64,000 bases of DNA from Thermodesulfobacterium sp. TA1 (GCF_008630935.1 NZ_CP043908.1:496001-560000); one strand, 5' to 3'. Shown: positions 1 through 64,000, counted from the first letter of the stretch. The notes: generated by a model not told the origin, from the sequence alone. Numbers and translations are program-made.

Positions 1-1209
1 TCCCATAAGTTTATCTTTAGACTTTGAGCTAAAACCTTCTACCAGCACATCTACTTCTTTTCCTACATATTCTTGATAGATTTCTTCAGTAATGGTTTTT
101 TGTAATTTCTGAACCGCCTCAAGCCTTCTTTCTTTTTCCTCTTCAGGTACTTTATCTGTAAAGTTTTTAGCAGCCGTAAACGGACGGTCTGAATACTTAA
201 AAGAAAAAATTTCATGGTATCTTACTATTTTTAGCATCTCTAAGGTTTCTTCAAAGTCTTCTTCTCGTTCTCCTGGAAAACCTACGATGATATCTGTGGT
301 TAGAGCAATGTCAGGAATTAGTGCTTTAAGTTTAGCTACCTTTTCTAAATATTCTTCTTTAGTATATTTACGGTTCATCTTTTTTAACACTCTGTTTGAA
401 CCTGCTTGGAGAGGAAGATGGAGATGATGACATATTTTAGGATTTTCAGCCATGGTTTTTATCAAACGGTCTGAAAGGTCTTTAGGATGACTGGTGGTAA
501 ACCTTATCCTCCAAAGTCCTTCTATCTGTGAGATAAGGTTTAATAGTTCCGAAAAATCAGGATAACCTGTTTCTTTAAGGCCGTAAGAGTTTACGTTTTG
601 TCCTAAAAGAGTTATCTCTCTTACCCCTAAATCTACCAACCTTTTTATTTCTTCGATAATTTCCTCTGGAGGTCTACTGGTTTCTCTTCCCCTTACATAA
701 GGGACGATACAATAGGAGCAAAAGTTATCACATCCTTGCATGATGGTTACAAAAGCAGTAACTCTTTCCGGGTCCTTTATTAAACTTTCTTCTGGAAGGA
801 CCAAAGGAGGTTTAAAATTTGGGTTTAATTCAGTTAATACTATAGGGTTAGGGTTTTTTGGGAGTTGTTCTAATACTTCTTTTATTCGATAAAAACTTTG
901 GGTGCCAAGTGCAAAGTCTATATAAGGAAGTCTGACGAGCAAGTTCTCTCCTTCTTGTTGAGCCACACATCCCATAACCCCTATAAGAAGCTGAGGTTTT
1001 TTCTTTTTTAAGGATTTATATCTTCCTACTTCACTATAAACTTTATGTTGAGGTTTTTCTCTTACAGAGCAAGTATTTATTATGATAAGGTCTGCTTCTT
1101 CTGGATTGTCAGTAGGTATATATTCATCCTTTAAAAGAAAAAGCACTTTTTCCGTATCGTTTTCGTTCATTTGACAGCCGAAAGTTTTTACATAAACCCT
1201 TTTTTTCAT
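1..1209 (-). CDS. miaB: tRNA-2-methylthio-N6-dimethylallyladenosine synthase MiaB (3' end outside window)
   Basis: This radical SAM methylthiotransferase adds a methylthio group to i6A37 of tRNAs reading UNN codons. Read from the ATG at 1209, the N-terminal UPF0004 domain carries its three cysteines in TFGCQMNEND, NTCSVRE and GVMGCVAQ. The radical SAM cluster CDNFCSYC (CxxxCxxC) follows, then GQNVNSYG and TTDIIVGFPGE. The frame is open to base 1, with about 403 codons visible, so only the end of the C-terminal TRAM region is missing. The QMNEND form of the first motif favours MiaB over RimO or MtaB. It is divergent from the gene at 1272, with 62 bases between them. Confidence 0.95.
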   Translation of the reverse strand, partial: MKKRVYVKTFGCQMNENDTEKVLFLLKDEYIPTDNPEEADLIIINTCSVREKPQHKVYSEVGRYKSLKKKKPQLLIGVMGCVAQQEGENLLVRLPYIDFALGTQSFYRIKEVLEQLPKNPNPIVLTELNPNFKPPLVLPEESLIKDPERVTAFVTIMQGCDNFCSYCIVPYVRGRETSRPPEEIIEEIKRLVDLGVREITLLGQNVNSYGLKETGYPDFSELLNLISQIEGLWRIRFTTSHPKDLSDRLIKTMAENPKICHHLHLPLQAGSNRVLKKMNRKYTKEEYLEKVAKLKALIPDIALTTDIIVGFPGEREEDFEETLEMLKIVRYHEIFSFKYSDRPFTAAKNFTDKVPEEEKERRLEAVQKLQKTITEEIYQEYVGKEVDVLVEGFSSKSKDKLMG

Positions 1210-1271
1210 AGCAAATTTAATTATAATTCAAAATTAGGGAATTTTAATATTTTTTTAAAAGGTTTTAGAAA

Positions 1272-2006
1272 ATGTTGATGGAAGAAATAACCTCTGTAGC
1301 CTTTGAAAAGGCTAAAAAAGAAGTAAAAACAGTTATTTTCCCTGTAGGTTCTGTGGAAGCTCACGGACCTCATCTACCTTTAGCTACTGACCTTTATACT
1401 ATCTATGAGGTCTGTAAAAAAGTATCTCAGAAAAAGAAGGTACTGATAGCCCCGCCTCTTTACTATGGGCTTTGTAGAAGTACCGGCTCTCTTCCGGGGA
1501 CAATCAGTCTTACAGGAGAAGTTCTGAAAAAATTGATGTTTAACCTTTTTCATCAGTTTTATCTTGCTGGTTTTAAAAACTTTATGGTTCTTTCTGGGCA
1601 TGCCGGGGGCACCCACAATGCCTATTTAATAGACGCAGCCGAGTCTTTTATATCAATAGTACCTTATTGCAATTTTTTTGTAGCAGATATTTTTCAGTTG
1701 CTTAAACCCTGTTTAAAAGAACTTGGTATCCCAGAAGAAGATTCTCATGCAGGAGAATGGGAAACTTCTCTTATGCTTTATTTAAGACCAGATTTAGTCA
1801 AAGAAGGAGGTTTTGAAGACTACCCTAAGTTTCCTAAGTTTAGAATAGTTTCGGACAAAGAAAAATATTGGAGTACTGGAATATGGGGTGATCCAAGAAA
1901 AGCTTCTTTAGAAAAGGGGAAACAGATGGTGGACTGGTTGGTACAATTTTTGATAAAAGAAATCGAAAAGATGGAACAGGAACTTGAGGAAAAATGCTTT
2001 TTATAG
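1272..2006 (+). CDS. Creatininase-family metal amidohydrolase
   Basis: This 244-residue protein belongs to the creatininase family of zinc-type amidohydrolases, which includes creatininase, the archaeal FAPy deformylase ArfB and MftE. The metal-binding signature GSVEAHGPHLPLATD gives E29, H31 and D40. SGHAGGTHN (about H110) and DSHAGEWETS complete the site. Its substrate cannot be read from sequence. It is the first gene of a tight operon and overlaps rtcA by 13 bases, so a role in nucleotide or RNA metabolism is an inference from context only. The ATG at 1272 has a weak ribosome site; an ATG at 1278 is possible. Family assignment is firm and function is open. Confidence 0.85.
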   Translation: MLMEEITSVAFEKAKKEVKTVIFPVGSVEAHGPHLPLATDLYTIYEVCKKVSQKKKVLIAPPLYYGLCRSTGSLPGTISLTGEVLKKLMFNLFHQFYLAGFKNFMVLSGHAGGTHNAYLIDAAESFISIVPYCNFFVADIFQLLKPCLKELGIPEEDSHAGEWETSLMLYLRPDLVKEGGFEDYPKFPKFRIVSDKEKYWSTGIWGDPRKASLEKGKQMVDWLVQFLIKEIEKMEQELEEKCFL

Positions 2007-3049
2007 ATGGCGCTTACGGAGAAGGAGGAGGTCAAGTTTTAAGGACCGCTTTGTCTCTTTCGGTAATAACCGGAAAGCCTTTTAAGATTTTTAACTTAAG
2101 AGCTAATAGACCTAAACCAGGACTTCAACCTCAACATTTAGCCTGTGTAAAAGCTACAGCGCATTTAGCAGAGGCAGAAGTAAAAGGTGATATCTTAGGT
2201 TCTCAGGAATTAACCTTTATTCCTAAAAAACTTCCAGAAAGAAGTTGCTATCGGTTTAACATAGGAACAGCCGGTTCTACTTTGCTTTTGTTTCAGACAG
2301 TGCTTTATCCCTTAAGTTTAAGTAAAGGAGGAGAGGTTTTAATAGAAGGAGGCACTCATGTGCCTTTTAGCCCCTGTTATCATTACATCAAAGAGGTTTT
2401 TTTACCTACAGTAAAACTTTTAGGATTGGAAGGAGACCTTTCCCTTGAGTCCTATGGTTTTTATCCAGCAGGAGGAGGAAGAATAAAGGCTGTGGTTAAG
2501 CCCTGGGAAAGATTTTCTTTACCCAAACTACCAGAAAGCTTTATTCCTGGAGAGATTAGCGTTTACAGCATAGTTTCTGAAAGACTACCTTTTCATATCG
2601 TTGAAAGGCAACTAAACGGAGCATTAACAGAATTAGAAGGTTTTGAGAAAGTTTCAGTCTATAAAGAAAGAGTAAAGGCTAAATCTGACGGAACCTTTGT
2701 GTTTTTAGGGGCTACAGATCAAGAAAAGATCTTACATGCAGGTTTTACTGAGTTAGGTAAAAAGGGCTATCCAGCAGAAGAGGTAGGGAAAAAGGTGGGA
2801 AAAGAATGGAAAAATTTTTTGAGCACCAAAGCTCAGTTTGAAGAACATTTAGCAGACCAGGTTTTGATACCTTTAAGCTTAGTCTTTTTAAAAGTTCAAC
2901 CTTCCGAGTTCTTTGAATTTTCTGTAGCTAAGATTACCAAACATCTTCTTACCCAAGCTTGGTTAATTCCTAAGTTTTTTCCAGAATTAAAAATTATTGT
3001 TGAAGGAAAAGAAGGAGAAAAAGGATATGTTAACCTTTACTTGGGATGA
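1994..3049 (+). CDS. rtcA: RNA 3'-terminal phosphate cyclase
   Basis: RtcA uses ATP to turn RNA 3'-phosphate ends into 2',3'-cyclic phosphates, through an adenylylated histidine. The 351-residue length is normal. Visible signatures are GAYGEGGGQVLRTALSLS near the start, RANRPKPGLQPQHL, EGGTHVPFSPCYHYI and the C-terminal HLADQVLIPL, whose His matches the AMP-accepting residue of known cyclases. The ATG lies inside the upstream creatininase-like gene. The 3' end overlaps the RNA ligase gene by 23 bases, so the genes are probably translationally coupled. No rtcB or rtcR is present; the partner here is a different ligase family. Confidence 0.95.
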   Translation: MLFIDGAYGEGGGQVLRTALSLSVITGKPFKIFNLRANRPKPGLQPQHLACVKATAHLAEAEVKGDILGSQELTFIPKKLPERSCYRFNIGTAGSTLLLFQTVLYPLSLSKGGEVLIEGGTHVPFSPCYHYIKEVFLPTVKLLGLEGDLSLESYGFYPAGGGRIKAVVKPWERFSLPKLPESFIPGEISVYSIVSERLPFHIVERQLNGALTELEGFEKVSVYKERVKAKSDGTFVFLGATDQEKILHAGFTELGKKGYPAEEVGKKVGKEWKNFLSTKAQFEEHLADQVLIPLSLVFLKVQPSEFFEFSVAKITKHLLTQAWLIPKFFPELKIIVEGKEGEKGYVNLYLG

Positions 3050-4190
3050 AAAAGAAGTAAAGCAATATCTTGTTGATTGTTGGAAAAACAACATAGAACT
3101 TAAAAGATACCCTTTAGAAGAATGGGAAAAGGGTTTACAAAACGGAAAAATCGTTTTTTTTGCCTGGAAGGACCAAGGTTTTTTTAGGATGAATAAGGAT
3201 TTTAAAAACTTTCCTATGGGAACTTTTTTTAACGATAAAGTTTTGGTTAGGGGTTATCCTCAAATTCCTCGAGTTTATGTGTTAAAGACAGGATTGGTAA
3301 GATATATGACTTCTGATTTTTATGCTGAGGAAAAGGTAGAAGGATACAACGTAAGACTTTTTAAAATAGGAGACGAAATTTTAGCTTTTACTCGGAGGGG
3401 ATATGTTTGTCCCTTTGCTACAGACCGTTGGGAAGATTTTTTACCGAACCTTCCTGAATTTTTTGAAAAGCATCCGAATTTGGTGATTTGTGCAGAAGTA
3501 GCAGGTCCAGAAAATCCTTTTGTAAGCGAATATCCTGCATATATCAAAGAAGATGTTAATTATTTTGTTTTTGATTTTATGAAAACAGGTAGAGGCGGTT
3601 TTCTTACTCAAAAAGAAAAACTAAAACTGCTTGAGATTTATGGCTTTAACTCCCCAGAAATCTATGGCCCTTTTAACCCTACGGAGGATTACGAAAACAT
3701 AAAAGAACTTATAAGACGTTATCATCAAGAAAAAAGAGAGGGGGTAGTTTTTAAGTCTGAAGACGGAACATGTAGGATTAAATATGTGACCCCATTTTCT
3801 AATCTGGAAGATTTGAGGGTAGTTTTTCCCTATTTAGGTGAGATAGATCCACATTTTATTTATCTAAGGTTGATAAGACTTGCTTTAAATCTTTATGAAT
3901 TTGAAGAATTTAAAGAAGAGGTTTATAATAAATTACCGGCTAACCTGTTTGAGGAGGTTTTACGGTTTTTTAAAAAAAATCAGGTGGTTAGCGAGACCTT
4001 TAGGGTAAGGTTTAAGAAAGAAAACAGTTATTTGGCTATGCTTGCTCATTTTAGGGCAGCTAAATTAAACATTGAGGTCAAACAAGTAGTCAGAGAAAAA
4101 GGATATTTAAAGGTTGAGTTTGTAAAACTATATCCTAAGTCTACGCAATTTTGGAGGTCTAAACTTGAGGGATGGGGAGAGGTTGACTAA
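3027..4190 (+). CDS. ATP-dependent RNA ligase, Pab1020/Rnl3 type
   Basis: This 387-residue protein resembles the homodimeric archaeal RNA ligases (Pab1020, MTH1221; Rnl3 family), which seal or circularise RNA. The nucleotidyl-lysine motif is KVEG at residues 103-106 (EEKVEGYNVRLF). Further ligase motifs are visible as FDFMK, REGVVFKS and RIKYVTPFS, followed by a family-specific helical C-terminus. I chose the ATG at 3027 because GGAG and AAAAAGGA precede it at good spacing; a TTG at 2997 would add ten Lys/Glu-rich residues. It overlaps rtcA upstream and the siroheme gene downstream. Joint action with RtcA is inferred from the overlap. Confidence 0.88.
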   Translation: MLTFTWDEKEVKQYLVDCWKNNIELKRYPLEEWEKGLQNGKIVFFAWKDQGFFRMNKDFKNFPMGTFFNDKVLVRGYPQIPRVYVLKTGLVRYMTSDFYAEEKVEGYNVRLFKIGDEILAFTRRGYVCPFATDRWEDFLPNLPEFFEKHPNLVICAEVAGPENPFVSEYPAYIKEDVNYFVFDFMKTGRGGFLTQKEKLKLLEIYGFNSPEIYGPFNPTEDYENIKELIRRYHQEKREGVVFKSEDGTCRIKYVTPFSNLEDLRVVFPYLGEIDPHFIYLRLIRLALNLYEFEEFKEEVYNKLPANLFEEVLRFFKKNQVVSETFRVRFKKENSYLAMLAHFRAAKLNIEVKQVVREKGYLKVEFVKLYPKSTQFWRSKLEGWGEVD

Positions 4191-4842
4191 CGTGTATTTT
4201 CCTATTTTTCTAAATTTAGAAGGGAAACTTTGTGTAGTTATAGGTGGAGGAAAGGTTGGAGAAAGAAAGGTTAGGTCTTTATTAGAGGCTAAAGCATTAA
4301 TTAAACTTGTTTCTCCTGAGGCAACCCCTGCGCTTCAAAAATTAGCAGAGGAAGGACAGATAATCTGGGAAAGAAGAGGATATCAACCAGGAGACCTTGA
4401 AGGAGCCTGGTTGGTGGTAGCCGCTACCAACGATCCTTTAGTCCAGAAATCTATCTACCAAGAAGCAAACGATAAAAGGGTATTTTGTAACATAGTAGAT
4501 GTGCCTGAGTTTTGCAGTTTTATCGTGCCATCAGTTATTAAAAGAGGAAGTTTAACCATAGCTATCTCTACTTCTGGTGCAAGTCCTGCAGTAGCAAGAA
4601 GGATAAGAGAGGGCTTAGAACTCCAGTTTGGCTTAGAATATGAGGTTTATTTAAAACTTATGGAAAATTTAAGAAAACAAATCCTTGGGTTGAATCTTTC
4701 TCCTAAAGAAAAAGAGGAAAAACTACATAGGCTTGCTATAGCCCCTATACCTCAATATATAAGAGATGGAGACTTAAACCTTTTGAAGGTGATTATTGAG
4801 AAAGAAGGACTTATTTTCCCTTCAGAGTTTTTTGGGTCATAA
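4165..4842 (+). CDS. Precorrin-2 dehydrogenase / sirohydrochlorin ferrochelatase (CysG N-domain, Met8 type)
   Basis: This enzyme oxidises precorrin-2 with NAD+ and may insert iron to make siroheme, the cofactor of sulfite reductase. The N-terminal Rossmann motif is VVIGGGKVGERKV, followed by VVAATND, the NIVDVPEFCSFIVPS segment and ISTSGASPAVARRIRE, all typical of the CysG N-terminal domain. At 225 residues it lacks the SAM-dependent methyltransferase half. The start is a TTG at 4165 with GGAGG seven bases upstream; a GTG at 4192 is an alternative. The start lies 26 bases inside the RNA ligase gene. Siroheme synthesis has no evident link to RNA repair, so the operon is probably mixed. Confidence 0.9.
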   Translation: MRDGERLTNVYFPIFLNLEGKLCVVIGGGKVGERKVRSLLEAKALIKLVSPEATPALQKLAEEGQIIWERRGYQPGDLEGAWLVVAATNDPLVQKSIYQEANDKRVFCNIVDVPEFCSFIVPSVIKRGSLTIAISTSGASPAVARRIREGLELQFGLEYEVYLKLMENLRKQILGLNLSPKEKEEKLHRLAIAPIPQYIRDGDLNLLKVIIEKEGLIFPSEFFGS

Positions 4843-5386
4843 CCTTCCAATAAAGCTTCCATAGTATTTTAAAAGAATGAGTAAAATCTTCTGGGTTTTT
4901 TTGAACCCATCGGTCTACAACTTCTAAAGAGAAAAAATTCCCAGTTTCTATTTCTAAGGGATTGGGCTTAGGTATTTTATTGGTAATACCGGTAAAAAGA
5001 ACTAAACAGTCTGTTTCGTTATTGGTATCCTTAGGGGCAATACGAAGCACTTCTTCTAATTTAGTTCGGATAGAAAGCTCTTCTTTAAGCTCTCTTTGGG
5101 CTGTGGTTAAAAAACTTTCTCCTACAAGCACATGTCCCGAAGCAGAAGAAGTCCATAACCCTGGATTTTCCTCTACCATTTTAGATTTTTTTTGGAGATA
5201 TATTTCTCCTTGCTTGTTAAACAGAAAGATGTGTACTGTTTTATGAAAATAACTTTTTTGATGGATTTCCTCTCGTTTTAAGATGGTAATAGGGTTGCAG
5301 TTTTCATCTACAGCCTCCAACAGTTCTCTTCTACGGCTTTCAGGGGTCTCTTTAGGTTTCCTTCCTTTTTTAGATTTTTCATTCAT
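4811..5386 (-). CDS. NUDIX hydrolase (IPP isomerase/YfcD-like)
   Basis: This 191-residue NUDIX-fold protein has the box GHVLVGESFLTTAQRELKEE, matching Gx5Ex7REUxEE, which binds the catalytic divalent metal. The sequence before the box (HKTVHIFLFNKQGEIYLQKK, SKMVEENPGLW) resembles the YfcD/isopentenyl-diphosphate isomerase branch more than MutT. An N-terminal basic stretch KSKKGRKPKETPESRRR is unusual for the family. Substrate is unknown. It is convergent with the siroheme gene, overlapping its 3' end by 32 bases. The ATG at 5386 is the only good start. Confidence 0.85.
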   Translation of the reverse strand: MNEKSKKGRKPKETPESRRRELLEAVDENCNPITILKREEIHQKSYFHKTVHIFLFNKQGEIYLQKKSKMVEENPGLWTSSASGHVLVGESFLTTAQRELKEELSIRTKLEEVLRIAPKDTNNETDCLVLFTGITNKIPKPNPLEIETGNFFSLEVVDRWVQKNPEDFTHSFKILWKLYWKVMTQKTLKGK

Positions 5387-5463
5387 TTTATAATATATAC
5401 CTTTTTAATTATATTTAAAAGTATAAATATTACAGAAAAATAAAAAAAATAAAGACTTTGTCA

Positions 5464-7830
5464 TTAATTTTTGATAACCAATTTTATAACCTCATCTAAA
5501 CAAGACACCGGGATAAAGTTGATTTTTTCCCTTAGTTCTTTAGGAATATCTTCTAAGTCTTTTAGATTTTTGGTAGGGATAAGAACGTTTTTAATCCCTT
5601 TTCTTAAGGCAGCAAGGCTTTTTTCTTTTATCCCACCTACAGGAAGGACTTTACCTCTAAGGGTTACTTCTCCGGTCATCGCATAGTCCTTAGATATAGG
5701 TTTTTGGGTAAGGGCAGAAACCATCGCTACAGCTATGGTGATGCCTGCGCTTGGGCCATCCTTAGGTATGGCTCCAGAGGGAACATGCACATGAATGTCA
5801 TATTTGGAATAAAATTTGGAGTCAATCCCTAACTCTTTATGTTTAGAACGAATGTAAGACAAGGCTGCTTGGGCGCTTTCTTTCATAACCTCTCCTAAGT
5901 GACCCGTAAGGATTAAGTTGCCCTTTCCAGGCATAACCACCGCTTCTACATAAAGAACCTCTCCTCCATTAGGGGTCCAAGCAAGGCCCGTAGCCACTCC
6001 TACTTCGTCTTCCTCTTGCTTGAGTTCCTCTATGTATTCAGGAGGGCCTAAAAATTCCACCAAATTATCTTCGGTTATCTCAAAAGGTCCTTTTTCTTTT
6101 TCTGCTAGTTTTCTAGCAATCTTCCTACAGATAGCTGCCAGTTTTCTCTCTAATTCGCGAACCCCAGATTCATAAGTATATTCTTCTATAATCTTAAGAA
6201 TTACTTCATCGGAAATTTTAAGCATGTTTTTCTTAAGTCCATGTTCTTTTAAAAGCTTGGGTAGGATGTGCTTTTTAGCAATTTCTAATTTTTCCTGATA
6301 GGTGTATCCTGAAAGATAGATCACCTCCATTCTGTCTAAAAGCACTCTGGGGATAGGTTCTATCATATTGGCTGTAGCAATAAACAGGACCTTAGAGAGG
6401 TCAAAGGGTACGTCTAAATAATGGTCTACAAAGTCTTTATTTTGTTCAGGGTCAAGCACTTCTAAAAGAGCGGCTGCAGGGTCTCCGTGAAAATCACTAC
6501 ATAGTTTATCTATCTCATCAAGCAAAAACAAAGGGTTGTTTACTCCGGCTTGTTTTATCCCCTGAATGATACGGCCTGGTAAAGCCCCTACATAGGTTCT
6601 TCTATGACCTCTTATTTCTGCTTCGTCTCTTACTCCTCCTAAGGCTACCCTTACAAATTTCCTTCCTAAGGCTTCAGCAATAGATCTACCAAGGCTGGTT
6701 TTACCAACTCCAGGTGGTCCTACAAAACAAAGAATGGCGCCTTTAGCCTTGGGATTGATTTTTTTTACTGCTAAAAATTCTATTATCCTATCTTTAACCT
6801 TTTCTAAGTTATAGTGATCTTTGTCTAAGACCTTTTTAACATGCTTAAGGTCTAGATTATCTTTAGTAGATTTGTTCCAGGGTAGGTCTATTAACCAATC
6901 TAAGTAATTTCTTATAACAGCCGCCTCCGAGGAGTCAGGATGCATGTATTCTAAACGCTTAAGCTGTTTAAATGCCTCTTTTTCTACTTCCTTAGGCATC
7001 TTAGCCTTTTTAATTTTTTTCCTTAACTCTTCCAGCTCGTCTTCGATGTCTTCAAACTCCCCCAATTCCCTTTTGATAGCCCTAAGCTGTTCTCTTAAAA
7101 AATATTCCCTTTGAGACCTACCGATTTCTTCTTGAGCCTGAGCCTGTATTTTATTTTGAAGAGTAGTAATCTCTATCTCTTGTAAAAGTATTTCCGAAAC
7201 TTTTCTCAGTCTTTCTATTCCGTCTAAGGTTTCTAAAAGGTCTTGGGCGGTTTTTATCTTTAGTTTAAGATATACGGTGATTAGGTCTGCCAGTCTTCCT
7301 GGTTCTTCTATAGAATTAATGACAGTTGAAATCTCAGGATTTAATATTCCTTTTAATACTAAGAGTTTTTCTATGTTTTCTTTAACCGTGCGAATTAAAG
7401 CTTCTACCTCAGGAGTGATGATTTCAGGCTCTTTTTCTTTGCAAGGCTCTATCTTAACCTTAAAACAAGGGTCAATTTCTAAAAATTCTTGTATTTCGCA
7501 TCTTGAAAGCACCTGAACTACTACTTTAAGACGGTTTTCTGAGAGGTTTAGGGTTTTTAGAATAAGACCGATGGTTCCAATTTTATAAAGATCTTCTGGT
7601 TTAGGGTTTTCTATACGTGAGTTTTTTTGAGTAGAAAGAACGACTAGCTTGTCTTTAGCTAAAGCTTCTTCTATAGCCTTTAAGGATTTAGGTCTACCTA
7701 CAAAAAGAGGAACCACCATCGAAGGAAAAAGCACGATATCCCTTATAGCCATCAAAGGCAATACTTCTGGAACGTCTATGATTTCTCCTTCTGAAACCTC
7801 AGCAAAATTGACCTCTAACCCTTCTTTCAT
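5464..7830 (-). CDS. lon: ATP-dependent Lon protease
   Basis: Lon is a cytoplasmic AAA+ serine protease that degrades misfolded and regulatory proteins. The 788 residues have the full bacterial layout: an N-terminal substrate-binding domain beginning [13 protein letters not shown], a coiled-coil section, the AAA module with Walker [14 protein letters not shown] and Walker [10 protein letters not shown], and the protease domain. The catalytic serine is in [12 protein letters not shown] and the lysine in [14 protein letters not shown]. The ATG at 7830 is preceded on its strand by GGGAG. No partner gene or heat-shock box is visible, and it is transcribed alone. Confidence 0.97.
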
Positions 7831-8211
7831 ATTACTCCCTTTTAATTAAAATTTTTATGCTACTAAATGTAAAACCTTATCCTGATTATTTCAAGAGAAA
7901 TAGAGGAAAAATATTGCATTAATAAAGAGTTTGCTAAAGGAGCACTTTATCTTGACGCTTGCATTACCCCGCTTTATATGAGGTTAGTCTCCAAAGGACC
8001 TTTTCTTTGGTTGGTTGAGCAAAAGGAAGGATCTATTTGTCTTGTTGTTTAGAACAAAGTACGACTTTTTGATATTAAAATAATGCACAATTTTTTTATC
8101 AATATAAGCCCAAATATCAAGGTTTAAGCCTTTTCTTAGACAAAAGGAGATGTGTTAAAAAATTACTATTAAAAAACTTGCTAAAAATGAGGTTTTCGTT
8201 AAAATAGCCTT
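7831..8211. other. Intergenic region between divergent lon and kinase genes, with an ORF fragment
   Basis: This 381-base spacer separates lon (minus) from the gene at 8212 (plus). On the plus strand, 7873-8052 is an open frame of about 59 codons ending in TAG. It has no ATG start or ribosome site, and its peptide (for example INKEFAKGALYLDACITPLY) reads as protein-like. I cannot assign it, and it is most likely the 3' remnant of a lost gene. The far right of the spacer carries the promoter listed separately. Confidence 0.45.
8178..8205 (+). promoter_or_regulatory. Promoter of the kinase-ATPase gene, probably leaderless
   Basis: TTGCTA at 8178-8183 and TAAAAT at 8200-8205 are separated by 16 bases, a good sigma-70 arrangement. 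The -10 box ends six bases before the ATG at 8212, so transcription should begin at or next to the start codon. No Shine-Dalgarno sequence is present between them. Confidence 0.6.
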
Positions 8212-9759
8212 ATGGAAATAACAGCCTGGGAACGTTTGATAGATTTTAACTCTTTTCCGTTTCAACCTCAAATTTTAAGGATAGTGCAAACTCATATCTC
8301 TTATGTTTTTATTACAGACCTTTATGTATATAAAATCAAAAAGCCGGTCAATTTTGGTTTTTTAGACTACACTACCTTAGAGAAAAGAAAATATTTTTGT
8401 GAAAGAGAAGTAGTCCTTAACCGTAGGCTTTGTCCTGAAATATATTTAGGGGTAGTTCCTGTAGTAAAAACCTCAGAAGGATATAAGTTTGAGGCTGAGG
8501 GTGAGTTGGTAGATTATGCGGTAAAGATGAAAAAACTCCCTGAAGAAGGGATGATGTCTCTTCTTTTAAAAGAAAAAAGTATATCTGACGCTCATATAGA
8601 CTTAATCGTTTCTGTGCTTGTTCCCTTTTATCAACAAGCAGAAACAGGAGAAAAGGTAAATTCTTATGGAACCATAGAGGTAATAAGTTTTAATACCGAA
8701 GAAAATTTTGTGCAAACCAAAGATTTTGTAGGTATAGCCATAGCCAATTACAAATATGACCATATTATCCGGTTTACCCGTGGGTTTTTAGAACAGCAAA
8801 AAGACCTTTTTCAGGCAAGGATAGACCAAGGATTTATTAGAGATGGTCATGGGGACCTTTATTCAGCCAACATCTGCTTTGATAATCTTAAAAAGGTTTA
8901 TATTTTTGATTGTATAGAGTTTAACGAAAGGTTTAGATGCGGAGATGTATGCTCAGACATAGCCTTTTTGGCGATGGACTTAGACTTTCATAAAGAAAGA
9001 GCCCTTTCTGATTACTTTATAACTCAATATGTTTCTCAAAGTAAAGACCAAGGTACTAAGGAACTTTTAAACTTTTATAAATGCTATCGGGCTTATGTTA
9101 GGGGTAAGGTAGGCTGTTTTACCTATGCCTCAAAAGAAGAGGGAGACCCTGAAAGGAACGAAGTTTTGGAGAAGGCAAGAAGGTATTTTGACCTTGCTTA
9201 TCATTACGCGGCTGGTATTCCTAAGCTTATAATTTTTATGGGTCTTTCAGGCACTGGGAAAAGCTTTCTTTCCCAAAGGCTTCTTTCTAAACTTCCTGCA
9301 GTTTATCTTTCGTCAGACTTAATCAGAAAACGTTTGTTATCTTTAAATGAATCTCAGCACTATTATGCAGAGTTTGAAAAAGGTATTTATGCCCCTGAAA
9401 TTACTGAGAAGATCTATCAAAAAATGATAGAAATGGCAAAGGAAGAGCTTTCTTATGGTAGAGATGTGATTTTAGATGCAACTTTTAGGGATATAAGGTA
9501 CAGGAGCTGGTTGTTTGATGGGCTTAAAGGGGTAAAGGCTGAGGTTTTTTGGATATGGTGTACTGCTGAGGACGAAGTGGTTAAACAAAGAATGCTTTTG
9601 AGAAAAGAAGACACTTATTCTGACGCTTTGTGGGATATTTATTTAGCGCAAAAGACAAAGTTTGAGCCTCCTACAGAATGTAATCCATTGCTAAAATTAG
9701 ACACCACTCAACCAGTCGAAACCCTTATGTTTGAGCTCACAAAATTTTTAAAAATTTAG
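8212..9759 (+). CDS. Fused aminoglycoside-phosphotransferase-like kinase and P-loop ATPase
   Basis: This 515-residue protein joins two kinase-like modules. Residues 1 to about 330 form an aminoglycoside-phosphotransferase-like fold with the catalytic loop DGHGDLYSANICF and the metal-binding DCIEFNERFRCGD. The C-terminal part is a P-loop kinase of the COG0645 type, with Walker A FMGLSGTGKSF and LDATFRD. This COG2187-COG0645 pairing is a known fusion of unknown substrate, and drug resistance should not be assumed. It is monocistronic, upstream of groES, and probably translated from a leaderless mRNA. Confidence 0.8.
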   Translation: MEITAWERLIDFNSFPFQPQILRIVQTHISYVFITDLYVYKIKKPVNFGFLDYTTLEKRKYFCEREVVLNRRLCPEIYLGVVPVVKTSEGYKFEAEGELVDYAVKMKKLPEEGMMSLLLKEKSISDAHIDLIVSVLVPFYQQAETGEKVNSYGTIEVISFNTEENFVQTKDFVGIAIANYKYDHIIRFTRGFLEQQKDLFQARIDQGFIRDGHGDLYSANICFDNLKKVYIFDCIEFNERFRCGDVCSDIAFLAMDLDFHKERALSDYFITQYVSQSKDQGTKELLNFYKCYRAYVRGKVGCFTYASKEEGDPERNEVLEKARRYFDLAYHYAAGIPKLIIFMGLSGTGKSFLSQRLLSKLPAVYLSSDLIRKRLLSLNESQHYYAEFEKGIYAPEITEKIYQKMIEMAKEELSYGRDVILDATFRDIRYRSWLFDGLKGVKAEVFWIWCTAEDEVVKQRMLLRKEDTYSDALWDIYLAQKTKFEPPTECNPLLKLDTTQPVETLMFELTKFLKI

Positions 9760-9864
9760 TCTTTCCCCCACTTGTCTTTTAAAATTGAATGATTATTTTT
9801 TTTCTCGTGATTTAATCCTTTGAGTTTTTTAAAAATCTAAAATCATTAAGGAGGAGGTGGAAGT

Positions 9865-10155
9865 ATGAAGATTAGGCCGTTACATGATCGTATTTTAGTT
9901 CAACGTATTGAAGAAGAACAGAGGACTGAATCTGGTATCATCATTCCTGATACAGCCAAGGAAAAGCCTATTATGGGAAAGGTCATTGCTGTAGGTGATG
10001 GCAGGGTATTAGAAAATGGCCAAAAGCAGGCTTTAACCGTTAAAGAAGGAGATAAAATCCTTTTTAGCAAATATGCTGGAACTGAGATCAAAATCAAAGG
10101 AGAAGAATATCTTATCATGAGAGAAGATGACGTCTTAGCTATCATCGAAGACTAA
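9865..10155 (+). CDS. groES: Co-chaperonin GroES
   Basis: GroES is the 10-kDa heptameric lid of the GroEL folding chamber. The 96 residues show the family start [20 protein letters not shown], the mobile loop [13 protein letters not shown] and the ending [11 protein letters not shown] strong ribosome site GGAGGAGG lies just before the ATG. The upstream spacer contains an extended -10-like TGATTTAAT at 9808-9816. I see no CIRCE inverted repeat, so HrcA control of the usual kind is not supported. groEL follows after 61 bases. Confidence 0.98.
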
Positions 10156-10162
10156 AAAGTAA

Positions 10163-11833
<1,671 letters not shown>

Positions 11834-11850
11834 CCTCTGAGTAAGGTTTA

Positions 11851-11884
11851 AGCCCCTGAGCTTTTACTCAGGGGCTTTTTTTAT
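11851..11884 (+). terminator. Intrinsic terminator after groEL
   Basis: AGCCCCTGAG (11851-11860) and CTCAGGGGCT (11868-11877) form a perfect ten-base-pair stem with a seven-base loop, followed by a run of T. The T run contains the reverse-complement stop codon of the convergent rubredoxin-like gene, so the structure may serve both directions. Confidence 0.92.
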
Positions 11885-12084
11885 TTTTCTTCTACTAACT
11901 CTTTTAATCTTTTAAAGTTGTTTTTAACGTTTCCACAGTTAGGACAGGTCCAGGTTTCTGGAAGGGCTTCAAAAGGTGTGTTCGGAGGTATATGATTTAG
12001 TTTGTCCCCTTTAGAAGGAAGATAAATGTAACCACAGTTAGGTACCATACATACCCATGCATTTTTTAAATCTTTGCTTATCAT
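11881..12084 (-). CDS. Rubredoxin-like protein with a CX4C first knuckle
   Basis: This 67-residue protein resembles rubredoxins, small one-iron electron carriers of anaerobes. The second knuckle is canonical (LPETWTCPNCG) and is preceded by NTPFEALP, as in rubredoxins. The first knuckle reads WVCMVPNCGYIY, a CX4C spacing in place of the usual CX2C. Variant rubredoxins with CX4C are known, so iron binding is still likely, with altered properties. It has its own ribosome site (GAGGTGAGG) and is transcribed towards groEL. A zinc ribbon of other function is a less likely alternative. Confidence 0.85.
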   Translation of the reverse strand: MISKDLKNAWVCMVPNCGYIYLPSKGDKLNHIPPNTPFEALPETWTCPNCGNVKNNFKRLKELVEEK

Positions 12085-12384
12085 AACCTCACCTCACTTT
12101 TAAAAGTTTTCTATAATAAATAATTAATCAAAAATAAAAAAACAGTCAATAAAAATTGTTTAAAATGTTGTAAAAAATTTAAAGAAGATTGAAGCCTGTC
12201 TGATTTTTTCTATTTTATTAAAAGCCTCTTCATGTTTACACAGGACAGTTAGAGGTTTTCATTTTTTATCCATCTAAGTTTTTAGACAAGGAAATTTCCC
12301 TAAAATCTTTATTTTTTTGTTGAAAAATTTCAGAGTTATAATAATTTAATATTAATCAAAAGATTAAGGATTGAGGAGTAGGTT
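12085..12384. other. 300-base intergenic region between rubredoxin and purD
   Basis: This AT-rich spacer lies between divergent genes. A perfect -10 box TATAAT stands at 12337-12342, 43 bases before purD, with only weak -35 candidates upstream, such as TTGTTG at 12317. On the other strand a TATTAT box lies shortly before the rubredoxin gene. I found no conserved coding frame or riboswitch in the middle. Confidence 0.5.
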
Positions 12385-13665
12385 ATGAGGATATTGGTCC
12401 TTGGTGGTGGAGGTAGAGAACATGCCATCTGTTATGTGCTTAGAAAATCAAAAAGTCTTGAAAAACTTTACTGTATCCCTGGAAACGGAGGGATTGAAGA
12501 GATAGCCGAGGTTCCTAAAGGGGTTAAAGCCAACGATTTTTCTGAGCTTTTAGACTTTTGTCGTAAAGGAAACATAGACTTAGTTTTACCAGGTCCTGAA
12601 GAGCCCTTGGTAAAAGGGGTAAGAGATTTTATTGAAAAAGAGGGGATTAAGGTTTTTGGTCCTGATGTTTTTGGTGCAAGCCTTGAGGGTAGTAAGGTTT
12701 TTGCTAAAGAGATGATGGTTAAGGCTGGGGTTCCTACTGCAAGGTTTGAGGTATTTGACGACCCTGATAAAGCCAAACAATATGTGGAGAAAGTTGGCGC
12801 TCCTCTTGTGGTTAAGGCAGACGGACTTTGTGCAGGCAAAGGGGTTTTTGTGTGTGATGCCAAAGAAGAAGCTTTTCAGGCTATAGAAAAGTTAATGGAA
12901 CAAAAGATCTTTGGAGAAGCAGGCAAAAGGGTGGTAATAGAAGAAAAACTTGAAGGAGAAGAGGCCTCTTATATCGTCCTTACGGACGGAGAACACTTTA
13001 AAGCCTTACCTACTTCTCAAGACCATAAAAGGCTTTTAGACGGAGACCAAGGGCCTAACACCGGAGGCATGGGTGCCTATTCTCCTACCCCACTTATTAC
13101 CCCAGAGCTTAAAACGGAGATAGAAACTCGGGTTATTTCTCCTGTGCTTAAGACCTTGGCTAAGGAAGGTCATCCCTATCTTGGGTTTTTGTATGCAGGA
13201 TTGATGATCGTAGGCAACACCCCTTATGTGCTTGAGTTTAACTGTCGTTTAGGAGACCCTGAAACCCAGGTTATCCTTCCAAGAGTAGAAAACGATTTTG
13301 TTGAACTCTTGACAGCAGCCCTCAAGGGTGAGTTATATAAAATCGACTTAGTTGAAAGTAGGAAGTCTTGCGTATGCGTGGTGATGGCAAGCAAAGGTTA
13401 TCCAGAAAAATATGAAAAGGGTAAGAAGATAGAGGGGTTAGACGAGGCTAAAAAACTTGAAGATGTGATCATCTTTCATGCAGGCACCACAAAAGAAGGG
13501 GATGCCTTTTACACCGCAGGCGGAAGGGTGTTAGGGGTTACTGCCCTTGGAAAAGACATCCCCTCAGCCATAGAACGTGCCTATCAGGCGGTATCCTTAA
13601 TTAAGTTTGAAGGAGCTCACTACCGGAGAGACATCGGAAAACGTTATTTTAAATATATTTCTTAA
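12385..13665 (+). CDS. purD: Phosphoribosylamine-glycine ligase (GARS)
   Basis: PurD makes glycinamide ribonucleotide from phosphoribosylamine, glycine and ATP in purine synthesis. The 426 residues show the N-terminal VLGGGGREHAICYVL, VLPGPEEPLVKG, the ATP-grasp region with VVKADGLCAGKGVFV, and LEFNCRLGDPETQVILPR. The ATG has a ribosome site (GAGGAG). It is convergent with purE, with only four bases between the two stop codons, and no terminator can be seen there. Confidence 0.97.
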   Translation: MRILVLGGGGREHAICYVLRKSKSLEKLYCIPGNGGIEEIAEVPKGVKANDFSELLDFCRKGNIDLVLPGPEEPLVKGVRDFIEKEGIKVFGPDVFGASLEGSKVFAKEMMVKAGVPTARFEVFDDPDKAKQYVEKVGAPLVVKADGLCAGKGVFVCDAKEEAFQAIEKLMEQKIFGEAGKRVVIEEKLEGEEASYIVLTDGEHFKALPTSQDHKRLLDGDQGPNTGGMGAYSPTPLITPELKTEIETRVISPVLKTLAKEGHPYLGFLYAGLMIVGNTPYVLEFNCRLGDPETQVILPRVENDFVELLTAALKGELYKIDLVESRKSCVCVVMASKGYPEKYEKGKKIEGLDEAKKLEDVIIFHAGTTKEGDAFYTAGGRVLGVTALGKDIPSAIERAYQAVSLIKFEGAHYRRDIGKRYFKYIS

Positions 13666-13669
13666 AAAT

Positions 13670-14176
13670 TTAGCCTTCTAAATATTTTTTGTACCCTAAG
13701 GTCTCAAGTTTTTCAGCCTTTTTAAGCACCTCTTCTTTCATCTTTTGTTTGTAGTCTAATAGCTTTTGTTTTACCTCAGGATATTTTATCCCAAGGATTT
13801 GCAGGGCTAAGAGGGCTGCGTTTTTGGCACCGTTTATCGCTACGGTTGCAACCGGGATGCCAGGTGGCATCTGCACTATAGAAAAAAGGGCATCAAGTCC
13901 TTCTAAGGCCTTACCTTTAATAGGAACACCTATCACCGGAAGGGTGGTTAAGGAGGCTACCACACCAGGTAGATGGGCTGCCATGCCTGCACCTGCGATG
14001 ATTACCTCTATCCCTCTTTTTTCTGCGGTGGTAACCCATTCATGAACCTTCTCAGGGGTTCTGTGGGCAGAGGCTATGATTGTTTCAAAGGGTATATCAA
14101 ATTTTTCTAAAGTCTCTAAAGCGTCTTTCATCACTGCAAGGTCTGAATCACTTCCCATGATAACACCTACCTTCAT
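13670..14176 (-). CDS. purE: N5-carboxyaminoimidazole ribonucleotide mutase (PurE class I)
   Basis: PurE rearranges N5-CAIR to CAIR in purine synthesis. The protein shows [31 protein letters not shown] and [16 protein letters not shown], the substrate-binding motifs of class I. I place the start at the ATG at 14176, giving 168 residues, because AGGAGGAGAT precedes it at ideal spacing. A TTG at 14194 would put the ribosome site inside the coding sequence. No purK is visible. The IS110-type element lies just upstream and may have altered its promoter region. Confidence 0.96.
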
Positions 14177-14260
14177 TTTTATCTCCTCCTGCAATTTTTA
14201 TGTTAAGGTTTGTTTAACACATTTTGTTTTGTATAATAAAACAAAAGCTTATAAGTTAGA

Positions 14261-14390
14261 GAGGGACAGGGACTCCATTTTTGGTAGGCCTTTGAGCCTC
14301 TTAAGGAGTATGTCCCTCTGTCCCTCAACACCCGATAAGTTGGTTGGGCTACCAAAGCCCCAGCTACTCGGGAGGATGGTGTGAGGGACA
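14261..14390 (+). ncRNA. Candidate bridge (seek) RNA of the IS110 element
   Basis: Two large stem-loops lie between the left end and the transposase. Stem 1 pairs GAGGGACA (14261-14268) with TGTCCCTC (14319-14326), then GGGAC (14269-14273) with GTCCC (14312-14316) across a two-base bulge; the large loop is 14277-14304. Stem 2 pairs ACACC (14328-14332) with GGTGT (14378-14382), with inner AGTTGG/CCAGCT and GGGCT/AGCC helices. IS110 recombinases are known to use such a leader RNA to choose donor and target sites. The assignment is from position and fold; guide pairing was not proven. Confidence 0.65.
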
Positions 14391-14415
14391 AAAATCTTAA
14401 AAAGGAGGTAGCATC

Positions 14416-15615
14416 ATGACCCATTACATCGGTGTTGACATTTCTAAAGATAACTTCCACTTCTGCATCCTTAACCATGAAGCTAAAACCCTCTCCTCCG
14501 GCAAACTCTCTATGTCTCTTCAAGGCTTCTCTGATTTCTTTAACCTTCTCAAAACCCTCTCTGACCCTATCGTTGTTATGGAATCCTCTGGTAGGTTCCA
14601 CATCCCCCTTTACTGCTTCCTCGTTGAAAAAGATATCCAAACCTTCATCCTTAACCCTAAAATCGTCCACAGATTCTTTGAATTTATCTCCGCTAACAAC
14701 CCCTCTAAATACGACACAAAAGATGCCAAAATCCTTGCACTCTTCGCTCTTAATAACCCTGAATTCCTTAAATCCTATCCTGAAAACTCTGAACTCCGTA
14801 GTGCTTCTCGTCTTATCCAAAAACTTAAACATGAACTTGCTGAAGCTAAAACTCAAATCAAATACGCCCTCACTGTTCTTTTCCCAGAAGCTGAAAAGCA
14901 CTTTAATATTTACTCCCACTCCTTCCTTAACATACTCCTTAAATTCCCCTCTGCTAAAACCCTTAAAAAAGCTAAACCAAATGAAATTTCCGAAATTATT
15001 AAATCCTCTGTTCCTAAAGGTAAAACCCCTTCCTTTTCTCCCGATGAAGTCATAAACCTTGCTAAAAACTCTATCGGGGTTGACAATCCTTATCTCTCTC
15101 AAACTCTTATCATCTACATCGAAAAACTCTTTTTCCTTGAGCCAAGAATAAAAAAGCTTGAAGAGATGCTTGTAGAGAAAATGGATGAAGACCAGCAAGA
15201 ACAAATTAAGCTCATTTCCTCTATAAAAGGTATTTCCTCTAAACTTGCAAGTCTCTTTTTGGCTGAAATCAGAGACGTAAAAAGATTTTCTAATGCCAAA
15301 AAGCTCATAAAGTTTGCGGGCACAGACCCAGTAACAAAACAATCTGGTAAGTATAAAGCTAAGATGAGCATATCTAAGCAAGGGTCGAGCTTTCTCAGAA
15401 ATGTTCTTTTCCAGATGGCGGTAGGTGTAGTAAAATGGAATTTTTACTTCAGATCCTATTTTATACGTAAGAAGAAAAACTTTGGCAGTTATAAGAAAGC
15501 TATGATAGCAGTTGTAAACAAACTTATAAGAGTTATCTATGCAATTTGTAGAAAAAAAACTTTCTTTAATCCTGCTTTTTCTAAGTTCCCTGTTCTGGAG
15601 GTCTCTCATGTTTAA
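14416..15615 (+). CDS. IS110-family transposase (DEDD recombinase)
   Basis: This 399-residue protein has the two domains of IS110 recombinases. The N-terminal RuvC-like DEDD part shows GVDISKDNFHF (D8), VVMESSG and KYDTKDAKILA. The C-terminal Transposase_20 part has LISSIKGISSKLASLFLAEI, LIKFAGTDPVTKQSG and SKQGSSFLR, which carries the proposed nucleophilic serine. The frame is intact, so the enzyme may be active. GGAGG lies before the ATG. Its C-rich codon use differs from neighbouring genes and creates a long antisense frame, which fits horizontal origin. Confidence 0.93.
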   Translation: MTHYIGVDISKDNFHFCILNHEAKTLSSGKLSMSLQGFSDFFNLLKTLSDPIVVMESSGRFHIPLYCFLVEKDIQTFILNPKIVHRFFEFISANNPSKYDTKDAKILALFALNNPEFLKSYPENSELRSASRLIQKLKHELAEAKTQIKYALTVLFPEAEKHFNIYSHSFLNILLKFPSAKTLKKAKPNEISEIIKSSVPKGKTPSFSPDEVINLAKNSIGVDNPYLSQTLIIYIEKLFFLEPRIKKLEEMLVEKMDEDQQEQIKLISSIKGISSKLASLFLAEIRDVKRFSNAKKLIKFAGTDPVTKQSGKYKAKMSISKQGSSFLRNVLFQMAVGVVKWNFYFRSYFIRKKKNFGSYKKAMIAVVNKLIRVIYAICRKKTFFNPAFSKFPVLEVSHV

Positions 15616-15755
15616 TTCCTATTTTCTGATAGTTGACTCCTTTTTATAGATTGTAATTAAAATAGCAAAGATTTTAAGAAAAGCAAGAATAAAAGGCAAA
15701 GGTTGTTTTTATCCCTATTGCAAGTTGCCTTTCTTTAAAAAATTTTATTAAAGAC

Positions 15756-15783
15756 TTGACTTTTAAGTAAAAAGAGATAATAT
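15756..15783 (+). promoter_or_regulatory. Sigma-70-type promoter of the pilin gene
   Basis: TTGACT (15756-15761) and TAATAT (15778-15783) are 16 bases apart and lie 36 bases before the pilin ATG. An AGGAGGTG ribosome site follows within the leader. Confidence 0.6.
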
Positions 15784-15819
15784 TTTTTTATAAAAAGTAA
15801 AAACAATAGGAGGTGGGTT

Positions 15820-16167
15820 ATGGGTAGAAGTAAAGGTTTTACTTTAGTTGAGCTTTTGATCGTGGTAGCTATCATCGCTATTTTAGCAGCTATTGCCATC
15901 CCTCAGTTTACAAAGTACAGGAAAAACGCTGCCATCGCTGCTTGCCAATCTGATTTGAGAAATGCGGTTACCCAATGTGCAGCCTATCTTGCAGAAAATC
16001 CTCAGGCAACAAGTTGTCCTCAAGGAAATGCAACAGCTAGTATGGGAACACCTACAATATCTATTGATAACGCTACAGGTTCTATTAGTGCATCTGCCCC
16101 CTGTAAAGGGGCTGCTACTGGTGTAACTTGTACGATTTATTCTAACGGAACGGTTAGTTGTCAATAA
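15820..16167 (+). CDS. Type IV pilin-like protein (class III signal peptide)
   Basis: This 115-residue prepilin has a short basic leader cut before F (KG^FTLVELL), the conserved glutamate at mature position 5 and the hydrophobic helix VVAIIAILAAIAIPQF. The C-terminal part is small, rich in Ser, Thr and Ala, and has several cysteines (CQSDLRNAVTQC, SCPQG, CKGAATGVTC) that could form disulfides. It is probably a major pilin or pseudopilin exported by a type IV pilus or type II secretion machine. No pilus assembly gene is nearby. An attenuator-like hairpin separates it from a second pilin gene. Confidence 0.88.
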   Translation: MGRSKGFTLVELLIVVAIIAILAAIAIPQFTKYRKNAAIAACQSDLRNAVTQCAAYLAENPQATSCPQGNATASMGTPTISIDNATGSISASAPCKGAATGVTCTIYSNGTVSCQ

Positions 16168-16177
16168 TGGTTTAGTT

Positions 16178-16208
16178 AAAAATCCTCCCCAAGAGGGGAG
16201 GATTTTTT
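16178..16208 (+). terminator. Terminator hairpin that contains the ribosome site of the next gene
   Basis: AAAAATCCTCCCC (16178-16190) and GGGGAGGATTTTTT (16195-16208) form a perfect stem of at least 12 pairs with an AAGA loop and a T run. The 3' arm GGGGAGGA is also the only Shine-Dalgarno sequence for the ATG at 16209. The hairpin should both stop transcription and hide the downstream start. Confidence 0.85.
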
Positions 16209-16553
16209 ATGTCTAAAGCCTTTACTTTAGTAGAGCTTTTAATAGTCATAGCTATTATAGCCATCCTTGTAGGGATGGCTATAATAGCTTATCATCAATA
16301 TTTACCAAAAGCTATCAGAGCTTCTCTTCTTTCTGATCTCAGAAACTGTATTAGCGAACTTGTTATCGCTAAGCAAGAAAACCCTAATGCTTCTCTACCT
16401 CAGGTGGTAGCCCGATGTCCTAAGTCTAAATATACTCAAAGCCTAACTCTTGAGTCTGTATCTCCTATAAAGCTTACTGCAACCTCTATCTCAGGAGAGG
16501 TTTCTTGTAGCTACAACGAGACCTCTGGTGCTATTTCCTGCATCGATATTTAA
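16209..16553 (+). CDS. Second type IV pilin-like protein
   Basis: This 114-residue prepilin has the leader KAFTLVELLIVIAIIAIL, with alanine in place of glycine before the processed phenylalanine. It keeps the Glu5 residue and has a C-terminal cysteine pair around SCSYN and SCID. The first 30 residues resemble the upstream pilin, but the rest is quite different, so it looks like an old duplication that became a minor pilin. Its ribosome site lies in the terminator stem, and codons 14-27 contain a perfect 17-base inverted repeat. Both suggest low or conditional expression. Confidence 0.83.
   Translation: MSKAFTLVELLIVIAIIAILVGMAIIAYHQYLPKAIRASLLSDLRNCISELVIAKQENPNASLPQVVARCPKSKYTQSLTLESVSPIKLTATSISGEVSCSYNETSGAISCIDI
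16250..16289 (+). repeat. Perfect 17-base inverted repeat inside the second pilin gene
   Basis: AGCTATTATAGCCATCC (16250-16266) is the exact reverse complement of 16273-16289, with a six-base loop TTGTAG. It lies 41 bases after the start codon and encodes part of the hydrophobic helix, so codon choice allows a strong mRNA hairpin. Confidence 0.9.
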
Positions 16554-16658
16554 AGATTGTTTCTCTGTTGTTTGGTCAAAACAAGAGTTTTCCTTAGTTC
16601 TCTTTTTAAAAACCTAAACGGTGTTATAATTTTTTAGTAAAAAAATTGAGAGGGTTTG

Positions 16659-17612
16659 ATGGAGGAAAAGGAACCGAGGGAAAAAAAGCGTTTGCTCTTT
16701 GGTCCGGTTAGGTCAAGAAGGCTGGATAGGTCTCTTGGTATAGACTTAGTCCCAAGAAAGGTTTGTTCTATGGATTGTCTTTATTGCGAGGTAGGAAAGA
16801 CCACCTTTCTTACTACTGAAAGGAAGTTTTACTTTACCAAAGAGGAGATAGAAGAGGCTGTTTTCTCTGCTAAAGAAAAACAGGATCTTTTTGATGTTTT
16901 TACCATAACCGGAAGTGGAGAGCCTACTTTAAACCTTTATTTTGAAGAGACCCTTTTTTTAGCCAAAAAACACCTTTCAAAGCCTGTGGCAGTGCTTACC
17001 AACAGCACTTTTTTACACCTCTCTTCGGTGAGGGAGGCTTTGTGTGAGGCAGACCTTGTTCTTCCCTCTCTTGATTCTGCAAGAGAGGAGACTTTTTTTC
17101 TTATAAACCGTCCGGCTAAGGAAGTAAGTTTAGAGAGGATAATAGAAGGCTTAAGGTGTTTAAGAAGAGAGATGAAAGGGGAAATGTGGCTTGAGGTGTT
17201 TTTTCTTGCAGGCATAAACGATACCAGAGAGGATTTAGAAGCCTTAAAAAAGGCTATAGAGGAGATAGACCCTCATAGGGTTCAGTTAAACACTGCCGTA
17301 AGGCCGGTGGCTTATCAAGGGGTGAAGCCTGTTTCTTATAAGAGGTTGCAGGAAATAGCAACTTTTTTAGGAGAAAAGTCTGAGGTCATAGTTAGTAAAG
17401 AAAGGCTTGAAAGAAGGCTTTTAGCCCTTAGTTTAGAAAACTTAGAAAAAGAGATAGTAGCTTACGTAAAAAGAAGACCAGCCCAGCTTGAAGAACTAAG
17501 TCAGGCCTTTGGGGTTGAACCAAAGGTTTTGTTGAAGGCTATAGAACATCTTTGTGAAAAAGGCCTTTTACACTTAAAGACCTTAGAGGGGCAAATCTAC
17601 TACACAGCTTAA
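16659..17612 (+). CDS. Radical SAM protein (COG0731-like)
   Basis: This protein of about 317 residues has the radical SAM cluster motif CSMDCLYCEVGKT (CxxxCxxC) after RRLDRSLGIDLVPRK. ITGSGEPTL follows, in the region of the SAM-binding GGE motif. This arrangement is typical of the COG0731 group, related to wybutosine and MoaA-type enzymes, whose bacterial members are of unknown function. The last 60 residues look like a winged-helix domain (RRPAQLEELSQAFGV). I take the ATG at 16659, preceded by GAGAGGG, over the TTG three bases earlier. A TATAAT box lies at 16625-16630. scpB follows after six bases. Confidence 0.85.
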   Translation: MEEKEPREKKRLLFGPVRSRRLDRSLGIDLVPRKVCSMDCLYCEVGKTTFLTTERKFYFTKEEIEEAVFSAKEKQDLFDVFTITGSGEPTLNLYFEETLFLAKKHLSKPVAVLTNSTFLHLSSVREALCEADLVLPSLDSAREETFFLINRPAKEVSLERIIEGLRCLRREMKGEMWLEVFFLAGINDTREDLEALKKAIEEIDPHRVQLNTAVRPVAYQGVKPVSYKRLQEIATFLGEKSEVIVSKERLERRLLALSLENLEKEIVAYVKRRPAQLEELSQAFGVEPKVLLKAIEHLCEKGLLHLKTLEGQIYYTA

Positions 17613-17618
17613 TAAGGT

Positions 17619-18158
17619 ATGTTTCACGAAAAAAAATTTTATAAAAAAGTGATAGAGGCTGTGCTTTTTGTGGCTGGAAGGTCGGTTAGTCTGAAGGAGT
17701 TGTGCCAAGTTTGTGACAACCTACCTAAGGATGATTTGCGGAGCCTTTTAGAGGAGTTAAAGAAGGATTATCAAGAAAGGGGGGTTAGGCTGGTTGAGGT
17801 AGCAGAGGGATACAGGTTAGAAACCGCCCCTGAATTAGCAGACTATCTTAAGGCCTTTTTAAAACCTAAAGGTTTTAAATGGACCAAAGCCCTTCTTGAG
17901 ACCTTAGCGATAATAGCTTATTTTCAGCCGATTACCAGGGCTGAAATTTCTGCCAAAAGAGGAGGGGTGGATGTAGGGGCTTCTATTAGAACGTTACTTG
18001 AGAATAACTTTATCAGAGTGGTTGGTAGAAAAGACGTCCCAGGAAGACCTCTTCTTTACGGGACTACTCCCTTTTTTTTAGAGTATTTTGGTTTAAAATC
18101 TCTTAAAGACCTTCCGCCTATAGAGGAATTAAAGAGCTTGATAGGAAGGGAAGATTAA
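17619..18158 (+). CDS. scpB: Segregation and condensation protein B
   Basis: ScpB is the winged-helix (kleisin-associated) subunit of the Smc-ScpA-ScpB condensin complex that compacts and segregates chromosomes. The 179 residues show VIEAVLFVAGRSVSLKEL, LETLAIIAYFQPITRAEI and RPLLYGTTPFFLEYFGL, all family hallmarks. scpA is not adjacent in this window, which is unusual but not rare. It lies between a radical SAM gene (six-base gap) and an unknown gene (four-base gap), so the four genes to hisH are probably one operon. Confidence 0.95.
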   Translation: MFHEKKFYKKVIEAVLFVAGRSVSLKELCQVCDNLPKDDLRSLLEELKKDYQERGVRLVEVAEGYRLETAPELADYLKAFLKPKGFKWTKALLETLAIIAYFQPITRAEISAKRGGVDVGASIRTLLENNFIRVVGRKDVPGRPLLYGTTPFFLEYFGLKSLKDLPPIEELKSLIGRED

Positions 18159-18162
18159 CCAG

Positions 18163-18618
18163 ATGGTTATAAGGCAAGAGGTTTTACAGGAAGTAGAGTT
18201 TATTCTTTATGAGGGAGGGGAAATCCCTGAGGTATGTTTTTGGAATTGTTTTTTTTATCTCACTTCTCCTCCTCCTGAAGGGTTAGGCCTAAGTCTTACC
18301 CAAGAAGAGCTTAAAGCCTTAAAAAAATCGGTAATAGAGCGGTATTTAGTTATTATAGAGCGAGACCTTACTGCTGAGTTTATAGCCAAGCCTTTTTATC
18401 GGGGCATTTCTCGAGCGGCTGTTAACGTAAGAAGATTGAAAAATTTTATTAAAAATTCTGGATTAGAGGAGGAATTTAAAGATGGAGTTTTAAGAAGAAA
18501 GCTAAAAAGGCTTTTAAAAAGGTTTGAAGCTGATTTGAAGAGATTGGGGCTTGGGTTAGAAAAGGTGGCTACCAAAGAGGAACTGCGAGAGTTTAAAAGA
18601 GAGGTGGAAAGGTTATGA
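18163..18618 (+). CDS. Conserved-looking protein of unknown function
   Basis: I do not recognise this 151-residue protein. It has no signal peptide or membrane segment. The N-terminal half has aromatic and Pro-rich stretches (CFWNCFFYLTSPPPEG). The C-terminal half is strongly basic and helical, with many Arg, Lys, Glu and Leu residues (RRLKNFIKNSGLEEEF, KLKRLLKRFEADLKRLGLG), suggesting a coiled-coil or nucleic-acid-binding tail. The start is four bases after scpB and the end overlaps hisH in an ATGA arrangement, so it is a real, coupled gene. A role near chromosome maintenance is only a contextual guess. Confidence 0.6.
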   Translation: MVIRQEVLQEVEFILYEGGEIPEVCFWNCFFYLTSPPPEGLGLSLTQEELKALKKSVIERYLVIIERDLTAEFIAKPFYRGISRAAVNVRRLKNFIKNSGLEEEFKDGVLRRKLKRLLKRFEADLKRLGLGLEKVATKEELREFKREVERL

Positions 18619-19241
18619 TAGGAATAGTAGATTACAAGGCTGGCAACCTTACCAGTGTAGCCAGAGCTCTTTCTTTTTTTGGGTATAAATGGATTATTTC
18701 TCACAAGCCAGAGGAGCTTAAAAAGGCAGAAAGGATTATTTTCCCTGGGGTTGGGGCAGCTAAAAGCGCTATGGATAGTTTAAAAGAGACAGGTTTAGAC
18801 GAGTTTTTAAAAGAGGCTTTTTTAAGAGGGGTGCCTATTTTAGGGATTTGTCTTGGTACACAGGTGATTTTTGAAGAAAGCGAAGAGGATGGAGGAACAA
18901 AAACTTTAGGTATATTAAAGGGTAAGGTAAAGAGGTTTCCTGAACCTCTTGTTTTTGAAGAGGAAAAACTTAAAGTGCCTCATATGGGTTGGAACCAGGT
19001 AGTTTGGCAAAAACCTCATCCTGTTTTCCAGGGACTTGACCCAGAATACGAATATTATTTTGTTCACAGCTATTATATAGTGCCAGAAGAAGAAGAGATA
19101 ATATATGGGATAACCTTTCATGGTATTTATTTCCCCTCGGCCATAGCTTATAAAAATTTAGTAGCTTTACAGTTTCATCCTGAGAAAAGCGGAAAGCCAG
19201 GTCTTCAAATCTTAAACCAGTTTTGTCGTTGGAACCCCTAA
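18615..19241 (+). CDS. hisH: Imidazole glycerol phosphate synthase, glutaminase subunit
   Basis: HisH releases ammonia from glutamine for HisF during histidine synthesis. The 208 residues have the class I amidotransferase triad: cysteine in LGICLGTQVIFE, and histidine with glutamate in LQFHPEKSG. The N-terminus IGIVDYKAGNLTSVARAL and the segment VPHMGWNQV are typical of HisH. hisF and other his genes are not adjacent, so the pathway is dispersed in this genome. The ATG overlaps the preceding unknown gene. Confidence 0.96.
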   Translation: MIGIVDYKAGNLTSVARALSFFGYKWIISHKPEELKKAERIIFPGVGAAKSAMDSLKETGLDEFLKEAFLRGVPILGICLGTQVIFEESEEDGGTKTLGILKGKVKRFPEPLVFEEEKLKVPHMGWNQVVWQKPHPVFQGLDPEYEYYFVHSYYIVPEEEEIIYGITFHGIYFPSAIAYKNLVALQFHPEKSGKPGLQILNQFCRWNP

Positions 19242-19256
19242 GTTTTTTTTGTTTAG

Positions 19257-19285
19257 TTGAAAAAATATAAATCTATGTTTTAATT
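19257..19285 (+). promoter_or_regulatory. Promoter of the rpsB operon
   Basis: TTGAAA (19257-19262) and TTAATT (19280-19285) are separated by 17 bases. Transcription from here would give a leader of about 115 bases that contains the folded element at 19308-19375. Confidence 0.5.
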
Positions 19286-19307
19286 AGAAAAATGCGTAAA
19301 AAAAGCA

Positions 19308-19375
19308 CGTCTAAGGGTTGGGGTGCCCCGTTTTTATGTTAACGGGGTCTTGAGTTTTTCACACCACCTTAGACG
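19308..19375 (+). promoter_or_regulatory. Structured rpsB leader RNA (probable S2 autoregulatory site)
   Basis: CGTCTAAGG (19308-19316) pairs perfectly with CCTTAGACG (19367-19375), enclosing a second helix CCCCGTT/AACGGGG (19326-19332 with 19341-19347) and a single-stranded arm. The ribosome site AAAGGAGG lies 16 bases beyond. rpsB leaders bound by S2 are known in other bacteria; that this one is the same type is inferred from position and fold. Confidence 0.65.
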
Positions 19376-19407
19376 GAAGCTAAAACCCCAAAAGGAGGAG
19401 TTTAGAG

Positions 19408-20250
19408 ATGGCCCACATTACGATGAAACAGCTGTTAGAAGCAGGTGTCCATTTTGGGCACCAGACCCGTCGTTGGAACCCAAAGATGAAACCTTTTATC
19501 TTTGGGGAGAGAAACGGAATCCACATCATCGACCTTCAGCAAACCCTTAAGTATTTTGAGATTGCTTACGAGTTTGTGGTAAACTTGGTAGCTGAAGGGG
19601 GAAAGCTTCTTTTTGTAGGGACTAAAAAGCAAGCTCAAGACACCATCAGAGAAGAGGCGGAAAGATGCGGAATGTATTATGTGGATTACCGCTGGCTGGG
19701 TGGCACCCTTACTAACTTTAGGACTATAAGGCAGAGTGTAGAAAAATTAAAAAGGATTGAGTCTTGGTTTGAAGACGGAACTATAGAAAGGTTCCCTAAA
19801 AAAGAGAGGTTAAGGCTTGAACGTTTGAAAAACAAACTTGACAGGAATTTAAGGGGTATTAAAGAGATGGAAACCCTTCCTCAGGCGTTGTTTGTGGTGG
19901 ATCCAGTGCATGAGGAGATTGCGGTTAAAGAGGCAAGAAAGTTGGGTATACCTATCGTAGCTATCGTTGATACCAACTGCGACCCAGACTTAATCGACTA
20001 CATCATCCCTGGTAATGACGACGCTATAAGGGCAGTAAAGCTTATTACCGGAAAAATTGCCGATGCTTGTTTGGAAGGGTTAGAGATTTATAAAGAAAGA
20101 GTGACGGCTGAATCGGATAAAGAATTGAGTTTAGAGGAAGAGTTTTTAAAGAAGGATGAAGAGGCTACGGCTGAGGCTATTTTAGAGGAGATCCTTGCCG
20201 AAGAAAAGAAAGAAACCGAACTTGAAGATCTTGCTAAAAACATAGACTAA
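19408..20250 (+). CDS. rpsB: 30S ribosomal protein S2
   Basis: S2 is a late-assembling protein of the small subunit at the head-body junction. The 280 residues start [20 protein letters not shown] and include [30 protein letters not shown] and [20 protein letters not shown]. The C-terminus carries an acidic extension of about 45 residues rich in Glu and Lys, beyond the usual fold. It heads the rpsB-tsf-pyrH-frr-uppS-cdsA operon and follows a structured leader that probably allows feedback control. Confidence 0.98.
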
Positions 20251-20271
20251 AAGAAAAGGAGGTTTTACAAG

Positions 20272-20868
20272 ATGGCTCAGATTAGTGTAGACCTTATAAA
20301 ACAGCTCAGAGAAAGAACGGCTGCGGGTTTTTCTGATTGTAAAAAAGCCTTAGAAGAGGCAGGAGGGGATATAGAAAAGGCAGTAGACATTTTAAGGAAA
20401 AAGGGGCTTGCTATCGCAGCTAAAAGAGCGGGGAAAGCTACCAGCGAAGGGGTAGTAGCCGCTTATATTCACAGCAACAAAAAAATCGGAGTTCTTGTTG
20501 AGGTAAACTGTGAGACCGACTTTGTGGCTAGGACTGAGGAGTTTCAGCAGTTTGCCCATGATGTAGCCATGCAGATTGCAGCTACCAACCCTGTAGCAGT
20601 TACCAGAGAAGAGGTGCCTCAAGAGGTCGTAGAAAGAGAAAAGAAAATTTATGAAGAACAGGTAAGAGAAAGTGGAAAGCCTGAAAACGTTATTCCTAAG
20701 ATCGTAGAGGGTAAAATGGAAAAATTTTATAAAGAGAATGTTCTTTTAGAACAGCCATTTATTAAGAACCCTGAGGTTACCATTCAAGACCTTTTAAACG
20801 AGTTGATAGCTAAAACAGGAGAAAGAATAGTTATCAAGAGGTTTGCTAGATTTCAGGTAGGGGAATAA
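20272..20868 (+). CDS. tsf: Elongation factor Ts
   Basis: EF-Ts exchanges GDP for GTP on EF-Tu. The 198 residues show the N-terminal UBA-like [20 protein letters not shown] and the core motif [16 protein letters not shown], followed by a shortened dimerisation region. The length is close to that of small thermophile EF-Ts proteins and shorter than the 283 residues of E. coli. It lies 21 bases after rpsB with the ribosome site AAAAGGAGG. Confidence 0.97.
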
Positions 20869-20869
20869 G

Positions 20870-21586
20870 GTGGTTGATTTAAAGTATAAAAGGATACTCC
20901 TTAAGATTTCAGGAGAGGCTCTTCTTGGAGGTAGAGCCTTTGGTATTGACGCTAAGGTAATTACCCAAATAGCAGAAGAGTTAAAAGAGACTTATCAGTA
21001 TGGGCTTGAGATAGGGATAGTTATTGGAGGCGGAAACATCTTTAGAGGAGTAGCTGGAGAAAAACAAGGGATGGACAGGGCTCGTGCAGACTATATGGGT
21101 ATGCTTGCTACCCTTATCAATGCCTTAGCCCTGCAGGATGCTATAGAAGCTCAAGGAGTGCCCTGCAGGGTAATGTCTGCCCTTGAGGTTATCGAGGTCG
21201 CAGAGCCTTACATAAGAGAAAAAGCTATCAGACATTTAGAAAAAGGTAGGGTGCTTATCCTTGCATGTGGTACAGGTAATCCTTTCTTTACCACCGATAC
21301 AGCGGCAGTGTTAAGAGCACTTGAGCTTAAGTGTGAGGTTCTTTTTAAGGCAACCAAAGTTGATGGGGTTTATGATAAAGACCCAAAAAAACATCTTGAC
21401 GCACAAAAATTTGATGAGCTTACCTTTGATGAAGCCTTACAAAGAAGGCTTAAAGTAATGGATGCTACTGCTTTTTCTTTAGCCAGAGATTACAAACTTC
21501 CTATTTTGGTGTTTAACTTGTTAGACTATGGTAATATTAAAAAAGCTGTTTTAGGAGAAAAGGTGGGAACTTACATAAAAGCTTAA
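20870..21586 (+). CDS. pyrH: Uridylate kinase
   Basis: PyrH phosphorylates UMP to UDP. The 238 residues show [51 protein letters not shown] and [13 protein letters not shown], typical of the bacterial hexameric UMP kinase of the amino-acid kinase fold. The start is a GTG one base after the tsf stop region, implying translational coupling. Its position between tsf and frr is conserved widely in bacteria. Confidence 0.97.
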
Positions 21587-21601
21587 GGGGAGGTGAGGTT
21601 T

Positions 21602-22156
21602 GTGAACCAAGCTTTAGATGATGCAAAAAACAGAATGGAAAAGGCAGTTAAAAACTTAAAAGAAGAATTTTCCCATATAAGGACTTCCAGGGCTTCTATA
21701 GCTTTGTTAGAGGGTATTAAAGTGGATTGCTATGGTACAAAGATGGCTATCCCTCAAATAGCAACCGTAAACATTATTGAGGGGAAGACTATAGTGATTC
21801 AGCCTTGGGATGCAAGTTTAGTAAAAGAGGTAGAAAAGGCTATACAAAAATCTGACTTAGGTATCAACCCCACTTCTGACGGAAAAACCATTAAGTTAGT
21901 GATGCCACCTCTTACTGAAGAGAGAAGGAAAGAGTTGGTAAAAATAGTCAATAAATTAGCTGAAGAGGCTCGTATCGCTATAAGAAACATTCGTAGAGAT
22001 GTGCTTGAAAAGTTTAAAGCCGCCAAGAAGAAGGGAGAAATCTCTGAGGACGACTACAATCAGCTTGAGAAAAAGGTGCAAAAACTTACCGACGATTATA
22101 TCAAAAAGGTAGATACCCATTTAAAGGAAAAAGAAAAAGAAATCCTTTCTGTATAA
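21602..22156 (+). CDS. frr: Ribosome recycling factor
   Basis: RRF splits post-termination ribosomes together with EF-G. The 184 residues include the conserved HIRTSRASIALLEGIKVDCYG and the C-terminal NIRRDVLEKFKAAKKKGEIS. I place the start at the GTG at 21602 because GGAGGTG lies six bases upstream. A GTG at 21593 would fall inside that ribosome site and add three residues. The gene sits 15 bases after pyrH and five before uppS. Confidence 0.97.
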   Translation: MNQALDDAKNRMEKAVKNLKEEFSHIRTSRASIALLEGIKVDCYGTKMAIPQIATVNIIEGKTIVIQPWDASLVKEVEKAIQKSDLGINPTSDGKTIKLVMPPLTEERRKELVKIVNKLAEEARIAIRNIRRDVLEKFKAAKKKGEISEDDYNQLEKKVQKLTDDYIKKVDTHLKEKEKEILSV

Positions 22157-22161
22157 AACCG

Positions 22162-22899
22162 ATGTCTTCTTGTTCATTTTCTTTGGATTTTTCTAAACTT
22201 CCTCAGCATGTGGCCATCATCATGGATGGTAATGGTAGATGGGCTAAAAAACACGGGTTGCCTCGGATTTATGGTCATAAAGTAGGGGCAGAAACCGCTA
22301 AAAAAATCATAGAAAAAACTTATGAACTAAACATTCCTTATCTTACTCTTTTTGCCTTTTCTAAAGAAAATTGGGGACGCCCTAAGGAAGAAGTAGAAGG
22401 TATCTGGGAGCTTTTTAGGATATATCTTCAAAAAGAAAGGCCTTTTTTGCTGGAAAAAGGTATTCGATTAAAGGTAATAGGCGATAGAAAAGACCTTTCT
22501 GAAGACCTAAGAAATCTTATAGCAGAGGTAGAGGAAGAGACCAAACATAACTCAAGACTTAATTTATGTTTAGCCTTAAGTTATGGGGGGAGGGATGAGA
22601 TTTTAAAAGCCGTAAAAGAGATAGCTCAAAAAGCAAAACAAGGCTTATTAGACCCAGAAAAGATAGATGAGGAGGTGTTTAGAAAGCACCTTTATACTCA
22701 AGATATCCCTGACCCAGACTTGCTTATTCGCACAAGCGGAGAAGAAAGGCTCTCTAACTTTTTGCTTTTTCAGACGGCTTATACTGAACTTTATTTTACC
22801 CCGGTTTATTGGCCTGAATTTAACGAAGAAGAATATTTAAAAGCCCTTTACTCTTATCAACAGAGAGAAAGGCGGTTTGGTAAGGTTTATGAATTTTAA
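22162..22899 (+). CDS. uppS: Isoprenyl (undecaprenyl) diphosphate synthase
   Basis: UppS condenses isopentenyl units in cis to make the lipid carrier for cell wall synthesis. The 245 residues show HVAIIMDGNGRWAKKHGLPR, with the metal-binding aspartate, then TLFAFSKENW, and DLLIRTSGEERLSNFLLFQ with PVYWPEF near the end. It is part of the rpsB operon and overlaps cdsA by 11 bases if cdsA starts at 22889. Product chain length cannot be read from sequence. Confidence 0.96.
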   Translation: MSSCSFSLDFSKLPQHVAIIMDGNGRWAKKHGLPRIYGHKVGAETAKKIIEKTYELNIPYLTLFAFSKENWGRPKEEVEGIWELFRIYLQKERPFLLEKGIRLKVIGDRKDLSEDLRNLIAEVEEETKHNSRLNLCLALSYGGRDEILKAVKEIAQKAKQGLLDPEKIDEEVFRKHLYTQDIPDPDLLIRTSGEERLSNFLLFQTAYTELYFTPVYWPEFNEEEYLKALYSYQQRERRFGKVYEF

Positions 22900-23665
22900 A
22901 CGAGTGGTCACTGCCTTACTCCTTTTTCCTCTTCTTGTGTTCTTATTGATGAAAGGTCCTAAGTTTCTTCTTATAACCTTGGTTTGGGTATCTGGTTTGG
23001 TTTGTCTTTACGAATGGATAAAACTTTACGATTTAAATTTTCGTTGGTTTTTAGGTCTATCAGTTCTTTGGAGCCTTGCGTTTATAGGTTTTTATGGGCT
23101 AAAAAATCCTTTATTAAGTTTTTATGCCTTTTTAGTTTTTCCTTTTTTACCTTTTCTTAAAAATTACGAAAAAGATAGTTTTGCTAAAAGTTTTTTTCCT
23201 GGGGTTTTAGGTTTGTTTTACCTTGGGGTAGGGCTTTATCCTTTTTTAGAGTTTTTGTCTGGTTTTAGCAGAGAACATTTAGTCTATTTTTTTTCAGTAG
23301 TTTTTGCTAATGATACAGGGGCTTATATAGTAGGGAAGCTTTTAGGGAAAAGGACTCTTGTGCCTAAACTTTCTCCTAAAAAGACCTGGGAAGGATTTTG
23401 GGGAGGGGTTTTAGCAGGCATTTTAGTAGGGATTCTCTGTAATCAACTCTTTAAAATTTTTAGTTTTGAGTTAAATCTTTTAACAAGTTTGGTTTTGGTT
23501 TTGGGTGCTGTGGTTGGAGACCTTTTGGAATCTGCCTTTAAAAGAATGGTAGGTAAAAAGGATTCTGGTAAGATTATTTGGGGGCATGGAGGCCTTCTTG
23601 ACAGAATTGATGGGGTGTTGGTGGCCTCACCTATCTACCTTTTTTGGCTGAAATTTTTAGGTTGA
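22889..23665 (+). CDS. cdsA: Phosphatidate cytidylyltransferase
   Basis: CdsA makes CDP-diacylglycerol from phosphatidic acid and CTP at the inner membrane. The protein is very hydrophobic, with about seven predicted membrane segments. It carries the C-terminal signature VVGDLLESAFKRMVGKKDSG and GHGGLLDRIDGVL, plus SPKKTWEGFWGG. I favour the ATG at 22889; a TTG at 22877 would add four residues. It overlaps uppS upstream and the HD-domain gene region downstream, in the same operon. Confidence 0.95.
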   Translation: MNFKRVVTALLLFPLLVFLLMKGPKFLLITLVWVSGLVCLYEWIKLYDLNFRWFLGLSVLWSLAFIGFYGLKNPLLSFYAFLVFPFLPFLKNYEKDSFAKSFFPGVLGLFYLGVGLYPFLEFLSGFSREHLVYFFSVVFANDTGAYIVGKLLGKRTLVPKLSPKKTWEGFWGGVLAGILVGILCNQLFKIFSFELNLLTSLVLVLGAVVGDLLESAFKRMVGKKDSGKIIWGHGGLLDRIDGVLVASPIYLFWLKFLG

Positions 23666-23673
23666 TCGATAAA

Positions 23674-24285
23674 ATGCTTTCTATAAACGATTGTTATTAT
23701 TTGTTGAAAAAAGAAGGAGTTCCTGCTCATATCATCAGGCATTCTGAGAAAGTAGCCCTGGCTTCACTTTACTTAGGATGCAAACTAAAAAAAGAGACCA
23801 ATTTAGAGCTTAACGTTCCTCTACTGGTGGTAGGGGCGTTATTACATGATATAAAAAAATACGAAGCCATCATAAAAGGGGTTAATCATGCGTTAGCAGG
23901 TTATAGTCTTTTAAAAAATTTAGGATATCCAGAAGTAGCTTCTATTATAAAAGCTCATGTATATTTAGATTTAAACACTCTAAAAGGTCCTGTTAATGAA
24001 GAAGAAATCGTTTACTATACAGATAAAAGGGTAAAACACGAAGAGATAGTAGGTCTTGAAGAGAGATTTTCTGACCTTAAAAAAAGATATGGAAAGACCT
24101 TAAGGTCTCAAATAAGGATTCATTTTTTAGAAAAGATTTCTTACGTAGTAGAAAACAGGATTTTTAAAGGGTTAAGTTTTGGACCTGATAAACTTTTAGA
24201 GTTAGAAAAGTTTAGTAAGGAGGTAAGGGATGTCTTCGAGGCCTGTTTTAAGGGTTGCTCTACTTGCAGGAGGGAAGTCCTCTGA
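23674..24285 (+). CDS. HD-domain phosphohydrolase-like protein
   Basis: This protein of about 203 residues has the HD metal site: HIIRHSEKVA, then GALLHDIKKYEA, and DLNTLKGPV further on. HD-domain proteins of this size hydrolyse phosphate esters of nucleotides or act in tRNA and cofactor metabolism; the substrate is not identifiable here. I choose the ATG at 23674 (MLSINDCYYLL) over a TTG at 23644 inside cdsA, although neither has a strong ribosome site. Its 3' end overlaps ddl by 56 bases, an unusually long coupling overlap. It belongs to the rpsB-ddl operon by position. Confidence 0.75.
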   Translation: MLSINDCYYLLKKEGVPAHIIRHSEKVALASLYLGCKLKKETNLELNVPLLVVGALLHDIKKYEAIIKGVNHALAGYSLLKNLGYPEVASIIKAHVYLDLNTLKGPVNEEEIVYYTDKRVKHEEIVGLEERFSDLKKRYGKTLRSQIRIHFLEKISYVVENRIFKGLSFGPDKLLELEKFSKEVRDVFEACFKGCSTCRREVL

Positions 24286-25165
24286 AAGAGAGGTTTCACT
24301 TAAAGGGGCTCAAGCAGTAAAAAAGGCACTTGAGGCCTTAGGACATAAATATGAGTTTTTTGACCCAGCAACCGACCTTTTTGAATTAGCCAAAAGGGCT
24401 AAAGAGTTTGATTGCGCTTTTTTGGTAATGCATGGTCCTGGAGGAGAAGACGGGACCCTTCAGGGTTTTTTAGACTCTATAGGCCTTCCTTATCAAGGAG
24501 CAGGGGTCCTTGGCAGTGCTCTTGCCATGCATAAAGGAATTGCCAAGGAACTTTATCGGTTAGCAGGACTTAAGGTGCCAGAGGGTCAGGTGTTTACTCC
24601 GGAAGATGGGCTGGAAAAGGTAAAGGCCTGGGCTAAAACCTTGGGTTATCCTTTGGTAGTAAAACCAGCAACCCAAGGTTCAAGCATAGGTCTAACCATA
24701 GCAAAACAAGAAAGTGAATTGCCTCAGGCTTTAGAAAAAGCCTATGCTATCGATAAAGAAGTATTGGTAGAGCAGTACCTAAAAGGAAGGGAAATCACCG
24801 TTGGTATTTTAGACGAAGAGCCTTTACCGGTAGTAGAAATCGTTCCTAAAGCCTCTGAAACCTTTGATTATACCACTAAATATACTCCAGGGTTGGCAGA
24901 AGAAATTTGTCCTGCACCTATAGGGGAAAATTTGACCAAAAAAGCCCAAGAATACGGACTTAAAGCCCACAAAGCTTTAAAGATAAGACATTACAGCAGA
25001 ACAGACATGATAATAAAAGACGAAGAAATCTATGTTTTGGAAACCAATACCATTCCAGGTATGACAGAAACCAGCCTTTTACCTCTTGCTGCTAAAGTGG
25101 CGGGCTATTCCTTTGAAGGTTTAATACAAAAACTTCTAGACCTTACTTTAAAAGAAAAATTCTAA
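24230..25165 (+). CDS. ddl: D-alanine-D-alanine ligase
   Basis: Ddl joins two D-alanines for peptidoglycan. The 311-residue ATP-grasp protein shows LLAGGKSSEREVSLKGA, FLVMHGPGGEDGTLQGFLDS, PLVVKPATQGSSIGL, EQYLKGREITVG and LETNTIPGMTETSLLPLAA. The start at 24230 has AAGGAGG upstream and lies within the end of the HD-domain gene. It overlaps the convergent gene at 25162 by four bases. No mur genes are adjacent. Confidence 0.96.
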   Translation: MSSRPVLRVALLAGGKSSEREVSLKGAQAVKKALEALGHKYEFFDPATDLFELAKRAKEFDCAFLVMHGPGGEDGTLQGFLDSIGLPYQGAGVLGSALAMHKGIAKELYRLAGLKVPEGQVFTPEDGLEKVKAWAKTLGYPLVVKPATQGSSIGLTIAKQESELPQALEKAYAIDKEVLVEQYLKGREITVGILDEEPLPVVEIVPKASETFDYTTKYTPGLAEEICPAPIGENLTKKAQEYGLKAHKALKIRHYSRTDMIIKDEEIYVLETNTIPGMTETSLLPLAAKVAGYSFEGLIQKLLDLTLKEKF

Positions 25166-25551
25166 GAATAAAAGCCTTGTTTTATCTTTTGGGCCTCAAC
25201 CCCAAGAAGAAAAGCCCAATCTTTGATAAAATTTTTGGTAAAAGACTCAGGAAGAGAAGAGACGATTTTATCTATCTCTAAGGCTTGAGAAAGTAAAAAG
25301 TCCCCAACAGTTTCAGCTTTAGAAAGAGAAACCGGGCTGTTAATAAAGTGTTCTAAAACGGCTAACGTTTCTTCTAATTTGTTTAAAGCAAGGGTTGTTT
25401 TTTCTTCTTGGGTTTTTTGGATAAATTCCTCTTTTTCCAGCTCAGAAAGGGCTATCTTAAGGTGCTCTTCAAAGCCCTTCACTCTCTCTTCAGTTTTTTC
25501 AGGTTTTATGGTAAAATTAGAAACGGTTAAGTGTTTGTTTTCTATCTTCAT
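25162..25551 (-). CDS. Small helical protein of unknown function
   Basis: I do not recognise this 129-residue protein. It has no signal peptide, cysteine cluster or membrane segment. It is rich in Glu, Lys and Leu, with long predicted helices (LALNKLEETLAVLEHF, ETVGDFLLSQALEIDKIV), suggesting a cytoplasmic helical-bundle adaptor. The size and helical pattern faintly recall flagellar chaperones, but nothing confirms this. It is divergent from the BON lipoprotein gene, with 13 bases between the start codons. Its 3' end overlaps ddl. Confidence 0.6.
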   Translation of the reverse strand: MKIENKHLTVSNFTIKPEKTEERVKGFEEHLKIALSELEKEEFIQKTQEEKTTLALNKLEETLAVLEHFINSPVSLSKAETVGDFLLSQALEIDKIVSSLPESFTKNFIKDWAFLLGVEAQKIKQGFYS

Positions 25552-25564
25552 AATGGAGGCTCCT

Positions 25565-25978
25565 ATGGGTAATTATTTTTATTTTAAAAATAAAATCGGA
25601 AAAAATCAAGGAATCTTTAGTCAAAACCTAAAAAAGTTAGGGTTATTTTTAGCGGTTTTAGGGTTAGGTTTTAACCTTGTTGGCTGTGGATGGGTTTTAG
25701 TGGGTGGTGGGGCGGCGGTTGGATATAAAGCTGCTACTGACCCAAGAAGCATAGGCACCCAGATAGATGATGCTAAAATAACCTCTCAAGTTAAACTTAA
25801 ATTGATAGAAGATAAGGATATAAAAGCCCTTTCTATAGATGTAGATACGGTAAACGGAGTGGTAACCCTTACCGGTATAGTAGAAAACGAATATCAGAAG
25901 GCTAAGGCGGTAGAAATAGCTAAAAGTGTGCCTGGGGTTAAGGCAATAATCAACAACCTGCAAATAAAACGTAAATAG
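25565..25978 (+). CDS. BON-domain lipoprotein
   Basis: This 137-residue protein has a signal segment with lipobox NLVGC (Cys41), a short glycine-rich stretch and one BON domain (IGTQIDDAKITSQVKLKL to VKAIINNLQIK). BON domains, as in OsmY and DolP, bind phospholipid and help maintain the outer membrane. The start at 25565 follows GGAGG; longer upstream frames run antisense to the neighbouring gene and are not credible. An outer-membrane location is likely but not shown. Confidence 0.85.
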   Translation: MGNYFYFKNKIGKNQGIFSQNLKKLGLFLAVLGLGFNLVGCGWVLVGGGAAVGYKAATDPRSIGTQIDDAKITSQVKLKLIEDKDIKALSIDVDTVNGVVTLTGIVENEYQKAKAVEIAKSVPGVKAIINNLQIKRK

Positions 25979-25981
25979 AGA

Positions 25982-26902
25982 CTAAGAATTATAGTTTTTC
26001 CCTTGGTAAAGCTGATGAGCTTGCATAAACTTTTGGATTAGAGCTACCACCTCTCTTTTTTCTGCAACCCATAAGGGGGCTACCAAATCTTCTTTGCGAG
26101 CCTCTGAGCAGAGTCTATGGATAACCGTATTTTCAGGTAGATAGGTTAGGGCCTCTGCTACCAAAGAGACATATTCTTCTTTGTCCAAAGGTGTAATTTG
26201 CTTTTGATGATATAGGACCTCAAGTTGAGAACCCTTAGGTATGTATAAAGCATGAAATTTAATACCATCAATCTGTAGTTTAGCCAGGGTTTTAACGGTC
26301 TCTAACATCATTTCTCTGGTTTCTCCTGGCAAACCAAAGATGATATGTACCACCACCGGGAGACCAAACTTTTTTAATAGTTGATAAGCTTCTAAAAAGT
26401 CTTCAAAAGTATGGCCTCGGTTTATTTTTTTTAAGGTTTCATTATGTATGGTTTGTAACCCAAGCTCAACCCATACATAATAACCTAAGTTTACATAACC
26501 GAGGAGAAGCTCTACTACCTCTTGAGAAATACAATCAGGTCTGGTTCCGATGGCAAGTCCAACGATTGAGCGGTCTAAAAAAACTATATCATAAAGGTTT
26601 TTAAGGGTTTCAGGGTCTGCATAGGTATTACTAAAGGACTGAAAATAGGCGATGAATTTGTTAAAACCTTTAGGTTTATATATATTAAGAAAATACAATA
26701 CTTGTTTTTCTAAGGTTCTCCCTTCTGCATAAAGCCCTGTTCCAGAACCTTTACTATCACAGTAAATACATCCTCCGTATCCTTTAGTTCCATCACGGTT
26801 TGGACAACTAAGCCCTGCATCTAACGGAATTTTTTTTACTTTTTCGCCAAATTTTTGTTTTAAAAAGGAGTTTAAAGAACGATAAAATATAAGGTTTTTC
26901 AT
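25982..26902 (-). CDS. Radical SAM protein, YhcC/TIGR01212 family
   Basis: This 306-residue radical SAM enzyme has the family-specific cluster motif CPNRDGTKGYGGCIYC, in which the first cysteine is spaced 11 residues from a CxxC pair. FQSFSNTYADPETL, VGLAIGTRPDCI and VHIIFGLPGETREMM follow. The YhcC/YtqA group is widespread but its reaction is unresolved; links to tRNA or cofactor modification have been suggested. It lies three bases from the convergent BON lipoprotein gene. Confidence 0.9.
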   Translation of the reverse strand: MKNLIFYRSLNSFLKQKFGEKVKKIPLDAGLSCPNRDGTKGYGGCIYCDSKGSGTGLYAEGRTLEKQVLYFLNIYKPKGFNKFIAYFQSFSNTYADPETLKNLYDIVFLDRSIVGLAIGTRPDCISQEVVELLLGYVNLGYYVWVELGLQTIHNETLKKINRGHTFEDFLEAYQLLKKFGLPVVVHIIFGLPGETREMMLETVKTLAKLQIDGIKFHALYIPKGSQLEVLYHQKQITPLDKEEYVSLVAEALTYLPENTVIHRLCSEARKEDLVAPLWVAEKREVVALIQKFMQAHQLYQGKNYNS

Positions 26903-26941
26903 GTATTAAATAATAGAGTTTTTTTAGTTTTTTTCAACGTC

Positions 26942-27055
26942 AAATGGTCTATGGGCTTGTCACCCATATGTAAACAAGCTCTTTTGTGAGAAGAAGTATT
27001 ATCTAAGGAAGCCTATATTTAGGCATGAACCTGATAACTAATTTCAAGACCATTT
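26942..27055 (+). ncRNA. Candidate structured RNA between the radical SAM gene and xseA
   Basis: AAATGGTCT (26942-26950) and AGACCATTT (27047-27055) are perfect complements that close a domain of 114 bases. Inside are TATGGG/CCCATA (26950-26955 with 26963-26968) and GCCTA/TAGGC (27011-27015 with 27020-27024). The strand is uncertain; plus is chosen because xseA follows. No known family matched by eye. It could be a small RNA or a leader element. Confidence 0.4.
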
Positions 27056-27127
27056 AAACTAAGAGCAATTTTTTCATTTAAAGATTCTTTGATGTAAAAC
27101 TTAAAAATTGTGTTAATTTAATAAACT

Positions 27128-28510
27128 ATGGGGCAAAACCTTGAGTTGGAGACTAGTCAAACAGTCGATAGTTTAGAGAAGAATTGTTTTACGGTAAAGG
27201 AAATTACTCAAAAGGTTAAAACGCTGATAGAAGAGGGTTTTTCTTTATTGTGGGTAGAAGGAGAGATTACCAATCTTAGGTATGCTCAAAACGGTAATGT
27301 TTACTTCAATCTTACCGAAGAAGATGCTGGTATCAAGGCTATCATTTTTAACGGCCAGAAAAACGGAGAGATATTTTCTTATCTAAAAAACGGGCTTAAA
27401 GTCTTATGTTGGGGTAAGTTAAATTTTTATCCTAAGACCGGAGAGGTCTATCTTATCGTAAGAAGGGTAGAACCTATAGGTAAAGGGCTTATTGAGCTTA
27501 GAAAAGAACAATTAATCCAAAAATATCATCATTGGTTTGATCCTAACAACAAAAGGTCTTTACCACCTTATCCGCAAAAAATAGCAGTAATTACTTCTCT
27601 TTTTGGGGCTGCCCTGCAAGATTTCTTAAAAATCGTTTCTGAAAGATGGGAATTACAAGTTTTGATCTATCCATCAAGGGTGCAAGGAGAAGGTGCAGAA
27701 AAAGAAATCGTTCAGGCTATAAAAGATATAAACGAATACTTTAGTGATGTAGACATCATTTTTATTACCAGAGGGGGAGGGTCTGCTGAAGACCTTGCTC
27801 CGTTTAATACAGAAGAGGTGGTGTTAGGGATTAGAGCTTCAAAAATACCTGTAGTTTCTGCGGTAGGCCATGAGAGAGATTACACTATTTGTGATATGAT
27901 AGCAGACAAACGTTGTCCTACCCCTTCGGCTGCTGCTCAAGAGGTTATTCCTGATAAAGTTAAATGGCTTGAAAAACTTGGGTTGTATAAGAAGAAGTTG
28001 AAGCAGTTTTTAGATATAATCCTTTCAAGAAAACAAAACAGCCTCTATCAGGTAAGGTTAGACTTAACCGAAAAAAGCCCGTTAAAAACCGTGTACCATT
28101 TAGAAAATTTTTTAAAAAATAGGTCAAATAAGTTAGAACTCATATTTAATCGTTTTTTAGATTTCCAAGAAAAAAGGATTTTTGAGCTTAAAGGTGCGTT
28201 AAAACGACACCATCCAAAGGAAATCTTGCAGATAGAGTTTGAGCGTCTGCAAACCTATAGGCAGTTTCTTGATTTAAGCCTTGAAAATTACCTTAAGACC
28301 TACGAAAATAAAGTAACTAATTTTAAAAATCTTCTTCGTTCTCTTTCACCTTTAAATATTTTAGAAAGAGGCTATAGTATAGTAAGAAAGGTGGATACTA
28401 AGAAAGTGGTAAAATCTGCTAAAGAGGTGGAAGTTAACGAACCTTTAGAAATAAAACTTAGTAAAGGAAGTTTGATAGTTAAGGTGTTAAGAATTCAGGA
28501 TGAGGTATAG
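27128..28510 (+). CDS. xseA: Exodeoxyribonuclease VII large subunit
   Basis: XseA is the catalytic subunit of a single-strand DNA exonuclease. The 460 residues show the N-terminal OB fold (LWVEGEITNLRYAQNGNVYF), the active region IAVITSLFGAALQDFLKI, IFITRGGGSAEDLAPFN and VSAVGHERDYTICDMIADKRCPTPSAAA, and a long coiled-coil C-terminus ending ERGYSIVRK. There is no ribosome site before the ATG; a -10-like TAATTT ends nine bases upstream, so the mRNA may have almost no leader. It heads xseA-xseB-ispA-dxs. Confidence 0.95.
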   Translation: MGQNLELETSQTVDSLEKNCFTVKEITQKVKTLIEEGFSLLWVEGEITNLRYAQNGNVYFNLTEEDAGIKAIIFNGQKNGEIFSYLKNGLKVLCWGKLNFYPKTGEVYLIVRRVEPIGKGLIELRKEQLIQKYHHWFDPNNKRSLPPYPQKIAVITSLFGAALQDFLKIVSERWELQVLIYPSRVQGEGAEKEIVQAIKDINEYFSDVDIIFITRGGGSAEDLAPFNTEEVVLGIRASKIPVVSAVGHERDYTICDMIADKRCPTPSAAAQEVIPDKVKWLEKLGLYKKKLKQFLDIILSRKQNSLYQVRLDLTEKSPLKTVYHLENFLKNRSNKLELIFNRFLDFQEKRIFELKGALKRHHPKEILQIEFERLQTYRQFLDLSLENYLKTYENKVTNFKNLLRSLSPLNILERGYSIVRKVDTKKVVKSAKEVEVNEPLEIKLSKGSLIVKVLRIQDEV

Positions 28511-28515
28511 AAAAG

Positions 28516-28764
28516 ATGGAGAGAGAATTAAGTTTTGAAGAGGCTTTAAACGAAATAGAGCAGATCCTAAAGCAATTAGAAAATAAAAACCTTGATTTAG
28601 AAAAAGCTATAGAGCTTTATGAAAGGGGGATGTTTTTAATACGGTTTTGTGAAGAAAAGCTTAAAAAAGCCAGGGCTAAAGTAGAAGTTATCCTTAAAGA
28701 TGAAAAAGGGTTTAACCTTGAAACCTTAGAGAGGGCTTCAGAGATTTTAAAAGATGGAAATTAA
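28516..28764 (+). CDS. xseB: Exodeoxyribonuclease VII small subunit
   Basis: XseB binds the coiled-coil arms of XseA. The 82 residues have the pattern SFEEALNEIEQILKQLENKN, DLEKAIELYERGM and FCEEKLKKARAKVE, typical for this small helical hairpin. It begins five bases after xseA and overlaps ispA by 11 bases, a gene order shared with many bacteria. Confidence 0.95.
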   Translation: MERELSFEEALNEIEQILKQLENKNLDLEKAIELYERGMFLIRFCEEKLKKARAKVEVILKDEKGFNLETLERASEILKDGN

Positions 28765-29659
28765 AGAATTTGATATTTTGGCATATCTTAAAGAAAAGGC
28801 CGAGAAGGTAGAAAAGGTTTTAACTGAATTTTTTCCTAAGCCTAAAGGGTATGGTAGTCGTGTAATCGAGGCTGCTTTCTATAGTCTTTCTGCAGGGGGG
28901 AAGAGAATTCGTCCTGTTTTATGTTTAGCGGGTTGTGAAGCAGTAGGAGGAAGGGATGAAGATGTAGTTTTTTTTGCTGCTGGGATTGAATGTCTTCATA
29001 CTTATTCTTTAATTCACGACGACCTTCCTGCTATGGATGACGACGATTTTAGAAGAGGAAAACCTTCTTGTCATAAAGCCTTTGATGAAGCAACCGCCAT
29101 CTTAGCTGGAGACGGGTTGCAAAGTTTGGCTTTTTGGTTTTTTACCCATCCTGAGCAGGTAAAACGAGTGAACAAAATTCGTCTTTTAAAGGCAGTTCAT
29201 TTGGTTTCTCAGGCAGTAGGTCTTGAAGGAATGGTAGGAGGTCAAATGGCTGATCTTTTGATGGAAGGTAAGAAGGCAGGATTGAAGGTGCTAAAATGGA
29301 TCCATCTTAATAAAACCGTAAAACTTATCGAAGCCTCGTTGTTAGCAGGAGCTTTGTTGGCAAAGGCTAAAAAAAAGGAGTTGCAAGCTTTAAAGTCTTA
29401 TGGTAAACATCTTGGGATGGCCTTTCAGATAGTAGATGACCTTTTAGACATTATAGGGGACGAAAAAAATTTGGGTAAAAAGACCTTTTCTGATATAAAA
29501 AAACAAAAACTTACCTATCCCTCTACCTTGGGGCTTGAAAAAACCAAGGACCTTGCAGAAATACATACGCAAAAAGCCATCTCATCTTTAGAGGTTTTAG
29601 GAGAAAAGGCTCAACCTTTAAGGGCTATAGCTGAATTTGTTTTAAACAGGGTGTATTGA
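28754..29659 (+). CDS. ispA: Farnesyl/geranyl diphosphate synthase
   Basis: This trans-prenyltransferase builds C15 or longer isoprenoid diphosphates. The 301 residues carry the first aspartate-rich motif SLIHDDLPAMDDDDFRRGK and the second QIVDDLLDIIGD, plus SAGGKRIRPVLCLAG. The DDxxxxD form of the first motif is typical of bacterial FPP synthases. It lies between xseB and dxs, which supplies the pathway's first step, so the two isoprenoid genes are co-transcribed. Confidence 0.94.
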   Translation: MEIKEFDILAYLKEKAEKVEKVLTEFFPKPKGYGSRVIEAAFYSLSAGGKRIRPVLCLAGCEAVGGRDEDVVFFAAGIECLHTYSLIHDDLPAMDDDDFRRGKPSCHKAFDEATAILAGDGLQSLAFWFFTHPEQVKRVNKIRLLKAVHLVSQAVGLEGMVGGQMADLLMEGKKAGLKVLKWIHLNKTVKLIEASLLAGALLAKAKKKELQALKSYGKHLGMAFQIVDDLLDIIGDEKNLGKKTFSDIKKQKLTYPSTLGLEKTKDLAEIHTQKAISSLEVLGEKAQPLRAIAEFVLNRVY

Positions 29660-31527
29660 TGAAGTTTTTAAAAAAGATAAATTCTCCTCAAGATTTAAAG
29701 AAACTTAAGCTATCTCACTTAAAGGCTCTGAGTCAAGAGATAAGGGAATATATTTTGGAGGTTACCTCTAAAAATGGAGGCCATGTGGCCCCTAATTTAG
29801 GGGTAGTAGAATTGACCTTAGCCTTACATTATGTATTTAATTCTCCTCAAGATAAAATCATCTGGGATGTGGGACATCAATGTTATACTCATAAGCTTAT
29901 AACCGGAAGAAGAGACTTTTTTCCTACTTTGAGACAGTACGGAGGTATAGCGGGTTTTCCTAAAAGGTCAGAAAGTCCTCATGATATTCTTGATACAGGG
30001 CATAGTAGCACTTCTATTTCTGCGGGTCTTGGGATAGCAACAGCCTTACGACTTAAACAAGAAAAAGGCAAGGTAATTATCGTTATAGGAGATGGGTCTA
30101 TCACCGCAGGTTTAGCCTTTGAGGGATTAAACAACGCAGGATTTTCGAAGGAAGACCTTTTGGTAGTGCTTAATGATAATGAGATGTCTATTGCTCCTAA
30201 TGTAGGAGCCCTTTCCTCTTTTATCTCAAAAAGACTTACAGGAAATTTAGTACGATTTATTAAAAGAGAAATAGAGGCTATTAGCCATAAAATCCCAGGT
30301 GGAGAAAACTTACTGAACCTTCTTAAAAAAGGAGAAGAACTTCTTAAAGTAGCCATCACTCCAGGGGCTCTTTTTACTGCTTTAAACTTTGAATATATAG
30401 GACCGGTTGATGGGCATGATTTAGAGGATTTGATAAAAATAATGAATAATCTAAAATCGTTAAAAGGTCCTGTTTTATTACATGTTATCACTAAGAAAGG
30501 AAAGGGTTATCCTTATGCTGAAGCCGACCCTGAAACCTTTCATGGCATAGGGCCTTTTGAGGTTAAGACAGGTAAACCTTTAAAATCTTCTAATGCCCCT
30601 CCTTCTTATACAGAAATTTTTGGTAAAGCTATGTTAAGGCTCGCAGAAATAGAACCAAGATTGGTAGCTATCACCGCTGCGATGCGTTCAGGGACCGGCC
30701 TTAAAGAATTCTCTGAGAGATACCCTAAAAGGTTTTTTGATGTGGGTATTTGTGAGCAACATGCAGTTACCTTTGCCACAGGTTTAGCTTTAGAGGGTTT
30801 TATTCCCGTTTGTGCAATCTATTCTACCTTTTTACAAAGGGCCTTTGACCAGATAATCCATGATGTAGCCTTAAATAAAGTTAAAGTAATTTTTGCGATA
30901 GACCGTGCAGGGTTGGTAGGAGAAGATGGCCCAACCCATCATGGGGCTTTTGATCTTTCTTACTTAAGGCTTATTCCTAACTTAGTAGTTATGGCCCCAA
31001 AAGATGAAAACGAGCTTCAGCATATGCTTTATAGTGCATTAAAGTATCCTGGTCCTGTAGCCATAAGATATCCAAGAGGAACTGGGGTTGGAGTAAGCTT
31101 AGATTGGGAGTTTAAAGAAATACCTTTTGGTAAAGGAGAAGTAATAAAATCAGGTAAAGACTTAACCATCATAGCCGTAGGTCATATGGTCCATCCAAGC
31201 CTAAAAGCTGCTTTAGAAGCAGAAAAATTTGGTCTTTCTGTAGAGGTTTTAAACGCAAGGTTTATTAAGCCCCTTGACGAAGAACTAATCTTGCTATCCG
31301 CTGAAAAAACCAAAAAAGTACTTGTGGTCGAAGAAAACACCCTTATTGGTGGTTTTAGCTCAGCGGTAGTTGAATTATTTATGGATAAAGGGATAAAAGA
31401 TATTCAGGTAAAAAGATTAGGGCTTCCAGATAAATTTATAGAACATGGAGACCTAAAGACTTTACGTTCTAAATATGGTCTTGATACTGAAGGAATTCTT
31501 CTTAAAATAAAGGAATTCTTGGTTTAA
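29659..31527 (+). CDS. dxs: 1-deoxy-D-xylulose-5-phosphate synthase
   Basis: Dxs condenses pyruvate and glyceraldehyde 3-phosphate with thiamine diphosphate, the entry step of the MEP isoprenoid pathway. The protein shows KIIWDVGHQCYTHKLITGR, the cofactor motif VIGDGSITAGLAFEGLNNAG, GPVDGHDLEDL, DVGICEQHAVTFATGLA and DRAGLVGEDGPTHHGAFD. The ATG at 29659 shares one base with the ispA stop codon, implying coupling. The length of about 622 residues is normal. Confidence 0.97.
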   Translation: MKFLKKINSPQDLKKLKLSHLKALSQEIREYILEVTSKNGGHVAPNLGVVELTLALHYVFNSPQDKIIWDVGHQCYTHKLITGRRDFFPTLRQYGGIAGFPKRSESPHDILDTGHSSTSISAGLGIATALRLKQEKGKVIIVIGDGSITAGLAFEGLNNAGFSKEDLLVVLNDNEMSIAPNVGALSSFISKRLTGNLVRFIKREIEAISHKIPGGENLLNLLKKGEELLKVAITPGALFTALNFEYIGPVDGHDLEDLIKIMNNLKSLKGPVLLHVITKKGKGYPYAEADPETFHGIGPFEVKTGKPLKSSNAPPSYTEIFGKAMLRLAEIEPRLVAITAAMRSGTGLKEFSERYPKRFFDVGICEQHAVTFATGLALEGFIPVCAIYSTFLQRAFDQIIHDVALNKVKVIFAIDRAGLVGEDGPTHHGAFDLSYLRLIPNLVVMAPKDENELQHMLYSALKYPGPVAIRYPRGTGVGVSLDWEFKEIPFGKGEVIKSGKDLTIIAVGHMVHPSLKAALEAEKFGLSVEVLNARFIKPLDEELILLSAEKTKKVLVVEENTLIGGFSSAVVELFMDKGIKDIQVKRLGLPDKFIEHGDLKTLRSKYGLDTEGILLKIKEFLV

Positions 31528-31596
31528 AAAATATCAATTATAGGCTTTTTTCCCAGCTTGTAAAAAAACATAACATGTTTAATATATTTAATTAAC

Positions 31597-33804
31597 ATGG
31601 TTACGTTAAGCAAAATTTTAGATCAGATACAGAGTTATTTACCGGGATGTAATACTCGTTTGGTAGAGAAGGCCTACTTCTTGGCTGCTAAGGTTCATGA
31701 AGGTCAGGTCAGGAAATCTGGAGATCCTTATCTTTCTCATCCTATGGAAGTTGCCTATATTCTTGCCCTTATGAAGCTTGACCTTCCTACCATAGCTGCT
31801 GGGTTATTACATGATGCGGTAGAGGATAGTAGCATAACTTTAGAGGAGATAAAAAAAGAATTTGGAGAAGAAGTAGCCTTTATCGTAGATGGTGTAACCA
31901 AGCTTAAAAACCTTCCTAATCCTGCAGACAAACCTACCTCTACTGATAAACTTACCAAGCAGGCAGAAAACATAAGAAAGATTATTCTTGCGATGTCAAA
32001 AGACCTAAGGGTCATTTTGGTAAAGTTAGCAGACAGACTTCATAACATGCGCACTTTAGAGTATCAACCAGAATATAAGAGAATAAGGATTGCTAGAGAG
32101 ACCCTTGAAATATATGCCCCTCTGGCTGGTAGGTTAGGTATAGACTGGGTAAAAAATGAATTAGAAGATCTAAGTTTTAAATATCTATATCCTGAAGAAT
32201 ATCGTAGACTAAAACAAGAGGTAGAGAAAAGGGTAGAAGCCTCTCAACAGTATATAGAAAAGGTTAAAACCCTTTTAACAGACCTTTTAGAAAAACACGG
32301 TATCAAAGGTAGGGTCTTAGGAAGGGTAAAACACCTTTATAGTATTTACAAAAAATTACTTAAATATAACCTTACCATAAACGATTTAGACCAGATTTAT
32401 GATATTATAGGTTTTAGGGTTATTGTAAACACGGTAGAAGAGTGTTATAAAACCTTGGGGTTGGTTCATTCTCTTTGGCCTCCTATTCCTGGGAGGTTTA
32501 AAGATTTTATAAGCCTTCCTAAGCCTAATATGTATCAAAGTTTGCATACTACGGTATTAGGTCCAGAGAGTAAGAAAGTGGAGATACAGATAAGAACTGA
32601 ATACATGGATAAAATAGCTAATGAAGGAATAGCTGCTCATTTTTTATACAAAGAAGGGGTTTTTACTTCAAAGCATGGTCAGTACAAATATTTAGAATGG
32701 TTGAGTAAACTTATAGAACTACAGAAAGAGCTTAAAAATCCAAGAGAGTTTCTGGAATCTTTGAAGCTTGATTTTTTCCCTGATGAAATTTATGTATTTA
32801 CCCCTAAAGGAGATATCATCACCCTTCCTGTAGGGGCTACTCCTCTTGATTTCGCTTATGCAGTTCATACCGAGGTGGGAAATAAATGTGTAAGAGCTTA
32901 TGTGAACGATAAACTTGTGTCTTTAGATTACAAACTTCAGACAGGAGATGTAGTTAAAATCGAAACTTCACCCAACCAGACCCCCAGCAGAGATTGGTTA
33001 AAGATAGTGGTTACAGGAAGGGCAAAAAGTAGGATAAAACAATGGTTAAACCGAGAAGAAAGACAAAAATTGGTAGAATTAGGGAAAGAACTGCTAAACA
33101 AAGAGTTCAAAAAACAAGGGTTAAATCTTTCTTTGTTTAAAGAAGAAGACCTGATCAAGATTCCTCAAGAGTTTAAGATTAAAAACATGGAAGATCTTTA
33201 TTTTCTTATAGGCTCTGGAAAGATTACCCCTAAGCAAATATTAAAAAATTATATAGAAACCAAAAAGGTAGAAGAACCTCAACCAGACCTTTCGATAGAG
33301 GAGCAAGTTGAGAAGTTAGGAATTAAAGAAGGGTTAGTAGAAAAACTTTTAGCCCAAAATCTAAAAGATGTAGTAGTAGTAGACGGGGCAGATAATGTGC
33401 TTTTTCATTTAGCTAAGTGTTGTAGACCTATTCCCGGAGATGAAATCATAGGTTATATCACTCGAGGTAAAGGTGTTTCGGTCCATCGGGCTGATTGCCC
33501 TAACCTAAAAGATTTAGACGCAGAAAGGTTGATAGAGGTAAGATGGGGAAAGATAGAAAACCGCTACTATCCTGTGCATATATCTATAGTTTGTTCTGAC
33601 CGTAAAGGATTGCTTGCAAACATTTCTTCGGTTATTGCTGCTTCAGAAAGTAATATACTAAAGGCAGAGGTGAAAACCACCTCTGACCAAAAAGCCTTTT
33701 TTGATTTTTACATCGAGGTTAACAACAAAGAACATTTAGATAAAATTATTTCTAATCTTTTTAAGATAAATGGAGTCCTTTCCGTAGAAAGAAAACTGGT
33801 TTAA
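31597..33804 (+). CDS. spoT: Bifunctional (p)ppGpp synthetase/hydrolase (RelA/SpoT homologue)
   Basis: This 735-residue Rel protein controls the stringent response. The N-terminal hydrolase domain keeps its HD residues (AAGLLHDAVEDSS, LADRLHNMRTL). The synthetase domain has YDIIGFRVIVNT and the RFKD form of the substrate loop (GRFKDFISLPKPNMYQSLHT), which is typical of bifunctional enzymes. TGS (VFTPKGDIITLPVGATPLDF), the zinc-finger region (AKCCRPIPGDEI) and a C-terminal ACT domain follow. No ribosome site precedes the ATG; AT-rich -10-like sequence ends about ten bases upstream. Confidence 0.95.
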   Translation: MVTLSKILDQIQSYLPGCNTRLVEKAYFLAAKVHEGQVRKSGDPYLSHPMEVAYILALMKLDLPTIAAGLLHDAVEDSSITLEEIKKEFGEEVAFIVDGVTKLKNLPNPADKPTSTDKLTKQAENIRKIILAMSKDLRVILVKLADRLHNMRTLEYQPEYKRIRIARETLEIYAPLAGRLGIDWVKNELEDLSFKYLYPEEYRRLKQEVEKRVEASQQYIEKVKTLLTDLLEKHGIKGRVLGRVKHLYSIYKKLLKYNLTINDLDQIYDIIGFRVIVNTVEECYKTLGLVHSLWPPIPGRFKDFISLPKPNMYQSLHTTVLGPESKKVEIQIRTEYMDKIANEGIAAHFLYKEGVFTSKHGQYKYLEWLSKLIELQKELKNPREFLESLKLDFFPDEIYVFTPKGDIITLPVGATPLDFAYAVHTEVGNKCVRAYVNDKLVSLDYKLQTGDVVKIETSPNQTPSRDWLKIVVTGRAKSRIKQWLNREERQKLVELGKELLNKEFKKQGLNLSLFKEEDLIKIPQEFKIKNMEDLYFLIGSGKITPKQILKNYIETKKVEEPQPDLSIEEQVEKLGIKEGLVEKLLAQNLKDVVVVDGADNVLFHLAKCCRPIPGDEIIGYITRGKGVSVHRADCPNLKDLDAERLIEVRWGKIENRYYPVHISIVCSDRKGLLANISSVIAASESNILKAEVKTTSDQKAFFDFYIEVNNKEHLDKIISNLFKINGVLSVERKLV

Positions 33805-33998
33805 CTTACCGCTTTTTTTACTTTTCCTGCCTTTAAACAACGGGTACAAACCTTCATCCTTTTAATCTGTCCATTTTCCAGTTTTACTCTTACACTTTGA
33901 ATGTTAGGGTACCACCACCGTGAAGATTTTTTAGCAGAATGGCTTATCTGGTTTCCTGCCTGAGGCTTTCTTCCACAAATTTCACAAATCTTGGACAT
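33801..33998 (-). CDS. rpmB: 50S ribosomal protein L28
   Basis: L28 is a small protein of the large subunit. The 65 residues begin MSKICEICGRKPQAGNQISHS and end with CTRCLKAGKVKKAVS. The two CxxC pairs show the zinc-binding (C+) form. The ribosome site GGAGGAAGGG precedes the ATG. It is convergent with spoT, overlapping by four bases, and no rpmG is adjacent. Confidence 0.97.
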   Translation of the reverse strand: MSKICEICGRKPQAGNQISHSAKKSSRWWYPNIQSVRVKLENGQIKRMKVCTRCLKAGKVKKAVS

Positions 33999-34100
33999 AA
34001 CCCTTCCTCCATCTTTAAAATAGTCTTTTTAAGACCTTTAAAATATAAAATAAATTTGCAAAAAAACAACTCTATTTTTAATACAATAGCTTATTTTATA

Positions 34101-35247
34101 GTAGTGTTTGATTAATTGTATAAAGCCTTGAAGAATCCCAAAGGGTATGGTAGCTTCCCCAATGCATAATAACCAAAACTACCAGAAAGGAGGGGAAGCT
34201 ACCGTGAAAGAAAAAACTAAAACTTTAACAAAACAACCTATAGAAGAAATTCTAAACTTTTTTCAGCAAGAAGTCAACAATCTTATTAAAAACCTTTTAG
34301 AAAACCTTATGCTTGAAGAAAGAAGGATTTATTTAGAAGAGCAAGAAGACTATGCAAACGGTTTTTATACAAGAGATTTACTTACAAAGTATGGGAAGGT
34401 CCAAGATTTAAAAGTGCCCCGGGTCAGGAATGGTGGTTTTCGTGTCTTCCTACTTCCTGAAAAAAGGAGGGCTGAAAAGCATTTCCCGATTAATAAAGGT
34501 GACTGAAGATGAAGTTAAAGAACTTATTTGTCTATTCGGCGAAATGAGGTAGCAAAGGAGCCAGTATATTTAGCTTTAGGGATAAAGCCTGATGGGAGAA
34601 GAGAGATACTTGGATTTTGGATATTTGGGTATGCCAGGGAGAGTGCCAGGAATTGGGAAAACCTTTAAGAGAGTTAAATCGGCGTGGGGTAAAGAAAGTT
34701 CAACTTTTTATTACGGATGATTTGCCTGGGATAGAAAATGCCATAAAGATGGTTTATCCAGCTTCGGAATGGCAACTTTGTGTATTACATACTGTAAGGA
34801 ATTCTTTAAATAAGGTGCGGGCAAAAGATAGAGGTTTATTTGCAGAAGATTTAAAAAGGATATATAGAGCAGAAACAGAAGAAAGAGCTAAGGAGGGGAT
34901 ATTAAGATTAAGGGGAAGATGGGGTAAGATATATCCTAAGGTAGTGAAGAAATGGGAGGATAAAGCGTATGCATTATTAACCTTTTTGTTTGAGGTATCC
35001 GAGAGAGATAAGGCAGTTTATTTATACAACTAATCAGGTTGAGAGGTTAGCGAAAGAGATAAAAAGGAGGATAAAGGTAATAGAAGTATTTCCGGATGAA
35101 GGCTCTGTTGAGAGGTTGTTATATTTAATCTTGAAAGAACTGAATGAGAGGTTAAACTCAAGGAAGTTAAGAGGGTTTAATGAAATTGAATTGGGGAACT
35201 ACCATGCCTTTCCCGGAAAAATTTTTACACAATAAAAGGGACACTAT
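34101..35247 (+). mobile_element. IS256-like element, copy A (internally deleted, non-autonomous)
   Basis: Imperfect terminal repeats of about 24 bases, starting GTAGTGTTTG on the left and ATAGTGTCCC on the reverse of the right end, enclose a broken mutator-type transposase. Copies B (57883-58968), C (50718-51379, reverse) and the end fragment D share the left end. A hairpin of 12 pairs (34149-34160 with 34192-34203) ends directly before the GTG start and contains the ribosome site. No clear target duplication is seen. Confidence 0.85.
34204..35235 (+). pseudogene. Broken IS256/mutator-type transposase, copy A
   Basis: The reading frame begins at GTG 34204 (VKEKTKTLTKQPIEEIL) and runs to a frameshift around 34440-34506. 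It resumes in another frame through EVAKEPVYLALGIKPDGRRE. From 34617 the signature VQLFITDDLPGIENAIK, with the second catalytic Asp, and VLHTVRNSLNKVRAKD are clear. A TTTG duplication near 34990 breaks the frame again before TTNQVERLAKEIKRR, which carries the last catalytic Glu. The region that should hold the first catalytic Asp is deleted, so the protein cannot be active. Confidence 0.85.
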
Positions 35248-35312
35248 GAATTTAATTTGTATAGATTTAAATTAAGCAAATTTAAAACATAATTTATTTA
35301 TAGGGTACACTT

Positions 35313-36596
35313 ATGAAAGGAAAGGTTTTGGTTGTAATTCCGGTAACCTTTTTAAGAAAGGTGGTAGAAGATATTTTAAAAAACTATTTTGAGAAGATAG
35401 ATCTGGTCTCTAACATAAAAGAAGCCATAGACTTGCTAAACAATCCGGAAGTTCCAGATTTGATAATTTCTTCTTATGTTTTAGAAGACGGAGATGTTTT
35501 TGATTTATTAAACGGCCTTGAAAAAAACCCAAAAACTAAAAAAATTCCTGTAATTCTATTGACTTCAGAAGATGACCCAGAGTTAAAAGAAAAGACTTTA
35601 AAGAAGGGTGTAGTTGAGGTTATTTTAAAAAAAGATTTGTGTCAAAAACTTCCTAAAGTTTTAAGAGATTTTGCCAAGATTATCCAACTGAAAAATTTGG
35701 AAGGAAGCATTCTTTATTTAGAATATACCAACCTATATATAAATTTTTTAACCAAACTTTTTGCAGAAACTAAACTAAAGATCTTTACTGTTAACACAGT
35801 AGAGGAGGCTTTAGAAGTTTTTGAACAAAACGACATAGACCTTGTGATTACAGATTTCATTTTGGATAAAGGAGAATCTGGGTTAGACTTGATAAGAAAT
35901 ATAAGAGAAAATCAAGCAAAAGGTGATGTTCCCATTATAGTTTTAACTGGTTATGATAACCCTGTAAGGAAGATAGAACTTTTTAAAGCAGGGGCAGACG
36001 ATTATATTGTAAAGCCACCTCTTGAAGAAGAGGTTTTGATAAAAGTTTTAAATCATATTACTAAAAAGAAAATAATCGATCGTTTAAAAGAAGAATTACA
36101 AAATTTAAAAGGCCTTTATCTTATAGATCCTTTAACCGGGCTTTACAACCGCAATGTCGTAGACGAGTTTTTGAAAAAGGAGTTAGAAAAGGCTAAAAGA
36201 TATAAGTATGGGTTGGGTTTTATCATGACAGACTTAGACAATTTTAAAAAAATAAACGATAATTTCGGTCATCTTACCGGGGACAAGGTGCTTAAAAACT
36301 TTGCTCAGATAATTTTAGCATGTATAAGAAAGACAGACTATGCTGTAAGATATGGAGGAGAAGAATTTTTGGTTGTGATGCCTCATGCTAACCTTGAACA
36401 AACCATAGCCAAAGCAGAAGAGATAAGGGAAAAATTGCAAGCTTCTGAGGTAGAGGGTATAAAAGTGACTGCAAGTTTTGGTGTAACCAATTTAGATCGC
36501 TATCCAGAAAAGTCTTTAGAAGAGCTTATTAAAATATCAGATGAAGCGCTTTATATAGCAAAATCTAAAGGTAAAAACAGGGTAGAATTCCTTTAA
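35313..36596 (+). CDS. Two-receiver-domain diguanylate cyclase (PleD-like)
   Basis: This 427-residue protein has two receiver domains and a GGDEF domain that makes cyclic di-GMP from GTP. The first receiver looks degenerate: its acidic pocket is VLVVIP and the phosphorylation site reads LIISSYVLEDG, without Asp. The second keeps DLVITDFILDKGESG with the accepting Asp, and a Lys in DDYIVKPP. The GGDEF domain has YGGEEFLVV and an upstream RKTD at the position of the product-inhibition RxxD site. No partner kinase is adjacent. Copy A of the IS256-like element ends 65 bases upstream. Confidence 0.92.
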   Translation: MKGKVLVVIPVTFLRKVVEDILKNYFEKIDLVSNIKEAIDLLNNPEVPDLIISSYVLEDGDVFDLLNGLEKNPKTKKIPVILLTSEDDPELKEKTLKKGVVEVILKKDLCQKLPKVLRDFAKIIQLKNLEGSILYLEYTNLYINFLTKLFAETKLKIFTVNTVEEALEVFEQNDIDLVITDFILDKGESGLDLIRNIRENQAKGDVPIIVLTGYDNPVRKIELFKAGADDYIVKPPLEEEVLIKVLNHITKKKIIDRLKEELQNLKGLYLIDPLTGLYNRNVVDEFLKKELEKAKRYKYGLGFIMTDLDNFKKINDNFGHLTGDKVLKNFAQIILACIRKTDYAVRYGGEEFLVVMPHANLEQTIAKAEEIREKLQASEVEGIKVTASFGVTNLDRYPEKSLEELIKISDEALYIAKSKGKNRVEFL

Positions 36597-36678
36597 AATA
36601 TTTTTAGCACTTGAAAATCTTGATTTTTTATCTATTATTTAAATAACTAAATTTCTATAAAAGAGGTGTAGTATTTTT

Positions 36679-37671
36679 ATGAGTTTACAAGAGGTAAAAT
36701 CAGAAGTAAGCACCAAAGAAATGGTGTTAGAGGATTATCCTATCGTTAGGACCCTTTATGGAGAAAGGGGTAGCAACTTTAAGATTTTAGAGAGTTTTTT
36801 TAGGGTGCAGATTTCTCTGAAGGGTAATCATATTTTTATTAAAGGAGAGCCTATAGACCTTGAGCTTGCAGAAAAGGCTATAGGTGAGCTTTATGGATTA
36901 GTCAAATCAGGTTATACCATCTATCCTTCTGATGTAGAGTATGCCTCTAAGATTATTTTGGAGAATCCTAAGGCAAATCTTAAGGATATTTTTTTGGATA
37001 CCATTTTTGTTACTTCAGGTAGAAAAGTGATTACTCCTAAAGGAATAACTCAAAAAAAATATATAGAGGCTATAAGAAGGTCTGAGGTGGTTTTTGGTAT
37101 AGGCCCAGCAGGCACTGGAAAGACCTATTTAGCGGTGGCTATGGCAGTTTCTTGCTTGATGAAGGGTGAGGTTAACAGGATTATTTTGGTAAGGCCTGCG
37201 GTAGAAGCAGGTGAAAAGCTTGGGTTTTTACCGGGGGATATTGCAGAAAAGGTTAATCCTTATCTCAGACCGTTATATGACGCACTCTATGATATGCTTT
37301 CTTTTGATAAAGTAGTAAAACTGTTTCAGAAAGGGGCGATAGAGATTGCTCCCTTAGCTTTTATGAGAGGAAGGACCCTAAATGAGGCTTTTATCATCTT
37401 GGATGAGGCTCAAAACACAACTTCAGAGCAGATGAAGATGTTTCTTACTCGTCTTGGTCAAAATTCTAAAGCGGTGATTACCGGGGATGTTACCCAGATA
37501 GACCTTCCAGACCCTAAAAAATCAGGTCTTCTTGAGGCAATAGAGGTGCTCGAAGGTATTCAAGGTATTTCTTTCGTTTATTTTACTAAAAAGGATGTAG
37601 TCAGACATCCTATAGTTCAACAGATTATAGAGGCCTACGAAAAAAAAGAACGAAAGGAGAAAGAATCATAA
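36679..37671 (+). CDS. PhoH-family P-loop ATPase
   Basis: This 330-residue PhoH-like protein (PhoL/YbeZ type) has an N-terminal KH-like region and the ATPase domain with Walker A FGIGPAGTGKTYLAVAMAV and Walker B AFIILDEAQNTT. Relatives act in RNA metabolism and ribosome maturation, commonly beside ybeY. Here ybeY is not next to it; the downstream genes are yggT-like and DUF167. The gene directly abuts the next start, suggesting an operon from phoH to the HAD gene. Confidence 0.9.
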   Translation: MSLQEVKSEVSTKEMVLEDYPIVRTLYGERGSNFKILESFFRVQISLKGNHIFIKGEPIDLELAEKAIGELYGLVKSGYTIYPSDVEYASKIILENPKANLKDIFLDTIFVTSGRKVITPKGITQKKYIEAIRRSEVVFGIGPAGTGKTYLAVAMAVSCLMKGEVNRIILVRPAVEAGEKLGFLPGDIAEKVNPYLRPLYDALYDMLSFDKVVKLFQKGAIEIAPLAFMRGRTLNEAFIILDEAQNTTSEQMKMFLTRLGQNSKAVITGDVTQIDLPDPKKSGLLEAIEVLEGIQGISFVYFTKKDVVRHPIVQQIIEAYEKKERKEKES

Positions 37672-37956
37672 ATGTTAGGGGTATTACTAAAATCACTTTT
37701 TCAGTTGATAGACCTTTTTCTCAGCGTTTATGTTTGGATAATCATCGCAAGGTGCATCATCTCCTGGGTGAACCCTTATCCCTATCATCCGGTGGTGCGG
37801 TTTTTATATAGGGTGACCGAGCCGGTGCTTGCACCAGCAAGAAGGATTATTCCTCCTATAGCTGGTTTAGATTTAAGTCCTATAGCCGTGATTTTTTTGA
37901 TTTATTTTATCCAAAATTTGATGCAATATTTGTTGGTTAGATATTTAATCTTTTAA
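37672..37956 (+). CDS. YggT-family inner membrane protein
   Basis: This 94-residue protein has two membrane helices around LFQLIDLFLSVYVWIIIARCI and DLSPIAVIFLIYFIQNLM. The YggT signature SWVNPYPYHPVVRFLYRVTEPVLAPARRIIPP lies between them (shown here only as the segment 30-62). The family is linked to osmotic shock tolerance and division-plane proteins, but its activity is unknown. It starts one base after phoH and is followed by a DUF167 gene, a common pairing. Confidence 0.9.
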   Translation: MLGVLLKSLFQLIDLFLSVYVWIIIARCIISWVNPYPYHPVVRFLYRVTEPVLAPARRIIPPIAGLDLSPIAVIFLIYFIQNLMQYLLVRYLIF

Positions 37957-37969
37957 AGAATCTTCTGCT

Positions 37970-38245
37970 ATGGTCTTAGAAGTAAAGGTTCATCCTGAAA
38001 AAAAGAAAGACCGAGTTTTAGGTTATAAGCTCCCTAATTTTTTAGAGGTAGAGCTTAGGGCTAAACCACAAAACAATCAAGCTAACGAAGCCTTAAAACA
38101 GCTTTTAAGCACAATTTTTAAAATATCAGAAGGACAAATAAAAATCATTAAGGGAAAAACTCAGCCTAAAAAGTTGGTAAACCTTGAAGGTTTAGACCAA
38201 TCACAATTTGAGGTCTATATCAAAAAATTTTTAAAGAAAGAATAA
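37970..38245 (+). CDS. DUF167 (YggU) family protein
   Basis: This 91-residue protein fits the DUF167/YggU family: LEVKVHPEKKKDRVLG, VELRAKPQNNQANEAL and KIIKGKTQPKKLVNL. Structures in this family show a small alpha/beta fold; no biochemical role is established. It follows the YggT-like gene after 13 bases, a neighbourhood conserved in many bacteria. Confidence 0.88.
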   Translation: MVLEVKVHPEKKKDRVLGYKLPNFLEVELRAKPQNNQANEALKQLLSTIFKISEGQIKIIKGKTQPKKLVNLEGLDQSQFEVYIKKFLKKE

Positions 38246-38258
38246 AAGAGGAGCAAAG

Positions 38259-38918
38259 ATGAAGCCCTTTGTATTTTTTGACCTTGACGGGACCCTTATT
38301 GACAGTATGCCTTATCATGCTAAGGCCTGGATAGAGGCTTTGGCTGAATATGGAATAAAGTTTAAAGAGGAAGAGGTTTATCTTTATGAAGGGGCGATAG
38401 AATTTGAAACAGTAAGGGATATATTCCAAAAAAAAGGGTTTAACATCGACCGAAAGTTTTTTGAGGACCTTTTTAAAAAACAAAAGACTATCTTTCTTAG
38501 TCGTTATGCTTCCAAGGTTAACCCTTTCCCTGAGGTTCCAACTCTTTTAGATAGTTTACGAAAAGAAAAAAAAATTTTAGCTCTGGTTACCAGCTCTCAT
38601 GCAGAAATTTTAGACGAAGTTTTGCCTAAAAATTTTTATACCTATTTCTCGGTAGTATTAACAGGCGACAGGATAAAGAAAAGAAAACCCCATCCAGACC
38701 CTTATTTAGAGGCGTTAAAAGCCGTAAACGCAGATTTCAATCAGGCCTTGGTAGTAGAAAATTCACCTGCTGGGGTAACTTCTGCTAAAGGAGCCAACCT
38801 TTTTTGTGTAGCCATTACTACCACCTTACCAGAACATCACTTAAGGTTAGCAGACTTGGTGGTAAAAGATCATACAGAGTTAAAAGAGGTTTTATTAAAT
38901 GGGAAAGATAAAATGTAA
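38259..38918 (+). CDS. HAD-superfamily hydrolase
   Basis: This 219-residue haloacid-dehalogenase-like phosphatase has motif I FFDLDGTLIDSMPYH, motif II LVTSSHAEIL, motif III KKRKPHPDPYLEA and motif IV VVENSPAGVTSAKGAN. A helical cap follows motif I (subfamily IA). The pattern resembles beta-phosphoglucomutase and phosphoglycolate phosphatase relatives, but the substrate cannot be decided. Its end overlaps the methyltransferase gene by 20 bases. Confidence 0.88.
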   Translation: MKPFVFFDLDGTLIDSMPYHAKAWIEALAEYGIKFKEEEVYLYEGAIEFETVRDIFQKKGFNIDRKFFEDLFKKQKTIFLSRYASKVNPFPEVPTLLDSLRKEKKILALVTSSHAEILDEVLPKNFYTYFSVVLTGDRIKKRKPHPDPYLEALKAVNADFNQALVVENSPAGVTSAKGANLFCVAITTTLPEHHLRLADLVVKDHTELKEVLLNGKDKM

Positions 38919-39861
38919 AAAACAAGAGCCTTTAGACCATAGAGATTATTTTGCTCAATATCAAGGCTTAATTCCTGATTATCTTGAGTTTTTGGAATGT
39001 TTAAAAAAAAACCATCGTCAGTATTTTTGCATAAATACTCTTAAAATTAAAACTTTAGAAGAAAAGGAGCGGCTTTTAACAGCTTTAAAACAACAAAACA
39101 TCCATTTTGAGCCGGTTAAAGAGGTCCCTTATTTTTACAGGGTGGTTAACAACGAAGAGGTTTCCTTAGGGAATTTAGAGGAATATAGTTTGGGGCTTAT
39201 TCATTCTATGACCTTAGCAAGCAGTCTTCCGGTGATAGCCCTTGAGCCAAAACCAGGCGATTTAATACTTGATTTGTGTGCCGCTCCAGGGGGTAAGACC
39301 TGTCTCATGGCTATCCTTACTCAAGATAAAGCTACTGTGGTGGCTAATGACAAAAGGGTAGACCGTCTGACTGCCTTAGTAGCTAACCTAAAACGTCTTG
39401 GGGTTGCTTCAGCCATTACCACCCGCTACCGGGGAGAACAGTTTCCCTTTGGAGTGCCTTTTAATAAGATATTGGTTGATGCACCATGTTCTGGAGAAGG
39501 AAGATACAGAGTAGGGTTAGAAGGGGAAATTCTTTATCAGAAAGGGCAGGGAAGAGCTAACCTACAGTCTATACAAAAAGGCTTGTTGGTAAGGGCTTTT
39601 GACCTTTTGGCTCCAGGAGGGGTTTTGGTCTATAGCACCTGCACGATAAACCCTAAAGAAAACGAAGAGGTAGTAGACTATCTTTTAAGAAAAAGACAAG
39701 CTAAATTGATAGACTGGAACTCTCCGCTACCTTATCAAGAAGGGGTTACTGAATGGGAAGGTAAACCCTATCATCCCGATTTAAAACTCACCAAAAGATA
39801 TTATACCCATAAGATAGACGCCGTAGGGTTTTTTGTGGCAAAAATTATTAAATTAACGTAA
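38899..39861 (+). CDS. NOL1/NOP2/Sun-type RNA (cytosine-5) methyltransferase
   Basis: This 320-residue RNA m5C methyltransferase shows the SAM-binding LDLCAAPGGKTCLMA, the motif IV cysteine in LVDAPCSGEGRYR and the catalytic cysteine in YSTCTINPKENEEVV. It lacks the N-terminal NusB-like domain of RsmB and the long C-terminal part of E. coli RsmF, so it is nearer to the short RsmF-like or archaeal type. The target is probably rRNA or tRNA. The start overlaps the HAD gene. Confidence 0.9.
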   Translation: MGKIKCKKQEPLDHRDYFAQYQGLIPDYLEFLECLKKNHRQYFCINTLKIKTLEEKERLLTALKQQNIHFEPVKEVPYFYRVVNNEEVSLGNLEEYSLGLIHSMTLASSLPVIALEPKPGDLILDLCAAPGGKTCLMAILTQDKATVVANDKRVDRLTALVANLKRLGVASAITTRYRGEQFPFGVPFNKILVDAPCSGEGRYRVGLEGEILYQKGQGRANLQSIQKGLLVRAFDLLAPGGVLVYSTCTINPKENEEVVDYLLRKRQAKLIDWNSPLPYQEGVTEWEGKPYHPDLKLTKRYYTHKIDAVGFFVAKIIKLT

Positions 39862-39894
39862 CCATTGGCTAATTTTAAAAATTCCAAAGTAAAG

Positions 39895-39900
39895 TATAAT
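39895..39900 (+). promoter_or_regulatory. -10 box of nrdR, leaderless arrangement
   Basis: A perfect TATAAT ends seven bases before the nrdR ATG at 39908, with TTTTAA-like -35 sequence near 39872. No ribosome site fits between, so the mRNA should begin at or next to the start codon. Confidence 0.6.
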
Positions 39901-39907
39901 AACCTTT

Positions 39908-40369
39908 ATGAAATGTCCGAGATGTAAAGAGGTAGAGACTAAGGTGATAGATTCAAGGGTGATAGAAGAAGGATATACCATAAGAAGAAGGAGAGAGTGC
40001 ACCAACTGTGGTTATAGGTTTACCACTTACGAAAAGCTTGAGTTAGACATTATGATCGTTAAGAAAGACGGGAGAAGAGAACCGTACAATCGAGAGAAAT
40101 TACTTACAGGCATAAGAAAAGCTTGTCACAAGAGGTCTATAAGTGAAGAAACCATCAGAGGTTTTGTTAACGAGCTTGAGCTTGACCTTATTCAACGTGG
40201 GGAAAAAGAGGTATCTTCTGAATATTTAGGAGAAAAAGTGATGCAAGCTTTAAAAGGATGGGATAAGGTAGCTTACATAAGGTTTGCTTCAGTATATAAG
40301 GAATTTAAAGATATTTCTGAATTTTTGGACCAAATAAGAGAGTTAAACCATGATGAACCCAAAGGATAA
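39908..40369 (+). CDS. nrdR: Transcriptional repressor NrdR
   Basis: NrdR senses ATP and dATP and represses ribonucleotide reductase genes. The 153 residues have the zinc ribbon MKCPRCKEVETKVIDSR to CTNCGYRFTTYE and an ATP-cone domain (VKKDGRREPYNREKLL). It is apparently translated from a leaderless mRNA and overlaps pyrF by 20 bases. No nrd gene or NrdR box pair was seen in the window. Confidence 0.96.
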   Translation: MKCPRCKEVETKVIDSRVIEEGYTIRRRRECTNCGYRFTTYEKLELDIMIVKKDGRREPYNREKLLTGIRKACHKRSISEETIRGFVNELELDLIQRGEKEVSSEYLGEKVMQALKGWDKVAYIRFASVYKEFKDISEFLDQIRELNHDEPKG

Positions 40370-41090
40370 AATAGTTTTTCCTTTAGATGTAGACCGGATG
40401 GATGAAGCTTTACGATGGGTTGATAGGCTTAAAGACTTGGTAGGGGTGTTTAAGGTTGGTTTTGAGCTTTATACCAGTTGCGGCCCTAAGGTAATCGAAG
40501 AGATTAAAAAGAGAAGTGATAATAAGATTTTTTTAGATTTAAAACTAAACGACATTCCTAACACCGTTCTTAGGACGGTGAGAGTGGCCTCAAATTTAGG
40601 GGTTAACTGGATAACCGTGCATGCACTTTCTGGATTGGAAAGCTTGAGAAGTGCTGTAAGCGTAGCTTACAACGACTTAAGGATAGTAGCGGTTACGGTG
40701 TTAACCTCTCTTGAAAGGGCAGACCTCATGGAATTAGGTTTTAACGCTGAGTTAGTAAGAGAGGTTAAAGATTTAGTCTTAAGATTAGCCAGACTGGCTT
40801 ATCAAGCAGGCTGCGATGGAATAGTTTGTTCAGCTAAGGAAGTTTCCAAAGTAAAGGAACTATATCCTGAATTTTTTACCGTAGTTCCTGGTATCAGGTT
40901 AGAAGGAGCAAAAAAGGATGACCAAGTCAGAGTAGTAACCCCTTATGAAGCAGTTCTTGCAGGTGCGGACTATTTGGTTATAGGAAGACCGATAAGAGAA
41001 TCCTTTTCTCCTGAAAAAACTTGTAGAGAAATAGCTGAAGAAATAGAAAAAGCTTTACTCCATAAAGAAACCCCCAAAGAACCAGTATAA
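40350..41090 (+). CDS. pyrF: Orotidine 5'-phosphate decarboxylase
   Basis: PyrF makes UMP, the last step of pyrimidine synthesis. The 246 residues show IVFPLDVDRMDEAL, the catalytic Lys-Asp set in FLDLKLNDIPNTV, TVHALSG and VVPGIRLEGAKKDDQ. Its start lies within nrdR (ATGATG), so the two genes are coupled. The C-terminus extends slightly past the usual end with a charged tail. Confidence 0.95.
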   Translation: MMNPKDKIVFPLDVDRMDEALRWVDRLKDLVGVFKVGFELYTSCGPKVIEEIKKRSDNKIFLDLKLNDIPNTVLRTVRVASNLGVNWITVHALSGLESLRSAVSVAYNDLRIVAVTVLTSLERADLMELGFNAELVREVKDLVLRLARLAYQAGCDGIVCSAKEVSKVKELYPEFFTVVPGIRLEGAKKDDQVRVVTPYEAVLAGADYLVIGRPIRESFSPEKTCREIAEEIEKALLHKETPKEPV

Positions 41091-41100
41091 AGATTTATTT

Positions 41101-41826
41101 TTAAAAAATTTCTATGGTTTGTGCATACAGAAGTTCAAAGATTTTAAAGTTTCTTATACTAAAATAAGCTCCATAAAGGACCGGCAAATAGCCTGCGGTG
41201 TTAAGATAATAAAGCTTTTCTGGTTGAAGGCGCCTTAAAGTTTCGATGTTGGCGATAAGCACGTTTTTGAATTCAGCCCTCCCTAAAGGACCGTTCATCA
41301 CAAAGGAAGTTTGGTTTATACAGCCTATTTCTAAGATTTTTTGGCCAAATTCCATAGCTTTTTTAAGGTCTAAAGCAAATTGAGTTAGTTCTTGTTTGAT
41401 TTCAGAAAAAAAAGCGGTTTCTTCTCCGTTCTCTGTAAAAACAATCTCTCCTTCGTCAGTATAGGTGTTTTCTTCATCTACGGCAACCAAAAAGTTTTCT
41501 TGTTCACCCTCCTTAAGGTAAACTAGGCCAAAGGGATAGAGTTGAGCTAACTTAGGGATAAAATCTATTTTAAAAAAACCTTCTTTTGTTAAATAAGGAT
41601 TTTTCCCTTGAACACCAAGCACGACAAAAGGCAATACAAAGCCTTCAGCCATACCAAAAAATACAGGATAATAGATTGTAGCCGGAAGGATTTCTGAATA
41701 CCCCAAAGGTATCATTTCTACCCCAGACATAAAGCTATAGTTAAGGGGTTTAAAAATCCTTAAGTTTTTATGTTCCTCTGGCTCAAGGATAATAGGATTT
41801 TTAAAAAGTTGGGGCGGAGTAAACAT
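41101..41826 (-). CDS. SapC-like protein
   Basis: This 241-residue protein resembles the SapC family (PF07277), named from an S-layer locus in Campylobacter. The N-terminal region reads YSFMSGVEMIPLGYSEIL and YYPVFFGM, and TYTDEGEIVFTENGEET lies in the middle. There is no signal peptide. The family has no proven biochemical role. It stands 22 bases after a glycosyltransferase-methyltransferase fusion on the same strand, which supports a link to surface glycans or S-layer. The assignment is by eye. Confidence 0.7.
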   Translation of the reverse strand: MFTPPQLFKNPIILEPEEHKNLRIFKPLNYSFMSGVEMIPLGYSEILPATIYYPVFFGMAEGFVLPFVVLGVQGKNPYLTKEGFFKIDFIPKLAQLYPFGLVYLKEGEQENFLVAVDEENTYTDEGEIVFTENGEETAFFSEIKQELTQFALDLKKAMEFGQKILEIGCINQTSFVMNGPLGRAEFKNVLIANIETLRRLQPEKLYYLNTAGYLPVLYGAYFSIRNFKIFELLYAQTIEIF

Positions 41827-41848
41827 GAAAACCTCCTTTTTTATAGAT

Positions 41849-43990
41849 TTATCTTTTATCGTCTTTCCACATTATGTCTACTGCAGAGATTCTAATTGCC
41901 CTTTGTAAGATTTTTTCCCAGTCAATCCCACTTTTTCCTTTAACCCCTATGGCATACTGAAAGTTTCCAAGATAACGGGCATTGAGGTAAAGAGGTTTAA
42001 GGTTTTCAAGAATAAGATTTTTTATCAAGTCAGACGAAAGGATTATCTTTTGGTTATCTTCAGTCTCAACTTCAACACTCTGAGGATTTATTCCTTCAAG
42101 CACAGTGCCGGTAATTAAAGGTTCGGTAAAAACCACTACTTCCTCAAACCCAGCAAGTTTTAAACCATAATATAAAGTCCAGGGCTTGAAACGATTTAAA
42201 TGGTGTGGAGGATAGTCATGTCCCCACCATTGATATTTTAAATAAGAGTTTGCTAAGTATCTGAAGGCAAAATAAGGAGGGCAACTAAGGATAGCAAAAC
42301 CCCCATCTTCTAAAAGTTCATAGAGTTCTTTAAGAAAGACAAACGGTTCTTCCAAGTGTTCTATGATTTCAAAAGCTGTAATCACTTTATAAGGTCCTTG
42401 AAAATCTGGAGGAAGGTCCTTAAAGGTTAAAGCTTTAACCACTTTGAGCTTGTAGTTTTTTCTGGCAAGTTCGACCGCTTTATCGCTTGCATCCATACCA
42501 TAGACATCAAAACCTTTAGCTCTGGCAATCAACATAAAATTACCACTTGAACATCCCACGTCTAAAAGTCTACCCTTAGGTAAAACCTCTAAAATAGGAA
42601 GCAGTACGTTAAACCTTGGCACCCTTTCCCATTTTTTCCTTTCTTTTATTTCATCCTTTTCTACCTGTTTGGCCCAATCATAATCTATGGACCCAAAACT
42701 TAAAAGGTCTTCAACCTCTTTTTCATAAGCCTTATCGTAGTCCATCGCCTTAGGAGGATAAGGAAACTGAAGCCCACAACTTGGACATTCAAAAATACGA
42801 TGCTGGTTTATAACTTCAAAAAGGCTAAAAGGTCCGTTAAAACCACATAAAGGGCAATTTTTAGGTTTTTCAAAATCTTTTTGGTAGGCTAAAAGTGCAT
42901 CTTTTAAAGCAAAATAGATAACCTTGGGAGGTATGCTTTCAATACAAGGACTGTAAAATTGATGATTACTCTTAGCCTCAGCACAAGGTTCATTAGTAGC
43001 ATGGAGCCCACAAGGAGACTTGCAAATTTTCCCGGTATAATTAGGTTGGACAGGAATAACCGTTTTATAAGTATCAGCCCTTAGTTTAGCTTCAATAGGG
43101 CCGGTTATAAAAACCGTAGGTTTTTTCAGACCTCCTGCTATGTGTAAAGTAGAAGTATCTGCCGTAATAACAGCGTCAGCAAGATAAACAGAAGCCACTA
43201 AATACCTTATATCTTGCATAAAAGCAGAAAGGTTGGCTGCTTTTATTCCATAAAGGTCAAGGGCTACTTCAACCGTCAAATCTTCGTCAGGTAGGCTACA
43301 AATTACCGGCACAAACTCTTCAGAGATAAGGTCTTCTATTTCTTTAAGCAGTCTGGGAGGAAGGGTTCTGTGAACAGAAGAAGCTAAGTAATGAAAAAGT
43401 AGGACCTTATTTTTTCCTGAAACTTTTTTTATTTCTTCAAAAACTTTTTTCATTTCTTCAACCACCGCTTGGTCAACCCAAACATCAGGTGTTTCATCCT
43501 CAGCGAAATAAAGTCTAAACTTCCATAAAAACCATTCTACCAGGTTAAGGTGGTCAAAATGAGGGGCATTTACCATTTCTACTGCTTTAACCATATAGTT
43601 AGCTTTAACGATTTCTTTTACAGGAGCAGGATGAGGAAGAAGCTTGTCTATGTAAGGAAGGTTCTCTAAAATCGGGCGAGCCTTCCCTGAGACGCTTACC
43701 CACAACTTGCATTCTGGATAGCGTTTTTTTACTTCACGCAAAGCTACCGTTGAGCAAAGCACGTCTCCTATGGCTCCTTGCATAAACACAAAAAGGGTTT
43801 TTCCGTTTAGATCTTCTCCCTCATAAAAAGGCGGTAAGGCTGAATTGGTTTTTTCAAAATTAGTTTGAATTTTCTTAGGAAGAAGATTAAAAACATCGTT
43901 TGCAAAAAGAAGCTTTTCTCCAGGTTTTAAATTAAACTTATACCCGTTAAATTCAAAATCAAGTTTTGTTTTAGCTTGAACAGTAAGCAT
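41849..43990 (-). CDS. Fusion of family-9 glycosyltransferase and SAM-dependent methyltransferase
   Basis: This protein of about 713 residues joins three parts. A heptosyltransferase-like GT9 domain comes first (FVFMQGAIGDVLCSTVALRE, ADTSTLHIAGGLKKPTVFI). A zinc-ribbon segment (CPLCGFNGPF, CPSCGLQFPYP) is followed by a class I methyltransferase (LLDVGCSSGNFMLIARAKGF, FEIIEHLEEPFVFLKEL). Zinc ribbon plus methyltransferase is common in sugar C-methyltransferases, so it probably transfers and methylates a sugar of surface glycan. I use the ATG at 43990 with GGAGG six bases upstream; a TTG at 44002 overlaps that site. SapC-like follows. Confidence 0.85.
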   Translation of the reverse strand: MLTVQAKTKLDFEFNGYKFNLKPGEKLLFANDVFNLLPKKIQTNFEKTNSALPPFYEGEDLNGKTLFVFMQGAIGDVLCSTVALREVKKRYPECKLWVSVSGKARPILENLPYIDKLLPHPAPVKEIVKANYMVKAVEMVNAPHFDHLNLVEWFLWKFRLYFAEDETPDVWVDQAVVEEMKKVFEEIKKVSGKNKVLLFHYLASSVHRTLPPRLLKEIEDLISEEFVPVICSLPDEDLTVEVALDLYGIKAANLSAFMQDIRYLVASVYLADAVITADTSTLHIAGGLKKPTVFITGPIEAKLRADTYKTVIPVQPNYTGKICKSPCGLHATNEPCAEAKSNHQFYSPCIESIPPKVIYFALKDALLAYQKDFEKPKNCPLCGFNGPFSLFEVINQHRIFECPSCGLQFPYPPKAMDYDKAYEKEVEDLLSFGSIDYDWAKQVEKDEIKERKKWERVPRFNVLLPILEVLPKGRLLDVGCSSGNFMLIARAKGFDVYGMDASDKAVELARKNYKLKVVKALTFKDLPPDFQGPYKVITAFEIIEHLEEPFVFLKELYELLEDGGFAILSCPPYFAFRYLANSYLKYQWWGHDYPPHHLNRFKPWTLYYGLKLAGFEEVVVFTEPLITGTVLEGINPQSVEVETEDNQKIILSSDLIKNLILENLKPLYLNARYLGNFQYAIGVKGKSGIDWEKILQRAIRISAVDIMWKDDKR

Positions 43991-44173
43991 TTTTTCCTCC
44001 AACCTAATGGTTTTATCCCTTTTAACTATAACAGTTTTATCAAAAATTATACCTATTTTTAACTATTTTCAAAGAAGCCTTATTAGTTGGTTTGGGAAAA
44101 TCAAGAACATCAAATTTTCTCTATATTGGGTTAAAAAGGCAATAAAACAAGGATTATTGTTAGGTGTTGAGGA

Positions 44174-44668
44174 CTAAAGTTTAATCTTTTGGAAATAGGG
44201 AAATAAAGTGTGGTATTGGGTTAAAAGATGTTGAGAAATAACCCTTATTTCGTCAAGCACTGCCAAAAAATTGACATCTCCATCCCATCTTGGGACGATT
44301 TGTAGGTGCAGATGGTCAGGATATCCAGCCCCTGCGACCTTACCCAAGTTAAACCCTACGTTAAAACCATGGGGTTTGAAAACCTCTTTTAGTATTTTGA
44401 TAGCCTCTTGTGCCATTCTCATCATGGCGGTTATTTCTTCAGAGGTCAACTCTTCTAATTCAGCTACATGCCTCCTTGGAGAGACCAAAAGATGGCCTGA
44501 GTTGTAAGGAAACTTATTCATGATAACCAAAACCAGGTGGTCTCTATAAAGTATGAGCCTTTCTTCGTCTGGCAATTCTCCCTCAGGAGGACAGAAGATA
44601 CAACCTGGGTCTTTTTTGCCAGATACATATTCTCCTCTCCAAGGAGCCCACAAGATCTTTCGTTCCAT
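44174..44668 (-). CDS. HIT-family nucleotide hydrolase or phosphorylase
   Basis: This 164-residue histidine-triad protein has the N-terminal CIFCPP motif, GHLLVSPRRHVAELEEL and the active site GYPDHLHLQIVPRW. The third histidine of the HxHxH triad is a glutamine (HLHLQ), the form found in galactose-1-phosphate uridylyltransferase and yeast-type Ap4A phosphorylase. Transfer chemistry is therefore possible instead of simple hydrolysis. The start has AAGGGGGA upstream. It is divergent from the membrane protein gene at 44776. Confidence 0.88.
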   Translation of the reverse strand: MERKILWAPWRGEYVSGKKDPGCIFCPPEGELPDEERLILYRDHLVLVIMNKFPYNSGHLLVSPRRHVAELEELTSEEITAMMRMAQEAIKILKEVFKPHGFNVGFNLGKVAGAGYPDHLHLQIVPRWDGDVNFLAVLDEIRVISQHLLTQYHTLFPYFQKIKL

Positions 44669-44775
44669 AATTTCCCCCTTTCTAAAATGAAGTTTAAGGG
44701 TAAAATGATAAATACATAATCATAGCATAAAATGGATGGTTGTAAATTGTTAGCTTTTGATATTTATAACTTTAT

Positions 44776-45750
44776 ATGTATAAAAATATTGTTTACGGCA
44801 TTTTTCTAACCCTTTTGGTAGTAGGCTTCTCTTTTCTATATATTTTTTTTAGACATATTCCTCCTAATTTAAAGGGGGTTCTTTTTTCTTTAAACAAAAA
44901 GCATTTGTTTTTTTCTTTTTTATCGCTTTTTTCTTATCATACTTTCGATAATCTGCGGGTGTTTCTAATTTCTAAGACCTTAGGTTTAAGGTATTCTTTT
45001 TGGTATGGGTATCAGGTTTCTTTAGTTAGCACCTTTGGGGCTACCATCACCCCTGCTCATCTTGGTGGTGAGTTTTTGCCTTTTTATACATTAAGAAGGG
45101 TTGGTGGCGAAATACCTAAAATCATGAGCATTATAACCCTTAAAGGATTTTCAGGGCTGGTTTTTTATCTTTTATTTTTCCCTTTTATGATACACAACCT
45201 CTTAAACCATCCGGAAGAGGGGCTACAACTTTTGTTAATAGTTGGGGTGATATTTCTGATCGGTGGTTTAGGTTATGTGATAGTAAAAGTTTTGTTTAAA
45301 AAAAGGCATCGTATCGTCTCTGAAAGTCTCTGGTTTAAAATCAAATTTAATTTCTTTAAGTACTTACTTACCTGTAAGTTCTTTGTAAAAGAAAATAAAA
45401 AGGTGCTTTTTTTAGCTATTTTGTTTAGCCTTTTAATGTATCTTTCCTTTCTTATGGTAGGTATTTTTTTAGTTAAGGCTTTTAATCAAAAAGTCTGTTT
45501 GTTAGAGGTTTTTTTTAACCAACTTCCGTTGCTTTACGCTATTTTTATAAGTCCTACACCTGGAGGAAGTGGGGTAGGGGAGTTGGGGGCGATAGTAATT
45601 TTTAAAGATTTTTTAGATGCCTCAGCCTTAGGGATTTTTGCGATGCTTTTGAGGATAATTAGCCAATACCTCAGTGCTGTAATAGGTGGTATCATCTTTT
45701 TTATTATGGGAGCTAAAGACCTTTTATGGAAATCCAATAATGAGAAATAG
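44776..45750 (+). CDS. LPG-synthase-TM / UPF0104 family integral membrane protein
   Basis: This 324-residue protein has about eight membrane helices and the family pattern LVSTFGATITPAHLGGEFLPFY and FISPTPGGSGVGELGAIVIF. It belongs to the family of the membrane half of lysylphosphatidylglycerol synthase (PF03706), several members of which flip or handle lipids. It lacks the soluble aminoacyl-transfer half. A -10-like TATAAC ends five bases before the ATG with no ribosome site, so the mRNA may be leaderless. lpxK follows after 12 bases, suggesting envelope lipid work. Confidence 0.82.
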   Translation: MYKNIVYGIFLTLLVVGFSFLYIFFRHIPPNLKGVLFSLNKKHLFFSFLSLFSYHTFDNLRVFLISKTLGLRYSFWYGYQVSLVSTFGATITPAHLGGEFLPFYTLRRVGGEIPKIMSIITLKGFSGLVFYLLFFPFMIHNLLNHPEEGLQLLLIVGVIFLIGGLGYVIVKVLFKKRHRIVSESLWFKIKFNFFKYLLTCKFFVKENKKVLFLAILFSLLMYLSFLMVGIFLVKAFNQKVCLLEVFFNQLPLLYAIFISPTPGGSGVGELGAIVIFKDFLDASALGIFAMLLRIISQYLSAVIGGIIFFIMGAKDLLWKSNNEK

Positions 45751-45762
45751 TTTTCATTAAAA

Positions 45763-46698
45763 ATGCTAAACCTTCTAAATCCTTATTTCTACTTGATTAC
45801 ATTAAGAAACTGGCTTTATGACCATGGGTTTTTAAAAATATTTAAAGTAGAGGCCCCGGTTGTTTCTGTAGGAAACCTCTCGGTAGGGGGAAGCGGAAAG
45901 ACCTCCTTAGTAAGATATCTTGCTGAGGAGCTTTCCTCCTTAAGGAAAGTTGCTATAGTTTCTAGAGGATATAAGAGAAGGTCTAAAGGGTTTCAGCTGG
46001 TTTACCATCAAAAAAAGGTAGTTCAAAACATAGAAAACGCAGGAGATGAGCCTTATCTTTTGGCTAAGGTCTTTGAGAAAAAGGGAGTAGACCTGGTGAT
46101 CATAGTTGATGAAGACCGGGTAAGAGGGGCAAAAAAGGCAATTAAAGATTTTGGGGCAAACCTTATCCTTCTTGATGATGGTTTTCAGCACAGAAGGCTT
46201 TTTAGAGATATAGATTTCGTGCTTTTAAAAAAGAAAGATTTATCTCAACGGGTTTTGCCCTTTGGAAAACTAAGAGAACCTTTTTCTGCCTTAAAAAGGG
46301 CTACAGCCTTCATCCTTACCTATCAAGAACTCTCTCCCTTTGATTTTAGCTTTAACCAAAAACCGGTGTTTAAACTTTATCGAGAAAACTGGCAGATTTT
46401 AAACCATAGGTTGGAAGTGGTTAATCCAAAGGAGATGGAGTTTATAGCCTTTTGCGGGCTTGGAGATAATCAACAGTTTTTACACATCTTAAACCATTTA
46501 GGCCTTAAAATTAAGCGGTTTATTCCCTTACCAGACCACTACAACTACCGAGGGTTTAATCTATTCCCTTATGAAACCTATCTAACTACCTTAAAAGACG
46601 GAGTAAAACTACCATGGTCTGAGAACCTGTTTTTTTTGGATTTTTCGATAAGGGTGGAAGGGTTGTTAGCTTTTATAAAAGAAAGGCTAAATCTTTAG
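45763..46698 (+). CDS. lpxK: Tetraacyldisaccharide 4'-kinase
   Basis: LpxK phosphorylates the lipid A precursor at the inner membrane. The 311 residues show VSVGNLSVGGSGKTSLVRYL (Walker A), VAIVSRGYKRRSKGF, NAGDEPYLLAKV and LILLDDGFQHRRLFRDID, all LpxK hallmarks. It is direct evidence that the organism makes lipopolysaccharide and has an outer membrane. It lies just after the flippase-like membrane gene. Confidence 0.96.
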   Translation: MLNLLNPYFYLITLRNWLYDHGFLKIFKVEAPVVSVGNLSVGGSGKTSLVRYLAEELSSLRKVAIVSRGYKRRSKGFQLVYHQKKVVQNIENAGDEPYLLAKVFEKKGVDLVIIVDEDRVRGAKKAIKDFGANLILLDDGFQHRRLFRDIDFVLLKKKDLSQRVLPFGKLREPFSALKRATAFILTYQELSPFDFSFNQKPVFKLYRENWQILNHRLEVVNPKEMEFIAFCGLGDNQQFLHILNHLGLKIKRFIPLPDHYNYRGFNLFPYETYLTTLKDGVKLPWSENLFFLDFSIRVEGLLAFIKERLNL

Positions 46699-46701
46699 TT
46701 T

Positions 46702-46729
46702 TTGTTTTTTTAATTTAAAATGGTATAAT
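46702..46729 (+). promoter_or_regulatory. Promoter of the thioredoxin-like gene
   Basis: TTGTTT (46702-46707) and TATAAT (46724-46729) are 16 bases apart, with TG before the -10 box. A strong ribosome site GGAAGGAGG precedes the ATG at 46764. Confidence 0.65.
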
Positions 46730-46763
46730 ACTTAAAAAAAGGAAAAAAGGAAGGAGGTTCAAG

Positions 46764-47246
46764 ATGGTGGTTAAAAAGTGGGTGCTGATTTTGATTTTTT
46801 TGTTTTTTATTAGTTTTTCTTGCGTTTATGCTTCTACCCTTAACTTTGAATACTATACTTACCAAGGGGCAAAACAAAGCTTAGCGAACCATAAAGGAAG
46901 ATATGTTTTGCTTAATTTATTTGCCAGCTACTGTCCTTCTTGCATGATAGAATTAAATTCCCTAAACAAGGTTTCTAAGGCCTGTCCTAATTCTAAGGTC
47001 CAAGTAGTATCTCTTATGGTAGATAGAGAATCAAGCTATCTTCTTCCTAAGCTTGTTGCTTCTAAAAGCTTAACCTATGAGGTTGGCTTAGCTCCAGCTA
47101 ACGTTAACAAATTTTTTCCAGATTTTTCTAAAGTGCCCACAACCTATCTTTTAAACCCAGAAGGTAAGGTGATAGAACGAATAGTAGGTTTTAAGTCATC
47201 GAACGCCTTTTTACAACTTTTAAGTAAATATGTAAGCTGTAATTAA
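46764..47246 (+). CDS. Exported thioredoxin-fold protein (TlpA/ResA-like)
   Basis: This 160-residue protein has an N-terminal hydrophobic signal (ILIFLFFISFSCVYAS), possibly lipid-modified or cleaved after VYA. A thioredoxin fold with active site ASYCPSCMIELNSL (CPSC) follows, and the cis-proline region is FSKVPTTYLL. Such proteins reduce or oxidise thiols in the periplasm, often for cytochrome c maturation. No cytochrome or ccm genes are nearby. Confidence 0.88.
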   Translation: MVVKKWVLILIFLFFISFSCVYASTLNFEYYTYQGAKQSLANHKGRYVLLNLFASYCPSCMIELNSLNKVSKACPNSKVQVVSLMVDRESSYLLPKLVASKSLTYEVGLAPANVNKFFPDFSKVPTTYLLNPEGKVIERIVGFKSSNAFLQLLSKYVSCN

Positions 47247-47264
47247 ATAAAGTGAGGTCCTTTG

Positions 47265-47789
47265 ATGGCACTAAACCCTGTGCTTGAGGTCATTAAAAAC
47301 CGAAGAAGTATTCGGTCTTTTAAAAAGGACCCCATACCAGAAGAGTATTTAAAATTAATTTTAGAAGCAGGAATCTGGGCTCCCTCGGCAGGTAATCTAC
47401 AACCCTGGTATTTTGTGGTAGTAAGGGATCCAGAGGTGAAAAAGCTTTTGTCTATCTCTGCTTTAAACCAAACCTTTATCTCTCAAGCACCTGTGGTTAT
47501 CGTTGTATGTGCTTTGCCTTGGGTATCAAGCTCTCGGTATGGGAAAAGAGGAGAAGAACTATATTGCCTTCAAGATACAGCAGCCGCTATCCAAAACATG
47601 CTTTTAGCCGCAGCTTCCTTAGGCATTGGGAGCTGTTGGGTAGGAGCCTTTGACGAAGAGGCAGTAAGAAAAATTTTGGGTTTAAACAGCAAAGTAAGGC
47701 CTGTAGCTATTATCCCTATGGGATATCCTGCTAAAATACCGCCCCCTCCCCCAAGAAGACCTATTAAAGAGGTGGTTTTGGAGGAATAA
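47265..47789 (+). CDS. Nitroreductase-family flavoprotein
   Basis: This 174-residue FMN-binding protein of the nitroreductase family shows IKNRRSIRSFKKDPIP, AGIWAPSAGNLQPWYFVV and the C-terminal AAASLGIGSCWVGAF with PMGYPAKIPPPPPRRP. The family reduces nitro groups, quinones or flavin-linked substrates; the physiological substrate cannot be assigned. The ATG at 47265 follows a possible TTG at 47262, and AAGTGAGG upstream serves as ribosome site. Confidence 0.9.
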   Translation: MALNPVLEVIKNRRSIRSFKKDPIPEEYLKLILEAGIWAPSAGNLQPWYFVVVRDPEVKKLLSISALNQTFISQAPVVIVVCALPWVSSSRYGKRGEELYCLQDTAAAIQNMLLAAASLGIGSCWVGAFDEEAVRKILGLNSKVRPVAIIPMGYPAKIPPPPPRRPIKEVVLEE

Positions 47790-47857
47790 ATTTTAAAAAA
47801 ATTATCCTTTACTTTGTTAGATTCTTGTTTTAAAATTTTATAAAAGAGATAAAAAAG

Positions 47858-50377
47858 GTGAAAAGGTTGGAAGTTCAAGAACTAAACCTCAAAGAATGTG
47901 CTCATCTCAGAGACATCGCTCAAGCTATCTTAAACGCCCCTGCTATAGGGGTGTTAATCTATCAAGAAAACATAGTTTATGCTAATGAGTTTTTCTTAGA
48001 ACTAACCGGTTATTCCTTAGAAGAATTAAACAACATGAATATTTTAGAAATCTTTCCTCCTGAAGAGAGAGAACCTTTGAAGGCTGTGGTTGAAAGAAGG
48101 TTAAAAGGAGAAAAGTTTACCAGAGTTTATCATGAGATGAAAATCTTGAGAAAAAACGGAGAGATAAGACATACCCTTACTTTTGCTAATACCATCCTTT
48201 ATCAAGAAAAGCCCGCAGGTTTTGTAGTTTTTATAGATTTTACCAAACAAAAAAGACTGGAAAACATAGTCTTAATGCTAAGAGAGGTTAATCAAACCAT
48301 TACCTCATCACTTACAGAGGAAGAGGTTTTTGAAAAAATATGTAGAGCTTTAGTAGAAAAAATAGGTCTTCAGTTTGTTTGGATAGGTTTTCCTCAATGG
48401 GAAACAGGCTTTGTCAAGCCTAAATACTATTTCGGATATGAGGCAGGATATTTAGAAAGGATTAAAGTTTTGGTAACGGACGATGCCCCAGAAGGAAGAG
48501 GACCAGTAGGCACAGCTCTAAGAGAAAACAGGGTAACTATAATTCCTGAAACAAGGATCGACCCTAATTTTTCCCCTTGGAGAGAAGAAGCGTTAAAGAG
48601 GCAATATCTTTCGGTAGCAGCTATACCTATTTGTAAAGAAGATAAACCTTATTGTGTTTTAGCCCTTTATGTCAAAGAGCCAAATTTCTTCACAGATGAG
48701 ACTTTAGACCTTCTGAAAGAACTAAAGGGAGACATAGAGTTTGCCTTAAAAAGGATAGAAGAGATCAAAAATAATATAATCATCTCTCAAGCGCTTATCA
48801 AATCTCCTTTGTTGATAATGATTTTAGATGAAAAAGGAAATATACTTTATGCTAACGAGACGATGTCAAACTTATGCGAAGTTCCCACTGAAGAAATTTT
48901 AAGAAAAAATGTAAAAGACTTATTTATCCAAGGAATTGATTATGATTTTTACCAAAGGTTTTTACAATTTGTATCCCAGGGAGAAGGAGTGTTTTCAGAT
49001 GTTTTATATTGTCCGGTGCATGAAAGATTTTTAGAAACCAAAATATATGGGATAAATGTTTCTGAAAAGGAAAGAAGGTTCTTATTTATAGCAAGGGACA
49101 TTAGTCGTGAAAAGGCTTTAATCGAGAAATTAGAACAGGTTACTTTAAACGATCCCCTTACAGGGCTTTTAAACTTAGAAGGATTAGAGAAAAAGTTTGC
49201 CCAAGTTTTGGATAAAGTATTCGAGGGATGTTTGTTTGTTGTAGACATTTTTTACTTTGCATATCTAAATCAGATTTATGGTTTTAAGGTTGGCGATGAA
49301 ATCTTAAGGAAGGTAGGAAAGTTTCTAAAAGCTATTTTTCCAAAGAATGGTTTAATAGCTCGTATAGGTGCCGACTCGTTTGCCTGTTTTTTACCTAAAG
49401 AAGAATATAGAGATATTCAAGACTTATTAGAAAAACTTTCCCAGCTTAAGGAAATCAATGTTAAGTATGATAATAAAATATTTAACATATCTACCAATAT
49501 CGGTGTAAGTTTTTATCCCAAAGATGGTAAGAATTTAAAAGATCTTATCGAGAAGGCCTCTCTTTCTTTAACTGAGGCTAAAAGAATCGGGGCAGGGGAG
49601 ATAAAATTTTTTAATCCAGTAATGGAACTAAAAGCGCAGGAGTTGGTTTCCTTAGACCATCTTTTAGAAAAGGCTTTAAAAGAAAGGCTTTTTGTTTTTT
49701 ATTATCAGCCTTATTTTAGAACAAAAGACCTTTCCTTGGCAGGGGTTGAGGCTTTAGTTAGAATAAAGGTAGATAATATGGTTTATACCCCTTATCAATT
49801 TATAGATTATTTAGAAAAAAGTCGATTTTTACCAAAGTTTGAGGAATGGATGTTAGAAGAGATAAGCCAGAAAACAAAGAAGTTTAAGGTTCCTATTTCA
49901 GTAAACATTTCTGGTAGGTCTTTTAGTCGGGAGGGTTTTATAGATAAATTTTTGTTGCAATTTAAAGGTAAGAAAGTTAATATAGAAATTACCGAAAGGG
50001 TTTTTATAGAAGACGTAGAATATGCTACAAACACGATAAATAAAATCAAAGAAAAAGACATAAAGATTGCTATAGATGATTTTGGAACTGGATACTGTGC
50101 GTTAAGCTATCTTAGGGAACTACCTGTTGATTTGATAAAAATAGACCGTAGTTTTATCAAAGATATTGCCCACAACCAAAAGGATAGGGATCTAGTTGAG
50201 GTAATAAGCTTTTTAGCTAAAAGATTATGCTTAGAGACCTTAGCAGAAGGTGTTGAAACGCAAGAACAGTTTGATATAATAAAACAGGTTGGTTGCGATT
50301 ACGTACAAGGATTTTTGTTTGAAATACCTCTTCCAGAAGAAGAACTTCTTGCTAAATATCCTTTTATAGCTGTTTAA
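47858..50377 (+). CDS. PAS-GAF-PAS-GGDEF-EAL cyclic-di-GMP phosphodiesterase
   Basis: This 839-residue cytoplasmic sensor has a PAS domain (residues 20-140), a GAF domain (about 150-300), a second PAS (305-415), a GGDEF domain (430-590) and an EAL domain (595-835). The GGDEF signature is degenerate (RIGADSFAC), so cyclase activity is unlikely. The EAL part keeps its catalytic set: VEALVRI, SVNISGRSF, NIEITE, DDFGTGYCALSYL, IKIDRSF and EGVE, predicting c-di-GMP hydrolysis. It would oppose the cyclase at 35313. The start is GTG 47858. The tRNA-Leu begins one base after its stop. Confidence 0.92.
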   Translation: MKRLEVQELNLKECAHLRDIAQAILNAPAIGVLIYQENIVYANEFFLELTGYSLEELNNMNILEIFPPEEREPLKAVVERRLKGEKFTRVYHEMKILRKNGEIRHTLTFANTILYQEKPAGFVVFIDFTKQKRLENIVLMLREVNQTITSSLTEEEVFEKICRALVEKIGLQFVWIGFPQWETGFVKPKYYFGYEAGYLERIKVLVTDDAPEGRGPVGTALRENRVTIIPETRIDPNFSPWREEALKRQYLSVAAIPICKEDKPYCVLALYVKEPNFFTDETLDLLKELKGDIEFALKRIEEIKNNIIISQALIKSPLLIMILDEKGNILYANETMSNLCEVPTEEILRKNVKDLFIQGIDYDFYQRFLQFVSQGEGVFSDVLYCPVHERFLETKIYGINVSEKERRFLFIARDISREKALIEKLEQVTLNDPLTGLLNLEGLEKKFAQVLDKVFEGCLFVVDIFYFAYLNQIYGFKVGDEILRKVGKFLKAIFPKNGLIARIGADSFACFLPKEEYRDIQDLLEKLSQLKEINVKYDNKIFNISTNIGVSFYPKDGKNLKDLIEKASLSLTEAKRIGAGEIKFFNPVMELKAQELVSLDHLLEKALKERLFVFYYQPYFRTKDLSLAGVEALVRIKVDNMVYTPYQFIDYLEKSRFLPKFEEWMLEEISQKTKKFKVPISVNISGRSFSREGFIDKFLLQFKGKKVNIEITERVFIEDVEYATNTINKIKEKDIKIAIDDFGTGYCALSYLRELPVDLIKIDRSFIKDIAHNQKDRDLVEVISFLAKRLCLETLAEGVETQEQFDIIKQVGCDYVQGFLFEIPLPEEELLAKYPFIAV

Positions 50378-50378
50378 T

Positions 50379-50464
50379 AGCCGGGGTGGCGGAATAGGCA
50401 GACGCGCTGGATTCAGGATCCAGTGGGAGCTAATCCCGTGCGGGTTCAAATCCCGCCCCCGGCA
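50379..50464 (+). tRNA. tRNA-Leu (anticodon CAG)
   Basis: The 86-base sequence folds as a class II tRNA: acceptor GCCGGGG/CCCCGGC, anticodon stem CTGGA/TCCAG around loop TTCAGGA, a long variable arm TGGGA/TCCC(G), and T arm GCGGG-TTCAAAT-CCCGC. The discriminator is A and CCA is not encoded. It begins one base after the EAL gene. A truncated integrase-like frame and mobile relics follow its 3' end, as at a tRNA integration site. Confidence 0.95.
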
Positions 50465-50518
50465 CTTTTCACAATCAAAATTCTCCGTAACACCCCCCTG
50501 TGTAATATCTGGCTTTTT

Positions 50519-50543
50519 ATCAGGTGTAGAAGGAACACCTGAT
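50519..50543 (+). repeat. Inverted repeat downstream of tRNA-Leu
   Basis: ATCAGGTGT (50519-50527) and ACACCTGAT (50535-50543) are perfect complements around a seven-base loop. No T run follows directly, so it is not a clear terminator. A CCACA-rich tract lies just after, at 50547-50573. It may belong to the integrated element's attachment region. Confidence 0.6.
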
Positions 50544-50636
50544 CCTACCACACCACACCACCACACCACACCAAATTTTTAAATATATAAAAAAAGCCTT
50601 TTTTAGATTTTAAAAACTTAAAAAGATGTATATACA

Positions 50637-50717
50637 ATGTATAAAGGTATAAAAAACCTTTACCTAATTAAAGGAAAATTAGTGTTTAGAGCCTACGTCA
50701 GAGAAAAAGGACAATAA
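50637..50717 (+). pseudogene. N-terminal stub of a probable tyrosine integrase
   Basis: A 26-codon frame from ATG 50637 reads MYKGIKNLYLIKGKLVFRAY and ends in TAA at 50717, where IS256-like sequence begins. The pattern resembles the first beta strands of the arm-binding domain of phage-type tyrosine integrases. Its place, about 170 bases after a tRNA 3' end, is where such genes sit. The identification is tentative because the fragment is so short. Confidence 0.45.
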
Positions 50718-51379
50718 AAACACTACCCCTTACCCCGCAAATACCTCTACCACCTTCTCCCTTTTCTTTATCTCTTTTGCTACCATCTCAAAGCTTAATT
50801 ATAGGGTATATCTTACCCCATCTTCCCTTTAATCTTACTTTAGCTTTTTCTAGTCTATATATCCATCTTAAAATTTATTCCCAATTCTTAGCACTTTCCC
50901 CTTCAGACCCAAATATCCAAAATCCAAGTATCTCTCTTCTCCCATCAGGCTTTATCCCTAAAGCTAAATATACTGGCTCCTTTGCTACCTCATTTCGACG
51001 AATAGACAAATAAGTTTTTTAACTTCATCTTCAGTCACCTTTATTAATCGGGAAATGCTTTTCAGCCCTCCTTCTTTCAGGAAGTAGGAAGACACGAAAA
51101 GTAAATCTCTGGTATAAAAACCATTTGCATAGTCTTCTTGCTCTTCTAAATAAATCCTTCTTTCTTCAAGCATAAGGTTTTCTAAAAGGTTTTTAATAAG
51201 ATTGTTGACTTCTTGCTGAAAAAAGTCTAGAATTTCTTCTATAGGTTGTTTTGTTAAAGTTTTAGTTTTCTTTCACGGTAGCTTCCCCTCCTTTCTGGTA
51301 GTTTTGGTTATTAAGCATTGGGGAAGCTACCATACCCTTCCCTTTCCCTCAAGTCTTTACACAATTAATGAGACACTAC
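50718..51379 (-). mobile_element. IS256-like element, copy C (3'-truncated, reverse orientation)
   Basis: The left terminal repeat, reading GTAGTGTCTC on the minus strand, lies at about 51355-51379. The 12-pair hairpin follows (51320-51331 with 51277-51288), then the GTG start at 51276. The transposase relic shows LEERRIYLEEQEDYANGFYT and SRLIKVTEDEVKKLI. It shares the central deletion with copies A and B, but the second half (50740-50980) is much more decayed. No right terminal repeat can be recognised; homology fades near the integrase stub. Confidence 0.75.
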
Positions 51380-51452
51380 TAAAAAAACAACAACCTTCTT
51401 GACTTTTTTAAAAATGATGTTACATAATTTTTTATTATAATATCTTGATACA

Positions 51453-51852
51453 CTAAAGTTGTAGAGGTTAACCTTGTTTTTAGCCCTATTACAAGGCAGA
51501 GATAGAGAGGCTAAAGAAGCTTCTTACTGGCAAGCAAATTGTAGAGATAGAAAGAGAGGGTATTAAGTGGACAAAAGATGAAGTCTCAAGGGAGAAATCC
51601 TAAGGTAGAGAGCCTCGAGGCAGTTGGTTGGGTATATCTGGCAATAGTGCTTGACTGGTACACGAAGAAGGTAGTTGGTTGGAACCTCTCGTTAAGAGGG
51701 AGGAAAGTTCTATGATAACGGTATTAGATATGGCAGTCCTCTGCAATCCGAAGGCCAAAGATGCTTGCTTCTGTAAGAATCATGAAATGAAGACAATAAA
51801 AGAAGATGTTATCTGGCTTAATGAATTTGCGACCTGACCTCTACAACTTTAG
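51453..51852. mobile_element. Deleted IS3-like relic with perfect 16-base terminal repeats
   Basis: CTAAAGTTGTAGAGGT (51453-51468) is repeated in reverse complement at 51837-51852, bounding exactly 400 bases. Inside, plus-strand fragments read AEIERLKKLLTGKQ, like the small IS3 orfA protein, VYLAIVLDWYTKKVVGWNLS, like the IS3 integrase core, and KTIKEDVIWLNEF. Frames are broken and most of the transposase is missing, so it could move only in trans. Confidence 0.8.
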
Positions 51853-51913
51853 GGCATAAAAAATGTTTTAAAAAATGAGATGAAGTGTAATTAATCAAAA
51901 GAAGGGGGTTAGA

Positions 51914-52693
51914 ATGAAAGTATTAACTTATTTAGCAGTCTTAATTTTATTTTTTTCAAGCAAAGCTTATCCCTTTTCAAATGAAAAGGTTAGTGCACGA
52001 AACCTTTTTATGACTACAGCAGGCTCTGTAGTAGAAACTGATAAAAAACAAAGTTCCTCACCAACAACTAAAAAAGATTCAAAGAAAGATACGAAAAGTA
52101 TAGTAAAAATTCCAAGCGGTTTGAGTATAGAGGTTGTTAAATTTGAAAATGGTAAAGGTATTTCGGTCAATCCACAACAGTATCGTTTCAAAACCGGAGA
52201 TGAATTTATTGTGAAATTTCAGACTAACGTTCCAGGAGTAGTTAAGGTTTATAACATAAATCCTAAGAATCGAATTAATCATCTTGGAACATGGATAATC
52301 AAAAAAGGTTTTATGATGACACAATTACCACCTAATGAAGGAACTTTTAAATTTATAAATACTAAAGGTAAAGAAAAATTAATTTTTGAGTTTTATCCTT
52401 GCAAAGTTGAGGAACAAATTCTTAAACAATATACATCAGTTAGAGACATCGTTCTTGTAGATAATACTGACCAACAGTCTATCAAATATAATGACGAATT
52501 TTCAAATTATCTTCCGGTATGTTATAGATTGAAATCACAAATTGAAACCAAAAGAGTAAGCAGTAGAGATATAATTCTTACTTCTACTGCAGATTTGATT
52601 AAGTTTGAAGATGGAGCTAATTTTGCGATTTCAGAGGTTCATAATAAAAATACAAAACCTATCGTAGCATTAATAGAGTTGAGGCATAAGTAA
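51914..52693 (+). CDS. Exported DUF4384-like protein
   Basis: This 259-residue protein has a signal peptide (VLTYLAVLILFFSSKAYPF), then a Ser/Lys-rich linker to about residue 65. A beta-rich domain follows: YRFKTGDEFIVKFQTNVPG, VVKVYNINPKNRINHLG and KEKLIFEFYPC. That pattern resembles DUF4384, a domain often found with caspase-like proteases, which supports a link to the protease two genes downstream. The C-terminal half has no match I recognise. It has its own ribosome site (GAAGGGGG) and starts the operon 61 bases after an IS3-like relic. Confidence 0.65.
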   Translation: MKVLTYLAVLILFFSSKAYPFSNEKVSARNLFMTTAGSVVETDKKQSSSPTTKKDSKKDTKSIVKIPSGLSIEVVKFENGKGISVNPQQYRFKTGDEFIVKFQTNVPGVVKVYNINPKNRINHLGTWIIKKGFMMTQLPPNEGTFKFINTKGKEKLIFEFYPCKVEEQILKQYTSVRDIVLVDNTDQQSIKYNDEFSNYLPVCYRLKSQIETKRVSSRDIILTSTADLIKFEDGANFAISEVHNKNTKPIVALIELRHK

Positions 52694-52710
52694 ATCTTCA
52701 AAGTTGTGAA

Positions 52711-53397
52711 ATGTTTATAGCAAAGAAATTCTTATGTTTTTTGATTAGTAATTTTTTAATTCTATCAACCCCTTTGTTGTCATTCGGATTTTCTAATAGT
52801 TGTGAAGACCTATTTAATAATAGTCCTAAGATTGCTCTTATAGATCGAGCATCAAAAGATATTATTAAAGGTTTGGGAGGAGGCTTAATTGTTTGTCTAC
52901 TTGACAATATGCTTCACAAAGATAAAGACAAAGCTAAAGAAAGATGCGTATTTTACACGATCGCAGGAATGGGGGTAGCGGTAGTATACGCAATTAATGA
53001 GTATAACTTACTTCTTTCAAAAAGTCCTTATGAATTACCTAAAACATATCGCCCCCCTCTTTTACAAATAAACAAAATTGAGACAGTAGATCATTCTTCG
53101 CTAAGACCAAAGACAATCTTCAAGGAAAATGAATATGTTATGTTAGTCATAAAGCACACTTTACTTGATTTTGACCCTAAAAAGGCAGTAAATGTGAGAT
53201 ATCTATTTCATTTATATAGAAACTTTGATTACCTCGGAACATTTGAAGAATTAGTTCCCATAATTCAGGGAGAGACCGCAATATCATGGCTCTTTCCTGT
53301 CTGTCCTGGGGCTATCAAGGGAAAATATAAGCTAAAGTTAGAGGTCATAGCTTTAGGGCAAAAAACAAGTGGAGAAGTAGATTGGGAAATAAGATAG
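52711..53397 (+). CDS. Exported protein of unknown function
   Basis: I do not recognise this 228-residue protein. It begins with a signal peptide (FLCFLISNFLILSTPLLSFGF). A glycine-rich hydrophobic stretch (IIKGLGGGLIVCLLDNML) and another hydrophobic segment (FYTIAGMGVAVVYAINEYNLL) could insert in a membrane. The C-terminal 110 residues look beta-rich (NEYVMLVIKHTLLDF, YKLKLEVIALGQKTSGEVDW), like an immunoglobulin-type domain. The end overlaps the caspase-like gene by 16 bases, so translation is coupled and a joint function is likely. Confidence 0.65.
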   Translation: MFIAKKFLCFLISNFLILSTPLLSFGFSNSCEDLFNNSPKIALIDRASKDIIKGLGGGLIVCLLDNMLHKDKDKAKERCVFYTIAGMGVAVVYAINEYNLLLSKSPYELPKTYRPPLLQINKIETVDHSSLRPKTIFKENEYVMLVIKHTLLDFDPKKAVNVRYLFHLYRNFDYLGTFEELVPIIQGETAISWLFPVCPGAIKGKYKLKLEVIALGQKTSGEVDWEIR

Positions 53398-54755
53398 GAA
53401 CATTGTTATTAATGGGTATTATTATTTTGGGATTAAAAACTCCTCTGTTAGGACAAGATTATGCCGAAATAGAGATAGAGAATTTGTTTGATGATATTAA
53501 AAAAGCATTTAAAGTTGCTGGAATTGAAAAGGGGGATATTCAACTTAATGAAGCTGACAAAAAAATTGAACTAAGGGGGGTGTATAAGGATTATGATGAG
53601 TTTTTATCAGCCTTCATGATTGCACAGGCACGAGCAGGTGTTGGGAAGGTTTCTCCTGCCTACGACCCAAAAGTTACGGTAATCAAAACTAAAACAGCTG
53701 AAAAATGTCTATCTTATTTAATACTTGGAAATCCTAAAGAATGTAAAACTTATTCATACTCGCCATATTTTGAAGAGAAGAAAACCTTTGTTTACTTACC
53801 ACCTGAGAGAGAGAGGAAAGAAGTTCCACATAAAGAAAAGAAAAAAAAATGTTTAAAGGAGGCTAAAGAATTAAAAGAAAAAACAGCCGTTGTGATAGCG
53901 GTAGGAGAATATGAAGATACAAAGATTTCAAAGCTTGATGGTCCAACAAATGATGCAAACTTAGTTACTGAAGTTCTAAAAAAACAAGGATATAATACTA
54001 TAGTGCTAAAAGATAAAAATGCAACTCTTAGGAATGTTATACAGACAATAGAAAAAGAAGTAAACGAAGTAAAACCATATGGGACTTTTTTATTATATAT
54101 CTCAACTCATGGAGCACCTATAGAACCAAATGGCATAATCGGTTTCGTAATGTATGATACAAATATTAAAGAAGAAAAATGTAAAACACTTGAAAGAGCG
54201 TTAACTAATGTAAGTCAAAGAGAAAAAGGAGCAGCCAGAGCAAGAGATATAATAGTAACGGCAAACAAGATGTGCAGATTGTTAGAGAATTCCTTAAAAA
54301 TTTCAGATGTATTAAGGATTATAACTTCTACGTATAAGCCTATGAGGGTTATTACAATTGTTGATGCTTGCTACAGCGGGACTGCATTAAAGCCTTTAAT
54401 AGAAAGATTAAAGGATGAGGTGTATAGCCCTGAACCCAAGGTGGTTAGCCAACTTATTCATTCAATTGATAAAGATCTTATTTACATCTCTGCGGCAAGC
54501 GGCAATGAATTAGCCATGGAGTATGAAATGGGAGGGACTTCTTTCGGAGTGTTTACTTATTTCTACTTTGGCAAACTACCAAAGGGCGAGTATAACAGTG
54601 AATTAACTTATAGATTAACTTTTGATGACATAAAAAAAACTTCCTCCAAGGCTTGCAAAAGTATAAAGTCAAGGTATATAGAAAGTAAATGTTCTGATGA
54701 GGGGCAAACTCCGCTTTACATAAAGAACAAGAAGAATTTAGATCCGGTTTTTTAA
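53382..54755 (+). CDS. Exported caspase-like cysteine protease (peptidase C14 fold)
   Basis: This 457-residue protein has a signal peptide (about residues 1-24, ending LLGQ) and a BON-like segment (IQLNEADKKIELRGVY to GVGKVSP, residues 53-91). A basic linker rich in Lys and Glu leads into a caspase-type domain from residue 168 (AVVIAVGEYEDTKISKLDGPTNDA). The dyad is visible: His243 in LLYISTHGAP and Cys330 in ITIVDACYSGTA; ISAASGNELAMEY and GVFTYFYFGKL follow. The signal peptide places it in the periplasm or outside. It starts at TTG 53382 inside the preceding gene. Substrate and activation are unknown. Confidence 0.85.
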   Translation: MGNKIGTLLLMGIIILGLKTPLLGQDYAEIEIENLFDDIKKAFKVAGIEKGDIQLNEADKKIELRGVYKDYDEFLSAFMIAQARAGVGKVSPAYDPKVTVIKTKTAEKCLSYLILGNPKECKTYSYSPYFEEKKTFVYLPPERERKEVPHKEKKKKCLKEAKELKEKTAVVIAVGEYEDTKISKLDGPTNDANLVTEVLKKQGYNTIVLKDKNATLRNVIQTIEKEVNEVKPYGTFLLYISTHGAPIEPNGIIGFVMYDTNIKEEKCKTLERALTNVSQREKGAARARDIIVTANKMCRLLENSLKISDVLRIITSTYKPMRVITIVDACYSGTALKPLIERLKDEVYSPEPKVVSQLIHSIDKDLIYISAASGNELAMEYEMGGTSFGVFTYFYFGKLPKGEYNSELTYRLTFDDIKKTSSKACKSIKSRYIESKCSDEGQTPLYIKNKKNLDPVF

Positions 54756-54776
54756 AAAAAAGGTAAAGGAGGGGCT

Positions 54777-55847
54777 ATGGGAAAGTTTGAGGGGATTAAA
54801 CTTGAGCTAGGAGATAGGGCTGGTTTAGAGAATATTCCGCCAAATAAAAGAAAAGAATTTTGCAATGAGATGGATACTTTATATAAAATCGAGAGAAACT
54901 TAATAGATAATATAATCAAGCAAGAAGTGGATCAAAACATTTTGAATGATTCAATAGAAAATTTTTTAAAATTAAAAGAATCTCAGATTGATCAAGACCT
55001 TAACCTCATATTTGATCAGATGCAGAAGGAAAATAAAGAATTAAAAGTAGATGAGATATTAAAGAGACTGAAAGATCATTACGCTCCAGAATTAGTTAAT
55101 GATATTTTGAGTGATTTGAATAAATATACAGAGGAAGACTCCAAGTGGCAAAAAGATATAAGTTACTATGAAACACTATATGGAGACAGGAATTTAGTCG
55201 AACTTTGTAGAGCAAATCCGATTAGGTGGCTTATTCTTTTCATTCTTGGTGCAATTGCAGAAGTAGTAATTCTTCTTATACAAGCTATATTAGGTGGGGA
55301 AGGTTTTAATCCTTTTGTTTTAATTTACGGTGGCTTATTAGCGGTTGGTAGCGGATTGCTTGGGTATGGAGCTGCTCATCTTGAAAGAATTGCGAATGAA
55401 AGAAGAGCTGGGGTTTATAAACCTAAGTCAAAAACTGAATTGTATTTTTCTATATATGCTCCCATACTCATTGGAATTATTCTTATCTTGTTTGTTGCTG
55501 CAGTTAGAGGTTTAGGGGACGAATTTGATGTAAGAATATTTCTTTTTACTGTTTTGTTAGGTTTAGTTGTTAGTTTTTTTGAGTATAAACATATTATGGT
55601 TAAAAAAGGACAAGAAGATGCTTTTGTTTATCTTAAAAAGAAGCAATTAGTATTGGCAACCCAAAAACATAAAAAATTTAAAGAAAATAATTTTAGCTTA
55701 TATAAAGAAATTGAAAATAGAATAAGAACATCGTTTAGTTCAAAGTTTGAAAGAGAGGACAGATTAAAGATTTATAAAGACAAAATTAATCAAAAAATAG
55801 AGGAAATAAATCAAAAGATTCAAGCTCATAGTCAGAAGGGGGTGTGA
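54777..55847 (+). CDS. Four-helix membrane protein with cytoplasmic helical domain
   Basis: I do not recognise this 356-residue protein. Residues 1-148 are soluble, acidic and helical, with coiled-coil character (LKESQIDQDLNLIFDQMQKE). Four membrane helices follow at about 151-171, 178-200, 226-245 and 253-268, then a charged coiled-coil tail (KIYKDKINQKIEEINQKI). There is no signal peptide, so the soluble parts probably face the cytoplasm. It lies 21 bases after the caspase-like gene with AAAGGAGG before the ATG, and one base before the lipoprotein gene. Confidence 0.65.
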   Translation: MGKFEGIKLELGDRAGLENIPPNKRKEFCNEMDTLYKIERNLIDNIIKQEVDQNILNDSIENFLKLKESQIDQDLNLIFDQMQKENKELKVDEILKRLKDHYAPELVNDILSDLNKYTEEDSKWQKDISYYETLYGDRNLVELCRANPIRWLILFILGAIAEVVILLIQAILGGEGFNPFVLIYGGLLAVGSGLLGYGAAHLERIANERRAGVYKPKSKTELYFSIYAPILIGIILILFVAAVRGLGDEFDVRIFLFTVLLGLVVSFFEYKHIMVKKGQEDAFVYLKKKQLVLATQKHKKFKENNFSLYKEIENRIRTSFSSKFEREDRLKIYKDKINQKIEEINQKIQAHSQKGV

Positions 55848-55848
55848 T

Positions 55849-56769
55849 ATGTTGAATATAAAATCAAAAATCTTTTGCCTATTGATTTCCCTTTTTCTTA
55901 TAATTTCTTGTACTTCTGATAAAGGTGCTAAGGGGAGAAGTGTTTTTTTAGCTGGTGGTAATGCCTGGGATTTATTTTCTAAGTATGTAGACTACTTAAA
56001 AGAACAAAATGTTAAGTATAGCCTTAGAAATATGAAAGTTCATTTCTTTGATGGAAAACAGGCGAAAGTCATTACCTATAATTGGCAAGATATGTTAAGA
56101 GGTGAATCTGACCTAAAGACCTGGGAGAAGAAACTAAAAAAATATGAGGCAGTGTATAACGAAACAGAACTAAATAAAGCAAAGAACATCAAAATGGATA
56201 TTTTTTCCTTAGCTGAACAAGCAACCGTAATCATCATAGATGGGAAACCAATTATCGTTGCCTCAGCCCAACCTAAAAAAGATGAAATATCAGAACCCAA
56301 ACCGACCTCTGAAGCAAGTAAGTCTGTAGCAAGTAAGAATGAATGCAGTCCAGACGCAAAGAGGTACATTGATTTAGGCGTTCAGTTTGCAAATAACAAG
56401 AAATTTGAAGATGCTATCAAGGAATTTAAAGAGGCTATAGCTATCTCACCAAAATGCACTCTGGCATATGCTAACTTAATTTCGGCATACATTCAATCCA
56501 AGAACTATAATTTAGCAGTAGATACCTATAAAGAAGGATTAGAAAAAGCAGGAGACGATGGGTTCCTTCATTACGTAGGAGCTATCGCTCACATTAATCG
56601 CAAAGAGTATGACTATGCCCTTATTTCAATCGAGAAAGCAATTAAATTTGGATTCACGGATCCAAATTTTTATAAAAGAGCTGATTTACAGCCTCTTCTT
56701 GTGCATAAAAAAGAACAATTTTGTTCTATTTTAAATCAAAACAAGGTAATAATTAAACCTTGCCTATGA
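55849..56769 (+). CDS. TPR-repeat lipoprotein
   Basis: This 306-residue lipoprotein has a signal peptide with lipobox LIISC (Cys21). A middle region of unknown fold (NAWDLFSKYVDYLKEQNVKY) comes next, then a low-complexity linker (EPKPTSEASKSVASK). At the C-terminus are two to three tetratricopeptide repeats: YIDLGVQFANNKKFEDAIKE, YANLISAYIQSKNYNLAVD and FLHYVGAIAHINRKEYDYAL. TPRs usually bind other proteins, so it could be the adaptor of the caspase module at the membrane. It is the last gene of the operon. Confidence 0.75.
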   Translation: MLNIKSKIFCLLISLFLIISCTSDKGAKGRSVFLAGGNAWDLFSKYVDYLKEQNVKYSLRNMKVHFFDGKQAKVITYNWQDMLRGESDLKTWEKKLKKYEAVYNETELNKAKNIKMDIFSLAEQATVIIIDGKPIIVASAQPKKDEISEPKPTSEASKSVASKNECSPDAKRYIDLGVQFANNKKFEDAIKEFKEAIAISPKCTLAYANLISAYIQSKNYNLAVDTYKEGLEKAGDDGFLHYVGAIAHINRKEYDYALISIEKAIKFGFTDPNFYKRADLQPLLVHKKEQFCSILNQNKVIIKPCL

Positions 56770-57098
56770 CCTAATAATTTAAGAGGAGTGCCCAAAATAT
56801 TCCATAAAAACCTTTACAATGCAACATAAAGAAGGCGGTTTGGGAACAGGAGGAGATTTAAAAGTGCAAGATGAAAACACTCCAACGACTAAAAAACATT
56901 GATAGCCAACAAAAAAGAATTTAAAACACGGCAAAAAAGTAATTGAAAATTCTTATGATAGGATTAGTTTAGTATAAGATGGAGTTATTTGAAGTTTATA
57001 AGGCACCAGTAAACCTGTAAATTTAAGAAAGTAAAAAAATATGGCTTGCGCTAAAAAAGTATTAAAACGATAAAATAAATATCAAAAGGAGGGCCTTA
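56770..57098. other. 329-base gap after the caspase operon, with a gene-like fragment
   Basis: A frame at 56819-56902 reads MQHKEGGLGTGGDLKVQDEN and ends in TGA after 27 residues. Its Gly-rich pattern looks like part of a longer protein, and the bases before it can be read as related sequence in another frame, so it may be a remnant. The rest is AT-rich with no recognised gene. A ribosome site (AAAAGGAGGG) for the next gene lies at the right edge. Confidence 0.4.
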
Positions 57099-57620
57099 AT
57101 GACTAAAAAAATCTCACCAGCACTTTTCGGGATTGTTATTCTCTGTTTTTTTCTTCCATGGTTTAGTGTCTCCTGTCAAGGACAAAAGATTATAACTGTT
57201 ACCGGGATTCAGTTGGTTACAGGAACGACTATCGAGGAACCTAAGATGCCTCTGGAGTTGGGCGTAAACCAGAAAAATGAGAAAAGAAAGATAGAAGGCG
57301 AGCCCATTGCAATCCTCATTTTATTGGCTGCTATTGCTGGTTTAGGATTGAATTTCTTACTAAAGGGAAAAAGGAGGGCTGTAGGTAGCGTTGCAGTAGG
57401 AGGTGCTGGGATAAGTTTGCTTCTTATACTTAAATTAAAGCTTGATAAAAATATTATGAAAGAAACAGGAGGAATGTTACAATTAAATAGCGAGATTGGA
57501 TTTTTTCTAACAGCTCTCCTCTTTATTTTCGCCATAGGAGTAAATATCTATTCCCTGATTCAGGAGAGAGAAATGTCTTTGATTATGGGGAAAGATAAAC
57601 CGGACCAACCGGACCAATAA
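57099..57620 (+). CDS. Small membrane protein of unknown function
   Basis: This 173-residue protein has a first hydrophobic segment ending in a conserved-looking motif (LCFFLPWFSVSCQGQKI), an exposed loop and three further hydrophobic segments (AILILLAAIAGLGLNFLL, VAVGGAGISLLLILKL, FFLTALLFIFAIGVNIYSL). The tail is hydrophilic and ends PDQPDQ. The FLPWFSVSC start recalls a group of short uncharacterised membrane proteins. It has a strong ribosome site and stands alone between two remnant regions. Confidence 0.65.
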   Translation: MTKKISPALFGIVILCFFLPWFSVSCQGQKIITVTGIQLVTGTTIEEPKMPLELGVNQKNEKRKIEGEPIAILILLAAIAGLGLNFLLKGKRRAVGSVAVGGAGISLLLILKLKLDKNIMKETGGMLQLNSEIGFFLTALLFIFAIGVNIYSLIQEREMSLIMGKDKPDQPDQ

Positions 57621-57882
57621 TCAGTACTCAAAGTGTGACTTTTAAAACGATATAGACCATGAACTCTGGCAAAGAATGAAAATTTTATCATGCCTTTATT
57701 ACTTGTCTATACCATAGCAGAAGTTGTATAAAAGACTAAGATCGCTGTTGAGGCAGAAGGAGCAGTATTAAGTGTTGTAATTGTCATTAAAAAAGAACTG
57801 TTATTTGAGGATAAAATGGAGAAAAACTTTCGCATTGATCCATTTACTCTGATTATACTTCCGAGTATGGTTTTTTCGAAAG
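57621..57882. other. Gap holding a decayed frame cut by an IS256-like element
   Basis: A plus-strand frame from about 57690 reads MPLLLVYTIAEVV, hits a stop, and continues in phase as KTKIAVEAEGAVLSVVIVIK to the border of copy B at 57883. It may be a gene fragment interrupted by the insertion. No function can be assigned, and a chance frame is possible. Confidence 0.35.
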
Positions 57883-58968
57883 GTAGTGTCTCATTAATTG
57901 TGTAAAGCATTGAGGGAAAGGGAAGGGTATGGTAGCTTCCCCAATGCATAATAACCAAAACTACCAGAAAGGAGGGGAAGCTACCGTGAAAAAAAACTAA
58001 AACTTTAACAAAACAACCTATAGAAGGGATTCTAAACTTTTTTCAGCAAGAAGTCAACAATCTTATTAAAAACCTTTTAGAAAACCTTATGCTTGAAGAA
58101 AGAAGGATTTATTTAGAAGAGCAAGAAGACTATGCAAACGGTTTTTATACCAGAGATTTACTTTTCGTGCCTTCCTACTTCCTGAAAGAAGGAGGGCTGA
58201 AAAGCATTTCCCGATTAATAAAGGTGACTGAAGATGAAGTTAAAAAACTTATTTATCTATTCGTCGAAATGAGGTAGCAAAGGAGCCAGTATATTTAGTT
58301 TTAGGGATAAAGCCTGATGGGAGAAGAGAGATACTTGGATTTTGGATATTTGGGTATGCCAGGGAGAGTGCCAGGAATTGGGAAAACCTTTAAGAGAGTT
58401 AAATCGGCGTGGGGTAAAGAAAGTTCAACTTTTTATTACGGATGATTTGCCTGGGATAGAAAATGCCATAAAGATGGTTTATCCAGCTTCGGAATGGCAA
58501 CTTTGTGTATTACATACTGTAAGGAATTCTTTAAATAAGGTGCGGGCAAAAGATAGAGGTTTATTTGCAGAAGATTTAAAAAGGATATATAGAGCAGAAA
58601 CAGAAGAAAGAGCTAAGGAGGGGATATTAAGATTAAGGGAAAGATGGGGTAAGATATATCCTAAGGTAGTGAAGAAATGGGAGGATAAAGCGTATGCATT
58701 ATTAACCTTTTTGAGGTATCCGAGAGAGATAAGGCAGTTTATTTATACAACTAATCAGGTTGAGAGGTTAGCGAAAGAGATAAAAAGGAGGATAAAGGTA
58801 ATAGAAGTATTTCCGGATGAAGGCTCTGTTGAGAGGTTGTTATATTTAATCTTGAAAGAACTGAGTGAGAGGTTAAACTCAAGGAAGTTAAGAGGGTTTA
58901 ATGAAATTGAATTGGGGAACTACCATGCCTTTCCCGGAAAAATTTTTATACAATAAAAGAGACACTAT
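57883..58968 (+). mobile_element. IS256-like element, copy B (internally deleted)
   Basis: Left end GTAGTGTCTCATTAATTGTG and right end complementary to ATAGTGTCTCTTTTATTGTA flank a second copy close to copy A. The start-site hairpin is at 57931-57942 with 57974-57985. Relative to A it lacks 54 bases after the YTRDLL codons, has two fewer A in the run after GTG, and lacks A's TTTG duplication. The terminal repeats remain recognisable, so it could be moved by a transposase supplied in trans. Confidence 0.85.
57986..58956 (+). pseudogene. Broken IS256/mutator-type transposase, copy B
   Basis: The start at GTG 57986 is frameshifted at once by a shortened A run. Fragments in phase are 58089-58277 (LEERRIYLEEQEDYANGFYT to VEMR) and 58342-58956, which carries VQLFITDDLPGIENAIK with the second catalytic Asp and TTNQVERLAKEIKRR with the Glu. 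The first catalytic Asp is lost in the same central deletion as in copy A. The long C-terminal half is intact over 200 codons. Confidence 0.85.
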
Positions 58969-58991
58969 GGTTTGCCTATTATTTTTGCTTT

Positions 58992-59184
58992 TCAAGATAG
59001 ATACTTGTTAAATTCCTGATGAGACAAGTTTAATGTCTCTTCTAAGGAATGAAAAAGTAGGTTTAGCTTTTGTTGTTTCACGGTAGCTTCCCTTCCTTTT
59101 TTAGTAATCTTTACTTGTTCTCTTGAGGAAGCTACCAATCCTCCTATCATTTTTCAAGGCTTTACACAATTAATGAGACACTAC
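58992..59184 (-). mobile_element. IS256-like end fragment D (reverse orientation)
   Basis: The terminal repeat at about 59160-59184 and the start-site hairpin (59127-59136 with 59082-59091) match copies A-C, but the loop and the 29-codon coding stub (VKQQKLNLLFHSLEETLNLS) differ. It is therefore the end of a related yet distinct element. It abuts the IS110 right end at 59186. Confidence 0.65.
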
Positions 59185-59185
59185 C

Positions 59186-59475
59186 GAAAATAGGAATTAA
59201 ACATGAGAGACCTCCAGAACAGTAAACTTAGAAAAAGTAGGATTAAAGAAAGTTCTTTTTATACAAATTGCATAGATACCCCTTATAAGTTTGTTTGCAA
59301 CTGCTATCATAGCTTTCTTATAACTGATAAAGTTTTTCTTCTTATGTATAAAATAAGCCCTAAAGTAAAAATTCCATTTTACTACACCTACTGCTATTTG
59401 GGAAAGGACATTTCTGAGAAAAATCGACCCTTGCTTAGATATGCTCATTTTGAGCTCATACTTAGCAGGTTAAAG
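59186..59475 (-). mobile_element. Right-end remnant of an IS110-family element
   Basis: The last 83 codons of an IS110 transposase (MSISKQGSIFLRNVLSQIAV to VLEVSHV, stop at 59197) and its right end survive, closely matching the complete copy at 14416-15627. Upstream the homology stops near 59475. The identity at the right end helps to set the boundary of the intact copy. Confidence 0.85.
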
Positions 59476-59492
59476 TTAAAATTCATCTTATC

Positions 59493-59600
59493 ATGGTAAA
59501 AAATATTGAAATTACAGAGTCTAAAAGTATAATATTTGGAAAGGATTTAGAAAAATTTAAAAAGCATTTAAATGAAGTAATTAACTTTATTAAAAGATAA
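59493..59600 (+). other. Short open frame of 35 codons, unassigned
   Basis: From ATG 59493 the frame reads MVKNIEITESKSIIFGKDLE and ends KKHLNEVINFIKR. It has no ribosome site. It may be a gene remnant between the IS scars and the restriction operon. The rest of 59476-59694 shows nothing recognisable. Confidence 0.3.
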
Positions 59601-59694
59601 AGCTTCTGGAAGCCACCAAACCCTGTGTATTTGATTTCTTCCATTATGTCTTTACCTCTAAGGTTATTTTATAACAAATAATTGTTAATTTTAC

Positions 59695-60432
59695 TTAGCA
59701 TTCAAATAGGAGATTACATCCTTGACAATTTGGTTTTCCTTTAGGAGGTTTATCTGAAGAAAGTATTTCAAAAAGATTTTTACACAAGTCTTCTACCCAT
59801 TCAGGTCCCCTAAGTTTAACTGGGACGATGGTTGGTTTAAAGCCAAAAAGGAATTGGTCTTTAGTTCGGTGTAAAATAATTTCATCTTGAAGGTCTTTGT
59901 GTTCTGGGACAAAGTATAATAAAGCTAAGCCTGTTATCGGTTTTCTAAATTTTTTCTGAGCTAAGTAGGCATAAGCATTAAGTTGAGCCTCGTATAAAGG
60001 TAGTAATTTTTTCTGATTTTCGGTGAGAGAAGCTAATTTGTAGTCAATGATAAACCAAGAGCCATCTGGAAATTCAAGGACTTCGTCTGCTTATCCTCTT
60101 AAAACGCAAGAATTGTTAAAAAGAAGAACTTCCCACCATCCAGTTTTAATTTGTTTTGAATTTTGAAAATCAAAATTAGGGTATATGGTATTTAATTGGT
60201 TTAAGATCCACGAGGGAAGTATTCTAAAATTTTGTATGTGCCATTTAACTACATTTTTAATATAAGAATCTGCTATACCCACAATTCCAGGCATTGGGGA
60301 ACTAAAGGGGTGCTTATCTTCAAGAGGAAATTTTTTAGTAAACCAAAAACACTGAGGACAAAAATCTTCAAGCAAAATCTGCCCAAGATTACTGGGGTTC
60401 AATTTAATTTGAGATGTTTTAATTTTAGCCAT
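59695..60432 (-). pseudogene. Cas4-like iron-sulfur PD-(D/E)XK nuclease with one in-frame UAA
   Basis: Read through a single TAA at codon 114 (60091-60093), the 245-codon frame encodes a RecB/Cas4-type nuclease. Cysteines stand near the N-terminus (DFCPQCFWF, C25 and C28) and the end (CQGCNLLFEC), as in iron-sulfur nucleases of this class. The PD-(D/E)XK core ADEVLEFPDGSWFIIDYK and the QxxxY helix YEAQLNAYAYLAQ lie just after the stop. Start and ribosome site (AGGAGG) are good and no frameshift is present, so it is a recent nonsense mutation or is read through. It follows McrB by 30 bases. Confidence 0.7.
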
Positions 60433-60462
60433 TTCGTTACCTCCTGCAATTTATTATTTTTA

Positions 60463-62622
60463 TTAAGCAAAGCTTGCAAATCCTGTTTCATAAAGTTGCC
60501 TAAGCATTAACAAGATTTTTTTAGCTGCGTTTTGATATTTAATTGCATCACGCTGTCCTGTTTGTTTTACTTGTTGGACAGGACTTTCAGATTGATTAGG
60601 TTCTTCTGATAGCTGTTGTTTCTGCTGTGTTGATTGATCTTGTTGGGTACTTTCTTGATAAACATTTTTTGAGGTTTTATCCTGAAATTTTTCAATGAAG
60701 AAGGCTAAATCATCAGTAATTGGTATTCTTTCAATCCCTGTTAATATTTTCCAGACTTTCTTTTTAAAGTCATCAAATTTTTCATTTTCATAATTTTCTA
60801 CAGGATTTTTTAAACACCAATTCAAAATTAGCCACAAAGGTCTTTCTAATTTTTGCCTTGGTCCGTGAAATTTAGGTAAAACTTTCATTAAAACTGCATA
60901 GTCTAAGGCGGTATTTTCATCCAATTTCCCTACAACATCTGGTGCATTTGTAGCATATTTTACAAATAAGGCTATTTCATTTAAGACTCTATAGCCAAAG
61001 TGTAAATCATAGGGTTGTAAATTATTGTTTAATTTAATAAGTTCAGTTAGTTTTCCGTTGTTTTTTAAGTTCTCTATAGCCTCTTCAACTTCTGTTTTAT
61101 CAGCTATAGCTCCGCAAAAATTTCCGTTATTTTTAAAATCTTGAAGTATTGTTTGACTAATTTCTTTGGCTGTTCGGTTTGATCCATCTTCGTCAATTTT
61201 AGAAAAAGCATATTTATCAAAATCAATCTCTCTAAACTCTAAAGTAAAGGCCCGGTCTAAAACTTTTGGACTAAACATGTAAGTTGTTTCGTCTATATTT
61301 ACAGTTCCTATGATGTAGAGGTTAGGCGGAAGTTTAATTTCCGAAGGAATTTCATTTTCCCTTAGGTCTTTAACGTTTTCAAGTGAGTGAAGTTTTATGC
61401 TTTCCTTTGTCCAACCATTTTCATCTCTTCCAGATTCTAATACACTTAAAAAATCCGAAAAGTAATATTCAACATGTGAAAGGTTCATTTCATCAAGAAT
61501 GATGAAGTATGGATTAGCATTTTCTTTATTTTTCTGGTAATCATTTTTTGCTCTCAAAATAAATTTAAGAAATGGTGTACTTTCATAGTTTTCTGTGATT
61601 GGATTGTAATATCCAAGCAAAGCTTTTCCATCTCTCCAATCGGGTCTAACAGAAAGAAAGATATGAGTACAAGTATCACATTCGGTATCAGGTTTAATTT
61701 CTGTTTCTTGACTGTTTTTTTTATGGCATTTATCACAGGGGCACAATAGTTCAGCAAAAAGTTGAGCCAATTTTGTCTTTCCTGTTCCCGAAAGTCCAGA
61801 GAGAATTACAAAACCTTTGGTCTTGAGGGCAGAGTAAAAAGCTGTAATTTGATCAGGATTGAAATAAAAGCCTTCAGATAGAAAGTAAGAAGCAAGATTA
61901 ATTTTTTTTAGATATTTCTCAATTTCTTGATTTAAAACATCTTCATTATATGTATTTTCGTATTTTTTATCTATCAACCAAAACAGAAATCCATCTACAT
62001 CATAAAAGTTTATTTCTTTCCTACCAATTAATTCGTTATAAGTGTTCAATAAATTATTATTATTCTGCATAATGTTTAAAATCTCTTGTTGAAGCTCTCC
62101 AATATGTTCATAATTTTCTACATAATTTTTTATTTGAAAGTTAAAAAGTTCCAATACTTTTAAACTTTTTAATTTATCTATCATTTCTTTATATTTTTTT
62201 TCATTTTGAATCCAATAGTGATGTGGATAAAAAACACAGAGTATTTCTGTAGTTACAGCCTTATATTTTTTATCTTTTAGTTTAAGTACAATTCCCTTAA
62301 TTTCACCATCTGAAAGTCTTCTATTTTCTTTTTCTGCTTTATTCACCCTTTCTACTATATTATTCAGCCATTGTACTAATTTGTTATTAAGTTCGTTATT
62401 AAGCTTTAAATATTGAGGAGTAGTATAAAGTCTCTTTTTATTAAAAATTTCTTTTATATTTCCTTTTATAAGTTGATTCATTTTAATTTTTTCTAAAATA
62501 TCTTTAAAAAATTTTAAATTGCTTTCTCTTTCCTCTAAATATTCTTTGTTTTCATTTAAAAAGCCAGCATAAATGTTTAACAAAGCCTCAAGTCTTGGCT
62601 TGTTAATGAGAAACTTATCCAT
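60463..62622 (-). CDS. McrB-like AAA+ GTPase/ATPase of a type IV restriction system
   Basis: This 719-residue protein has a helical N-terminal part (1-250) and a McrB-type AAA+ domain: Walker A GLSGTGKT (276-283), IILDEMNLSHVEYYFSDFL and the motif IIGTVNIDETTYMFSPKVL. Directly after Walker A is a cysteine-rich insert (C294, C296, C299, C315, C318) that looks like a metal site. The C-terminus has a Gln/Ser-rich linker. McrB proteins power cutting of modified DNA with a nuclease partner; here the upstream DUF2357 protein is the likely partner. The genes are 12 bases apart. Confidence 0.85.
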   Translation of the reverse strand: MDKFLINKPRLEALLNIYAGFLNENKEYLEERESNLKFFKDILEKIKMNQLIKGNIKEIFNKKRLYTTPQYLKLNNELNNKLVQWLNNIVERVNKAEKENRRLSDGEIKGIVLKLKDKKYKAVTTEILCVFYPHHYWIQNEKKYKEMIDKLKSLKVLELFNFQIKNYVENYEHIGELQQEILNIMQNNNNLLNTYNELIGRKEINFYDVDGFLFWLIDKKYENTYNEDVLNQEIEKYLKKINLASYFLSEGFYFNPDQITAFYSALKTKGFVILSGLSGTGKTKLAQLFAELLCPCDKCHKKNSQETEIKPDTECDTCTHIFLSVRPDWRDGKALLGYYNPITENYESTPFLKFILRAKNDYQKNKENANPYFIILDEMNLSHVEYYFSDFLSVLESGRDENGWTKESIKLHSLENVKDLRENEIPSEIKLPPNLYIIGTVNIDETTYMFSPKVLDRAFTLEFREIDFDKYAFSKIDEDGSNRTAKEISQTILQDFKNNGNFCGAIADKTEVEEAIENLKNNGKLTELIKLNNNLQPYDLHFGYRVLNEIALFVKYATNAPDVVGKLDENTALDYAVLMKVLPKFHGPRQKLERPLWLILNWCLKNPVENYENEKFDDFKKKVWKILTGIERIPITDDLAFFIEKFQDKTSKNVYQESTQQDQSTQQKQQLSEEPNQSESPVQQVKQTGQRDAIKYQNAAKKILLMLRQLYETGFASFA

Positions 62623-62634
62623 CTTATCACCCCC

Positions 62635-64000
62635 TTATTTACTCTTGTTTTTATCTTTATTTTCTGGCACCATAGCTATGGCACCAATACCCTGTTTATT
62701 TAAAATTGATTCTAAATCAAACTTATTTTTTTCTTTAGTATTATTAGCATCATAAAACACATTTTCACTTCCTGGATACAACACTAATGCTAATTCACAT
62801 CCCAATGCATCCCTATAAGTGTGCATCTTAAAAAGGTCTTGAATTTTTACCAACTTTTCTAAATCTCCTATTTTAAAGGCTTCTTCTTCAAGTTCGTTAT
62901 CTATCTCCTCTTCTCTCACTAAGTCAAACCTAAACTTGGCATCAAAAACAGCTTTTATCTCCCTTTTGTTTTTAATAAGTGTAAAATCAGGGCGCAAATT
63001 AATCGAATAACTTTCTTCTCCTCTTTTAAAAGTTTTGTTATATACAAGTTCATAACTATCTCCTAAATCTGCTTTAATCTCTGATGCAAGTCCACCTTCT
63101 TGAGCTTCAAATATTTGAAATTTAAGCTCTGATAAGTCTTTACCTAAGGCTTTTGCCAATCTTTTGGCAAGCTCAAAAAAGCACCAATACTCATAGAGTT
63201 TATCTATCCTTCTGTTGTCTATAGCATCTTTTAGCTCATTAAACAAGGGTAATCTTGAAATATTCAAAAGTCGATAAATACTCAAACATTCGCGATATCC
63301 GTCTCTTTTCAACAAAACTTGAGAAGAGTAAGGCAAAAAAGTCACATTACCTACATCTCCAAAAAGCGAACCACTCCTAAAATAACGAACATAGTTTTCT
63401 AATTCTTCTAATTTTGATTGACAGGATTTAGCTTTTTCCCAAAAGTTACGCTTTTTAAATTCTTCACACCAATAGAGAATGATGTCCATAAAACTTTTAA
63501 TAAAACGATTTTCTAGATTATCAAGGGTTTCTATAACATGACGCTCAAAAACTCTCTCTGGGAGATATCCCTTTAGCCTATTTGCTAAGAATTTTAAAAT
63601 ACTTCTTGAAGAAACTTTACGCAAATATTCTGGATGATGAAACATCATAATAATAGTGTCTTCATCAACACTTTTTACTTCATTAGGTAATACCCATCTT
63701 TCATGAGTAATTAAGCTTCTATAAGGATTTTGTGAAATTGTTTGTAAGGCTTGAATAATATCGTCTGCTTTTTGGGTTAAAAGATGAAGAACAAAAATAG
63801 GTGATTGAATTTGAGTATGTTCTTCAGTTGGAAATTCAGTTGGTGATCCTAAATAAAATGGAGCTGAAATGATATACTCTATTATTTCGTCAATTAAGTT
63901 TTTTAAAAATTTTGGATAAAAAAGAGGATCTTCTTCATTATTAATTGGGGTTTTACTTGAAATAATCTCTATTGGATCCGTCTTAATTTCTTGACCATTT
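62635..64000 (-). CDS. DUF2357 protein with PD-(D/E)XK nuclease domain (5' end outside window)
   Basis: About 455 codons are visible, and the frame remains open to the right edge; MMFHHPEYLR at 63648 is internal. The N-terminal visible part matches the helical style of DUF2357. The C-terminal part has a PD-(D/E)XK nuclease core: LRPDFTLIKNKREIKAVFDAKF, in which PDF and DAK supply the metal and catalytic residues. DUF2357 nucleases pair with McrB-like AAA proteins as modification-dependent restriction systems, replacing McrC. It is first in a three-gene operon with McrB and the Cas4-like nuclease. Confidence 0.8.
   Translation of the reverse strand, partial: NGQEIKTDPIEIISSKTPINNEEDPLFYPKFLKNLIDEIIEYIISAPFYLGSPTEFPTEEHTQIQSPIFVLHLLTQKADDIIQALQTISQNPYRSLITHERWVLPNEVKSVDEDTIIMMFHHPEYLRKVSSRSILKFLANRLKGYLPERVFERHVIETLDNLENRFIKSFMDIILYWCEEFKKRNFWEKAKSCQSKLEELENYVRYFRSGSLFGDVGNVTFLPYSSQVLLKRDGYRECLSIYRLLNISRLPLFNELKDAIDNRRIDKLYEYWCFFELAKRLAKALGKDLSELKFQIFEAQEGGLASEIKADLGDSYELVYNKTFKRGEESYSINLRPDFTLIKNKREIKAVFDAKFRFDLVREEEIDNELEEEAFKIGDLEKLVKIQDLFKMHTYRDALGCELALVLYPGSENVFYDANNTKEKNKFDLESILNKQGIGAIAMVPENKDKNKSK

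Follow-up and report, generated by a model that had tools for sequence, protein, structure and literature searches.

A conserved operon in Thermodesulfobacterium sp. TA1 predicted to encode an exported caspase and a motif-sharing partner

Analysis of a 64,000-nucleotide stretch of the 1.83-Mb genome of Thermodesulfobacterium sp. TA1 (referred to here as the window) identified an operon that we interpret as an envelope proteolytic module, its activity, specificity, partner cleavage, compartment and the roles of its further genes all being predicted from sequence. The data point to g3, an exported caspase-like protease, as a self-processing envelope caspase that cuts the co-encoded exported protein g1; we favour this reading with moderate confidence, which applies to the core step of g1 cleavage by g3 and not to its physiological role. 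The broader proposal of an envelope caspase cascade, in which an exported self-activating caspase also cuts an exported protein from its own operon, at a sequence common to both, and the motifs of the two proteins coevolve across five phyla, is in our judgement evenly balanced. In the scheme that we propose, g3 would be an orthocaspase with Lys/Arg specificity. It would first cut itself at a short motif, located in the p20-p10 linker in one clade (K-clade) and in a C-terminal loop in the other (R-clade, which includes the window), and would then cut g1 at copies of the motif, x-[GAS]-K/R↓D/S-[IL]. The g2 and g5 proteins, of which many are probably lipoproteins, would anchor the complex to a membrane, and in the thermophile variant g4 and g6 would link it to the inner membrane. 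More speculatively, an envelope response might be switched by the cleavage of g1.

The five ORFs that the earlier note had placed at this locus are all present on the plus strand. They encode an exported DUF4384-like protein of 259 aa, the proposed partner or substrate (g1, 51914..52693); an exported protein whose orthologs carry a glycine zipper followed by a C-terminal domain (g2, 52711..53397); an exported protease of 457 aa with a TTG start codon, a BON-like segment and a caspase (Peptidase_C14) domain (g3, 53382..54755); a membrane protein with four hydrophobic helices (g4, 54777..55847); and a lipoprotein that combines TPRs with a "GGNAWxLF" domain at its N-terminus (g5, 55849..56769). 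The intergenic distances from g1 to g5 are 17, -16, 21 and 1 bases, which bears out the 16-base overlap (between g2 and g3) and the one-base gap described before, and a Shine-Dalgarno-like sequence precedes g1, g4 and g5. The set had been described as five genes, and a sixth co-conserved gene was overlooked: g6 (57099..57620, +), which starts 329 bases downstream of g5, encodes another four-helix membrane protein and shares 36% identity with the gene adjoining g5 at locus L005. The surroundings are also as described, with a tRNA-Leu gene (50380-50465) upstream of the operon, and an IS256-type transposase fragment (58342-58956) and an McrB-like AAA gene downstream. The McrB-like gene (PADLOC PDC-M26A) and an adjacent minus-strand gene occupy 60463-64000, running past the window edge, and are likely to form a restriction system; apparent transposase remnants were seen by eye upstream of the operon (51430-51850).

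Co-occurrence of the genes in other genomes had been named beforehand as a check, and the set does recur. With per-gene HMMs, g1, g2 and g3 were found adjacent and in this order at 36 of 39 caspase-bearing loci, usually followed by g5; the exceptions are L068 (g2-g3-g1), L107 and L108. The module occurs in five phyla, and the same gene order in distant phyla indicates more than a chance grouping. Its distribution is patchy, at 0.5-5% of sampled genomes: the caspase was detected in 7/136 Aquificota, 9/346 Nitrospirota and 2/95 Methylomirabilota genomes, in 2/399 genomes of a Pseudomonadota order and in 5/395 of the window's own phylum. A scan of public-genome contigs with the window caspase alone as query returned no relative; 26 loci came from the scan with an alignment as query. 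Within the window's order, g1 was found in 4 of 41 genomes. A genome of the same family but another genus (G018, locus L005) holds all six genes in the same order, with identities to g1-g6 of the window of 33, 23, 32, 36, 45 and 36%, and between g4 and g5 carries one more membrane gene, which has no Pfam match (L005:10057-11115). Another genome (G024) has the first three genes only; g1 and g2 look intact and the caspase (L006:7158-8033) ends just before the catalytic Cys, so that this locus is a decaying copy of the module. The persistence of g1 and g2 next to a truncated caspase weighs against the model of g1 cleavage. A profile search within the phylum picked out three distant loci that match g3 in its N-terminal segment as well as in its caspase domain, and their neighbourhoods read g1-g2-g3-g5. 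Beyond the window, g4 was found at L005, L066 and the Aquificota loci L096, L097 and L100. The g3 tree comprises two clades, the K-clade (28 loci) and the R-clade (the window, G018 and Aquificota). The window g3 clusters with that of Aquificota L100 rather than with G018 of its own family, a join that may be false given the long branches there; exchange of the module between thermophile lineages is possible.

Protease and partner are also linked by a short motif. The g1 and g3 proteins are non-homologous, yet they share G-[GAS]-K-[SD]-[IL]; in the clade that includes the window, its form is R-[DSN]-I. K-clade g1 proteins carry the motif or a close variant, as GSKDIV, GKKDIV and often GAKSL, and directly behind their signal peptide stands a related sequence, GAKA[IL]F. 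K-clade g3 proteins have sites at about Cys+18 (GGKSLG), at Cys+42/43 (GSKDIV) and sometimes at Cys+60, that is, in the p20-p10 linker, the classical site of caspase self-cleavage. Across 14 K-clade representatives, g1 contains the strict motif 24 times and g3 contains it 29 times, where shuffles lead one to expect about 0.2 for each; the counts come from related orthologs that are not independent of one another. The same representatives have it once in g2 and never in g5, and a close variant appeared in 4 of 254 flanking ORFs. The large exported proteins that lie beside g1 or g5 at some loci were checked as further substrates and contain no strict motif.

In the R-clade, the K-pattern is nearly absent from g1, which instead has two copies with Arg as the basic residue (YSRSIRLV and YSRSIRTV in G018; SRDIAV and SRNIVV in L097). 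Several R-clade g3 proteins carry one copy in the C-terminal loop (GRSIRV in G018, GRSIVL in L095, GRDIRI in L096 and GRDIVL in L097). The self-site thus seems to have moved to the C-terminal loop in this clade, with a sequence that still resembles that of g1; when all R-clade g3 proteins are taken together, the loose R-pattern was found 9 times against a shuffle mean of 5.2 and maximum of 12, which is not clearly above expectation. In the window, g1 has the two copies RDIVLV (residues 177-182; 52442..52459, +) and RDIILT (residues 218-223; 52565..52582, +), and an N-terminal site, ARNLF (residues 28-32; 51995..52009, +), just after the signal peptide, where the basic residue is K in the K-clade and R in the R-clade. 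The window g3 has two candidate self-sites. One is RDIIVT from R288, between His and Cys (54243..54260, +), modelled as helix, with YRDITV at about the same place in L100; the other is RYIES from R431 (SRYIES) in the C-terminal loop (54672..54686, +), where relatives have GRSIRV, GRSIVL, GRDIRI, GRDIVL or SRSIG. Whichever of the two is considered, the self-site of the window g3 is weak and is the weakest link of the model.

Both copies in the window g1 fall inside segments with pLDDT < 50 in the AlphaFold2 model (175-191 and 209-229). A conserved sequence in disordered segments fits a cleavage or docking motif better than a structural strand, and the idea of a shared beta-strand was set aside, since both copies are disordered in this model. 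If the motif were a docking peptide, a single groove, on g3 or else on g2/g5, would bind g1 and the linker or tail of g3 in competition, and g1 would be an inhibitor or adaptor of the caspase. The disordered placement suits docking as well as cleavage, and conservation reaches the primed side (K-D-I-V-L-E-D), while the specificity of clan CD proteases is mostly unprimed. Against this, K-clade g3 proteins have up to three copies in the very linker where self-cleavage classically occurs; these copies keep the core G-x-K-[SD]-[IL] while their flanks differ (GGKSLG, GSKDIV, GSKSMG); and the basic position remains K or R, as expected of P1. We consider docking unlikely and retain cleavage of g1 by g3 as the preferred reading.

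The motifs also appear to have changed together. At the second residue after the motif Lys, I/L changes were reconstructed four times in each of the two proteins, g1 and g3, and fall on matching places of the g3 tree; the paired changes number 2/2 on well-supported branches and 4/4 on the best tree, and a sign test on so few cases does not reach p 0.05. In the R-clade, the choice between D and S goes in the same direction in those g1/g3 pairs where both differ. Together, these patterns are suggestive of coevolution between the two proteins.

The fold and active site of g3 are consistent with a functional protease. It matches Peptidase_C14 in Pfam with an E value of 1.2e-12 (48.5 bits against a cut-off of 21.4), and its ortholog at L044 scores 68.9 bits. 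The AlphaFold2 model has a mean pLDDT of 82, and residues 155-457 resemble caspases, MALT1, GSU0716 and metacaspases in structure comparison (VIA Z 22); the ortholog profile of g3 matches metacaspases by sequence, and a phmmer search of the PDB with the window g3 found nothing. The intact His-Cys dyad that had been noted corresponds to His243 (54108..54110, +) and Cys330. Among orthologs long enough to show each position, His243 is conserved in 35/35, Asp191 (53952..53954, +) in 36/36, and Asp328 and Cys330 of the DAC sequence (54363..54371, +) in 34/34 each. The BON-like N-terminal segment (about residues 35-94; 53484..53663, +) likewise found support: a profile built from 16 orthologs has an N-terminal part that matches OsmY (8rjx, E 6e-4), and the model has a helix-strand-strand-helix arrangement at residues 22-85. 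Asp191 and Asp328, the predicted acidic residues of the S1 pocket, line up with aspartates that are conserved in metacaspases, within the ND-[AV] and D-x-C motifs, and would occupy the positions of Asp95 and Asp211, which belong to the proposed S1 pocket of TbMCA2 (PMC4357240). The non-animal C14 proteases characterised up to the time of a 2017 review require Arg or Lys at P1 (PMC5756287) and have an acidic pocket (PMC5756287, PMC4357240); a basic (Lys/Arg) P1 specificity is our prediction for g3. The orthocaspase MaOC1 self-processes without further activation (PMC5756287).

The N-termini point to the envelope as the likely place of the module, as had been suggested. In the window, g2, g3 and g5 begin with clear hydrophobic stretches and g1 with a weaker one, and g4 adds its membrane helices. 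Across loci, such a stretch was found in nearly all g1, g2, g3 and g5 proteins, so the module proteins are likely to be exported, and lipobox-like sites were found in about half of g2 and about half of g5, in both cases by a simple hydropathy and pattern test rather than a signal-peptide predictor. We infer that their final compartment is the envelope. The TPRs of g5 score over the Pfam cut-off, and g2 and g4 gave no convincing Pfam match. For g1, the match to DUF4384 (PF14326) scores 17.8 bits in the window against a cut-off of 27; the ortholog in L044, at 35.9 bits, passes. The g1 model (mean pLDDT 68.6) contains a beta-sandwich at 66-161; for the fold of g1, Foldseek returned no match with E < 1e-3 and only weak Ig-like ones. 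Cys163 and Cys203 (PC and LPxC motifs; window 52400-52525) are conserved in most R-clade g1 proteins, and a disulfide between them could keep the fragments joined after cleavage.

In two related genomes (G013 and G007), the same tRNA-Leu is followed directly by other genes and the module is lacking; sharing of this left flank places the window copy in an accessory stretch, in line with the island placement proposed earlier. Such a position, near the McrB-like gene, together with the patchy distribution, would suit a defence or suicide system in which the envelope caspase kills the cell once it detects an entering phage or damage to the surface. Caspase-like proteases serve in gasdermin systems. 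They also occur in predicted conflict systems (PMC8195603). The other copies of the module, however, mostly adjoin ordinary chromosomal genes, with no recurrent defence system nearby and only scattered PADLOC matches. The window g3 had no match in a plasmid collection, nor the L044 g3 in a phage collection. PADLOC scanning of g1, g2, g4 and g5 gave no match below E 0.01, and the PADLOC "caspase" model matches g3 weakly (E 1.1e-7). A role in defence is therefore quite improbable in our view. Among the roles that the earlier note had offered, the phage-entry sensor is not borne out, and the envelope protease switch fits best.

The module may be likened to bacterial gasdermin operons and to Craspase (Csx29-Csx30), in which a caspase-clan protease is co-encoded with a dedicated substrate. 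Those systems act in the cytoplasm, unlike the envelope-directed module, and family scans of the module genes found no Cas homologue and, with Pfam and PADLOC, no gasdermin. A caspase-clan protease with a dedicated partner apparently occurs here in a new place and in a new gene set. Bacterial caspases are numerous, but to our knowledge hardly any has a known natural substrate. Since a likely substrate and likely cut sites can be read from the sequence, what bacterial caspases cut becomes directly testable at this locus. If the model holds, it places caspase action in the cell envelope, of which we know of no previous description.

Prokaryotic orthocaspases and metacaspase-like proteases share with g3 the common fold, the His-Cys dyad and the acidic S1 residues; g3 differs from them in being exported, in its N-terminal BON-like domain and in that a conserved operon supplies its motif-bearing partner as a separate protein. 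As an accessory domain, DUF4384 is already known from orthocaspases, where 23 among 473 cyanobacterial ones have it (PMC8283722). These likewise combine caspase and DUF4384; here, by contrast, the two are separate exported proteins with a shared motif, accompanied by two to four further genes. The best NCBIfam match of g3, the EACC1-associated caspases (NF047832), stays below its cut-off (48.9 bits against 140). The 2017 review counted one biochemically characterised orthocaspase (PMC5756287). Operons with bacterial caspases were surveyed by Asplund-Samuelsson et al. (PMC3501461), and the module is not mentioned in the passages of that survey that were consulted. A search of open-access PMC articles found no description of the gene set, so the system is apparently undescribed, as the earlier note had supposed.

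Several parts of the module, namely the BON segment, the TPR lipoprotein and the glycine zipper, are typical of envelope proteins, and the clusters of L068 and L101-L103 include a tubulin-like GTPase. Both would agree with envelope maintenance or remodelling (quality control, or turnover of the cell wall or outer membrane), with envelope proteins degraded by the caspase and g1 as a scaffold. We find this highly unlikely: the patchy occurrence speaks against housekeeping, and the shared motif suggests a specific partner. Cleavage of g1 by g3 remains the reading that we prefer.

Some loci contain additional genes. The tubulin-like proteins, of 1,000-1,100 aa, are encoded within the cluster before g5 (L101:3577-6879, L102:8862-12173, L103:3641-6967 and L068:3884-6916); the one checked, that of L102, matches PF13809 (E 3e-56). 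The g5 proteins of L101-L103 have a zinc ribbon and a membrane helix added at the N-terminus. An exported protein of about 1,850 aa is encoded divergently beside g1 at four loci (L049:215-5797, L051:340-6069, L052:1-5796 and L067:1-5476), and at L063 a second g2-like gene follows the caspase (L063:9361-10479).
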